Origin: Polynucleobacter sp. MG-27-Goln-C1
GTDB lineage: Bacteria; Pseudomonadota; Gammaproteobacteria; Burkholderiales; Burkholderiaceae
Reading direction: 5' to 3'
Assembly: GCF_018881905.1 (NCBI RefSeq)
Contig: NZ_JACVPM010000002.1
Location: 434,001 to 498,000, forward strand
Length of the DNA: 64,000 nucleotides
The notes under the pieces were generated by a model. That model had not been told where the DNA came from. It worked only from the letters and a program-made list of their open reading frames with translations, and made no database searches. How positions within the stretch are numbered: position 1 is the first letter of the stretch; each line of letters starts with the position of its first letter. The position numbers and the translations under genes were made by a program. Below are positions 1 through 64,000 of this stretch, one piece after another.

Positions 1-557
1 ATTGGGGCGCGGGGATTCATATGCATCAAACGATTGCGTAAGGCATCCACTTCAGCAGGTGTCACCAAATCAGTCTTGGTAATGAAGATTTGATCAGCAA
101 AGCCCACTTGGCGTTGCACTTCTTCATGTTCAGTCAATTGTTGTGGGCCGTGCTTGGCATCCACTAGTGTGACCACCGCATCCAATACGTAATGATCCGC
201 AACATCATCATCCATAAAGAATGTTTGCGCTACTGGGCCTGGATTAGCCACACCAGTCGTCTCAATGACTACGCGATCAAAGCTAATTTTTTTATCTTTA
301 CGCTGTTCCCACAATGAATTAAGCGCCTCCACCAGATCACCGCGAATCGTGCAGCAAATACAGCCATTACTCATTTGCACAATATTCTCTTGATTGTCTT
401 GAACCAAGATGTCGTTATCGATATTCTCTTCGCCAAACTCGTTTTCAATCACGGCGATTTTTTTGCCATGCTCTTCAGTCAAGATGTGTTTGAGCAAAGT
501 CGTTTTGCCACTGCCTAAAAAGCCTGTGAGAATTGTTACCGGAATTAACGCCATCAT
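1..557 (-). CDS. COG0523 (CobW/YjiA-type) metal-chaperone GTPase, C-terminus cut by window edge
   Basis: The minus-strand reading frame begins with ATG at 557 (a second ATG at 554) and stays open to base 1, so only the N-terminal 185 or so residues are visible. They start [20 protein letters not shown], a Walker A loop near residue 13. A CxCC metal-binding motif ([11 protein letters not shown]) follows near residue 65. A switch-type ETTGVANP and an NKxD-like element (FITKTD) complete the G3E GTPase pattern. Members of this family insert or traffic metals such as Zn, Co or Ni; which metal is served here cannot be read from the sequence. Nothing beside it suggests a specific client enzyme, so the gene is named only by family. 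Confidence 0.9.
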
Positions 558-620
558 TGATCCATTCAAAATCTATAAATACATTTCCCAAATGGGAAAC
601 CTTCTATCTTACCGAGTTCC

Positions 621-1622
621 TCAGGCTTTGCCAGCCTTTGCGCGAGGATGGGCTTTATCGTATGCCTGCGCTAGGTGCTGGAAATCCAAAGAGGTGTAAA
701 TCTGCGTACTAGCGATGCTGGCATGCCCCAGCATCTCCTGTACTGCTCGCAAATCTTGGGACGATTGCAGAACATGGCTAGCGAAGCTATGACGCATCAT
801 GTGCGGATGCACATGGGTTGGCAGCCCAGCCCTCATTGCTAAAGTCCGAAGGCGCGCCTGTACCGTCCGGGGAGATAAACGCGCACCCGTAGCAGAGATA
901 AATAAAGCCATCGATACATCTGACTGCTCCAACTGGTCGCGGACGGTACGCCAGACCTTGAGAGATTGCATTGCAGGTCCGCCAATCGGGACTGAGCGGC
1001 GCTTGCCACCCTTACCCAAAACCGTTACTTCTGCAGCATCCCAATCCAACCACCCGGCAGACTCCTGCTGGCGATCTTTGCTTTGCATTACGTCAATACC
1101 CAGCAGCTCTGATAAACGAAGGCCTGAGGAATACAGCAAATCGATGATTGCTGCGTCACGTATCGACTCCAGATCTTTCTTTTCTTCAGCCTCTTTTACG
1201 GCTTGATTTACCAAAGAGAGCGCCTGCTCAACCGAAAGCGCTTTAGGCAAAGACTTCAAGCGCTTAGGCGCCTTCACATCATCAACAGGGTTGGCGACTA
1301 AGTTTGCAGTGACTCTTCCCGCCTGCGCATCACGACGGGCATCTTTCTCAGTCAACCAGTCATACCAACCACGCCAAGCAGAAAGCGCCCTAGCAATCGT
1401 GCGAGACGACTTTCCTTTGGAGTGCAAGCGGCCAGCCCAGCGACGAACATGTGCATTGGAAACTTTTAATAAATCAACAGCATCATCCGCTGCCAATGCC
1501 TGCAACTCACCGAGATCCATGCGGTACGCTTTAAGCGTATGAGGTGACAGCTGCCTTAATACATGCAGCTCGTGCAGATACTCTTGCACCAAGGAATGAA
1601 GATCAGCTGGTGCTTGGCTCAT
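621..1622 (-). CDS. xerC: Tyrosine recombinase XerC
   Basis: This 333-residue tyrosine recombinase resolves chromosome dimers at dif together with XerD. All catalytic residues are visible: R169 (SSGLRLSE), K204 (GKGGKRR), H274xxR277 (HPHMMRHSF), H300 (LGHAS) and nucleophile Y309. The N-terminal SAM-like core-binding domain covers about residues 8-100. The frame is open further upstream, but the ATG at 1622 gives the family's usual start (MSQAPADLH). It overlaps the end of the DUF484 gene by 20 bp. The DUF484-xerC pair is a common arrangement in proteobacteria, which supports XerC over XerD or a phage integrase. No att site or cargo is nearby. Confidence 0.93.
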   Translation of the reverse strand: MSQAPADLHSLVQEYLHELHVLRQLSPHTLKAYRMDLGELQALAADDAVDLLKVSNAHVRRWAGRLHSKGKSSRTIARALSAWRGWYDWLTEKDARRDAQAGRVTANLVANPVDDVKAPKRLKSLPKALSVEQALSLVNQAVKEAEEKKDLESIRDAAIIDLLYSSGLRLSELLGIDVMQSKDRQQESAGWLDWDAAEVTVLGKGGKRRSVPIGGPAMQSLKVWRTVRDQLEQSDVSMALFISATGARLSPRTVQARLRTLAMRAGLPTHVHPHMMRHSFASHVLQSSQDLRAVQEMLGHASIASTQIYTSLDFQHLAQAYDKAHPRAKAGKA

Positions 1623-2277
1623 AAGCCTGGATACGATCCAAAGCTGCAGCAGTGAGTTCAGCAATCTGACGCAAATAGAATGCGCCCATATCCGCAGTAA
1701 AGCGAGACTCGTCTTTACTTGCTAGTAAAAGCACGGCTGGTGATTGCACTGTTCCAATACTTTTACCTAACGGTAAGCCAATAGCCACCATGCTTTGCCA
1801 CTCAGGATCAATGCTCACTTGAGTTGCCAACAAATCCACGCTAGCAGCAGCCAACTCTTTGGCAGAACCACATAGAGGCGTATCAATCCAAGGGCCAAAT
1901 GCCGTATTAGGGGCAAGGAGATGCGCCGACTCCACTTCAAAAACTTCTGCCAATCCAGCAGTCACCGCAGACTCCACATCTGCCTTTGTATTTGCACGCA
2001 TCAGACGCAACAACCAAGCAACTAAGCTCTGTTGAGTTTTGTCATTGCGACTACCAAAGTGCAGCATCTCACTAAGACGACGATTGAGCTCTTGATTCTG
2101 TGTGCGCAATAAAGTCATCTGACGCTCTTGCAAGGAGATTGCACGATCTTCATGTGGATGTTTCAAGCGAATTTCGTTTAAGAGATTGGCATAGCGCTCA
2201 AAAAAACCTGGGGTAGCGCGTAACCACTCCGCCACCAATTCTTCTTGTTCGGCTTGCTTAGGATCGATTGCGCTCAT
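1603..2277 (-). CDS. DUF484 family protein
   Basis: The 224-residue protein is a typical DUF484 member: an N-terminal segment of about 30 residues with the pattern VAEWLRATPGFFERYANLL, a helical linker rich in charged residues (about 50-75), then a GAF-like domain to the end. No catalytic motif is seen. In many proteobacteria DUF484 lies immediately upstream of xerC, as here, where the two reading frames overlap and are probably translationally coupled. Its role is unknown; a ligand-sensing GAF domain is inferred only from fold resemblance. It starts 36 bp after gatB on the same strand, so it may be the fourth gene of the gatCAB transcript. Confidence 0.85.
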   Translation of the reverse strand: MSAIDPKQAEQEELVAEWLRATPGFFERYANLLNEIRLKHPHEDRAISLQERQMTLLRTQNQELNRRLSEMLHFGSRNDKTQQSLVAWLLRLMRANTKADVESAVTAGLAEVFEVESAHLLAPNTAFGPWIDTPLCGSAKELAAASVDLLATQVSIDPEWQSMVAIGLPLGKSIGTVQSPAVLLLASKDESRFTADMGAFYLRQIAELTAAALDRIQAYEPSTS

Positions 2278-2313
2278 CTATGTCTTTCTCGCTTATTTTC
2301 TGATTTAACTTTT

Positions 2314-3782
2314 TTAGCTCAGCTTTTTACGCAGAAGCTCGTTCACCTGACCTGGATTGGCTTTGCCTTGTGAAGCTTTCATGATCTGACCAACCAAAGC
2401 ATTAAATGCTTTTTCCTTGCCAGAGCGGAACTCTTCAACAGACTTCTCGTTAGCCGCCAACACCTTATCAATCATGGCTTCAAGCTCACCACTATCACTG
2501 ATCTGCTTCAGGCCTTTGGCATCAATTACTTGATCTACAGTGCTAATAACTTTGCCGGTGATAGCCTCTTCCCACAGAATTGCAAAGATATCTTTTGCGA
2601 TCTTGTTAGAGATGGTCCCATCTGCTACACGAGTTAATAGTGGCGCTAAGTGCTCTGCTTTCAAAGGCGCATCTGCAGTGGCAATACCAGCACGATTCAG
2701 TGATGAAGCGAACTCACCCGCAATCAGATTGGCCGCAGCTTTTGCCAAAGACTTGCCAACAATAGCCAGAAGCTCTTCAAATACTTTGGCAGTGTCACGA
2801 TCTTGCGTGAGCAATTGCGCATCGTAAGCACTCAAACCAAATTCGCCTTGCCATTGCTCACGAAGCTGTGCTGGTAATGCTGGCATCTTGCTGCGCACAT
2901 CGGCAATCCATGCATCATCAATCACTACCGGCAATAAATCTGGATCCGGGAAATAGCGATAGTCGTTAGCATCCTCTTTACTGCGCATGCTGCGAGTCTC
3001 TTGACGATCAGGATCGTATAAGCGGGTTTCTTGAACGACTGTACCGCCATCTTCAATTAATTCAATTTGACGATGTACTTCATATTGAATGGCCTCCTCC
3101 AAAAAGCGGAAGGAGTTCAAGTTTTTAATTTCGCAACGTGTGCCGAATTCTTTTTGGCCAACAGGTCGAACAGATACGTTTGCATCACAACGGAAAGAGC
3201 CTTCTTGCATATTGCCGTCACAAACACCCAACCACATCACCAATGTATGTAAAGCTTTTGCATACGCAACTGCTTCTGCAGCACTGCGCATCACTGGCTC
3301 AGTCACAATTTCTAGCAATGGTGTGCCGGCACGATTTAAATCTATGCCACTGGATGCTTCGCCATGAGGGCCTAGGAAGCCCTCCTCATGAACCGACTTA
3401 CCTGCGTCCTCTTCCATATGGGCGCGTGTGAGCTCAACTACTTTGACTTGATCGCCGACTAAGATTTCCAGATGGCCACCCACAACTACCGGGAGATCCA
3501 TCTGACTGATCTGGTATCCCTTTGGTAAGTCGGGATAGAAATAATTCTTCCGCGCAAAAATACTCGCCGGCGAAATCTTGGCATTGACCGCCAAACCAAA
3601 ACGAATGGCGTGTTCAACTGCTTGACGATTCAATACCGGCAAAACGCCAGGCAAAGCTAAGTCAACGGCACAGGCTTGGGTATTTGGGCCGGCACCAAAA
3701 CGCGTACTCGCACCGCTGAAAATTTTCGATTGCGTTTGAAGTTGCGCGTGGGTCTCTAGACCAATAACGATTTCCCATTGCA

Positions 3783-3786
<4 letters not shown>
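2314..3786 (-). CDS. gatB: Asp-tRNA(Asn)/Glu-tRNA(Gln) amidotransferase subunit B
   Basis: GatB is the kinase/tRNA-binding subunit of the GatCAB transamidase, which converts mischarged Glu-tRNA(Gln) or Asp-tRNA(Asn) to the amide form using ammonia supplied by GatA. The 490-residue product begins [18 protein letters not shown], the conserved GatB N-terminus. It contains the [10 protein letters not shown] and cysteine-containing [13 protein letters not shown] signatures and ends in the GatB/YqeY domain ([13 protein letters not shown]). I chose the ATG at 3786 because it forms an ATGA overlap with the gatA stop codon; an ATG at 3783 is equally possible, while the open frame up to 3816 lies inside gatA. 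It is the last Gat gene of the operon. Confidence 0.96.
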
Positions 3787-6696
<2,910 letters not shown>

Positions 6697-6720
6697 TTGA
6701 CCTAAGCGTCGATTAGGGAA

Positions 6721-7650
6721 TTGCAACATAGCGCTCCTCCTCTTTTCAGACAAGGCGTTCCGGCTTTAGTCAAACTGATTGTCTGTCTATCGATCAGCAT
6801 CGCATTGATGTTGATCGATTTTCGCTTTAAAGCACTTGATCCGATTCGCAATAACGTTAATTGGATATTGCGCCCGCTAGAGTATGTGATGATGATGCCG
6901 CGCAATGCGTATGAAGCGACATCAGAATATTTCACCAGTCGCGGAACGCTGGATAAAGAAAATCAAGAAATGAAAGTACGTCAAGCAGAGCTCTCTTTGC
7001 TTGCCAACCAATCTGAATTTCTTCTTGTAGAAAATCAAAATCTACGTCAGCTAATGGATTTGCAAAAGCACGTTCCATTTAAAACATTGCCAGTAGAAAT
7101 TTTATTTAATCCACCCAATCCAATTTCTCAGCGCATTGTGATTAATCGTGGGAGCGACGACGGCCTGAAGCTGGGCAACCCCATTGCAAATGACTCCGGC
7201 ATCTTAGGCCAAGTAGTACGTATTTACGATCGCTCTGCAGAAGTCTCTTTACTAGAAGATCGTGACTTTGCGGTACCAGTTCAGGTAGCTCGCAATGGCT
7301 TAAGAGCAGCAGTATTTGGTGCGGGGCGCGGCAACCCACTTGAACTTCGCTATCTTCCCGTGGCGAGCGATTTAGAAGTGGGTGATGTACTGATTACCTC
7401 GGGCATCGATGGTATCTACCCGCCCGGCTTTGCAGTGGCAGTCATTAGCCGCATAGAACGTAATGCCGACAAAAACTCTTCAAATGTATTTTGCGTACCA
7501 GTTGCAGCAGTGAATCGCTACCGCCAAGCTTTAGCCCTGCTTTACGATCCACAGTGGGATGCAAAAGCATCCACTGCCACTAGCAAGCCTGGCGCACCCC
7601 TGACCAATACTCCAGGTCGCCGCCAAACTCGTGCGCGAGGCATGCAATGA
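6721..7650 (+). CDS. mreC: Rod shape-determining protein MreC
   Basis: MreC is a periplasmic scaffold that links MreB to the PBP2-RodA synthase. The 309-residue protein has a short cytoplasmic N-terminus (MQHSAPPLFRQG), one membrane segment at about residues 17-38, a coiled coil at about 65-105 (rich in Glu/Gln/Leu), and the twin beta-barrel domain with INRGSDDGLKLGNP and LITSGIDGIYPPGF. The start is TTG at 6721, preceded by AGGGAA; no ATG fits the family N-terminus. It ends in a basic tail with an ATGA overlap onto mreD. Confidence 0.95.
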   Translation: MQHSAPPLFRQGVPALVKLIVCLSISIALMLIDFRFKALDPIRNNVNWILRPLEYVMMMPRNAYEATSEYFTSRGTLDKENQEMKVRQAELSLLANQSEFLLVENQNLRQLMDLQKHVPFKTLPVEILFNPPNPISQRIVINRGSDDGLKLGNPIANDSGILGQVVRIYDRSAEVSLLEDRDFAVPVQVARNGLRAAVFGAGRGNPLELRYLPVASDLEVGDVLITSGIDGIYPPGFAVAVISRIERNADKNSSNVFCVPVAAVNRYRQALALLYDPQWDAKASTATSKPGAPLTNTPGRRQTRARGMQ

Positions 7651-8171
7651 TCGATTTTCAAAGCGGCTACATTCTGCGCCCGGTAAATCCGGTCTTTATT
7701 TATTTCAGCTTGTTTTGCGCTCTATTGCTCAATCTTCTGCCAATTGGTAATTACGGCTGGGTGCCAGACTGGCTCATTATTTGCATCGTGTTCTGGAATA
7801 TCCATCAGCATCGCTATGTCGGCGTCATCATCGCCTTCATTCTTGGTCTTTTGATGGATGTCCACAACTCTGACTTATTGGGCCTTCATGCATTTAGCTA
7901 CTCACTGGTAGCCTACCTTGCCATTTCTTGGCATCGCCGAATCATTGCCTTAAATGTTTTAACGCAAGCCCTGCATCTTTTGCCCATCTTCTTATTGGTT
8001 TCTTTGTTTCCAGTACTGGCCCATTGGCTATTAAGCGGTGAGGTGCATTGGTGGGCCTTAACTGGCGCTATTCAGGCTCTTATTGAGGCATTGCTGTGGC
8101 CCGTGGCAACACGCATCTTGTTGTCACCCCAACGTCGCCCCATCGACGTTGATCACAATCGTCCAATTTAG
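7647..8171 (+). CDS. mreD: Rod shape-determining membrane protein MreD
   Basis: This 174-residue polytopic membrane protein has about five hydrophobic segments and the MreD pattern PVNPVFIYFSLFCALLLNL near the N-terminus, followed by LGLLMDVHNSDLLGLHAF. MreD is part of the Rod complex and modulates MreC-PBP2 activation; it has no enzymatic motif. The start ATG at 7647 overlaps the mreC stop by four bases. The next gene, mrdA, begins 8 bp after its stop. Confidence 0.92.
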   Translation: MIDFQSGYILRPVNPVFIYFSLFCALLLNLLPIGNYGWVPDWLIICIVFWNIHQHRYVGVIIAFILGLLMDVHNSDLLGLHAFSYSLVAYLAISWHRRIIALNVLTQALHLLPIFLLVSLFPVLAHWLLSGEVHWWALTGAIQALIEALLWPVATRILLSPQRRPIDVDHNRPI

Positions 8172-8179
8172 AGAGCGGT

Positions 8180-10087
8180 ATGGTTTCGTTTAAAAAACCA
8201 GATCTCGATTCGTTTCAAGAGCGAATTCATATTGCGACTCTATTTGTCACCTTCTGCTTTTTATTATTAATTACACGATTGGTTTGGCTGCAGCTCGTGA
8301 GTCACGGCAAATATGCCTTATTAGCCGAGAATAACCGTATTGCCCTTGTACCCGCCCCAGCCAATCGGGGTCTGCTCATAGATCGCAATGGCATTGTGAT
8401 TGGTAGAAATTATTCAGCCTTGACCTTGGATGTGAACGCTGAGGAAGTTAAAGGCAATGTCGATGATCTTATCGACGAACTCTCTCAAATTGTGTTGATT
8501 TCCCCGCGCGATCGCCGAAATTTCAAGCGCTCCCTGGAAGATTCTCGAAAAATGGGCACTTTTCCACTCAGATCGATGCTCACCGAGGCTGAAACAGCCC
8601 GATTTATGGCCAATCGCTACCGATTCCCAGGCGTAGAGATCCGCGCCCGTAGTTTCCGAGAGTACCCATATAACGAGTTAGCCTCCCATTTAATTGGCTA
8701 TATCGGACGCGTTTCTCAAAGAGACAAAGAGAAAATGCAGGCGGAAATTGAGAACTCCAAGGCGGATGATCCAGATGCATTGCAGACTTCTTTTTTGCCA
8801 GGCATTCAGTATGTTGGCAAGATTGGCTTGGAGCAAAGTTATGAAACTGTTCTGCGTGGAGTGCCAGGCTACGATCAAGTAGAAATTACTGCGGGCGGTA
8901 AACCAGTACGCACACTCTCTAGCTCACCTTCAATACCCGGCAAAAATGTAGTGTTGTCAGTGGACATCAAGCTGCAATACTTAGTGGAACAACTCTACGG
9001 AAATTTCCGCGGTGCATTCGTAGCGATTGAACCTGAGACTGGTGACATCTTGGCATTTGTATCCAAGCCCAACTTTAATCCAAACGATTTCGTAGAGGGC
9101 ATTGATTCAGTGACGTGGAAAGAGTTGAATGACTCCCCGCAAAAGCCACTGTATAACCGCCCACTTAAAGGCATCTACCCACCGGGATCAACATATAAAC
9201 CATTTATGGCGCTTGCAGCTTTAGAAACCAAGAAGCGCACACCATCACAAACTATTTCAGATCCAGGTTATTTTGATTTTGGAAATCATACCTTCCGCGA
9301 TGACAAAAAAGGTGGGCACGGCATTGTTGATATGCAAAAGTCTATCGTTGAATCATGCGATACCTACTATTACATGTTGGCGCGCGATATGGGCGTCAAC
9401 ATGATGTATGACTTCATGAAACCATTTGGCTTTGGGCAAATTACCGGGATCGACTTGCAGGGTGAATCCAAAGGTGTTCTGCCATCTACCGAGTGGAAGA
9501 AAAATACTTTCAAAAAGCCAGAGCAGCAAAAATGGTATGAAGGCGAAACAATTTCTCTTGGTATTGGCCAAGGCTATAACGCATTCACTATTTTGCAGTT
9601 GGCACATGCTATGGCCAACATGGCAAACAATGGCATTGTGATGAAGCCACACTTAGTGAAGGCAATTGAAGATCCCTTCACAAGAAATCGCACCCTCACA
9701 ACACCTAAAGAAAGTTATCGCATCGATCTTGTTCCCGAAAACATTGAAGTCATTAAGAAAGCAATGGTTGAAGTTAACAATTCTGGAACCTCTGCCTCTG
9801 TGTTTAAAGGTACGGGCTATCAAGTGGGCGGCAAGACAGGAACAGCGCAAGTATTTAGCTTGAATTCGAAAGAGTACAAGCATGGAGCCACTGCAGAATT
9901 TTTACGAGACCATGCTTTATATATTGCTTTTGCTCCCGCAGAAAAACCAACCATCGTGATTGCCATGGTCGTTGAGAATGCAGGATTTGGTGCGCAACAT
10001 GCCGCACCAATTGCACGCAAAGCACTCGATTTTTATCTTGAAGGTAAATGGCCAAAGGAGATTCCTGAATGGAAAAGAGCGCCATAA
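8180..10087 (+). CDS. mrdA: Peptidoglycan D,D-transpeptidase PBP2
   Basis: PBP2 cross-links lateral-wall peptidoglycan as the partner of RodA. The 635-residue product has one N-terminal membrane anchor (about residues 17-38), the pedestal domain with NRGLLIDRNGIVIGRN, and the transpeptidase domain with all three penicillin-binding motifs: SxxK in PPGSTYKPF, SxD/N-like SCD in ESCDTYYY, and KTG in GGKTGTAQV. Length is normal for class B PBP2. Its 3' end overlaps rodA by 19 bp, consistent with co-translation of the polymerase/transpeptidase pair. Confidence 0.96.
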   Translation: MVSFKKPDLDSFQERIHIATLFVTFCFLLLITRLVWLQLVSHGKYALLAENNRIALVPAPANRGLLIDRNGIVIGRNYSALTLDVNAEEVKGNVDDLIDELSQIVLISPRDRRNFKRSLEDSRKMGTFPLRSMLTEAETARFMANRYRFPGVEIRARSFREYPYNELASHLIGYIGRVSQRDKEKMQAEIENSKADDPDALQTSFLPGIQYVGKIGLEQSYETVLRGVPGYDQVEITAGGKPVRTLSSSPSIPGKNVVLSVDIKLQYLVEQLYGNFRGAFVAIEPETGDILAFVSKPNFNPNDFVEGIDSVTWKELNDSPQKPLYNRPLKGIYPPGSTYKPFMALAALETKKRTPSQTISDPGYFDFGNHTFRDDKKGGHGIVDMQKSIVESCDTYYYMLARDMGVNMMYDFMKPFGFGQITGIDLQGESKGVLPSTEWKKNTFKKPEQQKWYEGETISLGIGQGYNAFTILQLAHAMANMANNGIVMKPHLVKAIEDPFTRNRTLTTPKESYRIDLVPENIEVIKKAMVEVNNSGTSASVFKGTGYQVGGKTGTAQVFSLNSKEYKHGATAEFLRDHALYIAFAPAEKPTIVIAMVVENAGFGAQHAAPIARKALDFYLEGKWPKEIPEWKRAP

Positions 10088-11220
10088 GTAAAACCAAGAA
10101 AATATTTCTAAGTATTTTTAGCGGGCTTGACCGCCAGCTAGGCCTTATTCTGCTTGGCTTAGCGGGAGTTGGGTTTCTTACTTTTTTATCCGCAAGTCAA
10201 AATACGCCGGTTCGATTTGAAGATGAGCTCCGCAACCTAGCGCTTTCATTTGCCGTTATGTGGATCGTCTCTCGCATTCCACCAAAGTGGTTAGAGATGG
10301 CCGCAGTATGGATTTATGGAATTGGAGTTGCGCTATTGGTAGCAGTCGCTGTATTTGGACTGATCAAGAAAGGTGCGCGACGTTGGCTCAATATTGGTTT
10401 CGTAATTCAGCCATCAGAGCTCATGAAAATTGCTATGCCACTGATGTTGGCTTGGTACTTTCAGAAGCGCGAAGGCATTCAAAAATCTTGGGACTATGGA
10501 GTGGCAGCCATCATTCTTATTATTCCGGTATTCCTGATTGCGCGTCAGCCCGATCTAGGCACAGCACTCTTAGTTTTCGCTGCGGGCATGTACGTGATTA
10601 TTTTGGCAGGACTGCCCTGGAAATGGATTCTGCCATTTGTTGGTCTTGGTGCTTTTGGAATCATTCTCATCATTATTTTTGGCAACATGATTTGTGCACA
10701 TGATGTTGTTTGGCCATTTGTTCATAACTACCAAAAGCATCGAGTCTGTACTTTGCTTGATCCAAGTAGTGATCCTCTTGGAAAAGGTTTTCATACAATT
10801 CAATCCATGATTGCAATTGGCTCGGGTGGATTTTTCGGTAAAGGCTGGTTCCAGGGTACGCAAGCCCATCTTGAATTTATTCCAGAAAAACATACCGACT
10901 TTGTCTTTGCCGTTTTCTCTGAAGAATTTGGCTTACTAGGCAACTTGGTCTTACTAGCGCTTTTCTTCGCTCTAATTAAAAGGGGTCTAGCCATCTCTGC
11001 TAGCGCGCCCAATCTTTTTACGCGACTACTAGGCGCATCAGTGACGCTGATTTTCTTTACCTACGCATTTGTCAATATCGGGATGGTAAGTGGCCTATTG
11101 CCTGTTGTAGGCGTTCCATTGCCCTTCATCAGTTACGGTGGCACCGCCTTAGTAACACTGGGATTTGGAGCCGGGATTTTGATGAGCATTCATCGCCATC
11201 GACGTTTAGTACAAAGCTGA
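10069..11220 (+). CDS. rodA: SEDS peptidoglycan glycosyltransferase RodA
   Basis: RodA is the SEDS-family glycosyltransferase of the elongation machinery. The 383-residue protein has about ten membrane helices. SEDS signatures visible are GARRWLNIGFVIQPSE, the large periplasmic loop with QSMIAIGSGGFFGKGW and HTDFVFAVFSEEFGLLG, and the terminal PFISYGGTALVTLGFGAG. The ATG at 10069 lies within the end of mrdA. This is the last gene of the operon; a strong bidirectional hairpin follows at 11269-11295. Confidence 0.95.
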   Translation: MEKSAISKTKKIFLSIFSGLDRQLGLILLGLAGVGFLTFLSASQNTPVRFEDELRNLALSFAVMWIVSRIPPKWLEMAAVWIYGIGVALLVAVAVFGLIKKGARRWLNIGFVIQPSELMKIAMPLMLAWYFQKREGIQKSWDYGVAAIILIIPVFLIARQPDLGTALLVFAAGMYVIILAGLPWKWILPFVGLGAFGIILIIIFGNMICAHDVVWPFVHNYQKHRVCTLLDPSSDPLGKGFHTIQSMIAIGSGGFFGKGWFQGTQAHLEFIPEKHTDFVFAVFSEEFGLLGNLVLLALFFALIKRGLAISASAPNLFTRLLGASVTLIFFTYAFVNIGMVSGLLPVVGVPLPFISYGGTALVTLGFGAGILMSIHRHRRLVQS

Positions 11221-11268
11221 AAATTAGATTTAGCAATCATGCAAGATTGCAGCGCCATCTCCAGAAAC

Positions 11269-11295
11269 AAAAAAGCCCGGCATGCCGGGCTTTTT
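11269..11295. terminator. Bidirectional intrinsic terminator between rodA and hupB
   Basis: A perfect 16-bp palindrome GCCCGGCATGCCGGGC (11275-11290) is flanked by six A on the left and five T on the right, so it can terminate transcription from both sides. It sits between the convergent rodA (ends 11220) and hupB (ends 11313). Confidence 0.9.
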
Positions 11296-11312
11296 CATCA
11301 ACAAAGCAAGAA

Positions 11313-11597
11313 TTACTTCTTACGCTTGTTAACTGAATCTTTAAATGCTTTACCAGCAGAAAACTTAACAGTTTTAGCAGCAGCAATTTTGAGTGGCTCG
11401 CCAGTTTTTGGGTTACGGCCCATACGTGCAGCGCGCTTACCAGAAGCAAAAGTACCGAAACCGATCAGCTGTACTGAGTCGCCTTTAGTAACAGCTTTAA
11501 TGATTTGCTCAATAGCAGAATTCAATGCAAATTCAGCTTTGGCTTTTGAGATCTCAGCGTCGTCAGCAATCGCTGCGATTAGTTCTGCTTTGTTCAA
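11313..11597 (-). CDS. hupB: HU-family nucleoid DNA-binding protein
   Basis: HU bends and compacts DNA as a dimer. The 94-residue protein starts [20 protein letters not shown] and contains the DNA-binding arm signature [18 protein letters not shown], followed by the arm-return [14 protein letters not shown]. The start is TTG at 11597, set 6 nt after a perfect AAGGAG; no ATG or GTG is available in the right place. A 7-bp inverted repeat lies 28-42 bp upstream of the start. The beta subunit name is by resemblance; a second HU/IHF gene could exist elsewhere. Confidence 0.93.
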
Positions 11598-11624
11598 GTG
11601 AAGCTCCTTATAGATATTGATGTC

Positions 11625-11639
11625 AGCGCACAGTGCGCT
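11625..11639. promoter_or_regulatory. Perfect inverted repeat in the hupB leader
   Basis: AGCGCAC-A-GTGCGCT is a perfect 7-bp inverted repeat with a one-base centre, located between a possible -10 (TAAAAT on the minus strand, about 11650) and the hupB start. Its symmetry suggests an operator or a small RNA hairpin; the binding protein, if any, is unknown. Confidence 0.45.
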
Positions 11640-11710
11640 TACATGATTTTAACCACAAAAAATTACAAAAATAAAGCTGCGTCACAGCAAATTTTTTTAT
11701 TGCTGCTTTT

Positions 11711-12076
11711 TTACTCTTCTAGAACTGTTACATCTGATACAAAATACTCGGTATCGCCAAAACAGCTTGTAGGCAATCCGATGTGCTGATCATATTTAAG
11801 GGCAACTTTTTTACCCAAATTGGCATTGATTTTTTGCGCCACAGCATCTTCACGCACCGTAAAGAGGAATTTTTCTGACATGGTTCCCGGCATTGAAACC
11901 ATAGCCAATTCGCCTTCCCAGGTTTTACATACATAACCGCGGTTGGAAAATTTCTGGACGTATCCGGCACGCTCACCGCTGCCATAGCTCCAATTGAGCA
12001 TAATCCAGGTATATGCTGCTAAGCCAGCCAGGCCAATCAATACAAGGCTTAAAAGCCATTTTACGAATCCATTCAT
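11711..12076 (-). CDS. Membrane-anchored hypothetical protein
   Basis: The 121-residue product has one N-terminal membrane segment (about residues 5-25, MNGFVKWLLSLVLIGLAGLA) and a periplasmic remainder with two cysteines (YVCKTWEG and PTSCFGD), which could form a disulfide. The pattern SNRGYVCKTWEGELAM recurs in conserved small proteins of unknown function in several bacterial groups, so the gene is real by pattern recognition but without an assigned role. It stands alone downstream of hupB on the same strand. Confidence 0.7.
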   Translation of the reverse strand: MNGFVKWLLSLVLIGLAGLAAYTWIMLNWSYGSGERAGYVQKFSNRGYVCKTWEGELAMVSMPGTMSEKFLFTVREDAVAQKINANLGKKVALKYDQHIGLPTSCFGDTEYFVSDVTVLEE

Positions 12077-12239
12077 GTGGTTTTCCTTAACAAATCATCT
12101 CTGCAGCCCTAATTAGGTGCATTCACAGCGGTCTGTTTTGACCCTAATCAACATTTGAGCATATTCATTACAAAAATAGGGATGAAATGACGCTCCATAC
12201 AAATTAAAATATTAGTATTAACGCTAATTGGTAAATCTA

Positions 12240-13142
12240 ATGGAACTACGTCACGTCATCTTTTTGATCTTTGTTGTTTCGGCTGTTTATGTCTACTTCA
12301 GGGGCAAAGTTCGATTTGGCTTAGTGCGCTCACTAACAGACTATCAAGTTCTTTTAGCGCCGGTTAACTGCCTCCTCTATTTATTCTCGAAAACTAAGGC
12401 TGGGGCATTTATTCCAGTTGCAGACTTTCCTGAAATGAAGCCCCTCCAAGATAATTGGCAGATCATCCGCGATGAAGCGCTTGCTTTAAACGCGGATGGT
12501 GCAATCGCTGCTGCTACGGGATACAACGATATTGGGTTTAACTCTTTCTTTCGGACGGGCTGGAAACGCTTTCACCTCTGCTGGTATGGCAAAGAAATGC
12601 CCTCTGCACAACTCCAATGCCCTAAAACCGTTGCCCTCCTCAAATCGATCCCCTCGATCAAGGCTGCGATGTTTGCCTCACTACCCCCAGGAGCAACGCT
12701 AGTAAGACACCGAGACCCCTATGCGGGCTCCTTGCGCTATCACATTGGCCTAGTCACCCCAAACGATCCCAAATGCTTTATCGACGTAGATGGGGAGCGT
12801 TATTTCTGGAAAGATGGTGAGCCAGTCATGTTTGATGAAACTTACATTCACTATGCCGCCAATGAGACGGATCATCAGCGCATTGTCTTGTTTTGCGATG
12901 TGGAACGGCCCGTTCACACTAAAGTGGTGCAGTTATTTAATCACTGGTTTGGGCGCTACGTGATGAGTGCCGCCTCCTCCCAAAACGTTGCAGGAGAGAA
13001 GGTAGGATTTGTAAACATCCTCTTTAAGTACTTTTATCACTTAAGGGCGCAAGCGAAAAAGCTTAAGGCAAAACACCGCAGTGTTTATTACATCGGCAAA
13101 TGGGTTTTGATTTTAGGAATTCTCTGGGCTATCTTTTGGTAA
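12240..13142 (+). CDS. lpxO: LpxO-type lipid A fatty-acid 2-hydroxylase (aspartyl/asparaginyl beta-hydroxylase family)
   Basis: This Fe(II)/2-oxoglutarate dioxygenase probably adds a 2-hydroxyl to a secondary acyl chain of lipid A at the inner membrane. The 300-residue protein has hydrophobic segments at both ends (about residues 3-20 and 283-300), as LpxO does. The catalytic double-stranded helix shows the iron ligands HxD in VRHRDPYAGSLRYHIGL and the distal His in FDETYIHYAANET, followed by RIVLFCDVERP. The start is ATG 12240; a TTG at 12228 is in frame but less likely. A pagP gene (26034) and an LpxL-like gene (14140) in the same window support a lipid A role. Confidence 0.85.
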   Translation: MELRHVIFLIFVVSAVYVYFRGKVRFGLVRSLTDYQVLLAPVNCLLYLFSKTKAGAFIPVADFPEMKPLQDNWQIIRDEALALNADGAIAAATGYNDIGFNSFFRTGWKRFHLCWYGKEMPSAQLQCPKTVALLKSIPSIKAAMFASLPPGATLVRHRDPYAGSLRYHIGLVTPNDPKCFIDVDGERYFWKDGEPVMFDETYIHYAANETDHQRIVLFCDVERPVHTKVVQLFNHWFGRYVMSAASSQNVAGEKVGFVNILFKYFYHLRAQAKKLKAKHRSVYYIGKWVLILGILWAIFW

Positions 13143-13146
13143 GCCC

Positions 13147-13443
13147 TTAGGGACTTAAAGCTTCAGCAATCTGCTCTGGGGTGATTGAGCCCCAGATTTC
13201 TACCCGCTTTACACGGCTATTTTGTCCCGATAAGAGCTGAATTTGTTTTTGGGGCACTCTTAAGCGCTTAGAAAGCCAGGACAACAACATCTCATTCGCC
13301 CTGTTTTCTAGGGCCGGGGCCTGCAGGGATATCTTGAGACAGCCATCATGAAGACCAACTACCTTGGTCAGCTTTGCGCCTGGTTGGCAATGTAAATTAA
13401 GAACAATGCCAGCGGGGGTTTGTTTTAACCAAATAGGCATCAT
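13147..13443 (-). CDS. DUF167/YggU family protein
   Basis: A 98-residue protein with the DUF167 signature: LHCQPGAKLTKVVG near the N-terminus and LQAPALENRANEMLLSWLSK in the middle. Members are small alpha/beta proteins of unknown function. Its stop lies 4 bp from the stop of convergent lpxO, and its start is 22 bp from the start of the divergent carbonic anhydrase, so it is tightly packed and no separate promoter region can be delineated. Confidence 0.85.
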   Translation of the reverse strand: MMPIWLKQTPAGIVLNLHCQPGAKLTKVVGLHDGCLKISLQAPALENRANEMLLSWLSKRLRVPQKQIQLLSGQNSRVKRVEIWGSITPEQIAEALSP

Positions 13444-13465
13444 TAAAGTACTTTAAACTCAAAAC

Positions 13466-14131
13466 ATGATTATGAAGAACTCCAGAGCCTTAGACCAGCT
13501 ATTTGCCAATAATCGCGAATGGGCAGAAGCGATGATTGCCAAGGACGCTGATTTTTTTAAGCGTCTAGTTTCACAACAGGCACCAGAATATCTTTGGATT
13601 GGCTGCTCAGACAGCCGTGTACCCGCAAATGACATTGTTAATTTGCTGCCGGGTGAACTCTTTGTGCACCGTAATGTTGCCAATGTGGTGGTTCATACCG
13701 ATCTGAACTGCTTATCCGTAATTCAATTTGCAATTGACCTCTTAAAGGTCAAGCACATTTTGGTGGTGGGTCATTATGGCTGCTCTGGCGTGCATGCTGC
13801 CCTAACTGATAAACGCGTTGGACTTGCTGACAATTGGTTGCGCCACGTTAAGGATGTGCATCAAAAACATGAGCGTTACCTTGGCGACGTTATACCTACC
13901 CCAAAACGACAAGATCGTTTGTGCGAACTCAATGTTATCGAGCAAGTAGTGAACGTTTGTGAAACCACGATCGTTCAAGATGCATGGGCGAGAGGGCAAG
14001 ATCTAACAGTTCATGGCTGGGCTTATCGACTTGAGACTGGCTTAGTAAATGATTTGGGTATGTCGATTAGCTCTACCGAAGAAATGAATGTACGCTACGC
14101 TAAATCCCTATCTCGCTACGACTCTGAATAA
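13466..14131 (+). CDS. can: Beta-class carbonic anhydrase
   Basis: Interconverts CO2 and bicarbonate in the cytoplasm. The 221-residue protein has the zinc ligands and catalytic dyad of beta carbonic anhydrases: Cys and Asp-Arg in GCSDSRVPANDI, and His-Cys in VGHYGCSGVHAAL. The sequence closely follows the Can/CynT2 subfamily (FANNREWAEAMIAKDADFF, WLRHVKDVHQKH). It is followed after 8 bp by an acyltransferase gene; a functional link is not evident. Confidence 0.95.
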   Translation: MIMKNSRALDQLFANNREWAEAMIAKDADFFKRLVSQQAPEYLWIGCSDSRVPANDIVNLLPGELFVHRNVANVVVHTDLNCLSVIQFAIDLLKVKHILVVGHYGCSGVHAALTDKRVGLADNWLRHVKDVHQKHERYLGDVIPTPKRQDRLCELNVIEQVVNVCETTIVQDAWARGQDLTVHGWAYRLETGLVNDLGMSISSTEEMNVRYAKSLSRYDSE

Positions 14132-14139
14132 ATTAAGTT

Positions 14140-15027
14140 TTGTTTAAAAACTTTTCAAATAATTCTGGCGTTGCGCTACTTCGATTTCTAGTATCGCTTC
14201 CCTATAAGACCCTAGTCTCTATTGGCTATGGCTTGGGCAATCTTGCGGCACTCATTCCCAGTGATCGCAATCGTGTGGTTCAAAAAAATTTAGAACTATG
14301 CTTTCCCGAACTCAGCGCAAACGAAATTAACGAACTTAGAAAAGAACATTGGCGATTACTGGGTCGCAGCCTGGTAGAGAAAAGCATTATCTGGCTCGGC
14401 ACAAAAAAACAGCTAGACGACATGATAGAAGTTCGGGCAGAGGTCGATCTGAGCGATAGAAAGCCGCGCATCTTAGTGAATATGCATTTTATTGGAATTG
14501 AGGGCAGCATTATTTTGAGCGCCCTTGCTCACGATAGAGGTTGGCCGCGTACATCGGGATTTTTCCAAAGAATGAAAAGTCCTTTCTTTAATAGAAAAAT
14601 AATTGAGTGGCGTAATCGCTTTGGTGGAAATTCTATTGACCGCCAAGGAAATTCTCTTGAGCTCATTCGAGAAATTCGTAAGGGTAGCTTCATCATCATT
14701 GCGCCTGATATCGATTTGGGCCTGAAAGACTCCACCTTCGTTCCATTTTTTAATATTCAAACCAATACGATCACGGCTGTATCGCGACTTGCCAAAATCA
14801 CAGGGGCGGAAGTGTGCATGATGATCACGACCCTAAAAAAGAATGGTGCTGGTTATGTTTGCACCATCAGCAAACCACTTGAGAATTTTCCGACCGAAAG
14901 CCCTGAAGCAGATACCGCACGCTTAAACCAAATTTTTGAACAAGAAATCAGACTCAGACCCGCTGAATACTATTGGGTTCATAAACGTTTTAAAAATAGG
15001 CCATTTAACGAAGTCGGGCCCTATTAA
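14140..15027 (+). CDS. LpxL/HtrB-family lipid A acyltransferase
   Basis: A 295-residue lysophospholipid acyltransferase-like protein that probably transfers a secondary acyl chain to a lipid A precursor. The catalytic H-x4-E motif is seen in VNMHFIGIEGS, and later RQGNSLELIREIRKG and APDIDLGLKDSTFVPFF match family blocks. An N-terminal hydrophobic stretch (about residues 10-35) anchors it to the inner membrane. The start is TTG at 14140, eight bases after the carbonic anhydrase stop. Whether it is LpxL, LpxM or a relative acting on another lipid cannot be decided here. Confidence 0.82.
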   Translation: MFKNFSNNSGVALLRFLVSLPYKTLVSIGYGLGNLAALIPSDRNRVVQKNLELCFPELSANEINELRKEHWRLLGRSLVEKSIIWLGTKKQLDDMIEVRAEVDLSDRKPRILVNMHFIGIEGSIILSALAHDRGWPRTSGFFQRMKSPFFNRKIIEWRNRFGGNSIDRQGNSLELIREIRKGSFIIIAPDIDLGLKDSTFVPFFNIQTNTITAVSRLAKITGAEVCMMITTLKKNGAGYVCTISKPLENFPTESPEADTARLNQIFEQEIRLRPAEYYWVHKRFKNRPFNEVGPY

Positions 15028-15065
15028 CTCTTCTTCTCGAAGGGCTTTTGTCCTATCATTAAAGG

Positions 15066-15818
15066 ATGACTGAACGTATTGGGCTTTTTGCCGATCTACA
15101 TAGCAATTTAGAGGCTTTCGATGCTTGTATGGAGCAGGCCAAAGATTTGGGTGTTACTCGCATGGTTTTCTTGGGAGATATTGTTGGCTACAACGCCGAT
15201 CCCGGCGCACTAATTGATCGCATTGGCGAGATGGTTGCCGATAAAAAAGCGATTGCAGTCCTAGGCAATCATGATCAAGCAGTCTTTGAAGACCACAGCC
15301 ATCAAATGAATGCCAGTGCAAATGCCGCAATTCAGTGGACTAAATCTCAACTTAATCCTGCTCAAGTGCAATTTCTAAAAGACTTGCCATTAATGGTTCA
15401 AGAAGATGCGATGTGTTTTGTCCACGCATCAGCACACAATCCAGCAGACTGGAACTACATCACCGACAGCATGAGTGCTTGGCGTTGCGTACAAAACTCT
15501 GGCAAGACATATACGTTTGTCGGCCATGCTCACGAGCAAGCACTCTTCTATCAAAGTGCTGTTGGTAAGTTAATTCGCTTTGCTCCGCATCCTGGCGATG
15601 AAGTTCCAGTAATGCGTCATCGTCAATGGGTTGGAGTGGTTGGCTCGCTTGGTCAGCCACGAGACGGAAATCCTGAGGCTTGCTTTGCTGTTTTTGAGCC
15701 CGAGTTAGAAGTACTCACCTTTCATCGCACAGCTTACGATCAATTCACAGCAGCAGATAAAGTGCGTCGTGCTGGATTGCCAGAAGACCTTGCCAACCGC
15801 CTAATCACAGGCAAATAA
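15066..15818 (+). CDS. Calcineurin-like metallophosphoesterase
   Basis: The 250-residue protein carries the dinuclear-metal motifs of the family: DxH in FADLHSNLEAF, GD in VFLGDIVGYNADP, GNHD in VLGNHDQAVF, and the late GHxH in FVGHAHEQALF. The YfcE/MJ0936-like pattern GDIVGYNADP is typical of small phosphodiesterases or phosphatases with unknown substrate. It lies 7 bp upstream of a protein kinase-Usp fusion gene and is almost certainly co-transcribed. An opposing phosphatase/kinase pair is possible, although this fold also acts on nucleotides. Confidence 0.85.
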   Translation: MTERIGLFADLHSNLEAFDACMEQAKDLGVTRMVFLGDIVGYNADPGALIDRIGEMVADKKAIAVLGNHDQAVFEDHSHQMNASANAAIQWTKSQLNPAQVQFLKDLPLMVQEDAMCFVHASAHNPADWNYITDSMSAWRCVQNSGKTYTFVGHAHEQALFYQSAVGKLIRFAPHPGDEVPVMRHRQWVGVVGSLGQPRDGNPEACFAVFEPELEVLTFHRTAYDQFTAADKVRRAGLPEDLANRLITGK

Positions 15819-15825
15819 TTAGCTT

Positions 15826-17244
15826 ATGTCGATTAATACTGATATTGAGGCAGTTGATGAGATTTTCCAAGAAGGTAAAGTAGTTGATGGGTTTGTGCTG
15901 GGGGCAGAAGTTCATCGTGGCGGCATGGCCAGCTTGTACTCCGCAACTAAAGAAGGGATTGATGTTCCTATTCTTCTCAAAATTCCTAGGGTAGGCAGGG
16001 ATCAGCCTGTTGAAAGCCTCATTGGTTTTGAGACTGAACTCACTATTCTGCGCTCGCTCAAGAGTCCCTATGTTCCCAAGTATCTTGGCTCCGGCAATAT
16101 GGCAACGCGCCCCTATATTGCAATGGAACGCGTAGAAGGAAGACCGCTAGAAGACTTTATCAAAGAAGGTAAGGTTTTTACGATTGATGAGGTAGTAAAG
16201 ATTGGCGCTGATTTAGCACAAGCTGTGCAATCACTGCATGCACAAGATGCTATTCACCTGGATATCAAGCCAGAAAATATTCTGATTGACGATAAGGGCA
16301 AGCTCACCTTAATTGACTTTGGCTTATCGCATCATGCGCGCTTCCCCGACTTGCTCGCAGAAGAAATGCGTAAGGGAATTGGTTCAGCGCCATACATTTC
16401 GCCAGAGCAAGTTACCGGAATTCGCTCTGACTATCGCAGCGATATCTTTTCTATCGGCGTCATTATGTATGAGTTGCTAACGGGCGAGCTTCCCTTTGGT
16501 AACCCGCAGTCAATGAGTGGCCTGCGAAAAAGAATGTGGGCCCAGGCTTTTCCTCCCCGAGCCATTCGCAAAGAGATTCCGCGCTGGCTACAAGAAATTG
16601 TTTTGCGCTGCCTGGAGCCGCGCGCAGCAGATCGATATCAAAGCGCCACACGTCTGCGTCAAGTTTTGCGTGACCATGAAAGCGTTACCCTTACCGAGCG
16701 TGCCGATCGAGTTGATCCTCTGAGCTTTTGGGAAAACCTCAAACGCATGTTCCGCGCAGCAGGTTACGAACCCTCCCCAAGCCCGCGCCCTAGCATCGGA
16801 AATGACGATGCGCCGTTAATGATTGCGGCGATCGATACGCGCCAATCAGATGAAGACTTGCGTGAACGCATGCAAACAACCGCAAAGAATTTATTACAAG
16901 CCTATCCAGAAAGTCGTCTCGTGTGTCTGAGCACTATTGCAAGCACCCCAACCTTTGAAGGCAATCAAGAAAGCGAAACTGCCAGCGGTATTGTGCGAGG
17001 TCATCTCGTGCAGCTCATGGAGTGGGCTAAACCTCTGAAATTGCCGCCTGAACGGATTTCGTATCACGTACTAGAGGCGCTTGATCCAGCGAGTCGTATT
17101 GTGGAGTTTGCCAAGGACAATGATGCCTCCCTAATCTTGATTGGGGCATCTCATAAGCTACCAAATAAAGTAACGCCTTGGCGGACCTCTATGACAAAGA
17201 TTGTTGAAGAGGCCCCTTGCAGCGTACATATTGTCAGAACCTAG
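15826..17244 (+). CDS. Hanks-type Ser/Thr protein kinase with C-terminal universal stress protein domain
   Basis: The 472-residue protein has an N-terminal eukaryotic-like kinase domain (about 20-290): glycine-loop remnant GAEVHRGGMASLYSA, ATP-binding K52 in ILLKIP, catalytic HLDIKPEN (144-151; the usual HRD Arg is replaced by Leu) and DFG (164-166), then the APE-equivalent SPEQ. A linker leads to a C-terminal domain (about 330-472) ending LILIGASHKLPNKVTPW and a terminal VEEAPCSVHIVRT. These match the alpha/beta UspA fold and its usual C-terminal strand. There are no membrane segments, so it should be cytoplasmic. The fusion suggests nucleotide or stress sensing coupled to phosphorylation; substrates are unknown. 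It pairs with the upstream metallophosphoesterase. Confidence 0.88.
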   Translation: MSINTDIEAVDEIFQEGKVVDGFVLGAEVHRGGMASLYSATKEGIDVPILLKIPRVGRDQPVESLIGFETELTILRSLKSPYVPKYLGSGNMATRPYIAMERVEGRPLEDFIKEGKVFTIDEVVKIGADLAQAVQSLHAQDAIHLDIKPENILIDDKGKLTLIDFGLSHHARFPDLLAEEMRKGIGSAPYISPEQVTGIRSDYRSDIFSIGVIMYELLTGELPFGNPQSMSGLRKRMWAQAFPPRAIRKEIPRWLQEIVLRCLEPRAADRYQSATRLRQVLRDHESVTLTERADRVDPLSFWENLKRMFRAAGYEPSPSPRPSIGNDDAPLMIAAIDTRQSDEDLRERMQTTAKNLLQAYPESRLVCLSTIASTPTFEGNQESETASGIVRGHLVQLMEWAKPLKLPPERISYHVLEALDPASRIVEFAKDNDASLILIGASHKLPNKVTPWRTSMTKIVEEAPCSVHIVRT

Positions 17245-17263
17245 ATCGTTAATCTGATCTAGG
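17240..17263. terminator. Perfect inverted repeat between convergent kinase and dctA genes
   Basis: CCTAGATC and GATCTAGG form an 8-bp perfect stem around an 8-nt loop; the left arm includes the kinase gene's TAG stop. There is no long T run, so it is a weak intrinsic terminator or an RNA-end stabiliser for the convergent pair. Confidence 0.5.
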
Positions 17264-17269
17264 CAATGT

Positions 17270-18604
17270 TTAGCGCATCTTGTCTTGCTTTTGATCCAAA
17301 ATCACTTCCGGCTCCTGAGCCTCAACCCAACTATCGCGATTTAGTGCAGCCGTTAATTGCTGCTGGTTTAATTCTCCCGTCCAGCGCGCCACAACAATAG
17401 TTGCTACGCCGTTACCAACTAAATTCGTGAGTGCGCGTGCTTCAGACATAAAGCGGTCAATACCCAAGATGATTGCCAGACCCGCAACAGGTACGTTTCC
17501 TACCGCAGATAAGGTTGCGGCTAAGACAATAAAACCGCTACCGGTAATTCCTGCAGCGCCCTTAGACGTCAGAAGCAAAACTAGCAACAAGGTAACCTGC
17601 TGCGTAATCGTCATTGGCGTATCTGTAGCCTGCGCAATAAATACTGCTGCCATGGTTAAGTAAATAGAAGTGCCGTCTAGGTTGAATGAATATCCTGTTG
17701 GGATAACTAAACCGACGCAGCTTTTCTTTGCGCCCAGCAACTCCATCTTTTCCATCATTCGTGGCAATACCGACTCTGATGAGGATGTTCCTAAAACGAT
17801 TAGCAACTCTTCTTTGATATAGCGTACAAACTTAAAAATGCTAAATCCATTCAAACGCGCAATAGTTCCAAGAACAATAAATACAAAAAGTAAGCAGGTG
17901 ATATAAAACGCGCCCATCAATTTTCCCAGAGAAAATAAAGAGCCCACTCCATATTTTCCGATCGTAAATGCCATTGCGCCAAAGGCGCCAATAGGGGCAA
18001 ATTTCATGACGATGCCAATGATGTCAAAAAGAACATGAGAAGTCTTTTCGATCAAGTCAAACACCATCGTCCCTCTACCGCCAAATTTATGCAATGCAAA
18101 CCCAAACAACACGGCAATAAATAGCACTTGCAGAATTTCCCCTTTTGCAAAAGCATCAACTACCGTATTGGGAATAATGTTTAGTAAAAACTCGGTGGTT
18201 GTGGCCATCTTGCCTGGTCCCGTGTAGGCAGCAATTCCCTTGGTATCCAAACTGGCAGGATCAATATTCATGCCCGCACCTGGCTGAAGCACATTGACCA
18301 CTACTAGACCTACTATGAGTGCGATAGTGCTCACAACCTCAAAATAGAGGAGGGCTAAGCCGCCGGTCTTGCCCACCTTCTTCATATCTTCCATACCCGC
18401 GATACCCAGCACCACAGTGCAAAAGATGATCGGGGCAATCAGCATCTTGATGCCCTTGATGAAAGCGTCGCCAAATGGCTTCATATCCACACCCAAGGAT
18501 GGGTATAAATGGCCCAGCAGTACGCCCACCACAACAGCTACAAGCACCTGAAAGTAAAGGATTTTATAAATTGGGGGTTTTTTTAATGTGGATGTCAATT
18601 TCAT
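17270..18604 (-). CDS. dctA: C4-dicarboxylate:cation symporter DctA
   Basis: DctA imports succinate, fumarate and malate with cations across the inner membrane. The 444-residue product has about eight membrane helices, re-entrant loops, and family blocks [37 protein letters not shown] (serine-rich motif) and [18 protein letters not shown]. The ATG at 18604 gives a normal N-terminus ([20 protein letters not shown]). An upstream in-frame TTG at 18652 would add 16 residues with no family resemblance. The purine-rich AAGGAA directly abuts the chosen ATG, an unusually short spacing. C4-acid uptake fits the PEP carboxykinase gene further along. Confidence 0.93.
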
Positions 18605-18699
18605 TTCCTTTGCTGGATTGATGGCAAGGGCCGAAGAAGGCGCTCTAAGCAAATAATAACCCTCGTCAAGCCGACGTTATTCGCCGCTTGCCCGATAAT

Positions 18700-19443
18700 A
18701 TGGTCATGGAAGAAAAAATACGCGTATCCAAGCTACTCTCTGAATTAGGTCTGTGCTCTCGTCGCGAGGCTGACTCTTATATTGAGCAGGGCCTGGTAAC
18801 CGTTGATGGTGAAGTGGTGAATGAGCTAGGCTCACGGGCTTTTCGTCATCAGAAAATTGAATTGCAATCCGGCGCCAAAGCACAACAAGCATCTCGGATT
18901 ACGGTCATTCTGAATAAACCTGTAGGCTTTATCTCTCATTACGATGATGAGCAAGAGTACCAGCCCGCTGCTTCACTGATCACCCCAGACAATTACTTTC
19001 CCAGTCCACTGGATAAGGGCCGCAACCCACGCTTTAATACCCGCGGCTTAGCGCCTGCAGGCCGCCTCGATATCGACTCTACTGGCATGCTGGTGTTAAC
19101 CCAAGATGGGCGTATTGCCAAACTCCTCATCGGCGAAAACAGTCCTATTGAGAAGGAGTATTTGGTTCGAGTTGAAGGCGCCCTCTCTTTTGAAGATCTA
19201 GATCGTCTAAAACACGGCCTGGAACTCGATGGGGTTGTTTTAAAGCCAGCTCAAGTCAGTTGGCAGAACGAAGACCAGCTTCGCTTTGTTCTACGTGAGG
19301 GTCGCAAGCGTCAAATTCGTCGTATGTGCGAAATGGTTGGCCTAAGGGTTTTAGGCCTAAAACGTGTTCGTATGGGCAGAATTTCTCTGGGCGCCTTGCC
19401 ACCTGGAAAATGGCGTTTTGTAAGGCCTGAAGAGCAATTCTAA
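18700..19443 (+). CDS. RsuA/RluB/RluF-family rRNA pseudouridine synthase
   Basis: A 247-residue enzyme with an N-terminal S4 RNA-binding domain (VSKLLSELGLCSRREADSYI, about residues 8-65). Its catalytic domain has the nucleophilic Asp in APAGRLDIDSTGMLVLTQDG and the family block FVLREGRKRQIRRMCEMVGL. It isomerises a uridine in ribosomal RNA. An insertion after NKPVGFISHYDDEQEYQP distinguishes it from textbook RluB, so I do not assign a specific target. Start: ATG 18700; ATG 18706 and an upstream TTG at 18688 are alternatives. Confidence 0.85.
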   Translation: MVMEEKIRVSKLLSELGLCSRREADSYIEQGLVTVDGEVVNELGSRAFRHQKIELQSGAKAQQASRITVILNKPVGFISHYDDEQEYQPAASLITPDNYFPSPLDKGRNPRFNTRGLAPAGRLDIDSTGMLVLTQDGRIAKLLIGENSPIEKEYLVRVEGALSFEDLDRLKHGLELDGVVLKPAQVSWQNEDQLRFVLREGRKRQIRRMCEMVGLRVLGLKRVRMGRISLGALPPGKWRFVRPEEQF

Positions 19444-19458
19444 GAAGCTCCGCACGCT

Positions 19459-19464
19459 TATAAT
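19459..19464 (+). promoter_or_regulatory. Consensus -10 element (TATAAT) upstream of prfC
   Basis: A perfect TATAAT lies about 25 bp before the inferred prfC start. The -35 region at the proper distance (19436-19441) is poor. If used, transcription would begin near 19471 and leave a leader of only about 18 nt before the ATT proposed as the start codon. Confidence 0.4.
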
Positions 19465-19488
19465 TCTGTCAATTAGATTAAGTGCAGA

Positions 19489-21123
19489 ATTACCATCGAT
19501 ACCATCACCTCCAGCACTCCCGGCGCAGAAGTTTTAAGACGTCGTAGCTTTGCCATCATCTCTCACCCAGATGCTGGAAAGACCACGCTTACCGAAAAAC
19601 TCTTGTTATACGCGGGAGCCATTCAGATTGCCGGTAGCGTCAAGGCCCGCAAAGCTAGTCGTCACGCGACCTCCGACTGGATGGAAATTGAAAAGCAACG
19701 CGGCATTTCTGTTGCGAGCTCGGTAATGCAAATGGAATATCGTGATTGCATTATTAATCTTCTCGATACTCCGGGTCACCAAGATTTCTCTGAAGACACG
19801 TATCGTGTTTTGACTGCAGTAGATTCTGCACTCATGGTGATTGATGCTGCAAATGGCGTTGAATCACAGACCTTGCGCTTACTTGAAGTCTGTCGTGCAC
19901 GCAACACGCCAATCGTGACCTTCATCAATAAGATGGATCGCGAAGTAAAGCCGCCCATGGAACTCATGGATGAGATTGAAACTGCACTAGGTATTGAAGT
20001 GGTTCCTTTTACTTGGCCTGTAGGCATGGGCAAATCATTTGCTGGTGTGATTGATATCGCTAACTCGCAAATGCGCATGTTCAAGGCGGGCGAAGATCGT
20101 GTGACTGAAGATTCGCATGCGATTGTTGACATCAATGATCCCGCGCTGAAAGAGCGCCTAGGCACTGATCTCGAAAATGCACTTGCAGAAGTCGACCTCA
20201 TTAAAAATGCGATGCCTGCGTTTGACCGAGAAGCCTTTTTGGCTGGCCGTCAATCGCCAGTATTCTTTGGCTCAGCCATTAATAATTTTGGCGTACGCGA
20301 GATTCTGAATACCTTAGTAGAGCTCGCACCCTCACCAGGCTCACGCAAAGCTTTGCAACGCGAAGTTAGTCCTGCAGAAAATAAATTCTCTGCCGTGGTG
20401 TTTAAGATTCAAGCAAACATGGACCCAGCGCACCGAGATCGCGTTGCCTTCTTACGTATATGTTCTGGGCATTTTCAGCGCGGCATGAAGTTGAAGATTT
20501 GCCGCAATGGCAAAGAAGTGCGCACCAATAATGCCCTGTCTTTTTTGTCACAACGTCGCGACATTTTGGATGAGGCTTTCCCTGGCGACATTATTGGACT
20601 ACCAAATCACGGCCTTCTGAGACTGGGTGACACGCTCACCGAAGGCGAGCAATTGCAATTCACAGGCTTGCCATTTTTTGCCCCAGAAATTTTCCGCATG
20701 GTCGAATCCGCTGATCCATTACGCTCTAAGCAATTACGCACAGGCTTAATGCAACTTGGTGAAGAAGGTGCCATTCAAGTATTCCGCCCCATGACTGGTG
20801 GCACTATGCTGCTTGGCGCGTTTGGACAACTGCAGTTCGAAGTAGTGAGCCATCGTCTACAAACTGAGTATGGCGCAGAAGTTCGCTTGCTGCCTGCGCG
20901 CTATAACCTAGCTCGCTGGGTAAGTTCAGATGATCCTGTAGCGCTTAAGAAATTCATACAAGAAAATATTCACCGCATGGCAGAAGATGTTGTGGGGGCC
21001 TCCGTATTTTTGGCCAGTCACAAATCCGAACTAGATGTTGCTCAACAGCGCTGGGAGTCCATCCAATTCCATGCCCTTAGGGAGCATGCGGGCCTCATCT
21101 ATCAATCAGACCTCGCTGGCTAA
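19489..21123 (+). CDS. prfC: Peptide chain release factor 3 (probable non-canonical ATT start)
   Basis: RF3 is the GTPase that ejects RF1/RF2 after peptide release. The frame encodes the G1 loop in ISHPDAGKTTLTEKLL (from 19558), switch motif DTPGHQDFSEDTYR, NKMD in TFINKMDRE, and the domain II/III pattern of RF3. The stop at 19474 closes the frame upstream. Between it and the P-loop there is no ATG, GTG or TTG in frame; the first such codon, TTG 19603, would delete the G1 loop. The best reading is ATT at 19489 (then Thr-Ile-Asp-Thr-Ile-Thr), giving 544 residues, close to the family length. A sequencing error changing ATG to ATT at this codon is the main alternative. Confidence 0.85.
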   Translation: MTIDTITSSTPGAEVLRRRSFAIISHPDAGKTTLTEKLLLYAGAIQIAGSVKARKASRHATSDWMEIEKQRGISVASSVMQMEYRDCIINLLDTPGHQDFSEDTYRVLTAVDSALMVIDAANGVESQTLRLLEVCRARNTPIVTFINKMDREVKPPMELMDEIETALGIEVVPFTWPVGMGKSFAGVIDIANSQMRMFKAGEDRVTEDSHAIVDINDPALKERLGTDLENALAEVDLIKNAMPAFDREAFLAGRQSPVFFGSAINNFGVREILNTLVELAPSPGSRKALQREVSPAENKFSAVVFKIQANMDPAHRDRVAFLRICSGHFQRGMKLKICRNGKEVRTNNALSFLSQRRDILDEAFPGDIIGLPNHGLLRLGDTLTEGEQLQFTGLPFFAPEIFRMVESADPLRSKQLRTGLMQLGEEGAIQVFRPMTGGTMLLGAFGQLQFEVVSHRLQTEYGAEVRLLPARYNLARWVSSDDPVALKKFIQENIHRMAEDVVGASVFLASHKSELDVAQQRWESIQFHALREHAGLIYQSDLAG

Positions 21124-21125
21124 AT

Positions 21126-21374
21126 CTAGCGTGGGCCTGATTGTGGCCAGTTGCAATCAAATACTGCTACTAACTGAGTATCACTTTTCCTGAAAGATGC
21201 CGTCTTGCCATATTGCGCGCAGTACGCATTGGCCTTTGGTGTTAGCGATGCAATAGATTCACCATCACTATTTAAAAAGGTGACGTGATTTGAGTCTGAT
21301 GCATCGGTATAAACCGCTGCACAAGCACTCAAGAAGAAAACTCCTAAGAACGAAACATATTTGAGGTGCCTCAT
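21126..21374 (-). CDS. Small putative outer-membrane lipoprotein
   Basis: The 82-residue product starts MRHLKYVSFLGVFFLSACAA, a signal peptide with a lipobox (LSAC; lipidated Cys at residue 18). The mature part of about 65 residues contains two further cysteines (AYCAQYGK and FDCNW), possibly a disulfide. No domain is recognised. Its stop is 2 bp from that of convergent prfC. Confidence 0.7.
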   Translation of the reverse strand: MRHLKYVSFLGVFFLSACAAVYTDASDSNHVTFLNSDGESIASLTPKANAYCAQYGKTASFRKSDTQLVAVFDCNWPQSGPR

Positions 21375-21408
21375 TCAAGCCCCTTATTTAATAAATACAT
21401 TAGCCAAT

Positions 21409-21636
21409 TTATAACTCAAGCCTCTTCACTAGGCTTGCAGTGAGTTTGCTAGCAAACGGCCGATAGATCAAAATACAGATAATCGCGACTGGATAGGCAA
21501 CTGACCAAACCTCCAGCCAGACCCAAAAAAAATCTGGTGCTAGACCTACTCGCACCAAAGTCGTGGCCAATGTAATGCTCAATGACATAAGTCCACCCAT
21601 GATGGCGGCAAAAATTAGATTGGGAATATTCATCAT
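21409..21636 (-). CDS. DUF2798 small membrane protein
   Basis: A 75-residue protein with two membrane helices (about residues 7-27 and 40-60), joined by a loop with the pattern PDFFWVWLEVWSVAYPVAI. This is the DUF2798 two-helix arrangement. Function is unknown. Confidence 0.75.
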   Translation of the reverse strand: MMNIPNLIFAAIMGGLMSLSITLATTLVRVGLAPDFFWVWLEVWSVAYPVAIICILIYRPFASKLTASLVKRLEL

Positions 21637-21762
21637 GATCTAATCATAGCGCCTGGACTGCTTAACTGTTATTCTGACTTGTGATCACTATTCCGCGCCC
21701 TACTTAGGGGAGTCTGCTGAGCAAGCTCAGAGGTTCATCATTCCAAGACTCTAGGAAAAAAT

Positions 21763-21969
21763 ATGGCTGTTGGCCAAAATCAAAGAAATAGAAAAAACGA
21801 TCCCATGGTTAGCAAAACCGGCAAAGCTAAATTGGGCCCACTTACCGTTACTCAACTGAACAAATTACTTGAATCTAGCACCAAGCCTAAAGAAAAGGCA
21901 AAGATTCAGAGGGCTCTCAATAAGCGCCCTCCAGCGCCAGCAGCTATCGCTGAGCCTGTCGCAGCCTAA
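21763..21969 (+). CDS. Small basic hypothetical protein
   Basis: The 68-residue product is lysine/arginine-rich (MAVGQNQRNRKNDPMVSKTG) with a predicted helical centre (LTVTQLNKLLESSTKPKEKAKIQRALNKR split across about residues 27-55) and an Ala/Pro tail. It is followed 7 bp later by a clear terminator, which supports a real transcription unit. I do not recognise the family. Confidence 0.6.
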   Translation: MAVGQNQRNRKNDPMVSKTGKAKLGPLTVTQLNKLLESSTKPKEKAKIQRALNKRPPAPAAIAEPVAA

Positions 21970-21975
21970 GTACTA

Positions 21976-22000
21976 AGCCCCGAAATTACCGGGGCTTTTT
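21976..22000 (+). terminator. Intrinsic terminator
   Basis: AGCCCCG (21976-21982) and CGGGGCT (21990-21996) form a 7-bp stem with a 7-nt loop followed by a T run. It terminates the small gene at 21763-21969. Confidence 0.85.
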
Positions 22001-22021
22001 CTTATGTAATATGCTCTCATC

Positions 22022-22528
22022 ATGAAAGCATCTCCTCAAATTCATTCCATCTACATTGCCCCTCATGCGGGCGAATCAATGGTGCAGATTGCACAAGCCA
22101 ACATCGTTGCTGGCGAAGGAATTGTGGGTGATCGTTATGCACTAGGCATAGGCGCCTTCTCCAAAACTAAAATTAAGATACGCCACATCTCTCTCATTGC
22201 CCTAAACGGCATTGAGGATGCTAATCGTCAATTAATAGCTAAGCAGCAAACGCCCTTTGGTAAAGGCGATACTCGTAGAAATGTCATCATCAGCAGCATG
22301 TCTGCAGATGAACTCAATGATTTAGTTGGCAAGATTTTTTACTTGGGAGGTATCGCATTTAAAGGTACTGAGTTGTGTGAACCATGCCAACGACCGGCCA
22401 AGCTACTGAAAAGACCAGACTTTATGAGTGCATTTGAAGATAGAGGCGGTCTCAGAGCAGAAGCGCTAGAGTCCGGAACCTTTAGTAACGGGGACCTGCT
22501 CACATACTCAGTCGATCAAGAAAAATGA
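22022..22528 (+). CDS. MOSC-domain protein
   Basis: The 168-residue protein is a stand-alone MOSC (molybdenum cofactor sulfurase C-terminal) domain. Visible are the glycine-rich GEGIVGDRYALG, the GDTRRNVIISS block and the conserved cysteine in ELCEPCQRPAKLL. MOSC proteins bind Moco or carry a cysteine persulfide for sulfur transfer; the substrate here is not known. Its TGA stop overlaps the ATG of the following acetyltransferase (ATGA at 22525). Confidence 0.85.
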   Translation: MKASPQIHSIYIAPHAGESMVQIAQANIVAGEGIVGDRYALGIGAFSKTKIKIRHISLIALNGIEDANRQLIAKQQTPFGKGDTRRNVIISSMSADELNDLVGKIFYLGGIAFKGTELCEPCQRPAKLLKRPDFMSAFEDRGGLRAEALESGTFSNGDLLTYSVDQEK

Positions 22529-22920
22529 TTACCTATACCGCGCACGCCAACATCAGCCCAGAACAGGCGATTGACCTCTATACCCGATCAACTCTGGGGG
22601 AGCGTCGCCCGATTAATAGTATTGAAACGTTTACGGCGATGCTTGCCAATGCAAACCTCATCATCTCTGCGTGGGATGGTGAAAAACTAGTTGGGATCAG
22701 TCGAAGCCTGACAGACTTTGCCTACGTAGCTTATTTGGCTGACCTTGCTGTGGATGAACAATATCAGCGACAGGGAATAGGAAAGCAGCTCATTGAAGAA
22801 ACCAAAAAGCGCCTAGGATCTAGTTGCATGATTGTGTTGCTTGCAGCTCCAAAAGCAAACGCCTATTACGAACATCTGGGTTTTGAGCACAATCCGCGCG
22901 CTTGGATGATAAAAAAATAA
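22525..22920 (+). CDS. GNAT-family N-acetyltransferase
   Basis: A 131-residue GNAT enzyme. The acetyl-CoA loop QRQGIGKQLIEETKKRLG (motif A, Q/RxxGxG/A) follows the strand YLADLAVDEQY, and the final motif B reads KANAYYEHLGFEHNPRAW. The substrate cannot be predicted. It is translationally coupled to the MOSC gene and followed 19 bp later by a phosphatase gene on the same strand. Confidence 0.88.
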   Translation: MITYTAHANISPEQAIDLYTRSTLGERRPINSIETFTAMLANANLIISAWDGEKLVGISRSLTDFAYVAYLADLAVDEQYQRQGIGKQLIEETKKRLGSSCMIVLLAAPKANAYYEHLGFEHNPRAWMIKK

Positions 22921-22939
22921 TTCGATTTAATATTGCAAC

Positions 22940-23587
22940 GTGACTACAACAAAACTCTGCCTCATTCGCCATGGTGAAACTTCCTGGAATGCCGAAAGGC
23001 GTTTGCAAGGACACACTGATATCCCCCTTAACGCAAGAGGTGTGTTGCAAGCCCGCCAAATGGCACAAGCACTTAAAGACATCAAACTCACATTTGATGT
23101 TCTGTACACCAGCGATCTAAAGAGGGCGGCTGATACTGCAAATGCTGTGGTTGAATTGTTTGGTATCGATGCACGTGTAGATAGTGAACTGCGAGAGCGG
23201 CACTTTGGCGCACTTCAAGGACTTTCAATTGCCGATGCGCCATTGAAGCACCCCGACATTTGGCAAGCCCATATTACCCGTGACTTAGAACATGATCTTG
23301 GGGGTGGAGAAAGTATTCAGCAATTTGCATTGCGCGTTCAAAATGCACTAGACAAAATCCAAGCACGGCATGCCGGTAAAACTATTTTGATTGTTAGTCA
23401 TGGAGGGACGCTTGATATGATGTATCGAATTGCTAGCAAGCAAACCCTAAGCGCCGAACGAATAGCTTCCGTACCAAATGCTTCATTAAATTGGATTACT
23501 CATACTCAAGGTGATGGCTGGGCAGTTAAGCAATGGGCTGACACTAGACACCTAGAAGGCCCTACCCTAGAGAATGTTGACCTCTAA
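22940..23587 (+). CDS. Histidine phosphatase (phosphoglycerate mutase-like) family protein
   Basis: The 215-residue protein starts with GTG at 22940 and has the branch-1 histidine phosphatase motifs: catalytic His in LIRHGETSWNAERR, the arginine block YTSDLKRAADTANAV, the acid Glu in RERHFGALQG and the second His in IVSHGGTLDMM. It could be a GpmB-like phosphatase or CobC-like; there are no cobalamin genes around it to support CobC. Confidence 0.88.
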   Translation: MTTTKLCLIRHGETSWNAERRLQGHTDIPLNARGVLQARQMAQALKDIKLTFDVLYTSDLKRAADTANAVVELFGIDARVDSELRERHFGALQGLSIADAPLKHPDIWQAHITRDLEHDLGGGESIQQFALRVQNALDKIQARHAGKTILIVSHGGTLDMMYRIASKQTLSAERIASVPNASLNWITHTQGDGWAVKQWADTRHLEGPTLENVDL

Positions 23588-23615
23588 ATAAAAAAGCCAC
23601 CCGCAGGTGACTTTT
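23588..23615. terminator. Bidirectional hairpin terminator
   Basis: GCCACC and GGTGAC arms around a short GCA-type loop, with A and T runs on the two sides, sit between the convergent phosphatase gene and the gene at 23633. Confidence 0.65.
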
Positions 23616-23632
23616 GACTTTTCAGAAAGAGC

Positions 23633-23872
23633 TTACTTTCTGATATGTGCGTGACGAGCAGCATCTTGTGACATGCCCTCGCCTTTTGGCTTGCCTTCAA
23701 GCGCTTCTTTTTCAGCAGTAATTTCCTTGCGGCGCTCTTTGCATGAACCAGCAATCTCTTGCAATGCTTTACGAGCTCTAGCAGCAGAAGCTTTAATTCC
23801 TTTTCCGTGAAACTTTTCATTTTCTGATTGGTATGTTTCAAATGCGGCAATTAATTTGTCATGATGGGACAT
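23633..23872 (-). CDS. Small Lys/Arg-rich protein, possibly Hc1 (histone H1-like)-related
   Basis: The 79-residue product has a helical core KGIKASAARARKALQEIAGS followed by CKERRKEITAEKEAL and a short basic tail. This resembles the N-terminal half of chlamydial Hc1-type histone-like proteins (KGNKAAAQRVR-like pattern), a nucleoid-binding family, but it lacks their long Lys/Ala repeat tail. The resemblance is from memory, so the assignment is tentative. A second open frame on the same strand (23584-23850) is judged a shadow. Confidence 0.6.
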   Translation of the reverse strand: MSHHDKLIAAFETYQSENEKFHGKGIKASAARARKALQEIAGSCKERRKEITAEKEALEGKPKGEGMSQDAARHAHIRK

Positions 23873-23945
23873 ATTTTTCCTTATGAATTATTGAAATAAT
23901 CGGCTTAAGATGCACTTTAACCTAATATATGAAAATTACTTCAAT

Positions 23946-24698
23946 TTATTGTGTCCAGCGATTAATAATCGCTTTTAACTTTTCTGGGCCTAGCTCAGAA
24001 AGGTATAAATTAAAGTCATCTCGTATTTTTGAGTCTTTTTTGAAGGCAAATCCCAGATTATCAAATCCAACCACCTGGTAACTGCTACTCACAGGGAGAT
24101 TTAAGGATTTTTGATAATTTACCAACATGACGTTATCGACAAACACCAAGTCTACATTGCCATTTTGCAATGCTATTAGGGCTTCTGCAGGTGATGGATA
24201 CAGCTTTACCTGGTCTACCGAGTAATAGCCTTTTGGCTGCAACACTGTTTTTACATAGTCATCAAATACGCTGCCAGTTGGATAGGCAATGGTGTACTTT
24301 TTTAACTGGGATAAATCGGTAATTTTGATATGGCGGTTTTTTAAGCCAATCAATTGCCAAGTACTGGTGAAGTAGGGGTTAGAAAAGTCCATTACCTCTT
24401 TACGCTTATCGGTGATAGAAATCCCAGAGAATGCAACATCAGCTTGTCCACTAGTCACCGCACCCAACATGCCGAGCCAATCATAGGCAGTCATCTTGAA
24501 TGTACAGCCCCGCGACTTGCAGTAGCCCTCAAATATCTCCAAGTCTATTCCCGTGTATTTGCCATCTTTTTCAAATAGCATAGGAGGTATTGTTGGGGAG
24601 ACGGCAACCTTAATTACATTAGATGGCTCGTCTTTCGAGCAGGCACCAAGAAAAATTAGGGTTACTAACAATATAGAAATTAGGCGGGCTAGCTTCAT
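23946..24698 (-). CDS. Extracellular solute-binding protein, polar amino acid type (lipoprotein)
   Basis: The 250-residue product starts MKLARLISILLVTLIFLGAC, a lipoprotein signal with lipobox LGAC (Cys 20), and is a class-3 solute-binding protein. It has VAVSPTIPPMLFEKDGKYTG, then IDLEIFEGYCKSRG, GQADVAFSGISITDKRKE, and SPAEALIALQNGNVDLVF. No permease or ATPase gene adjoins it, so it may be an orphan receptor or work with a distant transporter. An open frame extends upstream to 24833 over the panD end; ATG 24698 is the only start giving a signal peptide. Confidence 0.85.
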   Translation of the reverse strand: MKLARLISILLVTLIFLGACSKDEPSNVIKVAVSPTIPPMLFEKDGKYTGIDLEIFEGYCKSRGCTFKMTAYDWLGMLGAVTSGQADVAFSGISITDKRKEVMDFSNPYFTSTWQLIGLKNRHIKITDLSQLKKYTIAYPTGSVFDDYVKTVLQPKGYYSVDQVKLYPSPAEALIALQNGNVDLVFVDNVMLVNYQKSLNLPVSSSYQVVGFDNLGFAFKKDSKIRDDFNLYLSELGPEKLKAIINRWTQ

Positions 24699-24748
24699 GG
24701 TGTCTTTGCAATTAGATTGGATAAAACATCTTATCAAAAATTGAATAT

Positions 24749-24772
24749 AAAAAACCACCCGAAGGTGGTTTA
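24749..24772 (-). terminator. Intrinsic terminator downstream of panD
   Basis: AACCACC-CGAA-GGTGGTT with an A run on the left (T run on the minus strand) ends panD. The stem is the same CCACC/GGTGG sequence with UUCG-type loop as the tRNA-Phe terminator at 34671, but without the neighbouring tRNA-like segment. Confidence 0.8.
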
Positions 24773-24792
24773 GCAGTAAGTATCGAAAGTAA

Positions 24793-25158
24793 TTAATTAA
24801 CCTTCTTAATTTCTTTAATGTTATTGCCGTCACCTAATAAAACAATTTTAGGGACATGCTTTGCAACTTCATCGTTGCTGACCTGCCCATAGGTGCAAAT
24901 AATCAGGTGGTCTCCAACATGCGCCTTACGTGCGGCAGCACCATTTAGAGAAATAATTCCAGAGCCACGCTTTGCCTTGATGATGTAAGTTGAGAAACGT
25001 TCGCCGTTGTTAATGTTGTAGAGCTCGATTTTTTCAAACTCGCGCATATCAGCAGCATCGAGTAAATCCTCATCGATTCCACACGAGCCCTCGTAATGCA
25101 AATCCGCTTCTGTAACGGTTGCTCTGTGAATTTTTCCCAACAACATAATGCGATTCAT
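24793..25158 (-). CDS. panD: Aspartate 1-decarboxylase
   Basis: PanD makes beta-alanine for pantothenate and CoA. The 121-residue proenzyme has the self-cleavage site Gly24-Ser25 in [10 protein letters not shown], which yields the pyruvoyl group, plus Lys9 and Tyr-containing family blocks ([34 protein letters not shown]). Size is normal. It stands alone with its own terminator; other pantothenate genes are not in the window. Confidence 0.95.
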
Positions 25159-25248
25159 ACGATTTCCTCAAAAATTAACAGCGCGCTACTACAAGCATTT
25201 ATAAAAGCTATTTGTTTATTTTCTCAAATTTTTTTGAAGTAGCGCCAT

Positions 25249-25274
25249 TAAAAAACCCCGCTTACACGGGGCTT
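25249..25274 (-). terminator. Intrinsic terminator of the phasin gene
   Basis: On the minus strand AGCCCCG-TGTAAG-CGGGGTT is followed by a T run, 24 bp after the phasin stop codon. Confidence 0.85.
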
Positions 25275-25297
25275 TCTATGCGACTATTATCTACTAA

Positions 25298-25855
25298 TTA
25301 CTTGGTACGGCTTTTTGCTGCCTTAGGGGCTTGGCCAAATTGACCTTGTGCAGTCTTCATTGCTGTTTCAACACTTTTCTCAAAGTTTGCAAAGGCATCT
25401 TGAGTTGTTGAGCGGACTTGGTCAAAGTTTTGCATTGCTGTATTGAATGCAGATGTGAAGGCACTCACATATGCTTCTGAGCCAGCAGGTGCTTTTGAAG
25501 TAGCGGCAGCTACAAAGCTCTTCAAGTCATCTTGTGACTGGTCAATGGCAGCCTCTACAGCTTCAACCAATTCTTGGTTACCGCGACGCAATACTGCAGC
25601 CACTTTTTTCTGATACGCAGCAACTTCAGCAACAGCTTCTTGTACTTCTGGGCTTTGCAAAAGGTCTAGTGCGGCTTTGGCATCTTTGCCCTTCAACAGC
25701 TCGGCAGCCTTAGCTTGCGCATTTGCTACGGCTTGTTGAGCAGCCTGGTAATTGATTTCTGCCAATTCTTGAGCATTCTCAAGGGCTGTTTGTCCTAATG
25801 CACGGGCGCTTTCTACGGATTTAGCTTGATTTTCTGCAAATTGATTTTTGAACAT
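25298..25855 (-). CDS. Phasin (PHA granule-associated protein)
   Basis: The 185-residue product is a phasin_2-family protein: helical and Ala-rich, with MFKNQFAENQAKSVESARAL, the tandem Ala/Gln coiled region (about 30-60) and FAQAPKAAKS-like basic C-terminus. Phasins coat polyhydroxyalkanoate granules, so the organism probably stores PHA. A clear AAAGGAAATATC Shine-Dalgarno region precedes the ATG. TGCA-rich inverted repeats just upstream (25882-25942) could be the operator for a PhaR-type regulator. Confidence 0.88.
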   Translation of the reverse strand: MFKNQFAENQAKSVESARALGQTALENAQELAEINYQAAQQAVANAQAKAAELLKGKDAKAALDLLQSPEVQEAVAEVAAYQKKVAAVLRRGNQELVEAVEAAIDQSQDDLKSFVAAATSKAPAGSEAYVSAFTSAFNTAMQNFDQVRSTTQDAFANFEKSVETAMKTAQGQFGQAPKAAKSRTK

Positions 25856-25881
25856 GATATTTCCTTTAAGGGGTTATTTGT

Positions 25882-25942
25882 TGCACTGCACCATATTAAT
25901 AGCTTATTTTGGGCTTAGCAAGCAAATATTGCTGCAAAGCAA
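25882..25942 (-). promoter_or_regulatory. Candidate phasin promoter/operator region
   Basis: TGCACTGCA (25882-25890) and TTGCTGCAAAGCAA (25929-25942) are two TGC/GCA-rich inverted repeats upstream of the phasin start. On the minus strand a TTGCTT and TATTAA pair at 18-bp spacing lies between them. Such TGC-N-GCA repeats resemble sites described for PhaR repressors; this is inference only. Confidence 0.35.
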
Positions 25943-26033
25943 CATATAATTATGTTAATTCAGGTGATTTATTACAAAAACAGCATTTAAGCCTCACTTA
26001 GAGGTCTTTTACTCAGTTCAGAAATTCTTAGTT

Positions 26034-26585
26034 ATGTGCCGTAGATTTATTGTCCTTTTACTGCTCTGCATGCCATTTGCAGCCCCTCGCGGTGAAACCG
26101 TCTCCGAGTGGTTCCAGACCACAACTACGCATCTTGAATCGGTTTGGGATAAAGGCGGCAACGAGCTTTACATCCCCCTCTATACCTATCACATGCCTTA
26201 TGCGTATTCTCAAGAAAAGATTAATGAATACACCTCCTACCCAATGGGCATTGGATTCGGCAGAGGCTTAATGAATGAGAGTGGCAACTGGGAAGGCATT
26301 TATGGAATGACCTTCAAAGACTCGCACGGAATCTATCAATACATGGTGGGCTATGGGTGGATACCTATGTGGAATATCGGCAGCAGCCCCGACTGGAAGT
26401 ATGGCGTTGGTGCAACCGTCTTCATCATGTCTCGCCAAGACATCATGAACTACATCCCCTTCCCCGGAGTGCTCCCTATTGCCTCAATCAGCTACAAAGA
26501 TCTCAGTATTCAGACCGCCTATGTGCCTGGTGGACAAAACGTTGGAAACGTCTTGTTCACCTGGGCCAAATACAATCTGCCTTAA
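26034..26585 (+). CDS. pagP: PagP-type lipid A palmitoyltransferase
   Basis: PagP is an outer-membrane beta-barrel that moves palmitate from phospholipids to lipid A. The 183-residue protein has a signal peptide (about residues 1-21), an N-terminal amphipathic helix (VSEWFQTTTTHLESVWDKG) and eight strand-like segments. The catalytic residues of the family are in place: His53 (YTYHMPYAY) and Asp96-Ser97 (TFKDSHGIYQY). With lpxO and the LpxL-like gene it indicates modifiable lipid A. No PhoP-type box was recognised upstream. Confidence 0.9.
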   Translation: MCRRFIVLLLLCMPFAAPRGETVSEWFQTTTTHLESVWDKGGNELYIPLYTYHMPYAYSQEKINEYTSYPMGIGFGRGLMNESGNWEGIYGMTFKDSHGIYQYMVGYGWIPMWNIGSSPDWKYGVGATVFIMSRQDIMNYIPFPGVLPIASISYKDLSIQTAYVPGGQNVGNVLFTWAKYNLP

Positions 26586-26592
26586 CTTTAAG

Positions 26593-27153
26593 TTAGGCGG
26601 GGTTATTTTTTAGATAGTCCATCACCCAAGCTGGATCACTATCACTCGGAAATATTGGGTAGTGCACAGCCTCAATCACGCCATCATTCGCAATCAAAGT
26701 GATGCGCTTTAATAAAGTCATTCCAGCAGCAACAAAAGTTGGCAAGCGCAAAGCTTGCTGCAGCTGATAATCCACATCACTTAATACTGGAAATGGTAAG
26801 TGCAATCGATCCGCCATCTCTTTTTGGTATTCAGTTGACTGCACACTGAGACCAACAACATCGGCACCTAAATCGCGCAGCTCTTGATAGTGATCTCTAA
26901 ATGAGCAGCTTTGTGGCGTGCATCCTCTGGCTCCAGGTATTTGATCCCAGCCTTCCGGCAGCGGAACATTAGGCTGACCTGTCATTGGATAACAGTAAAT
27001 CACCAGACGACCTTTGCTCTCGCCAAGATTGAATTGACCAGCATTAGTCGCGCCCAATGAGATGGCAGGTAAGTGCATACCCACTAAATGAGAGGCGGCC
27101 CCATCATCTTGAGGAATCGGCAGATCAGTAGGCAATTGATTGAGATTTGTCAT
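26593..27153 (-). CDS. Peroxiredoxin, AhpC/Bcp-like
   Basis: The 186-residue thioredoxin-fold protein has the peroxidatic/resolving cysteine pair spaced as in Bcp (GCTPQSC, then SFRDHYQELRDLGADV). It continues with VVGLSVQSTEYQKEMADRLH and the LPFPVLSDVDYQLQQAL block. It should reduce hydrogen peroxide or organic peroxides in the cytoplasm. It lies in a stretch of the window rich in oxidative-stress genes (katG, sodC, GST, MAPEG). Confidence 0.88.
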   Translation of the reverse strand: MTNLNQLPTDLPIPQDDGAASHLVGMHLPAISLGATNAGQFNLGESKGRLVIYCYPMTGQPNVPLPEGWDQIPGARGCTPQSCSFRDHYQELRDLGADVVGLSVQSTEYQKEMADRLHLPFPVLSDVDYQLQQALRLPTFVAAGMTLLKRITLIANDGVIEAVHYPIFPSDSDPAWVMDYLKNNPA

Positions 27154-27183
27154 AGATTGAATCTTAGCCCAAAAATAACTAGC

Positions 27184-27750
27184 CTACCTACATGGTTTTG
27201 TCGAAGCTGACTTCTTGAGTGACGCCAGCTCAGCCATTGATTCAAACTGTCGTCGCAAGACATTTTTGATGAAAAACTCGATTACCGCTGATGGCACAAG
27301 AGAGTTTGGCTCAACCTGTGCATCGTATTTAAATGTGGTGAATTCTTTTTCGGGCAAGAGTCGCCAACTTCCCTTGTAATACTTGGTGTCTCCACTTATC
27401 TGCTCAAAGAGCAACGCTTTGTTGGGAAACTCAATGTACTCCAACTCCGAACGCATCTCAAATGGGATGAATAAAATTCTCTCTTCAAGCAAGCGGGCAA
27501 CCTTCACTTTATTGCCCGATCTAGAGAGCACTTTTGAATCTACAACTCCAGGCAAACTTTTAATGCCCTCATAGTCGGTGATAAATGCGAAGGCTTCGCA
27601 TGCGGTAATTGGCACCTCATAGCTTGCATTTACTTGAAAGCGGTCACCAGCCCTCGTGACGGCAACCTTTAAGTCATAAGGATTGGACGCCTCTTGCGCA
27701 AAGGCAATGCCAAACGCCGCAATCAGAAAAAAGTAGAGAAGTCGCTTCAT
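27184..27750 (-). CDS. Secreted SRPBCC (START/polyketide cyclase-like) protein
   Basis: The 188-residue product has a signal peptide (MKRLLYFFLIAAFGIAFAQE, cleavage near residue 19) and an SRPBCC-type domain: ITACEAFAFITDYEGIKSLP, LEERILFIPFEMRSELEY, KYYKGSWRLLPEKEFTTFKY. Such domains bind hydrophobic ligands; a periplasmic lipid or ligand binder is plausible. Its ATG overlaps the TGA of a short upstream open frame (27747-27911), which may or may not be translated. Confidence 0.8.
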   Translation of the reverse strand: MKRLLYFFLIAAFGIAFAQEASNPYDLKVAVTRAGDRFQVNASYEVPITACEAFAFITDYEGIKSLPGVVDSKVLSRSGNKVKVARLLEERILFIPFEMRSELEYIEFPNKALLFEQISGDTKYYKGSWRLLPEKEFTTFKYDAQVEPNSLVPSAVIEFFIKNVLRRQFESMAELASLKKSASTKPCR

Positions 27751-28179
27751 GCCATTAGTTTAGTGGCTAATATAGCCGCCTTATGCTTAGGCAATTCGAT
27801 GAATACGCTGGTGTGGCCAGGAATCTTTGTAATGATTTGCATGCCAGCCCATGAATGACATAGGGGTCTATCAAATTCCAGATCACCTGATCTAATTATC
27901 GATTTAATAGATTATTAAGTTCATATTAATTCATTGGACGGATCATCTAACTAAGAACAAGATGATCCCATCGCAACACACAATGAAGGGAGCCACAAAA
28001 TGAAAACTCAAGTTACATTGGCCGGAGTTCATAAAGGAAGGCAGGAGATGAATATTCTTATCGCATTCATGGCGGGAGAATAAAAAAGGTCAAATACACA
28101 GACCGTTTATAGCTTTATCAGTTAGTCTGAATAGGTCAGGCTGACAAAGCAAAAATGATTTACCTACAAGGAGATCTAA
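27751..28179. other. Intergenic region between the SRPBCC gene and katG
   Basis: This 429-bp divergent spacer holds promoters for both neighbours, an AT-rich segment (27893-27935) and a 27-codon open frame with a good Shine-Dalgarno (28000-28083, listed separately). On the minus strand a 55-codon stretch without a canonical start at its head (27747-27911) ends IPGHTSVFIELPKHK, vaguely like the last strand of a histidine-kinase ATPase domain, and could be a gene relic. I did not find a convincing OxyR or Fur site. Confidence 0.5.
28000..28083 (+). CDS. Possible leader peptide upstream of katG
   Basis: ATG at 28000 opens a 27-codon frame beginning MKTQVTLAGVHKGRQEMNIL and ending in TAA. GAAGGGAG, a good ribosome-binding site, lies 7 nt before it. 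It ends 96 bp upstream of katG on the same strand. Position and translation signals suggest a small protein or regulatory leader; the sequence matches nothing I know. Confidence 0.35.
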   Translation: MKTQVTLAGVHKGRQEMNILIAFMAGE

Positions 28180-30330
<2,151 letters not shown>

Positions 30331-30353
30331 TTTATACGGCAGTAACTTGTAGT

Positions 30354-30386
30354 AATTAGGGGGGCTTTTGCCTCCCTAATTTTTTA
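30354..30386 (+). terminator. Intrinsic terminator of katG
   Basis: AATTAGGG and CCCTAATT arms followed by a T run form a stable hairpin 23 bp after the katG stop. The A-rich left side may also serve the convergent DUF1275 gene. Confidence 0.8.
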
Positions 30387-30435
30387 GTATTGCAGCTAGA
30401 GCTTTACATCTCGTTTGAAACCAAAAGCAAACAGG

Positions 30436-31188
30436 CTAACTCTTCAATAGCACCCTGATGTCTCGATAAATCTGCAAGCTTGCTATGAGCACAAGGGAGA
30501 GGGAGAGTGGCACTACCGCCATATAACCGACTGTTTTAAAACTAATCGCCCCGATAATTCCGCCAATCAAGAACATTCCGAAAATAAATAAATGGGTTTT
30601 TAACTTTTCCCGGTTCGCTCTGACATATCCACCTTCATTGGCTTGCGTCGATTTATTCCAATAAATTAACTTCCCCACCTCTATTCCAATATCCGTAATG
30701 ACACCCGTCATATGAGTTGTTCTAATTTCCGCTTTAGAGGCTTTAGTAACGATGGCATTTTGCAAGCCCATCACAAAGCACAGGAGAAGAGCAATCGCTG
30801 GAACAGTTAAGGGTAGATATAAGTTAAGGTTAGCGCCCACCAAGCCAAAGACCAATAACAGGGCGGCCTCTAGAAATAGTGGCAAGGCAAACTCGCTATG
30901 AATTTTTCTTCTATGGCCCCAATTAACAATGATGGCCGTGGTAGCTGCACCAAATAGAAATGAGAGCAAAAGTGAGATGCCGCCTAAAACTGAAATGAAG
31001 TCATTCAGAGCAAGGTCATCACCAATTGCAGAAATAATTCCACTCATATGAGATGTGTAACGCGAAATAGCCAAGAAACCGCCAGCATTTACAGCGCCCG
31101 CCACAAACGCCATATAGGCGCCCAATTGAATATTGGTTTTGGCGGATCGCTGTGCGCTTGTTAAGCGATGAATAAACTCAATTGGCAT
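30436..31188 (-). CDS. DUF1275 (YoaK-type) membrane protein
   Basis: The 250-residue protein has about six membrane helices and the DUF1275 signature: FVAGAVNAGGFLAISRYTSHMSG, followed later by FVMGLQNAIVTKASKAEIRTTHMTG. The family has no established function; transport has been proposed. It is preceded by a HAD gene 36 bp upstream on the same strand. Confidence 0.85.
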   Translation of the reverse strand: MPIEFIHRLTSAQRSAKTNIQLGAYMAFVAGAVNAGGFLAISRYTSHMSGIISAIGDDLALNDFISVLGGISLLLSFLFGAATTAIIVNWGHRRKIHSEFALPLFLEAALLLVFGLVGANLNLYLPLTVPAIALLLCFVMGLQNAIVTKASKAEIRTTHMTGVITDIGIEVGKLIYWNKSTQANEGGYVRANREKLKTHLFIFGMFLIGGIIGAISFKTVGYMAVVPLSLSLVLIASLQIYRDIRVLLKS

Positions 31189-31224
31189 TAAGCCTTCATT
31201 TTACGGCCCTAAACTTAACAAGCC

Positions 31225-31908
31225 CTAAATAACTTCCAAAACTTTACTCAACGAGCCGCCTTCATAGTCTGGCCTCTCACCAATTTCCTCAAAGGGGTGC
31301 CCCAGCCGATTAACCCAAAACACATCAAAACCAAACCACTTTGCTGCTAGCGCATCCCAAGCATTGCTCGATACAAAAAGAACTTCTTCTTTTTTAACTG
31401 GAAACGCTTTTAAAAGAAGTTCGTAGGCTTGAGGGGCGGTCTTAAATAATCGCACATCCTCAACGGTGACCACTTGATCCAAATAAGCAGTGAGGCCATT
31501 ACTCTCAACTACTGTCGCCAACATCTCTCTACTGCCATTAGACAAAATTGCTGTAGCAATGCCTTTATTTTTTATTGTCTTAAGAACATGCAGGCTATCT
31601 TCAAAACCAGTGAGCTTGGCATACTGATCCATCAGCTGCTTCTCGTGGTCAGGGCTGAGATTTAAGTTCATGCGCTTACATACGTAACGCAAGGACCGAA
31701 CTGTTAATTCCCAAAACGGAAGGTAGTACTTGCTACCGCCAGGATTAGGATCGCTCATGGTAACTAAGCGGGTGTACTCAATTTGGCGATCACGCCACAT
31801 TAGGGCGAAGACCTGGCCATTACCAGGAAATAAATCTTCTGCCAACTTTCCCATGGAATACACATCAAATAATGTTCCATAAGCATCAAAAGCGATGAGC
31901 TTATACAT
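31225..31908 (-). CDS. HAD-superfamily hydrolase, (S)-2-haloacid dehalogenase type
   Basis: The 227-residue protein matches type II haloacid dehalogenases: nucleophile Asp8 in LIAFDAYGTLFDVYSM, Arg in LMWRDRQIEYTRL, ATAILSNGSREML, and the C-terminal LFVSSNAWDALAAKWFGFDVFWVNR. Such enzymes hydrolyse 2-haloalkanoates, although many homologues act on other phosphorylated or halogenated substrates. It is immediately downstream of the oldest-looking tRNA-derived repeat (32036-32114), so it marks the distal edge of that array. Confidence 0.85.
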   Translation of the reverse strand: MYKLIAFDAYGTLFDVYSMGKLAEDLFPGNGQVFALMWRDRQIEYTRLVTMSDPNPGGSKYYLPFWELTVRSLRYVCKRMNLNLSPDHEKQLMDQYAKLTGFEDSLHVLKTIKNKGIATAILSNGSREMLATVVESNGLTAYLDQVVTVEDVRLFKTAPQAYELLLKAFPVKKEEVLFVSSNAWDALAAKWFGFDVFWVNRLGHPFEEIGERPDYEGGSLSKVLEVI

Positions 31909-32035
31909 ACAGCCTCCTTGTTATCAGCCTGTATTTGTATTGTCGTTTAAAACAATTGTTCTAGTGGGGCGGAACGCTTGCGTCACGTCAGATCCATTGA
32001 TTGTTAATCAATTTATAGCAGATCTCCGCTAATAC

Positions 32036-32114
32036 TAAAACCACTCGAAGGTGGTTTTAGTATTTCTTGGTGACTCTGGGCAGAATCAGCTATAGTCGTT
32101 TGCACCGAATCCTA
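32036..32114 (-). repeat. tRNA-Phe 3'-half + terminator repeat, copy D (after sodC)
   Basis: On the minus strand the sodC TAG stop (32114-32112) begins TAGGATTCGG, like the tRNA anticodon stem GAGGATT. Forty-seven bases later comes the CCA-like end at 32068 (GATTCTGCCCAGAGTCACCA), then the spacer AAGAAATACT and a hairpin AACCACC-TTCG-AGTGGTT (32036-32058). Over the terminal 22 nt it differs from tRNA-Phe at six positions. It is not an intact tRNA: D-arm and acceptor 5' half are absent. Confidence 0.75.
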
Positions 32115-32636
32115 CTTAATCAAGCCACATGCAATTCTTGGGCCAGAATTTCCGGCTGGTTGAGATTTATAGTCATCAGGATCACGATGAACAACAACGG
32201 ATCTTCCCAATATTCCAACCGGTCCATTATTAACAGCAAATCCACTTAACTTTGCCGAATAAACAGCATTGCCATTCGCATCTGATTTGATATTTGGCAT
32301 ATCGCCAGCATGATTTGAGCCGCTTCCTGGCATGCCGTGTGATTTTGTATCAGGGTTGAAATGACCCCCTGCACTAGTAGCATCCGGCGCGGAGCAATCT
32401 CCCTTTTCGTGAACATGAAACCCTTGTTCAGAATTTGGCTTCAAACCAGAAAAGTTTCCAGTCACTAATACATCATGCCCTTGCCATACAAAATTAACCG
32501 TTCCTTTTGCATTCGAGCCTGAACGCGAGTCTAGGGTAGCCGATGCTTTTTGACCAGTACCATGCTCCATTGACTGACAGGCTACCAAAGACAAAATGGA
32601 CGCGGCGCCAATTAATAGAGATACTTTTTTAATCAT
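32112..32636 (-). CDS. sodC: Cu/Zn superoxide dismutase (lipoprotein-type signal)
   Basis: SodC removes periplasmic superoxide. The 174-residue product starts MIKKVSLLIGAASILSLVAC, a lipobox-bearing signal peptide (Cys 20), after the Shine-Dalgarno AGGAGA. Metal ligands and disulfide residues are visible: GFHVHEKGDC, SAGGHFNPDTKSHG, NHAGDMPN, SVVVHRDPDDY and IACGLIK. An open frame extends to 32693 but lacks a signal. It is the fourth and most distal gene module behind tRNA-Phe; its TAG stop is the first base-triplet of tRNA-derived copy D. Confidence 0.93.
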   Translation of the reverse strand: MIKKVSLLIGAASILSLVACQSMEHGTGQKASATLDSRSGSNAKGTVNFVWQGHDVLVTGNFSGLKPNSEQGFHVHEKGDCSAPDATSAGGHFNPDTKSHGMPGSGSNHAGDMPNIKSDANGNAVYSAKLSGFAVNNGPVGILGRSVVVHRDPDDYKSQPAGNSGPRIACGLIK

Positions 32637-32756
32637 TATTCGTCTCCTGTGTTTATGTCTGATCAGAATAGATCTTTTATGGGTGCTCTTCAACGAAAAT
32701 AGAGACCATTCTCTAAGTAGTCTTATTAACTAAGCCCAAGAACTACGAAGCAAATG

Positions 32757-32825
32757 AAAAACCGCTCGAAGATGGTTTTGATGGCCCGGTAGCGAATCGA
32801 CTAGAGCCGGAGATGCGAAATCCTA
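32757..32825 (-). repeat. tRNA-Phe 3'-half + terminator repeat, copy C (after BLUF gene)
   Basis: On the minus strand the BLUF TAG stop opens TAGGATTTCGCATC. The T-loop-like GTCGATTCG follows, then CCGGGCCATCA (end 32779) and a degenerate hairpin AACCATC-TTCG-AGCGGTT. The 10-nt spacer present in the other copies is missing. Five of 22 terminal positions differ from tRNA-Phe. Confidence 0.7.
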
Positions 32826-33263
32826 ATCTTGATTACCTTTAGCTACTGAGCGCATGATTCTCAATAATTCATCATCATGGCTTGGAAGCCCATCAAGCAA
32901 ACCAACTAGATGCGGTACATCTTTAGCAATTTGATCGCCCCCATAAAACCTTAAGGCCCAATTAGGGAACAATCTTTGGTCAATCTCATCCAGCTCGATT
33001 TGATGCAGAACCTGATGACGAGAGTCTTTTTGTATTTTTTCCCAAATGAATAAAACATCTTTTCGCTTACCCTCAATAATCTGGGCAAAATGGCCATTCT
33101 CGAAGAACAGGGCTCCAGTAAGCTCATGCTCTAAATTCCACTTTCGAGCAACATCAAATAGATAGATTAAGCTTGAAAGGCCCATGTCATGAGTTGCTTT
33201 GCTGATATAACTCAGCTCAACCAATTGATTTGGATCATCAGCACTCACTTCTTCTCCTAGCAT
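32823..33263 (-). CDS. BLUF-domain blue-light photoreceptor, single domain
   Basis: The 146-residue protein is a stand-alone BLUF (FAD) domain. Key residues are Tyr19 (ELSYISKATHD), Asn43 (KWNLEHELTGALFF) and Gln61 (NGHFAQIIEGKR), which form the photoactive hydrogen-bond network. Trp102 is present (PNWALRFYG), but the position two residues on, usually Met in AppA-like proteins, is Leu104. No output domain is attached; short BLUF proteins signal by protein contact. It is the third module in the tRNA-Phe array and ends in a TAG stop at copy C. Confidence 0.88.
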   Translation of the reverse strand: MLGEEVSADDPNQLVELSYISKATHDMGLSSLIYLFDVARKWNLEHELTGALFFENGHFAQIIEGKRKDVLFIWEKIQKDSRHQVLHQIELDEIDQRLFPNWALRFYGGDQIAKDVPHLVGLLDGLPSHDDELLRIMRSVAKGNQD

Positions 33264-33345
33264 CTAAAAATACCTACGAAAACTAAAGTCAGTTTGTTCT
33301 TTTAGTTACCAAGCTTAAATGGGCAATAACCCTATCGGAGGGAAA

Positions 33346-33427
33346 TAAAAAGCCACCCGAAGGTGGTTTTGGTGTTTCTTGGTGGCCCCGGGCAGAATCG
33401 AACTAGGGGTCAAGGATGCTGACTCTA
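33346..33427 (-). repeat. tRNA-Phe 3'-half + terminator repeat, copy B (after MAPEG gene)
   Basis: On the minus strand it runs from the MAPEG TAG stop (TAGAGTCAGCATCCTTG) through the T-loop TTCGATTCTGCC to CCGGGGCCACCA (end 33380), the spacer AGAAACACC and the hairpin ACCACC-TTCG-GGTGGC. Two of 22 terminal positions differ from tRNA-Phe, and the CATCCTTG part aligns with the 3' side of its anticodon stem (ATCCTTG). Confidence 0.8.
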
Positions 33428-33823
33428 TGGAACCAGCATGAAAAGAGCCCATCCCAAGTTCAATACAGCCAATGTTATTAGCGTATAAAAAGTAAATTTC
33501 ATTCCAAGAATCCGCTTACCGAAATCTGGTGGTGGCACGTTAATCCCTTTGGCATGAATTAACCGACCAATAATTAAAGTGATGCCAGGTATGGCAACAA
33601 GCCACCAGGGAGCGCCGTTTAACTCCAGGCAAGCAATCAAAATTATTCCAAAAGGAACATACTCAGCAAAGTTCCCCTGGGCTCGAATCGCTCTCTCAAG
33701 GTCTTCGTGACCGCCACTTCCTAAGCCAACCTTATTCTTTCTTCTCAAGCCAATAACAGCAAAAGAGAGTTTTACAAAGATGGCGGTTAATGCAGAGGCG
33801 ATGATTGAGGTGACTAATAGCAT
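33425..33823 (-). CDS. MAPEG-family membrane protein
   Basis: The 132-residue protein has four membrane helices and the MAPEG pattern: N-terminal helix followed by RRKNKVGLGSGGHEDLERAIRAQGNFAEYVPFG (split here as residues about 28-60) with the conserved Glu, Arg and Asn of the glutathione site. Bacterial MAPEG proteins may be glutathione-dependent transferases or peroxidases. It is the second module behind tRNA-Phe and ends in TAG at copy B; the neighbouring module is also glutathione-linked. Confidence 0.88.
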   Translation of the reverse strand: MLLVTSIIASALTAIFVKLSFAVIGLRRKNKVGLGSGGHEDLERAIRAQGNFAEYVPFGIILIACLELNGAPWWLVAIPGITLIIGRLIHAKGINVPPPDFGKRILGMKFTFYTLITLAVLNLGWALFMLVP

Positions 33824-33865
33824 TTAGGGCTCCCGAGAGAATTACTACATATTAATCAGAAAAAG

Positions 33866-33945
33866 AAAAAACCACCCGAAGGTGGTTTTGGTGTTTCTTG
33901 GTGGCCCGAGGCGGAATCGACCGGAGCCTGGGATGCTTGACCCTA
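33866..33945 (-). repeat. tRNA-Phe 3'-half + terminator repeat, copy A (after GST gene)
   Basis: On the minus strand it runs from the GST TAG stop (TAGGGTCAAGCATCC) via GTCGATTCCGCC to TCGGGCCACCA (end 33899), then the spacer and hairpin identical to those behind tRNA-Phe. From the T-loop to the terminator, about 54 nt, I count one mismatch to the intact locus. The anticodon-arm part is more diverged. Confidence 0.85.
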
Positions 33946-34626
33946 TTTCTTGAGTCGTTCATTGCTGGGGAAGAGATTCTTTCTCGAATCCTCATCTACT
34001 TCTGTCTTAAAGGTGTATTTGGCCTTAATCGCCTCCACAGCCTGAGCGCTTGGCTTAGCATTAATCTCATCTAAAAGGCGTTTCACACTAGGTAGTTTTT
34101 CCCAGGCACCCTCGCCCAGTACAAATGGAATAACTCTTGCCCAGCCCCAAACAGACATATCCACAATGCTGTATTCGCTGAGCATATAGGGCTGATTAGA
34201 TAGGCGCTCTTCAATTAACAACCAGTGACGCCAGGCTTCGAAGTCATAGCGATTTACCGCATATTCTTTTGGCTCTGGGGCAAAGTGCTTAAAGTGAACG
34301 GCTTGTCCACAATAAGGGCCAATACCAGTCGCAACAAACATGAGCCACGAGTAAAGCTCGGCATGTGCCTGTGGCGTATTTGCTGGCATGAACTTGCCAA
34401 TCTTCTCGCCTAAGTAGAGCATGATGGCATTGCTATCAAATACCTTAATATCGCCATCGACTAAAGCAGGCGTCTTTCCATTAGGATTGATTGCTCTAAA
34501 TTCTGGTTTGTGCTGATCGCCCTTGCGAGTATCAGTCACAATAATTTCATAAGGCGTATTTGTCTCTTCTAAATATAAAGCCACTTTTGCTGGATTGGGT
34601 GATGGGTGATAGTAGAGCTTAAGCAT
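33943..34626 (-). CDS. Glutathione S-transferase family protein
   Basis: The 227-residue protein has the GST N-terminal thioredoxin fold (MLKLYYHPSPNPAKVALYLE, then INPNGKTPALVDGDIKVFDSNAIMLYLGEK with the cis-Pro and glutathione-binding Ser) and an all-helical C-terminal domain (about 90-205). The N-terminal catalytic Ser/Tyr region is HPSPNPAKV, as in beta/nu-like bacterial GSTs. It is the first module downstream of tRNA-Phe, transcribed in the same direction, and ends in a TAG stop at repeat copy A. Confidence 0.9.
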   Translation of the reverse strand: MLKLYYHPSPNPAKVALYLEETNTPYEIIVTDTRKGDQHKPEFRAINPNGKTPALVDGDIKVFDSNAIMLYLGEKIGKFMPANTPQAHAELYSWLMFVATGIGPYCGQAVHFKHFAPEPKEYAVNRYDFEAWRHWLLIEERLSNQPYMLSEYSIVDMSVWGWARVIPFVLGEGAWEKLPSVKRLLDEINAKPSAQAVEAIKAKYTFKTEVDEDSRKNLFPSNERLKK

Positions 34627-34670
34627 TTTTTATTCCTAGAAATAGGTCTTTTTAATAATACCCACAAATG

Positions 34671-34694
34671 AAAAAACCACCCGAAGGTGGTTTT
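34671..34694 (-). terminator. Intrinsic terminator of tRNA-Phe
   Basis: On the minus strand AAACCACC-TTCG-GGTGGTTTTTT follows the tRNA 3' end after 9 nt. This is the master copy of the hairpin repeated in copies A-D. Confidence 0.9.
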
Positions 34695-34703
34695 GGTGTT
34701 TCT

Positions 34704-34779
34704 TGGTGGCCCGGGGCGGAATCGAACCACCGACACAAGGATTTTCAATCCTCTGCTCTACCGACTGAGCTACCAGGCC
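34704..34779 (-). tRNA. tRNA-Phe (GAA)
   Basis: A complete 76-nt cloverleaf on the minus strand: acceptor GGCCTGG/CCGGGCC, D-arm GCTC..GAGC, anticodon arm GAGGA-TTGAAAA-TCCTT with anticodon GAA at 34746-34744, T-arm GGTGG-TTCGATT-CCGCC, discriminator A and encoded CCA. Its 3' half (34704-34753) plus the following terminator is the parent of the four degenerate repeats downstream. Only one intact tRNA gene is seen in the window. Confidence 0.97.
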
Positions 34780-34789
34780 AAGAGTTGGA

Positions 34790-34795
34790 ATTATA
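34790..34795 (-). promoter_or_regulatory. -10 element of the tRNA-Phe promoter
   Basis: TATAAT on the minus strand, ending 10 bases before the tRNA 5' end, so transcription would start only a few bases upstream of the mature tRNA. The -35 at 17-18 bp spacing (TTCAGG) is weak. Confidence 0.5.
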
Positions 34796-34883
34796 AATGA
34801 AACTCCATTCCAGCCTGAAAAATGGGTCAACCATCAATAAGTCACCGGTAAAGGCTGTAAATCTGTGGCAAAAAGCTCTTACC

Positions 34884-37094
34884 CTAGCCCTGACTAGAGG
34901 GATCTACAGTTTTAGCTCTAGCAGCATGTAATTTTCTATAGCTATCAATCAAGCGATGATGCCTATCGAGGCCCTCTAGCTTCATACTGGTTGGAGTCAA
35001 TCCATAGAAGCGGATACTTCCTTCGACCGAGCCCATGACAGCATCCATTCTCTCGGCGCCAAACATTCTACGGAAGCTGACAATGTAATCATCCAACTCC
35101 AAATTATCATCCAGCAAAACCTCTAGCACCGCATTTAATGCCTGATAAAACAATTTTCGCTCGACTGTATTGTCGTTGTATTGGAGGAAAGCACCGACAA
35201 GCTCATGCGCCTCTTCAAATTGCTTTAAGGCAAGATGGATCAATAGCTTTAGTTCGAGAACTGTTAGCTGACCCCAAGGCGTGTTCTCATCAAATTCAAC
35301 ACCAATCAATGTAGCAATATCGCCGTACTCATCTAGCTCATTATTTTCTAAACGCTCGAGCAGCGCACTTAGGCCTGCATCATCTAAATTCGATAAATTC
35401 AAAATATCAGCACGGAATAACAGCGCTTTATTGGTGTTATCCCAAATCAAATCTTCGATTGGATAAATCTCAGAATAACCTGGTATTAAGATTCGGCAGG
35501 CAATCGCGCCTAACTGGTCATACACCGCAACGTATGACTCCTTGCCCAATGATTTAAGAATGCCGAATAAGGTGGCGGCTTCTTGAGCATTTGAGTTTTC
35601 TCCTTTTCCAGAAAAATCCCAATCAACAAAATCGTAATCTGACCTTGCACTGAAAAATCGCCACGACACAATACCGCTTGAATCGATAAAGTGCTCAACA
35701 AAATTATTTGGCTCGGTAACCGCTTCACTAGCAAAAGTGGGCGGGGGTAAATCATTCAAGCCATCCAAGCTTCGACCTTGCAATAGTTCCGTTAGACTTC
35801 GCTCTAGAGCGAGCTCTAGGCCGGGATGAGCTCCAAAGGATGCAAATACTCCACCCGTTCGTGGGTTCATCAAGGTAACGCACATGACCGGGTAGACGCC
35901 GCCTAATGATGCGTCCTTGACCAACACTGGAAAGCCTTGATCCTCAAGACTCTGAATGCCCTCCAGAATGCCAGGGTATCTGGCAAGCACTTCTTGCGGT
36001 ACATCAGGCAAAGCAATTTCGCCTTCAATAATTTCTCGCTTCACTGCCCGCTCGAAAATCTCTGATAAGCATTGCACTTGAGCCTCAGCTAAGGTGTTGC
36101 CAGCACTCATGCCATTGCTAACATAAAGATTCTCAATCAGGCTCGATGGAAAATAAACCGTCTCGCCATCGGACTGACGAACATATGGCAAAGAACAAAT
36201 CCCGCGCTCTACATTACCGGAATTAGTATCGATTAAATGTGAGCCACGCAGTTCTCCATCAGAATTAAAAACCTTTAGGCAATACTCATCAAGAATTTCT
36301 GGAGGGAGTGCATCTTTCGGTCCTGGCTTAAACCAGCGCTCATTCGGGTAATGAACAAATGCGCCATTAGCAATATCTTCGCCCCAGAATACCCCAGCGT
36401 AAAAGTGATTGTTGCTGAGTCGTTCGATGTACTCACCCAGCGCTGAGGCCAAAGCACTTTCCTTTGTAGAGCCTTTACCATTTGTAAAGCACATTGGCGA
36501 GTGCGCATCGCGAATATGTAAAGACCACACATTGGGAATCAGATTGCGCCATGAGGCGATTTCAATCTTGATTCCTAGATTGGCCAACACGCTGGACATA
36601 TTGGCAATGGTTTGCTCTAGCGGTAAATCCTTTCCTGCAATATAAGTGCACGCATCAGAGGCTGGCTTTAGCGTCAGCAAAGTCTGCGCATCAGCATCTA
36701 AATTCTTGACCTCTTCGATCACAAACTCGGGTCCAGCTTGAACGACTTTTTTTACAGTGCAGCGCTCAATCGAGCGCAATATGCCCTGACGATCATTCGC
36801 GGAGATATCTTCTGGCAATTCAACTTGAATTTTAAAAATCTGTTGATAGCGATTCTCTGGATCAACAATGTTATTTTGCGAAAGGCGAATATTCTCAGTT
36901 GAAATATTGCGTGTATCGCAATATAGCTTTACAAAATATGCCGCGCATAAAGCCGATGAGGCTAGAAAGTAATCAAAAGGTCCGGGGGCTGACCCGTCTC
37001 CCTTATACCGAATGGGCTGATCAGCAATCACCGTGAAGTCGTCGAACTTGGCCTCAAGACGCAACTTATCGAGAAAGTTAACCTTTATTTCCAT
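34884..37094 (-). CDS. OsmC-YcaO fusion protein
   Basis: The 736-residue protein joins two domains. Residues about 1-140 are OsmC-like (GDGSAPGPFDYFLASSALCAA with the reactive Cys, and CTVKKVVQAGPEF). Residues about 165-560 are YcaO-like and close in pattern to the E. coli YcaO protein: CFTNGKGSTKESALASALGE, YIERLSNNHF, VQCLSEIFERAVKREI, SLGGVYPVMCV, FGAHPGLELALERSLTEL. A C-terminal helical region follows. YcaO domains use ATP to activate amides and E. coli YcaO assists RimO-dependent ribosomal protein S12 modification; the OsmC thiol domain may supply redox or sulfur chemistry (inference). No peptide-natural-product genes are adjacent. Confidence 0.88.
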   Translation of the reverse strand: MEIKVNFLDKLRLEAKFDDFTVIADQPIRYKGDGSAPGPFDYFLASSALCAAYFVKLYCDTRNISTENIRLSQNNIVDPENRYQQIFKIQVELPEDISANDRQGILRSIERCTVKKVVQAGPEFVIEEVKNLDADAQTLLTLKPASDACTYIAGKDLPLEQTIANMSSVLANLGIKIEIASWRNLIPNVWSLHIRDAHSPMCFTNGKGSTKESALASALGEYIERLSNNHFYAGVFWGEDIANGAFVHYPNERWFKPGPKDALPPEILDEYCLKVFNSDGELRGSHLIDTNSGNVERGICSLPYVRQSDGETVYFPSSLIENLYVSNGMSAGNTLAEAQVQCLSEIFERAVKREIIEGEIALPDVPQEVLARYPGILEGIQSLEDQGFPVLVKDASLGGVYPVMCVTLMNPRTGGVFASFGAHPGLELALERSLTELLQGRSLDGLNDLPPPTFASEAVTEPNNFVEHFIDSSGIVSWRFFSARSDYDFVDWDFSGKGENSNAQEAATLFGILKSLGKESYVAVYDQLGAIACRILIPGYSEIYPIEDLIWDNTNKALLFRADILNLSNLDDAGLSALLERLENNELDEYGDIATLIGVEFDENTPWGQLTVLELKLLIHLALKQFEEAHELVGAFLQYNDNTVERKLFYQALNAVLEVLLDDNLELDDYIVSFRRMFGAERMDAVMGSVEGSIRFYGLTPTSMKLEGLDRHHRLIDSYRKLHAARAKTVDPSSQG

Positions 37095-37200
37095 GGGAGT
37101 AATTCCGAAATGATATGGGCACTATTATCCGTCGCATCGGCGATGCTGTGTGCCGTATCAATGACTTCAAAGAATCATTGCCAAGGTTGATGGCGGGTGT

Positions 37201-37881
37201 TTACTGCTCAGCCTTATTGCGCGACGTATCGATTCCTAAAGCCTTTAACTTACGGTAAAGGTGGGTGCGCTCGAGACCGGTGTATTCAGAAATCTTGGTC
37301 ATACTACCGCCCATAATGATCATTTGGTGCTCAAAGTAGGCTTTTTCGAATAAGTCCCTAGCCTCTCGCAGCGGCAAATCAAAATAGGTTTTTGCTATCC
37401 CGCTAATATATTCACCATCCTGAGCTTGGGGCACCTGCTCACTGACTACCGCCTTAGGGCTTGGGCTTGATGAAGATGCTGAGGTAGCCCTTTCTTCAAC
37501 TGGTTCCACGTATTTCGGGGAACTCTCCAGTGCTTTATTGACCGTCTTTAGTAACTTTTGGAGCGCAATCGGCTTTTCTAAAAAGTTCAGAGCACCAATA
37601 CGCGTAGCTTCAACCGCAGTATCAATCGTGGCATGCCCAGACATCATGACTACTGGCATCGTGAGCTGCCCGGTCTTGGACCACTCTTTTAATAGGGTAA
37701 TGCCATCAACATCTGGCATCCAGATATCAAGCAAAACAAGATCTGGGCGCATTTGCTCGCGGATTGTGCGAGCCTGCATAGCGCTCTCTGCCGCATAAAC
37801 GGTGTGGCCTTCATCCGTCAGAATCTCATTGAGAAGCTCTCGGATTCCCATCTCATCATCGACCACCAAAATACTTGCCAT
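37201..37881 (-). CDS. NtrX-like response regulator lacking the AAA+ domain
   Basis: The 226-residue protein has a receiver domain (phospho-acceptor Asp52 in LVLLDIWMPDVDG, Lys in NFLEKPIAL), a Ser/Pro-rich linker (about 125-155) and a C-terminal Fis-type helix-turn-helix (KISEYTGLERTHLYRKLKAL). The central sigma-54-activating ATPase of NtrX/NtrC is absent, so it should bind DNA but not activate sigma-54 polymerase directly. Its start is 2 bp from the end of ntrY, its evident partner kinase. Confidence 0.88.
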   Translation of the reverse strand: MASILVVDDEMGIRELLNEILTDEGHTVYAAESAMQARTIREQMRPDLVLLDIWMPDVDGITLLKEWSKTGQLTMPVVMMSGHATIDTAVEATRIGALNFLEKPIALQKLLKTVNKALESSPKYVEPVEERATSASSSSPSPKAVVSEQVPQAQDGEYISGIAKTYFDLPLREARDLFEKAYFEHQMIIMGGSMTKISEYTGLERTHLYRKLKALGIDTSRNKAEQ

Positions 37882-37883
37882 TC

Positions 37884-40193
37884 TTATGCTGCCTCTTTTG
37901 CCAGATTCATAAACAAAATTGATACTTGCGCGCCGATCACCTCATCTCCCTGCATGCGGTTCCGAACCTCAATCTTGGCACCGTGGTCATCAACGATTTT
38001 CTTCACTACCGCCAGACCCAATCCGGTGCCCTTACTCTTTGTTGTTACGTACGGTTCAAATGCTCTTGCCAATATCTTAGCTGGAAATCCTGAACCGCTA
38101 TCACTTATTGTTAATCGCACCGCATTTTGTGGCGCGCCACTGAGCTCTCCGTAAGACACCAATTCTGTTTTTACTTCAACTGGATCAGCCTGATGCTTGC
38201 CCTCAAGAGTAGCATCTTGAGCGTTTTGCAAAAGATTATGAATAATCTGTCTCAGTTGAGTGGGGTCACCCATAATATTTGGGCAACGTGAATCAAGTTG
38301 AGTTTTTAGTGGGCTTCCTTCATACAAACCCAAGATCTCATGCGTCAAAGTATTAATTGAGATGGATTTCAACTGCGGGCTTGGCGTCTTAGCAAAATCC
38401 CTAAAATCATTCACCATTTCTTTCATGGCCTGCACTTGCCCAATGATGGTTTCCGTACTGCGATTCATCATCTCTTCCTGCTCGGGACTCAATTTACCAG
38501 CCAACTTGTGTTGCAATCTCTCGGCTGAGAGCTGTATGGGGGTTAGCGGATTCTTGATCTCATGAGCCAGGCGCCTTGCCACCTCACTCCAAGCAATAGA
38601 GCGCTGCGCGCTCACCACATCAGTAATGTCATCAAAGACCACCATACGTAAATCTGCAGTCAGCTCGGTTCCGCGAATAAATAAAGTAACGCCAGGTTCA
38701 TTCTCAAACTCATTTGTACTGTGAAGTTGAATTTGTTTTTGCCAAACTGGCGCTGATTTATTCTTATCTAAGGACGGCTTTTCACCTTCCATACCAACCG
38801 TTAGCTTCATAGTGGCAAAGCCTTCTTTAATGGCTTGCTCAAACTCAATCAAAGTTGGGCTATCACCTAAAGGGCGCCCATCCAGTTGCGTTAAGTCTTG
38901 CCCAAAGATGCGGTCAGCACCTGCATTGCTAGATACCACGTTAAAGTTTTTATCAAAGATGCAAACACCGGCAGTTAAATTACCCAATACCGTCTCTAAA
39001 AATGATTTGGACTCTTGTAGAGATGTTCTGGTATCAGCAAGTTGGCGAGTCATCACATTAAATTGACGCGTCAACATGCCCAACTCATCGCCGGTGTCGA
39101 GCTCTGGCTTGGGAGACAAATCTCCCTGAGCAACAGCCTGCGTGCCTTTTAATAGCATTAGCAAAGGTCTGGCCAGTTGACGACCCAGAACTAGTGCCAA
39201 AGTGACCGCTACAAATAATGCAAAAAATAGCGTTAATGTGAGCGTGCCCACAAACATTTTTCGTAAACCGGTCCTACCCAATGATTTTTCTTGGTAGTCG
39301 CTGTAGGCAGACTCAACCGCAACGATATTCTTGGCCAAAGGGCCCGGAATAAAGCGCACCAACTGCAGAAAATATTTATCCTCTATATCTTTACCAGAGT
39401 CGCCTTTGCTGGAGATATTTTTTTTACGCACAATCGGCACAATCGCCCTTACTCGATAGCCGCGTTGCCCGCCATCCATTTCAATTTGATCTATGAAGGT
39501 GACGCCCTTCTTTTTAAAGGCTTCTGCAATAACGTCGGGACCAGGCGCAGGAAAATATTTTTTGGGTCGTGACTCGCTGGTTAGAATTAAGTTGCGCTGA
39601 ATATTAAATAGGCTCACTTCTTGAATGCCAAATTGATTGCGCGCTTTCATCACCATGGCACCAACTTGTTCAGAAGTTGCCCCGGACGGAACCTGCACAA
39701 TTTGCTCGGCGATGTAATTGCCCTCAGCCAAAATCTCTTCTTGCGCAACGCGCAGAGTAACGCGACCCAACTCAAGACCGGCATCTAAGGCAGACTCTAC
39801 TTGGACATCAAACCAGGTTTCAATACTGCGGGATACGAACTGCAGAGATACGCCATACAAAATTAATCCCGGGACAACGCCAACCAAAGCAAAAATCATA
39901 GCTAGCTTGGCTACTAGGCGCGTACCAAATCTGCCCTTACGCCAACGAACAGCAATCACAATCACCAAAGTCAGAATAACTAAGGTTAAACAAATGCCAA
40001 TGATTACATTGGCCGCATAGAGCCAAATAAAATAGTTATCAAAAAACTCGGTGTTTGATGTTGCAATTGACAGGAGCACTAAGAGCAAGAGGGCGAAGGC
40101 ACCAATCACCGCCATCGCTATAGGCAGAGCACGCCTTTTCCAGGCGTCCTTCTCAAACGCATTGGACCCAATGAAGTCTAAAGATATCTTCAT
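37884..40193 (-). CDS. ntrY: NtrY-like sensor histidine kinase
   Basis: The 769-residue membrane kinase has three N-terminal membrane helices (within about 20-115), a periplasmic or membrane-proximal sensor region, a further helix (about 315-345) and a HAMP domain (ARPLLMLLKGTQAVAQGDL). A PAS domain (NLTAGVCIFDKNFNVVSSN), the HisKA box RRLAHEIKNPLTPIQLSAER and a HATPase domain (NLLQNAQDATLEG, GTGLGLAVVKKIVDDHGAK) complete it. This matches NtrY. It overlaps the DUF4390 gene by ATGA, so it is co-expressed with the rsmB/fmt/def genes, the common order in Burkholderiales. Confidence 0.93.
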   Translation of the reverse strand: MKISLDFIGSNAFEKDAWKRRALPIAMAVIGAFALLLLVLLSIATSNTEFFDNYFIWLYAANVIIGICLTLVILTLVIVIAVRWRKGRFGTRLVAKLAMIFALVGVVPGLILYGVSLQFVSRSIETWFDVQVESALDAGLELGRVTLRVAQEEILAEGNYIAEQIVQVPSGATSEQVGAMVMKARNQFGIQEVSLFNIQRNLILTSESRPKKYFPAPGPDVIAEAFKKKGVTFIDQIEMDGGQRGYRVRAIVPIVRKKNISSKGDSGKDIEDKYFLQLVRFIPGPLAKNIVAVESAYSDYQEKSLGRTGLRKMFVGTLTLTLFFALFVAVTLALVLGRQLARPLLMLLKGTQAVAQGDLSPKPELDTGDELGMLTRQFNVMTRQLADTRTSLQESKSFLETVLGNLTAGVCIFDKNFNVVSSNAGADRIFGQDLTQLDGRPLGDSPTLIEFEQAIKEGFATMKLTVGMEGEKPSLDKNKSAPVWQKQIQLHSTNEFENEPGVTLFIRGTELTADLRMVVFDDITDVVSAQRSIAWSEVARRLAHEIKNPLTPIQLSAERLQHKLAGKLSPEQEEMMNRSTETIIGQVQAMKEMVNDFRDFAKTPSPQLKSISINTLTHEILGLYEGSPLKTQLDSRCPNIMGDPTQLRQIIHNLLQNAQDATLEGKHQADPVEVKTELVSYGELSGAPQNAVRLTISDSGSGFPAKILARAFEPYVTTKSKGTGLGLAVVKKIVDDHGAKIEVRNRMQGDEVIGAQVSILFMNLAKEAA

Positions 40194-40771
40194 CGTTTAA
40201 TGACGTTGGAGCCAGTTGGTAGAAATGGAAAGCGTAGCCAATCGCTAGTTACGTTCCAGTCGCGATTATTTAATGCATTCACTTGAAACGGCTTTGGTAA
40301 CTTACTTAAATCTAAAGTCATTCTTAATGCCGCAGTGTAAGACTTGCTGGGATCAATTTGATTGCCATCAATTACCCGCCAACCTCCAATGCTACCTACT
40401 GCCTGCAAAGCTTCAAACATTGTCTTTGCGGAGAAGGTAAAGCCTTCAGAGGCGATACGATATTGCTGTGTCATCGGCTGATATGACAAGCGCGTTAGTC
40501 GTTGTGCCAGGGCAGATTTTTCATCAAACCAATACCAACGCGAACGGGTTACATCAAACTCAGTCTGAAAATATAAGACCACGCCTTTTTGAACTGCATC
40601 TTCTAGGCCTGGAGTTAATTCAATCTGGAACGTTGCATTTAATAGCCAGTCACCATCCACCCGCTCAAGGTCAGCAGATTTAAGCTTGATTCCCTCTGCG
40701 CTTGCAGCCGCTGAAAATAAGCTCAGCGCCATCAAAACACAAAGGATGAATTGTTTAATGCCTTGGCTCAT
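40190..40771 (-). CDS. DUF4390 secreted protein
   Basis: The 193-residue product has a signal peptide (about 1-26, ending SAAASAEG) and the DUF4390 pattern: LLNATFQIELTPGLEDAVQKG, VVLYFQTEFDVTRSRWYWFD and the terminal RDWNVTSDWLRFPF. Genes of this family regularly lie between rsmB and ntrY in betaproteobacteria, as here, with four-base overlaps on both sides. The role is unknown; a periplasmic ligand for NtrY is a possibility from context only. Confidence 0.85.
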   Translation of the reverse strand: MSQGIKQFILCVLMALSLFSAAASAEGIKLKSADLERVDGDWLLNATFQIELTPGLEDAVQKGVVLYFQTEFDVTRSRWYWFDEKSALAQRLTRLSYQPMTQQYRIASEGFTFSAKTMFEALQAVGSIGGWRVIDGNQIDPSKSYTAALRMTLDLSKLPKPFQVNALNNRDWNVTSDWLRFPFLPTGSNVIKR

Positions 40772-42081
40772 GCACCATTTTTCTTAAACAAAGCGTAATA
40801 AAAACCGTCATTTAGCTCGGCGGGCAAAATTTGTCCGGGGGCGCTTAATCGTAACGCATCAGCATGCTCTGCCGCAAACCAAGTTGCCTGTTCTTCGCCC
40901 TCTTCTGGAAACACAGAGCAAGTGACATACAAAAGCGTGCCGCCATTCTTGAGCATCTTCCAAGCCTGCTCCAATATGGCACGCTGTCTAAGCTGCAGGG
41001 CCTTAATGTCTGCCTCACGGCGTAAGAAGGGAATGTCTGGGTGCCTTGCAACAATGCCAGATGCTGAGCAGGGTGCATCTAATAGAATTTTGTCGAATGG
41101 CTTTCCATCCCACCAAGCGGCCTTTGAGGCATCGCCGCGCACCACTCGAACAGCGTCAGACTGAAGACGCAAACGATCTAAGTTGCCGCCAATTTTTCCA
41201 AGGCGCTCGCCATCCAACTCTAAGGCAGTCATCTCGCATTGTGCTAGCTCTAGTAAATGGGCGGTTTTGCCGCCAGGTGCTGCACAAGCATCCAATATGC
41301 GCTCGCCCGGTTTTGGGTCAAGCAATATGGCTGCAATTTGGGCGCCCGCATCTTGAACAGACACTGCGCCACTATAAAAGCCTGGCAAATCCGAAACTGG
41401 CACCGGCTCGCGCAAGAGTAAAGCGGAATCTAGCGCGATCCCAGCAACACTCTCAATAGGCTCAGCAGCTATGCCAGCTTGAAGCAATAACTCTTGGTAT
41501 TCCTTGCGTGTATGTTGTTTAACGTTCACCCGCAAAATTAAAGGTGCGCGCTGGGCTTGCTGAATTAACATGGCCTGCCAAGCTTTGGAGTAGTTTCGCT
41601 TCAGACTGGCCCGCCACCAAGGCGGAAAGAACATTGGAATCGGGTCTGGCGGATAAGGCTTTTCATTCTCAGCCTGAACTGCAAGACTCACTTTACGCAG
41701 CACAGCATTCACTAAGCCCTTGGCATACATCGTCGGCTCATATTCACTGCAAGCTTTTACAGCCTGATCAACGATCGTATGTGCTGCGTAGCCCTTGCCT
41801 TCGGTAGCACCCTGCAAAAACAAGGCAATCGCTACGCTTAATAAATATTCCACTTCCAGTGGTGGCGCCTTTGGAATGAACTGTTGAATAAACTCATGTG
41901 ATCTCACCCACTTACGCAAAGCATCAAACGTAAGGCTTTGCACAATGGGCCGTTCGTGAGTATCCAGCTGATCCAACACTTCTGTGAGCGATCGACCTAC
42001 CATCACCTCGCCAATTGCTTGCGCAGAAATAGTAATCGCCTCTGATAGCGGAAGACTGCGTGGTGTTTTTTGATCGGTCAA
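40768..42081 (-). CDS. rsmB: 16S rRNA m5C967 methyltransferase
   Basis: RsmB methylates C967 of 16S rRNA with S-adenosylmethionine. The 437-residue protein has an N-terminal NusB-like RNA-binding domain (about 1-150) and a Rossmann methyltransferase domain with LDACAAPGGKTAHLLEL, then the catalytic pair in LLDAPCSASGIVARHPDI and LLYVTCSVFPEEGEEQ. It abuts fmt (one intervening base) and overlaps the DUF4390 gene. Confidence 0.94.
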   Translation of the reverse strand: MTDQKTPRSLPLSEAITISAQAIGEVMVGRSLTEVLDQLDTHERPIVQSLTFDALRKWVRSHEFIQQFIPKAPPLEVEYLLSVAIALFLQGATEGKGYAAHTIVDQAVKACSEYEPTMYAKGLVNAVLRKVSLAVQAENEKPYPPDPIPMFFPPWWRASLKRNYSKAWQAMLIQQAQRAPLILRVNVKQHTRKEYQELLLQAGIAAEPIESVAGIALDSALLLREPVPVSDLPGFYSGAVSVQDAGAQIAAILLDPKPGERILDACAAPGGKTAHLLELAQCEMTALELDGERLGKIGGNLDRLRLQSDAVRVVRGDASKAAWWDGKPFDKILLDAPCSASGIVARHPDIPFLRREADIKALQLRQRAILEQAWKMLKNGGTLLYVTCSVFPEEGEEQATWFAAEHADALRLSAPGQILPAELNDGFYYALFKKNGA

Positions 42082-42082
42082 A

Positions 42083-43078
42083 TTAATCTTTCTTGAACTG
42101 CATTATTTTTTCTTGTGTGCGATAGCTTTGAAGGCAAGCACTAGCGCTCGTTTTTTTTCCGCCGGGCTTTTGCATTTCTAAGACTTCAATCACACCCTCT
42201 CCACACTGGACATGCACAGCATCTCCATCAAATCCCACAACCTGTCCTGGGGTGGCGCCTTGAAGTGTTTGCGTTTTGCTGGGCAAGCAAGAATTCCAAA
42301 ACTTGAATTGCTCGCCATGAAGGCTACTAGTGGATCCGGGGAATGGATTAAAAGCACGAATACGTTGATCAATTTCAATGGCACTTAAATGCCAATCGAT
42401 CTCTGCTTCGTTCTTTAATATTTTCTCTGCATAGGTAACACCTGCGCTAGGCTGCGGAGTTCTTGCGATGCCATGCCCTTTATCCAAGTCATTAAGCGTC
42501 TTGACCATGAGCTCCGCGCCCAAGAGTGCTAAACGATCATGGAGCGATGCGCTAGTTTCATGGGGCGTAATTTCTAGATTGCCCACTAAAACGGTATCAC
42601 CCGTGTCTAAGCCTGCATCCATCTGCATGATGCTCACGCCCGTGGTGGCATCACCACTCTCGATGGCACGCTGTATCGGCGCTGCACCACGCCATCTTGG
42701 CAACAAGGAAGCGTGAATATTAAAGCAGCCATATCTACCATTGCGAGAGGCAATATCCAGAATGTCTTGGGGAAGAATTAATCCATAAGCAACAACTACC
42801 ATTGCATCAAAATCAATATCAGATAAATATTGATAAGCCTCTTCAGCGGCAAGCTTCTTTTGTGGATCTGCATGTTCCCGCTTCAGCGTTTCTGGTTGCA
42901 ATACGGGAATGTTTTTCTCTTGCGCAAATACTTTTACAGGGCTGGCTTGAAGATGCATGCCGCGACCAGCACGACGATCTGGTTGAGTAAGCGCTAAAAC
43001 AATTTCATGGCCTGCATCATCTATTGCACGCATTGCCTGTGCAGCAAACTCTGGGGTGCCAGCAAAAACAATTTTCAT
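42083..43078 (-). CDS. fmt: Methionyl-tRNA formyltransferase
   Basis: Fmt formylates initiator Met-tRNA using 10-formyl-THF. The 331-residue enzyme begins MKIVFAGTPEFAAQAMRAI and has the catalytic Asn-His-Asp set in FNIHASLLPRWRGAAPIQRA and SIMQMDAGLDTGD. A C-terminal OB-fold domain covers about 210-331. It follows def by 7 bp on the same strand, the classic def-fmt pair. Confidence 0.96.
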   Translation of the reverse strand: MKIVFAGTPEFAAQAMRAIDDAGHEIVLALTQPDRRAGRGMHLQASPVKVFAQEKNIPVLQPETLKREHADPQKKLAAEEAYQYLSDIDFDAMVVVAYGLILPQDILDIASRNGRYGCFNIHASLLPRWRGAAPIQRAIESGDATTGVSIMQMDAGLDTGDTVLVGNLEITPHETSASLHDRLALLGAELMVKTLNDLDKGHGIARTPQPSAGVTYAEKILKNEAEIDWHLSAIEIDQRIRAFNPFPGSTSSLHGEQFKFWNSCLPSKTQTLQGATPGQVVGFDGDAVHVQCGEGVIEVLEMQKPGGKKTSASACLQSYRTQEKIMQFKKD

Positions 43079-43085
43079 TGGGCGC

Positions 43086-43601
43086 TTAGCGCTCGCCTAC
43101 TAATTCTTTTGCGCGCTTTTTCATTTTGAGAGAAATGCGGTTGCGCTTCAACATCGAGAGATACTCAACAAATACTTTTCCTTGTAAGTGATCCATCTCA
43201 TGTTGCAAGCAGACTGATAACAAACCATCTGCCTCTACCTCAAATTCTTTACCGTTAATATCAAGCGCCTTCACTCGCACAACTGCTGGGCGGTCTACTT
43301 CATCGTAATACTCGGGCACAGAGAGACAGCCTTCACGCCATGATTTTATTTCTGGGCTTGCCCAAACTAATTCTGGGTTGATGAACACCATTAATTCATC
43401 TTGATTATCTGAAACATCAATCACCACAATTCGCTCATGAATATCCACCTGAGTTGCAGCCAAACCAACGCCAGGTGCTTCGTACATTGTCTCGGCCATA
43501 TCGGCCACAATTTTTTTGATGCGTGAGTCTACCTGCGCCACGGGTTTTGCAACCTTGTGTAGGCGTGGATCTGGATAGCAAAGGACGGTTAATAAAGCCA
43601 T
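43086..43601 (-). CDS. def: Peptide deformylase
   Basis: Def removes the N-formyl group from nascent proteins. The 171-residue metalloenzyme shows the three motifs [17 protein letters not shown] (metal Cys) and QHEMDHLQG (HExxH). ATG 43601 gives the normal start [15 protein letters not shown]; an upstream TTG at 43616 is possible but adds five unsupported residues. It is first in a long minus-strand transcription unit (def-fmt-rsmB-DUF4390-ntrY-ntrX-like) and divergent from dprA. Confidence 0.95.
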
Positions 43602-43672
43602 ATGGGAATTATCCAACAGAGTAATCAGACTGTCCCGATAGTTCTCTCTCGCCCTATGCTGAAAATTGCCTT

Positions 43673-44371
43673 ATGCACATTCCCAAAAGCCCTCATATCA
43701 TTCAAATACACCGGGACACCCCTGGCTACCCAGTTCGCTTGCTAGATTTATGCGACCCGCCTCATTCGCTCTATATATATGGGGACATTAGCCTGCTGAA
43801 TTTGCCCATGATTGCCATTGTTGGATCGCGCGCCGCCAGCCCAGAAGGAATCAAAAACGCTCACTATTTTGCACAGGCCCTATCTGCGCAGGGGTATCTC
43901 ATCATTTCTGGCCTAGCCAAAGGGATTGATGGTGCCGCCCATCTAGGCGCACTTGGGCCAAATCAAGATAATCCAACCCTAGCAGTATGCGGAACGGGGC
44001 TGGATATTGTGTATCCAAAAGAGCATCTTCGATTAGCCAAGGCTATTGCAGGTGTCGGGCTCTTGGTCTCTGAGTTGGCCCCAGGATTGGGTCCAAAACC
44101 TTGGCACTTCCCGCGCCGGAACCGCCTCATTGCAGCCCTAGCCCTAGGAATCCTGGTAATTGAGGCTGCTGAGCGCTCTGGCTCGCTAATTACTGCCAGG
44201 CTGGGGTGTGAGCTTGGCAGGGAGATTTTTGCGATTCCCGGATCAATACATCACCCCCTTTCTAGGGGCTGCCACCAACTCCTGCAGCAAGGCGCCAAGC
44301 TGGTGCAATCTCCAAAAGATATTCTTGAGGAGTTGCCAAAACACCAAAAAACCTCATTTAAAGTGCTTTAA
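43673..44371 (+). CDS. dprA: DprA/Smf-like DNA-processing protein, Rossmann core only
   Basis: DprA protects incoming single-stranded DNA and loads RecA during natural transformation. The 232-residue product covers only the Rossmann core: YPVRLLDLCDPPHSLYIYGD, PMIAIVGSRAASPEG, SGLAKGIDGAAHLGAL, FPRRNRLIAALALGILVIEA, GREIFAIPGSIHHPLSRGCHQL. The N-terminal SAM domain and the C-terminal winged helix of full-length (about 360-residue) proteins are missing. The upstream frame is closed by a stop at 43622 and nothing downstream resumes the protein, so this looks like a genuinely short form, not a frameshift. Confidence 0.88.
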   Translation: MHIPKSPHIIQIHRDTPGYPVRLLDLCDPPHSLYIYGDISLLNLPMIAIVGSRAASPEGIKNAHYFAQALSAQGYLIISGLAKGIDGAAHLGALGPNQDNPTLAVCGTGLDIVYPKEHLRLAKAIAGVGLLVSELAPGLGPKPWHFPRRNRLIAALALGILVIEAAERSGSLITARLGCELGREIFAIPGSIHHPLSRGCHQLLQQGAKLVQSPKDILEELPKHQKTSFKVL

Positions 44372-44570
44372 AAGCTTATTTCGACTAAATTAGCCCTTTA
44401 TAAGACCCTTGGGTTGGTCCCAAAAAATGCAGGTTTTGGACTTTTATTAATTTATCGGTTAATAATAAAAAAGAGGGGTGCGGTGGGTTTACCCAGGATC
44501 TGGTTTAAATTGGTCGCCCGTTTCCACCCATTAAAAACATCATTTCTAGCTCAAATTTAGGCAAAAGCGC
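44372..44570 (+). other. dprA-topB intergenic region
   Basis: The 199-bp spacer contains an AT-rich inverted repeat (TTATTAA..TTAATAA, about 44446-44467) and a G/C-rich segment (44474-44500) but no open frame. The smg (DUF494) gene often found between dprA and topB/topA in relatives is absent. Confidence 0.5.
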
Positions 44571-47249
44571 GTGGCAACTAAAGCAACTACCAAAAAAAGC
44601 AGCTCAAAGACCTCAACCGTAGATCATCCTAAGGCGCTGATCATTGCGGAGAAACCTTCTGTTGCCAATGACATTGCCAAGGCTTTGGGTGGCTTCACTA
44701 AATATGAGGACTATTTCGAAAGCGATGACTTTGTTATCTCTTCCGCGGTTGGCCATCTACTAGAAATTGCCGCCCCCGAAGAATTTGATGTCAAACGCGG
44801 CAAGTGGTCATTTGCAAATCTTCCGGTTGTGCCACCCTATTTTGATTTGCGCCCAATCGCTAAAACCGAATCGCGGCTGAAGGTATTGCAAAAGCTCATT
44901 AAGCGTAAAGATATCAATGAACTCATTAATGCATGTGATGCGGGACGCGAAGGTGAGTTGATCTTCCGTCTGATTGCGCAGCACGCAAAAGCACCTCAAG
45001 CAATCAAGCGACTTTGGTTGCAGTCAATGACACCAGCAGCCATTCGTGATGGCTTTGCTTCACTGCGTAGCGATAGCGATATGCAGCCGCTAGCAGATGC
45101 AGCGCGTTGCCGCTCTGAAGCAGATTGGCTCGTGGGAATCAACGGTACTCGCGCCATGACTGCGTTCAACAGTAAGAGTGGTGGATTCTTTCTAACAACG
45201 GTTGGTCGAGTACAAACGCCGACGTTATCAATTGTGGTGGAGCGCGAAGAGCTCATCCGTAAATTTATCTCCAAAGATTATTGGGAGGTGAAGGCTGAGT
45301 TTATTGCTGCAGCCGGCGTGTATGAAGGCCGTTGGTTTGATCCGAAGTTTAAGAAAGATGCGGCCGCTCCAGATGCTCGCGAGAATCGCCTGTGGAGCGA
45401 AGCAGCAGCACAAAGCATTGTTGCAGCCTGTCGCGGCAAAAAGGCGAGCGTTAAAGAGGAGGCAAAACCAGCCACTCAGCTAGCGCCACAACTATTTGAC
45501 TTAACAAGCTTGCAACGCGAAGCCAATGCACGCTTTGGCTTTTCTGCTAAAAATACTTTGGGTTTGGCACAGGCGCTTTACGAGCGTCATAAGGTACTTA
45601 CTTATCCGCGTACCGATGCAAAAGCATTGCCTGAAGATTATCTAGATACCGTGAAGCAGACCATGGAAAATTTGGCTGAACATTCACAAGAATATCGCGC
45701 TTTCGCCAAACAAATTTTGCAGGGCGATCCTAAGGATCCAAAATCTAAGGCTGGGTATGGCTGGATCAAACCAAACAAACGTATTTTTGACAACTCAAAG
45801 ATATCTGATCACTTTGCAATCATCCCCACCTTAGAGTCTCCAAAGAGCCTGAGTGAGCCTGAGCAAAAGCTGTATGACTTGGTTGTGCGTCGCTTCTTGG
45901 CAGTGTTTTATCCCGCTGCTGAATTCCGCGTAACCACTCGCATCACCGAAGCATCAGGACACCACTTTAAAACTGAAGGTCGCGTACTGGTTACACCAGG
46001 TTGGCTAACGGTATATGGCAGATCCAATCAAGCAGATGACGAGTTAGTAGCAGTCCAAGAAGGTGAAACTGTTCAAACTGAATCCATCGCCGCCATTCCC
46101 TTAAAAACCAAGCCGCCAGCTCGCTACACCGAGGCAACTTTGTTATCAGCAATGGAAAGCGCTGGTAAGTGGGTAGATGATGATGACATGCGCGAAGCCA
46201 TGGCCGAAAAGGGTCTGGGCACACCTGCAACACGTGCAGCCATTATTGAGGGGCTGCTAGCAGAAAAGTATATTGTTCGCGAAGCGCGTGAACTGATACC
46301 TACCGCTAAAGCATTTCAACTGATGACGCTTTTGCGTGGCTTAGATGTTGAAGAATTAACCAGGCCCGATCTCACCGGTAGCTGGGAAAACAAACTTTCC
46401 TTAATTGAGCGTGGCGAGATGAATCGCGACTCCTTCATGCAAGAAATTGCCCAGATGACCCAACGCATCGTCAAGCGCGCAAAAGAATATGACAGCGATA
46501 CGATTCCTGGTGACTATGCCACTATGTCTACGCCATGCCCACACTGTAAAGGCGCGGTTAAAGAAAACTATCGCCGCTTTGCTTGTGAGAAATGCGGTTT
46601 TACGATTAGCAAAACCCCGGGTGGTCGTGCATTTGAATATCCCGAAGTAGAAGAGTTGCTACGCGAGAAAACTATTGGACCATTACAGGGTTTCCGCAGC
46701 AAAATGGGTAGGCCATTTGCAGCAATTATTAAATTAAGCGAAATTCCTGAAGACGATAAGGACTATCCAAACGCAGGCTTTAAGCTTGAATTTGACTTTG
46801 GCAACACTCAAGAAGATGAATCCGAGGCGATCGACTTCACTGGCCGTCAAGCCTTGGGCGTTTGTCCAAAATGTTCTGGCGCGGTGTATGAAGATGGTAT
46901 GCGCTACTTGTGCGAAAGAAATACTGGGCCAGATAAGTCTTGTGATTTCAAAACCGGTAAGGTTGTTTTGCAACAAGAAATTTCTGCTGAGCAAGTTCAA
47001 AAATTGCTTACCGAAGGCAAAACAGATTTGCTAACCAATTTCAAATCCAACCGTACTGGCCGTGGCTTTAAGGCTTATCTTGCTTTAGGCGAGGATGGCA
47101 AAATTGGTTTTGAGTTTGAAGCAAAAGCACCTAAAGCGGGTGCCGCCGCTAAAGCGCCAGCGAAGAAGCGGGCGGGCGCCAGCGCAGCTACCAAGTCTGC
47201 AGCAAAACCTAAGCGAGCCAGCAAAGCAAAGTCATCCGCAAGCACTTGA
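44571..47249 (+). CDS. topB: Type IA DNA topoisomerase (TopB-like), with zinc fingers and Lys/Ala tail
   Basis: The 892-residue enzyme relaxes or decatenates DNA through a 5'-phosphotyrosine. The N-terminus LIIAEKPSVANDIAKALGG and acidic DACDAGREGELIFR form the Toprim site, and the active Tyr lies in VLTYPRTDAKALPEDY. Zinc-ribbon segments (CPHCKGAVKEN..CEKCGF; CPKCSGAV..C) follow at about 660-790. EKPSVAND is the topoisomerase III-type motif, not the VESPAKAKT of TopA, hence topB. The start is GTG at 44571. The last 40 residues are a Lys/Ala-rich tail whose DNA overlaps the 3' end of the antisense oxidase gene by 175 bp. Confidence 0.9.
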   Translation: MATKATTKKSSSKTSTVDHPKALIIAEKPSVANDIAKALGGFTKYEDYFESDDFVISSAVGHLLEIAAPEEFDVKRGKWSFANLPVVPPYFDLRPIAKTESRLKVLQKLIKRKDINELINACDAGREGELIFRLIAQHAKAPQAIKRLWLQSMTPAAIRDGFASLRSDSDMQPLADAARCRSEADWLVGINGTRAMTAFNSKSGGFFLTTVGRVQTPTLSIVVEREELIRKFISKDYWEVKAEFIAAAGVYEGRWFDPKFKKDAAAPDARENRLWSEAAAQSIVAACRGKKASVKEEAKPATQLAPQLFDLTSLQREANARFGFSAKNTLGLAQALYERHKVLTYPRTDAKALPEDYLDTVKQTMENLAEHSQEYRAFAKQILQGDPKDPKSKAGYGWIKPNKRIFDNSKISDHFAIIPTLESPKSLSEPEQKLYDLVVRRFLAVFYPAAEFRVTTRITEASGHHFKTEGRVLVTPGWLTVYGRSNQADDELVAVQEGETVQTESIAAIPLKTKPPARYTEATLLSAMESAGKWVDDDDMREAMAEKGLGTPATRAAIIEGLLAEKYIVREARELIPTAKAFQLMTLLRGLDVEELTRPDLTGSWENKLSLIERGEMNRDSFMQEIAQMTQRIVKRAKEYDSDTIPGDYATMSTPCPHCKGAVKENYRRFACEKCGFTISKTPGGRAFEYPEVEELLREKTIGPLQGFRSKMGRPFAAIIKLSEIPEDDKDYPNAGFKLEFDFGNTQEDESEAIDFTGRQALGVCPKCSGAVYEDGMRYLCERNTGPDKSCDFKTGKVVLQQEISAEQVQKLLTEGKTDLLTNFKSNRTGRGFKAYLALGEDGKIGFEFEAKAPKAGAAAKAPAKKRAGASAATKSAAKPKRASKAKSSAST

Positions 47250-48310
47250 GCAGTAATGAGTTTGGCCGCTAAAGCCGACCAAAGTGCACCTCTCGACCCC
47301 AGGGCTGTTGCTAAAAATATCCCTGGGCGTTGAGTAAGCGCGCCAATAATCGGTAAACGATCGCCAGCAACGCAACGAACACCTACAAAGCTCCCCGACT
47401 TTTGAAGTTGGGCAAGATCATCCTCTACGCAATTCAACAGGCCCCTTGCCTGCTCACGATTAAAGTCATCACTTGCATCCCAATCCTGAAGATCAGACTC
47501 TCCCTCATCAAAACTAGAGCCCACTACCCATTGATAACTTCCATCGGGTAACTTCTTCGCCGGCAAACAATAGCCATCGCCCGATATAGCGGTGCGAGGT
47601 AGTTTTGGTGCCCACGAACTATTTTCATCAATGGAAAAAATACTCAGCTGTCCGCGCACCGGCCTCAAGGGAAGTCGTACATCGATGCTTGCGGCTAACT
47701 TTTTCGTTTCGAGCGCTGCCGCAATAATGACTTTTCCAGCAGTCATAATGAACTTATCTTGAGGGTCAATTAACTGCCAGCCGGCATCAACTTTCTCTAG
47801 TCGGGCAACAGAAGTATTCCAGCAGCAAGTCAGCTTTGGGTGGGGGGCTAACGCATCTTGCGTTGCTTCAAACAAATTTAATGATGCGCCCCGTGGAAGC
47901 CAAATTCCATCTTGAAAAATTCCGCAAGCCTGCATTGCATCATCTGCATCAAGTGCTTGTGCCATACCTTCATCGAGATCGAGTGACTGCAGGTAGTTTG
48001 CAACTTCATCACGATTAAAAACTTTGTCTTTTTTATTTGGTTGAAAGATGCCATGCTGGTTCCAGACCTTGCCCCAGCGAGCTTCGGCCATCAGAAAGGC
48101 AATTCGAGTTAAGCGTAATAAACGGGGGGCGCCACGACCAACATGTGGGTGAGCAATAGCGTAAGCGTGACTAGAACATGCTGAAGCAGGGTGAGAGGCT
48201 GAGTCAACAATGCATACCGCTTGACCGCGCTCAAGCAGCTCACTAGCAATGCTTGATCCTGCAATGCCTGCCCCAATCACCACGATGTCATGGTGTTGGG
48301 GTGAGGTCAT
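47075..48310 (-). CDS. FAD-dependent oxidoreductase related to the MnmC oxidase domain
   Basis: The 411-residue protein starts MTSPQHHDIVVIGAGIAGSS (FAD dinucleotide fold) and has AHPHVGRGAPRLLRLTRIAF, QWVVGSSFDEGESD, and GVRCVAGDRLPIIGAL, the pattern of the MnmC C-terminal oxidase that forms cmnm5U/nm5U intermediates in tRNA wobble uridines. The methyltransferase half of MnmC is not fused here. Its 3' part, including an MnmC-like AALAPARF element, lies antisense to the topB tail. MnmE nearby (50295) acts earlier in the same tRNA modification. Confidence 0.8.
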   Translation of the reverse strand: MTSPQHHDIVVIGAGIAGSSIASELLERGQAVCIVDSASHPASACSSHAYAIAHPHVGRGAPRLLRLTRIAFLMAEARWGKVWNQHGIFQPNKKDKVFNRDEVANYLQSLDLDEGMAQALDADDAMQACGIFQDGIWLPRGASLNLFEATQDALAPHPKLTCCWNTSVARLEKVDAGWQLIDPQDKFIMTAGKVIIAAALETKKLAASIDVRLPLRPVRGQLSIFSIDENSSWAPKLPRTAISGDGYCLPAKKLPDGSYQWVVGSSFDEGESDLQDWDASDDFNREQARGLLNCVEDDLAQLQKSGSFVGVRCVAGDRLPIIGALTQRPGIFLATALGSRGALWSALAAKLITAQVLADDFALLARLGFAADLVAALAPARFFAGALAAAPALGAFASNSKPILPSSPKAR

Positions 48311-48357
48311 TAAATAAAGATGTTTTTAAAAAGGCTTCTTAAATTTCTAGGGGATGC

Positions 48358-50205
<1,848 letters not shown>

Positions 50206-50294
50206 GAGAGTCCTATGAAATGTAATATTTTTGATCGCACTATTTTAACATTTTGGCCATATTTTTAGGGCCTGGCCCACCAAGAGCAAACCCT

Positions 50295-51677
50295 TTACTT
50301 GCCAATACAAAATTGGCTAAAAATCTTGCCCAAAAGGTCGTCTGGGAGCAGTTTTCCAGTAATGTGCCCAAGCTGATCTTGCGCTAAACGGAGCTCTTCT
50401 GCAAACAACTCCAGTGATATGTTGCCATCTGCTGCGAATTGCTGAGATTTATCCAAATGACTAGCAGCCCTATCTAGACAATCCAAATGCCGTCTACGGG
50501 CCACAATTGCACCCTCCTGCGTGCCTCCCCAACCCACAGACTCTAATATTTTCTGTTTTAGCGCCTCGATTCCGTCACCCGTCTTCGCTGAAATTAGCAA
50601 GCAGGGGTTTCCATCCTGATTTAACGCAGATTTACTCAATAAGTCTGATTTATTGCGAACCTCTAAAACTGGGCACTTCGGTGGGAGCGCTTGCAATATT
50701 TGAGCTTTTAACTCTGAGGCTTCGGCGTTATTGTTTTTATCCGCAGAACTTGGGTCTTGCAGAAATATAACCAGATCGGCAGCTCGAATAGCCTCCCAAG
50801 ACCTTTCAATGCCTTTTGCCTCAACAAGGTCACCGGTTTCTCGCAAACCTGCGGTATCAATGATGTGCATGGGCACCCCATTAATAGTGATGCTCTCCTT
50901 AACCCGATCTCTTGTAGTTCCAGCTATAGGCGTCACAATGGCCACCTCCTCGCCGGCCAGGCGATTCAGAAGAGAGCTTTTTCCAACATTAGGTGCGCCA
51001 GCCAAAACCAACTGGATGCCATCACGCAAAATTTTTCCTTGCTTTGCGCCCTCACGAAGCGCATGCAACTTTTCCATCACCGCACTAAGGCGCTCACGAG
51101 CCTGGGCATTCTCTAAAAACTCAATCTCCTCTTCAGGAAAGTCTAGAGTGGATTCAACCAAAATGCGTAATTGGGTAATTTCTTCGATCAAACTATTAAT
51201 GTCGTTTGAAAAAGCTCCTTGCAATGAGCGCGCAGCACCTCGAACAGCCGCTTCACTTTGGGCGTCAATTAAATCTGCGATAGCCTCTGCTTGGGCTAAA
51301 TCGATTTTGTTGTTGAGATAAGCACGTAAGGAAAATTCGCCAGGTTCCGCAATTACCAGGCCTTGATCTTTTCCCAGCTCAAGACAGCGCTTCATGACCA
51401 ACTCTAAAAGTTGTGGTCCGCCATGGCATTGCAGCTCTAAGACGTCCTCACCAGTAAAGGAGGCGGGGGCAGCAAAATAAATGGCAATGAGTTGGTCAAT
51501 AGACTCACCCCGGGCATCATGAAGTGTGAGCAGGTTGGCCTGACGGGGTGAGAGCGCCTTCTGAAATAAAGCTTCTGACAACGGCAAGAGCTGAGCTCCG
51601 CTTATACGAATGACGCCAACACCGGCTTTTCCTGGTGCGGTGGCAACCGCAATGATGGGCAACTTTCGAGTCATCAT
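50295..51677 (-). CDS. mnmE: tRNA uridine-34 modification GTPase MnmE
   Basis: MnmE with MnmG installs the cmnm5 group on wobble uridines. The 460-residue protein has the N-terminal folate-binding domain (ATAPGKAGVGVIRISG) and an inserted G domain (GAPNVGKSSLLNRLAG, DTAGLRET, NKSD). The C-terminal FCIGK motif contains the catalytic Cys. ATG 51677 is 8 nt after AAGGGG; a GTG at 51686 is the alternative. It belongs to the rpmH-rnpA-yidD-yidC-mnmE block left of the origin. The mnmG partner is not in the window. Confidence 0.96.
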   Translation of the reverse strand: MMTRKLPIIAVATAPGKAGVGVIRISGAQLLPLSEALFQKALSPRQANLLTLHDARGESIDQLIAIYFAAPASFTGEDVLELQCHGGPQLLELVMKRCLELGKDQGLVIAEPGEFSLRAYLNNKIDLAQAEAIADLIDAQSEAAVRGAARSLQGAFSNDINSLIEEITQLRILVESTLDFPEEEIEFLENAQARERLSAVMEKLHALREGAKQGKILRDGIQLVLAGAPNVGKSSLLNRLAGEEVAIVTPIAGTTRDRVKESITINGVPMHIIDTAGLRETGDLVEAKGIERSWEAIRAADLVIFLQDPSSADKNNNAEASELKAQILQALPPKCPVLEVRNKSDLLSKSALNQDGNPCLLISAKTGDGIEALKQKILESVGWGGTQEGAIVARRRHLDCLDRAASHLDKSQQFAADGNISLELFAEELRLAQDQLGHITGKLLPDDLLGKIFSQFCIGK

Positions 51678-51715
51678 TGCGGGCACCCCTTATTCATCCT
51701 TAGGCAGCTAAAAAT

Positions 51716-53392
51716 TTATTTAGCCGGCTTCTTTCCAAACATTTGATTGATCTGCCATTGTTGAGCAATCGATAGCAAGTTGTTAACTACCCAGTACAGA
51801 ACCAAGCCCGCAGGGAAGAAGAAGAACATTACCGAGAACACTAGCGGCATATACATCATCACCTTTGCTTGAACTGGATCTGGTGGTGTTGGGTTTAGTT
51901 TGGTTTGCACAAACATAGAGGCTGCCATGATGATTGGCAAAATGTAATATGGGTCCGGAACTGATAGATCATGAATCCAACCAACCCATGGTGCATTGCG
52001 CATTTCTACTGAAGACAGTAGAACCCAGTACAAAGAAATAAATACCGGGATCTGAATGACCACAGGTAAGCAGCCGCCCAAAGGATTAATTTTTTCCTTG
52101 CGATACATCTCCATCATGGCTTGATTGAGTTTTTGTGGCTCACCCTTGTACTGCTCTTTCATAGCAAGCAAGCGCGGTTGAACTTCTTTCATACGTGCCA
52201 TTGACTTATAGCTAGCAGCAGACAGAGGGAAGAACACCAACTTAATCAAGATGGTCAGCAAGATGATTGACCAACCCCAGTTACCAACATAAGCGTGAAT
52301 ATTTTCTAGCAACCAGAAAATAGGTTTAGCAAGAATGGTGAGGTAGCCATAGTCTTTCAACAAAGCAAACCCTGGAGCAATCGTTTCTAAAACACTTTCC
52401 TCTTGTGGGCCAACAAACAACCTTGCTTTTTCAACAACAGTTGTTCCTGGCGCAACTACACCCAAAGGAGTTTGCATACCAATGCGATAAAGGTTGTTAT
52501 CAATTCTTCCCGCATAAATGTCACGCGCTGTCTTGTCGCCAGGAATCCAGGCGCTGGCAAAGTAGTGTTGAACCATAGCAATCCATGCAGGATCTCCAGC
52601 GGGCACTTGCGTAGGAATAGTAATTTTGTTTTTATCAATAGCCGTGAACTCCAGCTTATTGAATTTTTCTTTTTCGGTGTATGCAGCTGGACCAGTAAAG
52701 GTGCTTGCTGAGAATGCGCCATCAAAAGGTCCAATTTTTTGCTCTTGAGAAGCATCGCGCACAATCTCTGTGTACAGAACCAAGGGTGCCGCATTTGCAT
52801 TACTTTGTGTAACGCGGTGCCCAACATCAATGATATAACTGCCTGGGCTTAAGATAAATGTCTTCTCTAGTTTTACGCCATTGCGCTCACTAGCCAGAAC
52901 AATAAAAGGTTTTCCAGATCCATCTTTTCCAGACTGAACCAATTTAAAGGTGCTGGTGTGATTCGGTAGATCTGTATTACCCAAAGCAATTAAGCCGGAG
53001 CGTGCAAAATATTTATGGTTTGGTGCGTATTGAAATAGTTCAACCGGCTTCTTTTCTGCCGTCAGCTGCTTGGGTAATTTCGCATCAATGATGTTGGCGC
53101 CATTAGCGCTGATTTCTAAAATCAACACATCATTTTGTAATACAAACTTTTCTGATGTTTCGATTGCACCAGCAACAATAGCCGGCGCTTGATTCGGCGC
53201 TGGAATGCTTGGATTTTGTGCTGGGGATGGAATATCTACTTTACTTGCTTGAGCTTTTTCAGCCACAACAGCAGTGCTTGCAGGGTTTCCACCAAACATC
53301 GATGGCTTCCCTTCGTGAACCTGCCAGTTGTTGTACAACATCAGGCCCGACATTGAGAAGACTGCCCAAAGAATTGTTTTTTTAAAGTCCAT
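51716..53392 (-). CDS. yidC: Membrane protein insertase YidC
   Basis: YidC inserts and folds inner-membrane proteins, alone or with SecYEG. The 558-residue protein has an N-terminal membrane helix (MDFKKTILWAVFSMSGLML), a large periplasmic beta-sandwich (about 60-345) and the conserved five-helix core (GWSIILLTILIKLVFFPLSA; PLGGCLPVVIQIPVFISLYW; FFFPAGLVLYWVVNNLLSI). ATG 53392 matches the family start; ATG 53398 is two codons earlier. It follows yidD by 10 bp. Confidence 0.96.
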   Translation of the reverse strand: MDFKKTILWAVFSMSGLMLYNNWQVHEGKPSMFGGNPASTAVVAEKAQASKVDIPSPAQNPSIPAPNQAPAIVAGAIETSEKFVLQNDVLILEISANGANIIDAKLPKQLTAEKKPVELFQYAPNHKYFARSGLIALGNTDLPNHTSTFKLVQSGKDGSGKPFIVLASERNGVKLEKTFILSPGSYIIDVGHRVTQSNANAAPLVLYTEIVRDASQEQKIGPFDGAFSASTFTGPAAYTEKEKFNKLEFTAIDKNKITIPTQVPAGDPAWIAMVQHYFASAWIPGDKTARDIYAGRIDNNLYRIGMQTPLGVVAPGTTVVEKARLFVGPQEESVLETIAPGFALLKDYGYLTILAKPIFWLLENIHAYVGNWGWSIILLTILIKLVFFPLSAASYKSMARMKEVQPRLLAMKEQYKGEPQKLNQAMMEMYRKEKINPLGGCLPVVIQIPVFISLYWVLLSSVEMRNAPWVGWIHDLSVPDPYYILPIIMAASMFVQTKLNPTPPDPVQAKVMMYMPLVFSVMFFFFPAGLVLYWVVNNLLSIAQQWQINQMFGKKPAK

Positions 53393-53402
53393 TTGCATTC
53401 AC

Positions 53403-53642
53403 TTAATGATGATGAGGTGTTGGTTTTACTGCGGGGTCATATCCCCCTTGTGACCATGGGTTGCAACGCAAAACACGCCACACCATTAGCCGAAAGCTTT
53501 TTAAAAATCCGTAATTTGCAAAACAATCGCACGCGTACTGAGAGCAAGAAGGCACAAACTTACAATGCATGCCAATAAAGGGGCTGAGTGCTATTTGATA
53601 GGCCCTCACAACCTTAACGGCCACTTTGTTTAATGGGCTCAC
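53403..53642 (-). CDS. yidD: Membrane protein insertion efficiency factor YidD
   Basis: The 79-residue protein has the YidD cysteine core (HCKFVPSCSQYACDCF) after a short amphipathic helix (VVRAYQIALSPFIG), and CNPWSQGGYDP near the end. It assists YidC-dependent insertion. It lies between rnpA (1 bp gap) and yidC, the usual order. Confidence 0.94.
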   Translation of the reverse strand: MSPLNKVAVKVVRAYQIALSPFIGMHCKFVPSCSQYACDCFANYGFLKSFRLMVWRVLRCNPWSQGGYDPAVKPTPHHH

Positions 53643-53643
53643 G

Positions 53644-53961
53644 TTAAATCAACCCTGCAATTTGGGTGCGCAGAGTTTCTTTTTCTTTGTTTCTGAGTCT
53701 GCCGCGCGTCTCACGACCAATTGGCTTTTTCAACTTCACCACAACATCACTGTTGAGGTGTGTAGCTTGAGCGCCTCTAATCAATTCACGGATCATGCGC
53801 TTTAATTGGTTGCGATCTACTGCACGCTTAGCTAATTTTTTGGCGACCGCAACGCCTAAGTCTGGTTTAACGCCTTGATCCGGAGATGCCAAATACAAAC
53901 CCCAATACAAACTTGTTTTGGGGCGTGTTTTTAGTAACTCAGAAATCCTGCCGCTATTCAA
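53644..53961 (-). CDS. rnpA: Ribonuclease P protein component
   Basis: RnpA is the protein cofactor of RNase P. The 105-residue product has the RNR-like basic signature AVDRNQLKRMIRELIR and the central VAVAKKLAKRA. It is slightly short at the N-terminus relative to family averages. The apparent start is TTG at 53961, eight bases after the rpmH stop. Confidence 0.92.
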   Translation of the reverse strand: MNSGRISELLKTRPKTSLYWGLYLASPDQGVKPDLGVAVAKKLAKRAVDRNQLKRMIRELIRGAQATHLNSDVVVKLKKPIGRETRGRLRNKEKETLRTQIAGLI

Positions 53962-53969
53962 CTGCTAAA

Positions 53970-54104
53970 TTAAACAGCTAAACGTTTGCGGCCTTTAGCG
54001 CGGCGTGCGTTCAATACTGCGCGTCCACTCTTAGTTTTCATACGAATACGGAATCCGTGAGTGCGTTTACGACGTGTTACTGAGGGTTGGTATGTTCTTT
54101 TCAT
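53970..54104 (-). CDS. rpmH: 50S ribosomal protein L34
   Basis: The 44-residue ribosomal protein is intact: [20 protein letters not shown] followed by the conserved [23 protein letters not shown] at 54104. It is the first gene transcribed leftward from the origin region; its promoter lies in 54105-54250. Confidence 0.97.
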
Positions 54105-54240
54105 GATTCATCCTGCAAAACCCCGTATTTTCCTTGTTGCGCAGCAAAAGGTCAACCGTCGCGTAAGAATATATAGGTATTTTTCTCTATTTTATTCTGC
54201 TGTTTTTATTAAGTTATTGATTTATATGTGTTTTTAGCTT

Positions 54241-54291
54241 TTATACACAAGTTATCCACAGGTTTTCCACGTTTTTCTGGCTTGTGGATAA
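54241..54291. promoter_or_regulatory. DnaA-box cluster upstream of dnaA
   Basis: TTATACACA (54241), consensus TTATCCACA (54252-54260), TTTTCCACG (54263) and reverse consensus TGTGGATAA (54283-54291) lie within 50 bp, 36 bp before the dnaA start. They probably serve dnaA autoregulation and possibly the origin itself. Confidence 0.85.
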
Positions 54292-54326
54292 CTTTATGGG
54301 ATCGCTACAATGGATCCTCCAAAAAT

Positions 54327-55751
54327 ATGAGTAACTTACAGAATCCACCCACATTGAATTCACTTAGCCCACTGGGGTTTTGGGATGGCGCCCTAGGCGC
54401 GCTTGCTCGCGAGCTCTCCCCCCAACAATTTAAAACTTGGATTGCCCCATTAAGCTTGGTTTCTTATGATGAAAGTGAGCAATCACTCATCTTGGGAGCC
54501 CCAAACAGATTCAAGCTTGACTGGATAAAAAAGACTTTTTCTGACCGCTTTCAAGAGATGGCTGACCAGTATTTTGGCCATCCAATTACCTTAAGCTTCG
54601 TTCTTAATATTGAGGGATCAAGCAGCCAGACAATGCCGGCCGGTTCCCCCCAAGAAAAGTTTGAGCCTCAAGAGCCCGCAATTAGCTCAGATAGCGCCTC
54701 TACAGAGGAGCAGGCCTTTGAAATTGAAGATCACTCCAAATTAAACCCCAACCTTACTTTTGAGACTTTTGTAACCGGTAAGGCCAATCAATTGGCTAGG
54801 GCCGCCTCAATTCAGGTTGCCCACAACCCAGGCACCTCTTATAACCCCATGTTTTTGTATGGTGGGGTGGGGTTAGGTAAAACCCATTTAATACACGCAA
54901 TTGGGAACCATCTTTTAAAAGAGAAGCCTAATGCCCGGATTCGATATATCCACGCCGAGCAGTATGTCTCCGACGTGGTTAGGGCTTACCAACAAAAGGC
55001 TTTTGATCGCTTTAAGCGCTACTACCACTCATTGGACCTGCTATTAATTGATGATATTCAGTTTTTTAGTGGCAAATCGCGGACACAAGAGGAGTTTTTC
55101 TATGCGTTTGAGGCGCTCCTCAGCAATAAAGCCCAAGTTATCATCACAAGTGATACCTACCCAAAAGAAATGGCTGGGATAGATGATCGCCTCATTTCCC
55201 GCTTTGATTCGGGTCTAACCGTTGCTATTGAACCCCCGGAACTTGAGATGCGGGTGGCGATTTTGATGAAGAAAGCTTTAAGTGAGGGCATCCCCATGAG
55301 TGAGGATGTGGCCTTCTTCGTAGCAAAACACCTTAGATCTAACGTGCGTGAGTTAGAGGGCGCTTTAAGGAAGATTTTGGCCTTTGTCCGCTTTCATGGC
55401 AAAGAGGTCACAATTGATGTGGCCCGTGTAGCCTTAAAAGACTTACTCTCAATACAAAATCGTCAAATTTCGGTTGAAAACATCCAAAAGGCGGTGGCAG
55501 ATTTTTACAGCATCAAAGTTGCGGACATGTACTCCAAAAAACGTCCGGCAAACATTGCTCGCCCACGCCAAATTGCGATGTTTATGGCTAAAGAGCTTAC
55601 CCAGAAAAGCCTCCCAGAGATTGGGGAGTTATTTGGTGGCCGAGATCACACCACCGTTTTACATGCCGTTCGAAAGATTGGTGAAGAGCGCTCCCATGAT
55701 GGGCAACTCAATCACGAAATCCACGTTATCGAGCAAACCCTAAAGTCATAG
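54327..55751 (+). CDS. dnaA: Chromosomal replication initiator DnaA
   Basis: DnaA binds and melts oriC. The 474-residue protein has domain I ([20 protein letters not shown]), an acidic Pro/Ser-rich linker (about 95-140), the AAA+ domain with Walker [17 protein letters not shown] and Walker [11 protein letters not shown], sensor residues ([11 protein letters not shown]), and the domain IV signature [15 protein letters not shown]. The frame is open to 54228, but ATG 54327 ([12 protein letters not shown]) gives the family start and leaves the DnaA boxes outside the gene. Confidence 0.97.
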
Positions 55752-56015
55752 GTTTTAGCCTGTGGATAAGGTTGTGGATAGATCAATGGATAAGTTTGGG
55801 GACAACATGTGGATAAATTGTGGAAAGCTCGCGCTTCATGCAAAAATAGGGTGTTGATTAAAAGTTATCCAATATTTATGCAGTGTTTATACAAAAGTTT
55901 TCCACAGGTTTTTTTGGTTTTAATGGGTTGTTTTATATACGGTTTTTGAGTTATCCACCGAAATAACGAGCCTTATTACTACTACTAATAAGATATATAC
56001 AAGGATTTAAAAGCA
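55752..56015. other. Probable replication origin (oriC) between dnaA and dnaN
   Basis: The 264-bp spacer holds at least six DnaA-box-like sites: TGTGGATAA (55761), TGTGGATAG (55773), AATGGATAA (55785), TGTGGATAA (55808), TTATCCAAT (55865), TTTTCCACA (55898) and TTATCCACC (55951). Left boxes point one way and right boxes the other. An AT-rich segment with ACT repeats (55973-55991), suited to unwinding, lies immediately after the last box and before dnaN. Gene orientation switches around this locus, as expected for an origin. Confidence 0.85.
55973..55991. promoter_or_regulatory. ACT-repeat element resembling DnaA-trios in oriC
   Basis: TTATTACTACTACTAATAA is a run of triplets whose complement reads TAG/TAA, the pattern of DnaA-trio unwinding elements. 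It begins 13 bp after DnaA box TTATCCACC (55951-55959), with a GC-containing spacer between, as in the basal unwinding system described for Bacillus. Confidence 0.55.
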
Positions 56016-57131
56016 ATGCAACTAGTAAACACCTCACGTGACAGTTTGTTAAAACCTCTTCAGGTTGTTAGTGGCATTGTTGAACGTAGACATACCTTAC
56101 CTATCTTGGCAAATTTATTGTTTAAGAAGCAGGGTGACAAAGTTTCTTTTATATCAACGGATATAGAAATTCAAATTACAACTAACGCTAGCTTTGGTGT
56201 TGGTGCTGAAGATGTAACAACTACAGTTGCCGCTAGAAAGTTGCTTGATATCCTGCGTGCGCTTCCAGAGGGGCCGGTGGCATTAAACCTTAAAGACAAC
56301 AAGATGGTTGTTCAGAGTGGTAAGAGCCGCTTTTCTTTGCAAACTTTATCTGCGGCGGAATTCCCTGTAATGCAAAGCGTTGGTGAGGTAACTGCAAGCT
56401 GGAAGATGACTCAAAAGAGTTTTCGTCAACTGGTTAGTCAGGTTCACTTTGCAATGGCACAACAAGATATTCGCTACTACCTCAATGGCATGTTGTTGGT
56501 TGTTGAAGGTAAGCAGGTAATTGCCGTAGCTACCGATGGTCATCGTTTAGCCTATTCTCAGGTTGAGTTGGCTGAGGCTCCAGTGGGTTCCGGGCAAAGA
56601 CAGGAAATCATCATTCCCCGTAAAACTATTCTCGAGTGCCAACATCTTCTTGAGGATTCAGATGAGATGTTGGAGATGAGTCTCACATCAAACCAAGTGA
56701 AATTTACTTTCGGAGACATCGAATTAATTTCAAAATTGGTAGAGGGTAAGTTCCCCGATTTTCAGAGAGTCATTCCAAAAGGTCATAAAAATTCATTAGT
56801 AGTTGGGCGTGATGTTTTGCAATCAGCTCTACAACGCGCTGCAATTTTGACAACCGATAAATTTAAAGGTGTACGCTTTTCTTTATCACCAAATCGAATC
56901 ACCGTTCAATCAACTAATGCTGAGCAAGAAGAGGCTCAAGAAGAGATTGAAACTGAATATAGTAGTGATGTTGTTGAGATTGGCTTCAATGTAAGTTATT
57001 TGTTAGATGTTTTATCAAACTTGAAGAATGAAAAAATTCAAATTAGTTTGGGTGATGCCAATAGCAGCGCGGTGATTACTCTTCCTGGTTCAGAAGACTT
57101 CAAGTATGTTGTGATGCCAATGCGTATTTAA
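56016..57131 (+). CDS. dnaN: DNA polymerase III beta sliding clamp
   Basis: DnaN is the processivity clamp. The 371-residue protein has three clamp domains of about 120 residues. MQLVNTSRDSLLKPLQVVSG, AATDGHRLAYSQVEL-like VATDGHRLAYS and the C-terminal KYVVMPMRI are family signatures. It lies directly after the oriC spacer and 11 bp before gyrB. Confidence 0.97.
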   Translation: MQLVNTSRDSLLKPLQVVSGIVERRHTLPILANLLFKKQGDKVSFISTDIEIQITTNASFGVGAEDVTTTVAARKLLDILRALPEGPVALNLKDNKMVVQSGKSRFSLQTLSAAEFPVMQSVGEVTASWKMTQKSFRQLVSQVHFAMAQQDIRYYLNGMLLVVEGKQVIAVATDGHRLAYSQVELAEAPVGSGQRQEIIIPRKTILECQHLLEDSDEMLEMSLTSNQVKFTFGDIELISKLVEGKFPDFQRVIPKGHKNSLVVGRDVLQSALQRAAILTTDKFKGVRFSLSPNRITVQSTNAEQEEAQEEIETEYSSDVVEIGFNVSYLLDVLSNLKNEKIQISLGDANSSAVITLPGSEDFKYVVMPMRI

Positions 57132-57136
57132 TTTAG

Positions 57137-59641
<2,505 letters not shown>

Positions 59642-59646
59642 GACTA

Positions 59647-60141
59647 ATGAGTAAGAAAAAATTAGTTGTACCAAAAATTGATCGATCCCGTATTGTTGTG
59701 AAGTCTTCACCAATTCATGGGAAGGGTGTTTTTGTGGCAAAGCCAATTAAAAAGGGCGATGCGATTATTGAATACAAAGGCGAGCGTATTAGCTGGAAGC
59801 TGGCTGAGAAGCGCCACCCTCATGATCCCAAGGACCCAAATCACACCTTCTATTTTTCTTTAGAAGACGGGCGTTGTATAGATGCCAAGTACGGCGGCAA
59901 TGCTGCACGTTGGATTAACCACTCCTGTAAGCCTAGCTGCGAAACCCGAGAAGATAGTTTTGATGGTGAGCCCCGGGTATTTATTTATGCCAAACGTGAT
60001 CTCAAACTGGGTGAAGAACTTTTTTACGACTACTCTCTTGATGTTGAGGGTCGCATTAGCAAGAAAATGAAAAAAGACTACGAGTGCCGTTGTGGTGCAA
60101 AAAATTGTCGTGGCACCATGCTGTCGCTTGATGATAAGTAG
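59647..60141 (+). CDS. SET-domain protein lysine methyltransferase
   Basis: The 164-residue protein is a compact SET domain: SPIHGKGVFVAKPIKKGDAI (N-SET), RWINHSCKPSCE with the NHS motif (residues 91-93), and GEELFYDYSLD. A post-SET zinc cluster of three cysteines (ECRCGAKNCRGTML; C147, C149, C154) closes it, with the fourth ligand likely in NHSCKPSC. It should transfer methyl groups from SAM to lysine; the substrate, possibly a nucleoid or ribosomal protein, is unknown. It starts 5 bp after gyrB, so it is probably co-transcribed. Bacterial SET genes are thought to be of mixed origin. Confidence 0.9.
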   Translation: MSKKKLVVPKIDRSRIVVKSSPIHGKGVFVAKPIKKGDAIIEYKGERISWKLAEKRHPHDPKDPNHTFYFSLEDGRCIDAKYGGNAARWINHSCKPSCETREDSFDGEPRVFIYAKRDLKLGEELFYDYSLDVEGRISKKMKKDYECRCGAKNCRGTMLSLDDK

Positions 60142-60151
60142 TTCTTAAAAA

Positions 60152-60376
60152 ATGTTGTTTGTCAGCATTCAGGATCTAGAGGCTGCCATTAATTATTGGC
60201 GTAGCCAATCACCTGCGGTTGGTGAGGAGTTGCACTTGTGCCCAGAAGCTGCGGCGCTTGCGAAGCCCTATGCCCTCATGATTGTTCAGGGTGCCCAAAG
60301 GGTTCCCGTGGATGTTTTGGACGAGACGGCAAGATTGGCAATCCAAAACTTTTTCAAAAATACCAACACAAATTAA
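60152..60376 (+). CDS. DUF3717 family protein
   Basis: The 74-residue protein is nearly all the DUF3717 domain: VSIQDLEAAINYWRSQSP, LCPEAAALAKPYALMIVQGA. This small family is found mainly in Burkholderiales and has no known function. It begins 10 bp after the SET gene on the same strand. Confidence 0.85.
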   Translation: MLFVSIQDLEAAINYWRSQSPAVGEELHLCPEAAALAKPYALMIVQGAQRVPVDVLDETARLAIQNFFKNTNTN

Positions 60377-60477
60377 ACAACACGCACTTTGTGTGTTTAG
60401 GGTTATCGCTATATTAGTAAGTGCCCTCTTAGGGTATTCTCAAACTCTTGCCCAAGGAAGGGTATGAGGATCTGAGT

Positions 60478-61239
60478 TTGCAAGAAATAATATTAAAAAC
60501 AATTGGCCTTGGAAAAACTTTTAAAGGTTTTTCTGCGGTGAGTGATGTCAATTTAGATGTCACTCGTGGGACTATTCACGCCTTGATTGGGCCCAATGGG
60601 GCGGGCAAGACAACTTGTTTTAACCTCCTTACTAAATTCTTAGAGCCTAGCAGTGGCCAAATTCTATTTAATGGTTTTGATATCACCAAAGAAAAACCGG
60701 CACAAATTGCTCGGCGTGGTGTTGTTCGATCCTTTCAAATCTCTGCTGTTTTTCCGCATTTAACCGTCTTAGAAAACGTTCGTGTTGCACTGCAGCGTGG
60801 ATTGGGTACAGAGTTCCATTTTTGGAAGTCTGGAGACTCGCTTAACGTGCTTAATGAACGCGCTGAGGCACTCTTATGTGAAGTTGGTTTGGCTGATTTT
60901 GCTCACGAAGAGACTTTAAATCTGGCCTATGGGCGTAAAAGAGCTTTAGAGATTGCCACCACTATGGCCATGGAGCCCGAGCTAATGTTGTTGGATGAGC
61001 CCACACAAGGTATGGGGCATGAAGACGTAGAGCGCGTTACTGAGCTAATTGATCGGGTGGCTAAGGGCCGCACGATTTTGATGGTTGAGCACAATATGAA
61101 GGTGGTTTCATCTATTGCCGACCGCATTACGGTATTGCAGCGTGGTTCAGTTTTGGCCGAAGGCTCCTATCAAGAGGTTTCAAACAACCCCCTGGTAGTC
61201 GAGGCTTATATGGGTAGTCACGGGGGTGACAACATATGA
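60478..61239 (+). CDS. livG: Branched-chain amino acid/amide-type ABC transporter ATPase (LivG-like)
   Basis: The 253-residue ATPase has Walker A GPNGAGKTTCFNLL, the Q-loop near RSFQISAVFPHLTVLENVRV, Walker B ELMLLDEPTQGM with the switch His in LMVEHNMKVV, and a signature region that reads LAYGRKRALEIA instead of LSGGQ. It powers a HAAT-family importer with the adjacent LivF-like ATPase. I place the start at TTG 60478, preceded by GAGGA at 7 nt; an upstream TTG at 60448 is the alternative. No ATG fits. It overlaps the next gene by ATGA. Confidence 0.9.
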   Translation: MQEIILKTIGLGKTFKGFSAVSDVNLDVTRGTIHALIGPNGAGKTTCFNLLTKFLEPSSGQILFNGFDITKEKPAQIARRGVVRSFQISAVFPHLTVLENVRVALQRGLGTEFHFWKSGDSLNVLNERAEALLCEVGLADFAHEETLNLAYGRKRALEIATTMAMEPELMLLDEPTQGMGHEDVERVTELIDRVAKGRTILMVEHNMKVVSSIADRITVLQRGSVLAEGSYQEVSNNPLVVEAYMGSHGGDNI

Positions 61240-61940
61240 GCAATATAGCCTTAGAAGTTAAAAACCTTGAATCTTGGTATGGTGAGTCCCACATCCTCCA
61301 CGGCGTCAACTTTTCTGTGCGTGATGGTGAGGTGGTTACTCTTTTGGGTCGCAACGGCGCTGGTCGTAGCACTATTTTAAAGACCATTTTGGGTTTAACC
61401 AGCAAAAGAACGGGCTCAGTAGAGATTTATGGTGCCCAAACTATTGCGATGCCAACTTACAGAATTGCGCGTCTCGGGGTTGGCTTCTGCCCGGAAGAAC
61501 GCGGCATCTTTGCCAGTTTAAGCACTGAAGAAAATCTCATGTTGTTGCCAGAGATCGCCCCTGGTGGCATGGGTTTGGATGAGATTTACGAGATGTTCCC
61601 CAACCTTTATGAGCGACGCAATAGTCCTGGTACCAGGTTGTCGGGTGGTGAGCAGCAGATGCTCGCAATGGCACGCATTCTGAGAACGGGCGCAAAACTT
61701 TTATTGTTAGATGAGATTACTGAGGGTTTGGCGCCAGTGATCGTTCAAAAGCTGGGTGAGGTTGTGACAAGTTTGCGCAATAAAGGTTTCACGATTGTGT
61801 TGGTTGAGCAAAACTTCCGCTTTGCTGCGCCCTTGGCCGATCGTCATTATGTGGTTGAGCACGGCAATGTGGTGGAGGTTGTTAATCAAAATGAGCTTGC
61901 TGAAAAAGCCGGTTTATTAAATGAGTATCTTGGTGTTTAG
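61236..61940 (+). CDS. livF: Branched-chain amino acid/amide-type ABC transporter ATPase (LivF-like), Walker A Lys to Arg
   Basis: The 234-residue ATPase has Walker A GRNGAGRSTIL in which the invariant Lys is Arg, the signature LSGGEQQMLAMARIL, Walker B LLLLDEITEGLAP and the H-loop region reading LVEQNFRFAAPLAD. The Glu-Ile replacement of Glu-Pro in Walker B (DEIT) is also seen. It partners the upstream LivG-like ATPase; the Lys-Arg change suggests unequal ATP sites in the heterodimer. Confidence 0.9.
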   Translation: MSNIALEVKNLESWYGESHILHGVNFSVRDGEVVTLLGRNGAGRSTILKTILGLTSKRTGSVEIYGAQTIAMPTYRIARLGVGFCPEERGIFASLSTEENLMLLPEIAPGGMGLDEIYEMFPNLYERRNSPGTRLSGGEQQMLAMARILRTGAKLLLLDEITEGLAPVIVQKLGEVVTSLRNKGFTIVLVEQNFRFAAPLADRHYVVEHGNVVEVVNQNELAEKAGLLNEYLGV

Positions 61941-61962
61941 TGGTTATCTATAGGAGACAAAA

Positions 61963-63186
61963 ATGAAGTTAAAGCAAATTACCGCATGTCTGGTGGCGGC
62001 AACCTTTTTTGGTTCAAACCCGGCGTTTGCACAAACATCTAAAGTAAGTGGTGATGTAATCAAGATTGGTGTATTAACCGACCTATCGTCAACCTACTCT
62101 GACTTGGCTGGTCCTGGCGCTGTGATCGCGGCAAAAATGGCGATCGCTGACTTTTCAAAGGACGGCACTGTTATTGGCAAAAAGATTGAGCTGGTTAGTG
62201 CTGATCATCAAAACAAAGCAGATATTGCCGCAAACAAAGCGCGTGAGTGGTACGACAAAGATGGCGTTGATGTGATTGTTGAGTTGGTGTCCACCAACGT
62301 TGCCCTCGCTGTAATGGAAGTGGCAGAACAAAAAAATAAAATCACATTGGTATCTGGCGCAGCCTCTTTGCCAATTACCAACGAAAAATGTACTGCTAAT
62401 AACGTACATTGGACTTACGATACCTATGCGCTTTCGAATGGAACGGCCAAGGCTGTTGTGAAGCAGGGCAAAAAGAATTGGTACTTCCTTACGGCTGACT
62501 ATGCTTTCGGCGCTGCTCTGGAGAAAGATTCAACCAACGTTGTTACTGCAAACGGCGGTAAAGTATTGGGTACTAGTAAGCACCCATTCCCGAATAGCGA
62601 TTTCTCTTCATATCTTCTAAAAGCGCAAGCTAGTGGTGCAGATGTTGTGGCATTGGCGAATGCTGGTCAAGATACGATTAATTCGGTGAAGCAGGCTTCA
62701 GAGTTTGGTATCAACAAAAAACAAACTGTAGTGCCTTTGCTGATGTTTATCTCCGATGTTCACTCTTTGGGTTTGAATGCTGCACAAGGTATGTACTTAA
62801 CCGAAGGCTTCTACTGGGATAAAGATGATAAGACGCGCGCATTCTCTAAGCGCTTCATCTTGCAACATAAGCGTATGCCTACCAGTGTTCAAGCTGGCGT
62901 TTACTCATCTGTTCTTGCGTACTTAACTGCCGTACAAAAAGCGGGCACTGACGATACTCAAGCGGTAATGAAGGCGTTGAAGTCCACCAATATTGATGAT
63001 GGATTGTTTAAAGGAAAAATTCGCGCTGATGGTAAGTTTGAGCACGACATGTATTTGCTTGAAGTGAAGAAGCCCGCTGACTCTAAGAGCCCATGGGATT
63101 ATTACAACGTCAAGGCGGTGATTCCAGCTGCTGAGGCAACGCAACCACTTTCATTGTCACGATGCAAGCTGGTTACTAACAAGTAA
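61963..63186 (+). CDS. ABC transporter periplasmic substrate-binding protein (HAAT family)
   Basis: The 407-residue protein has a signal peptide (MKLKQITACLVAATFFGSNP, cleavage after AFA near residue 23) and a Peripla_BP_6 domain. It contains IKIGVLTDLSSTYSDLAGPGAVIAAKMA-type opening (split: KIGVLTDLSS, GPGAVIAAKMAIADF), NWYFLTADYAFGAALEKDS and a terminal DMYLLEVKKPADS. It binds an amino acid, amide or carboxylate; the ligand is not predictable. The order ATPase-ATPase-SBP-permease identifies one transport operon. A good GGAGA site precedes the ATG. Confidence 0.92.
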   Translation: MKLKQITACLVAATFFGSNPAFAQTSKVSGDVIKIGVLTDLSSTYSDLAGPGAVIAAKMAIADFSKDGTVIGKKIELVSADHQNKADIAANKAREWYDKDGVDVIVELVSTNVALAVMEVAEQKNKITLVSGAASLPITNEKCTANNVHWTYDTYALSNGTAKAVVKQGKKNWYFLTADYAFGAALEKDSTNVVTANGGKVLGTSKHPFPNSDFSSYLLKAQASGADVVALANAGQDTINSVKQASEFGINKKQTVVPLLMFISDVHSLGLNAAQGMYLTEGFYWDKDDKTRAFSKRFILQHKRMPTSVQAGVYSSVLAYLTAVQKAGTDDTQAVMKALKSTNIDDGLFKGKIRADGKFEHDMYLLEVKKPADSKSPWDYYNVKAVIPAAEATQPLSLSRCKLVTNK

Positions 63187-63203
63187 TTTATTTCTAGCTA
63201 AGT

Positions 63204-64000
63204 ATGTTTGAACTTCTTGGAATTACCCCACAAGGGCTGGTTGCTCAGCTCTTGGTGGGGCTTATTAATGGCTCTTTCTATGCCATTTTGAGTTTGGGTC
63301 TGGCCATTATTTTTGGCCTACTCAACATCATCAATTTTTCGCATGGCGCCCAGTACACAATGGGTGCGTTTGTTGCATGGATTGGTCTCACACAAGTTGG
63401 CCAGTGGTTTGGTTTTCCTGAGTTTTCTATTAATTATTGGTTTGCATTAATTTTGGTGCCCTTAGTTATGGCGGGCTTTGGTTTGATTCTTGAGCGCACA
63501 ATGCTTAGGCGCCTTTATCACCTAGATCACCTGTATGGCTTGTTATTAACTTTTGGTTTGGCTCTCATTATTGAGGGTATGTTCCGTCACTGGTATGGCA
63601 TTTCTGGTGAGAGCTATCCAGCTCCTGAGTTATTACAGGGCGCAATCCCCTTGGAGTCGATTGGCATTATTTTGCCTAAGTACCGTTTGTGGGTAGTCGT
63701 TGCTTCCTTGGTGGTGTGTTTCTCCACATGGTATGTGATCGAACGAACAAAGCTGGGCGCTTATCTTCGTGCTGGTACTGAAAACCCAAAACTCCTTCAG
63801 GCGTTTGGCATCAATGTGCCGCTAATGATTTCTTTGGCCTATGCCTATGGCGTGGGCCTTGCTGGTTTTGCTGGCGTTTTAGCCGCACCGATTTTTCAAG
63901 TTAACCCATTGATGGGCTCCAACCTGATCATTGTGGTTTTCGCAGTTGTTGTGATTGGCGGCATGGGCTCCATCATGGGCTCCATATTGACTGGCCTGGC
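63204..64000 (+). CDS. livH: Branched-chain amino acid/amide ABC permease (LivH-like), cut by window edge
   Basis: From ATG 63204 the frame is open to the end of the window, giving 265 residues of a polytopic membrane protein. LLVGLINGSFYAILSLGLAI followed by FGLLNIINFSHGAQYTMGAF is the LivH signature, and the last visible part VVVIGGMGSIMGSILTG is the EAA-like coupling region near the usual C-terminus. Only about 30-50 residues should be missing. A LivM-type permease is expected beyond the window. Confidence 0.92.
   Translation, partial: MFELLGITPQGLVAQLLVGLINGSFYAILSLGLAIIFGLLNIINFSHGAQYTMGAFVAWIGLTQVGQWFGFPEFSINYWFALILVPLVMAGFGLILERTMLRRLYHLDHLYGLLLTFGLALIIEGMFRHWYGISGESYPAPELLQGAIPLESIGIILPKYRLWVVVASLVVCFSTWYVIERTKLGAYLRAGTENPKLLQAFGINVPLMISLAYAYGVGLAGFAGVLAAPIFQVNPLMGSNLIIVVFAVVVIGGMGSIMGSILTGL

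Follow-up and report, generated by a model that had tools for sequence, protein, structure and literature searches.

How do single genes come to be lined up behind a tRNA gene, each closed by a copy of the 3' end of that tRNA and its terminator? This question is raised by a locus in the window, the 64,000-nucleotide stretch of Polynucleobacter sp. MG-27-Goln-C1 DNA analysed here, in which an intact tRNA-Phe(GAA) is followed by genes for a glutathione S-transferase (GST), a MAPEG-family protein, a BLUF domain protein and the Cu/Zn superoxide dismutase SodC, the whole set on the minus strand. Each of the four genes ends in a repeat consisting of the tRNA 3' end and the terminator. The array, which had been reported in an earlier note, is real: ARAGORN identifies the intact tRNA, a site HMM and alignment identify the repeat closing each of the four same-strand genes, and the coordinates given there for the tRNA and the four modules are correct.

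The tRNA-Phe gene (34704..34779, minus strand; ARAGORN) is the anchor of the array, comparable to an attI or attB site, and 3' of it lies a type A terminator hairpin (34667..34694, minus strand), seen in the sequence and linked to the gene that follows. All cassettes and sites also lie on the minus strand. Cassette 1, the GST gene (33943..34626; Pfam GST_N, 7.9e-17), is closed by site 1 (33861..33945; HMM 48.9 bits, alignment), which comprises the TAG stop, a left arm, the T-loop/acceptor/CCA segment, a spacer and the terminator. Cassette 2, the MAPEG gene (33425..33823; Pfam MAPEG, 1.2e-19), ends in site 2 (33342..33427; HMM 36.7 bits, alignment). Cassette 3, the BLUF gene (32823..33263; Pfam BLUF, 9e-23), ends in a degraded site 3 that has mostly lost its spacer (32757..32825; HMM 17.5 bits, alignment), and cassette 4, sodC (32112..32639; Pfam Sod_Cu, 5e-42), ends in site 4, which has the most diverged left arm (32033..32114; HMM 19.0 bits, 75% repeat, alignment). 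The module spacings are 805, 519, 598-601 and ~714 bp. These bit scores come from a first site HMM that was trained partly on three of the four window copies; a second HMM (E <= 0.01) detects three of the four and misses the copy after SodC, which is therefore absent from the later counts. Own-genome blastn also recovers three copies (E 4e-22, 1e-19 and 6e-11), missing the one after BLUF, the most degraded. Past the last recognisable site, Pfam identifies a HAD hydrolase gene (31225-31908, minus strand) and a DUF1275 gene (30436-31188, minus strand), possibly older array members or the distal flank. DUF1275 is flanked by two sites in genome G034, and the array may once have extended to both genes.

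Homologues of the window genes are found at other loci, with and without sites. The GST, at 98.7% amino acid identity, is site-closed in one of four other matched loci (G033), the remaining three having an opening site only, and sodC, at 94-95% identity, has a site 4 nt past the gene in three of four other matched loci (G077, G030 and L217). Among 10 other loci matched by the MAPEG gene, a site closes it in one (G125) and opens it in one (L229), with neither in eight. No closing site was detected behind the BLUF homologues of 83-92% identity in G033, G117 and G132; remote BLUF homologues (37-39%) are flanked by sites on both sides in G120, G018 and G027.

The wider survey covered 49 genomes, 47 within the genus Polynucleobacter; the genomes and array loci were picked because they had matches, ORFs were called mechanically, and the counts include the order-level matches G054 and G319, which are as doubtful as the off-genus contigs described below. 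All 338 site matches fall on a single strand per locus and comprise 259 cassette-type sites, 38 anticodon-type sites and 41 intact tRNAs. These sites delimit 287 modules, 254 closed by cassette-type and 33 by anticodon-type sites. A single ORF is present in 140 of the 254 cassette-closed modules (median 975 bp) and 114 deviate from exactly one ORF; the largest ORF is in reverse orientation in 40 of 184 short modules. Across 41 arrays, the 0.2-12 kb examined on the 5' side of the tRNA contains no site, and tRNA-part mismatches grow, unsteadily, with the index from the tRNA (Spearman 0.24, p 1.6e-4). In the stretches examined, the sites are thus confined to the 3' side of the tRNA, and their tRNA part decays with distance from it.

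The repeat had been described as a degenerate tRNA from the anticodon stem onward, a description that fails ahead of the T-loop. The tRNA-derived part consists only of the T-loop through CCA, the spacer and the terminator. Across 85 copies, including three tRNA-Lys and six anticodon-type copies, the match to tRNA-Phe is 0.84-0.98 at positions 55-76; among the 20 positions 33-52, it is 0.07-0.53 at 13 and 0.75-0.88 at the remaining seven (38-42, 44 and 48). This part is preceded by a left arm that is conserved but for the most part unlike the tRNA (positions 28-53; consensus approximately TAGGATYAGACATCCTCGGCCCTGG); the arm starts at the TAG stop of the gene in all four window genes and retains the anticodon-stem-like halves AGGAT..ATCCT. 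It is conserved across 235 aligned sites (23 of the 258 distinct sites being left out of the position table), in modules of 177 gene clusters derived from 412 module ORFs of at least 90 aa. The most frequent end of the last plus-strand ORF, in 45 of 208 modules, is 22 nt ahead of the core; this is the position of the left-arm TAG, placed here by ORF ends and not by codons.

Linkage between site parts and genes, tested on 284 module pairs in 38 clusters with 200 permutations, indicates which parts travel together. At the closing site, the left arm is linked to the gene (z +12.2 and +5.7) and the terminator is not (z -1.6), whereas at the opening site the terminator is linked (z +6.1) and the left arm is not (z -0.8 and -0.6). 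The tRNA part (+6..+23) has a linkage signal in neither direction, and the core (-3..+5) has weak linkage on both sides (z +1.4 and +2.4). Terminator, gene and left arm therefore move together, and the unit consists of spacer, terminator, gene and left arm. As the left arm follows the preceding gene and the terminator the following gene, the exchange takes place between them, within the T-loop/acceptor segment common to cassette and tRNA-Phe; on the tRNA itself, linkage would locate it between the T-loop and CCA. The crossover is bracketed and not mapped to a single base. The site is thus the left arm joined to the tRNA 3' end, with exchange at the T-loop/acceptor, and does not correspond to the tRNA half first proposed, which was to begin at the anticodon stem. 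The linked fraction at the closing site is 0.73 at the gene end, 0.55 at -26..-17 and 0.29 at -16..-4; this drop inside the left arm may therefore reflect faster change or a second exchange point, which may lie near the anticodon-like loop.

The consensus site folds into two hairpins (z -2.28; 5 of 200 shuffles equally good), and of two natural sites folded, one equals the consensus and the other gives z -1.24. Such a fold would suit RNA-templated (retro) insertion, a route that the earlier note had left open, in which the inserted mRNA of the gene would carry a tRNA-like structure at its 3' end. However, only two of 12 hairpin pairs covary above shuffles, -1/+11 (5/1000) and marginally -2/+12 (50/1000); the other ten do not, the tRNA-derived half varying so little that power is low. 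In addition, an mRNA would bring the downstream terminator and not the upstream one, the opposite of the linkage; because the upstream terminator accompanies the gene and the downstream one does not, this route is disfavoured and can be regarded as extremely improbable. Structure was also considered as the cause of left-arm conservation and, given a good fold but little covariation, was not adopted.

Modules have been compared between species, and a whole-module homologue in another genome exists for 154 of the 287 (333 pairs, 44 clusters). A common neighbour is listed in 11 cases among the 333 pairs, some adjacencies being counted from both sides, and 322 pairs differ in context if the lack of a neighbour, or the tRNA in the neighbouring position, is scored as different. 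The units thus appear to pass between species one at a time. The core gene ntrX, a single-gene yardstick from 20 genomes, allows a comparison in 87 pairs: cassette identity is higher than that of ntrX in 83 of them, with a margin above 5 points in 70, and falls more than 5 points below it in one. Among the pairs listed, the 12 most extreme combine a cassette identity of 94.5-100% with an ntrX identity of 73.4-78.2%, one pair having a 100% identical cassette and 74% for ntrX, and an extinct system, which had been considered, is therefore unlikely. The proposed serial capture at the tRNA of mostly one-gene units, formally integron-like, is supported by this recurrence with few common neighbours, and module-wise gain and loss is borne out between species.

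RecA-dependent homologous recombination after natural transformation could swap cassettes through the 26-58 bp common to the repeats, with no site-specific enzyme. Random site pairs match at ~0.90 over the tRNA part, and arrays are present in genomes without any array-linked recombinase found. Such a repeat length is close to the lower limit for homologous recombination. This process, however, predicts crossovers in terminators too, where the downstream terminator is unlinked; it also fits poorly with units that travel singly and leaves the conservation of a non-tRNA left arm in modules of 177 gene clusters unexplained, which makes it improbable.

The reading that we favour, and hold to be probable, is a tRNA-anchored gene-cassette array moved by a site-specific recombinase acting in trans at the tRNA-Phe T-loop. 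The recombinase would excise a circle between two adjoining sites, and the circle would insert at the T-loop. Every insertion would rebuild the tRNA 3' end and supply the newcomer's terminator, older cassettes shifting outward; the hairpin now behind tRNA-Phe (34667..34694) would be the contribution of the newest cassette.

Among ORFs of at least 150 aa, no relative of XerC or of a 188-aa island enzyme was found in the 254 cassette-closed modules. Twelve such relatives were found, eight inside anticodon-type modules, of which there are 33, and four outside the arrays in the loci examined. Pfam scans of the 177 cassette proteins, giving the 25 commonest families per scan, do not exclude a recombinase. 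Serine recombinase PF00239 was rejected as a universal agent, being found in three of 12 array genomes and not in the other nine. We infer that the enzyme acts in trans; most likely it would be a tyrosine recombinase encoded by islands that target tRNA-Phe or by other elements visiting the cell.

A specific candidate comes from the larger tRNA-Phe islands: their 188-aa tyrosine recombinase, which consists of a catalytic domain only, would serve both island and cassette sites in trans. Its family is the sole one that the recombinase search recovered inside arrays (8 of the 12 ORFs), and the left arm carries the anticodon-stem-like halves where linkage already drops. On the other hand, in the sites that close islands the match to the tRNA extends back to the anticodon arm, so that islands would cross over elsewhere than cassettes, and no relative at E <= 1e-10 was found in five genomes with cassette-type sites (G004, G023, G029, G033 and G035). 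G023 has five such sites and, among the matches listed, three PF00589 genes. This enzyme is an unlikely candidate. Host XerC/XerD, which serve IMEX elements at dif, could also carry out the exchange. Array genome G035, with one cassette-type site, has only two PF00589 genes among the matches listed, which we take to be XerC and XerD by score and position; nevertheless, the core GG-TTCGATT-CCGCC is not known to resemble dif, and this explanation is very improbable.

Integrons, Dehalococcoides ssrA islands and tRNA-Lys additive islands can be regarded as precedents by analogy for the favoured cassette array. Integrons consist of intI, attI and attC cassettes. As in integrons, mostly one-gene units in direct orientation are shuffled in order between genomes at a fixed anchor, each with a single recombination site starting near the gene's stop codon. 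Unlike in integrons, the anchor is the tRNA-Phe T-loop, each unit carries a terminator, clear covariation is not seen in the cassette site at the low power available, and no XerC or 188-aa relative accompanies the array in any of the 254 cassette-closed modules. The conserved attC boxes, RYYYAAC and GTTRRRY, are absent by eye from the consensus of the 235 aligned sites.

According to excerpts of PMC3146451, Dehalococcoides islands stand in tandem behind an RNA gene, with direct repeats of the ssrA 3' end, T-loop insertion and a conserved non-ssrA motif immediately ahead of the repeat, and sixteen of them carry a serine-recombinase integration module. The tandem units, 3'-end repeats, non-RNA-gene motif and T-loop insertion are shared with the arrays described here; full islands there contrast with mostly single genes and a tRNA-Phe anchor here, and the DsiB-type serine recombinase has no general counterpart (PF00239 in 3 of 12 array genomes). 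The fGI-2 of Methylopumilus at tRNA-Lys, as presented in excerpts of PMC10872708, has repeats equal to the 3'-terminal 20 nt of the tRNA and units from 330 bp with 1 to 63 genes. It is likewise found in streamlined freshwater bacteria with recurring tRNA 3'-end repeats, although those excerpts say nothing of a partner arm, of unit boundaries or of a crossover. As is typical of tRNA islands and additive flexible islands, an intact tRNA is followed by displaced copies of its 3' portion, all in the same orientation; an integrase of the element's own was found in none of the 254 cassette-closed modules, the 33 anticodon-type modules holding eight such ORFs. Tycheposons of Prochlorococcus, as generally described and in excerpts of PMC10872708, are also tRNA-seeded modular cargo islands of planktonic bacteria, but they span 4-200 kb and carry a tyrosine recombinase, whereas the units here have a median of ~1 kb (975 bp) and none was found in them.

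We give even weight to a bolder possibility, that of a second integron-like system of independent origin, genus-wide and actively shuffling single genes, with the tRNA-Phe T-loop as attI, the left arm plus tRNA 3' end as site, a recombinase shared in trans and a further process that fuses the left arm precisely to the stop codon of each new gene. The results point to integron-free single-gene cassette traffic across species in planktonic bacteria with small genomes (~2 Mb here). The birth of gene cassettes is a long-open question for integrons, and these arrays, whose site likewise tends to start at the stop codon, allow it to be studied in an independent system. They also give an annotation rule for accessory genes behind tRNA-Phe in Polynucleobacter.

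Among the open-licence PMC papers listed as matches, none treats cassettes at Polynucleobacter tRNA-Phe; the words 'tRNA' and 'integrase' are absent from the main text of PMC5644125. Off-genus titles among the 80 of 91 stretches listed name Thermoflexus, Ferrovum, Rhodobacteraceae, Nocardiaceae, Alcaligenaceae and Bordetella, all MAG contigs. Identity to the genus arrays reaches 96% in one of them, four others have HMM sites and 74-88% identity to arrays, and one has no HMM site; these contigs are likely mis-binned or mis-named, and spread outside the genus is not claimed. Viral contigs gave zero exact matches to two site patterns, and a 6.4-kb cassette stretch of G007 matched no phage record. 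Among plasmids, the same stretch has 92 matching records (60-80% identity), and coverage of the query is 2-3% for the eight listed. A BrnT-like cassette protein, whose cluster has one member in G319, has relatives in five viral contigs at 45-61% identity.

Downstream of the intact tRNA-Phe(GAA) gene that anchors the array (34704-34779, minus strand), the window carries four genes, for GST, MAPEG, BLUF and SodC proteins, all on the minus strand, and the tRNA 3' end, spacer and terminator are repeated after each of them at spacings of 805, 519, 598-601 and about 714 bp. This arrangement, as read in the earlier note, was borne out by alignment, by a first site HMM (4/4 window sites detected, with three of the four repeats in its training) and by a second, stricter HMM (3/4). 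A search of the window's own genome with tRNA-Phe plus terminator matched three of the four repeats (E 4e-22 to 6e-11). The spacer is indeed kept at three copies, the third copy being the one in which it is mostly lost. Directly 5' of tRNA-Phe lies an OsmC-YcaO fusion gene (34884-37094); in several relatives such a gene is found between the core gene ntrX and tRNA-Phe, and in others ntrX adjoins tRNA-Phe. The terminator AAAACCACCTTCGGGTGGTTTT (33861-33890) is found again, whole or in part, elsewhere in the same genome, and three types of terminator were distinguished by eye at the sites.

Alignment of 85 partial copies to tRNA-Phe, including three tRNA-Lys copies and six anticodon-type sites (tRNA match from the anticodon arm onward), revealed a two-part repeat. 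The part running from the T-loop (position 55) through the CCA matches tRNA-Phe at 0.84-0.98, with the spacer and then the terminator beyond it. Here the copies are degenerate tRNA, as had been proposed for the whole stretch from the anticodon stem; at positions 28-53 that description fails, since the copies agree better with each other (consensus about TAGGATYAGACATCCTCGGCCCTGG) than with the tRNA. The onset of this left arm is sharp (tRNA match 0.07 at position 27 vs 0.81 at 28), and its best-kept element is ATCCT, common to the anticodon stem. A junction T separates sub-classes of 179 and 62 of 258 sites. The place of the left arm's TAG is the commonest end of the last plus-strand ORF (45/208 modules), and each of the window's four genes stops at that place. 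Modules closed by these cassette-type sites have a median length of 975 bp (n=254, maximum 9.5 kb); 38 anticodon-type sites were found, and for the modules ending at them the median is 3.9 kb (n=33, maximum 18 kb). The window's own genome carries a second tandem array at tRNA-Lys(TTT) (L055, G000:C3:85000-100000, at 4957-9959), in which three displaced copies of the tRNA 3' end, with terminators, stand alongside modules holding from one gene to several; because its matches begin at the anticodon arm, it looks like the conventional type.

Linkage between parts of the flanking sites and the gene was tested in 284 homologous pairs from 38 clusters with 200 permutations. At the closing site, the left arm is linked to the gene (z +12.2 and +5.7) and the terminator is not (z -1.6); at the opening site, the left arm is unlinked (z -0.8 and -0.6) and the terminator is linked (z +6.1). 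The left arm thus follows the preceding gene and the terminator the next one, so the mobile unit is spacer, terminator, gene and left arm, as expected from excision between two neighbouring sites. The switch in linkage lies between about -3 and +24 of the T-loop, within the segment common to cassette and tRNA, where the signal itself is weak or absent. Going rightward, the linked fraction at the closing site already drops from 0.73 in the gene end to 0.55 and then 0.29 inside the left arm, which disfavours one sharp crossover point; exchange spread over the entire repeat would also be at odds with the pattern. RNA-templated insertion, which the earlier note had left open, is disfavoured because an mRNA would bring its downstream terminator, and linkage of the terminators at both sites is against it.

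To follow movement between genomes, 51 stretches were used; they come from 49 genomes, 47 of them in the genus, selected for having site matches. All 338 site hits lie on one strand per locus. On the 5' side of the tRNA, of which 0.2-12 kb was covered in each of 41 arrays, there are none. Mismatches in the tRNA part increase, unsteadily, with distance from the tRNA (Spearman 0.24, p 1.6e-4). Whole-module homology between genomes was observed for 154/287 modules in 44 clusters, the largest carrying a BrnT toxin gene at varied array positions in 17 genomes, among them G319, an order-level match outside the genus whose binning or naming is doubtful. Among 333 homologous module pairs, 11 cases of shared neighbours were listed. 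Cassette identity exceeds ntrX identity in 83 of 87 comparable pairs (100% and 74% between G012 and G009) and falls more than 5 points below it in one. For the window genes, a closing site accompanies SodC in 3/4 other loci with a match, GST in 1/4 and MAPEG in 1/10; close homologues of BLUF occur in three loci, with no closing site detected there. MAPEG and HAD mostly have no adjoining site in other loci, and the two may be part of the distal flank. Two stretches, L212 (7716-8430, G009) and L221 (8160-8640, G135), hold a gene and closing site and contain no tRNA-Phe, as though the insertion had been at secondary sites adjoining other terminators.

ORFs of at least 150 aa were searched for relatives of two enzymes, XerC and the 188-aa catalytic-domain-only tyrosine recombinase of larger tRNA-Phe islands. 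Twelve were found, eight in modules closed by anticodon-type sites and four outside arrays; none lies in the 254 cassette-closed modules. The cassette recombinase is inferred to work in trans and to be often absent. The leading candidate is the island enzyme or one of its relatives, and homologous recombination as the mover of cassettes is the main rival. Relatives of the 188-aa enzyme occur in 33/61 genus genomes at E <= 1e-10 and were not detected at that threshold in G004, G023, G029, G033 and G035, all of them genomes with cassette-type sites; PF00589 matches number two in G035 and three in G023. Serine resolvases occur in 3/12 array genomes. The 188-aa family (G013:C1:2127071-2127634 and relatives, such as G000:C2:254025-254600) has at most five matches per genome, and its NCBIfam matches, all below cut-off, include XerA/C/D and tyrosine-type DNA invertases.

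The likeness to an integron drawn in the earlier note holds for the way the array works but not for the defining features tested, as no integrase was found in the array and no attC boxes were seen by eye in the site consensus. The closest architectures are the Dehalococcoides ssrA islands, which are tandem with T-loop insertion and a conserved motif before the repeat (PMC3146451), and the Methylopumilus additive islands with tRNA-Lys repeats (PMC10872708). As far as the searches show, mostly single-gene units, a composite site starting about the stop codon, a terminator incorporated in every unit and linkage evidence for unit-by-unit exchange between species are new; no published description of tRNA-Phe cassette arrays was among the matches listed from the open-licence PMC literature.

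The first search matched 61/61 relatives with a query that contained the tRNA itself. Further tRNA-Phe 3' copies, which the earlier note had suggested looking for in relatives, occur there: the cassette-site pattern (<=3 mismatches) occurs in 117/186 genus genomes and its one-base-longer form in 62/186. In an order-wide sample, the first of these two patterns matched 5/300 genomes, three of the genus and two others. The window's own genome matches neither form of the strict patterns and was also unmatched within this sample; its sites are diverged, and the site call there is based on the first HMM and alignment. Among named genomes, 91 stretches matched the site pattern, and the best 80 of 91 are mostly titled Polynucleobacter, beta-proteobacterium or Burkholderiaceae. 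Site-bearing MAG contigs titled Rhodobacteraceae (L134), Thermoflexus (L124), Ferrovum (L125), Alcaligenaceae (L157) and Bordetella (L197) are likely mis-binned or mis-named; identity to genus arrays is 96% for L134 and 74-88% for the other four.
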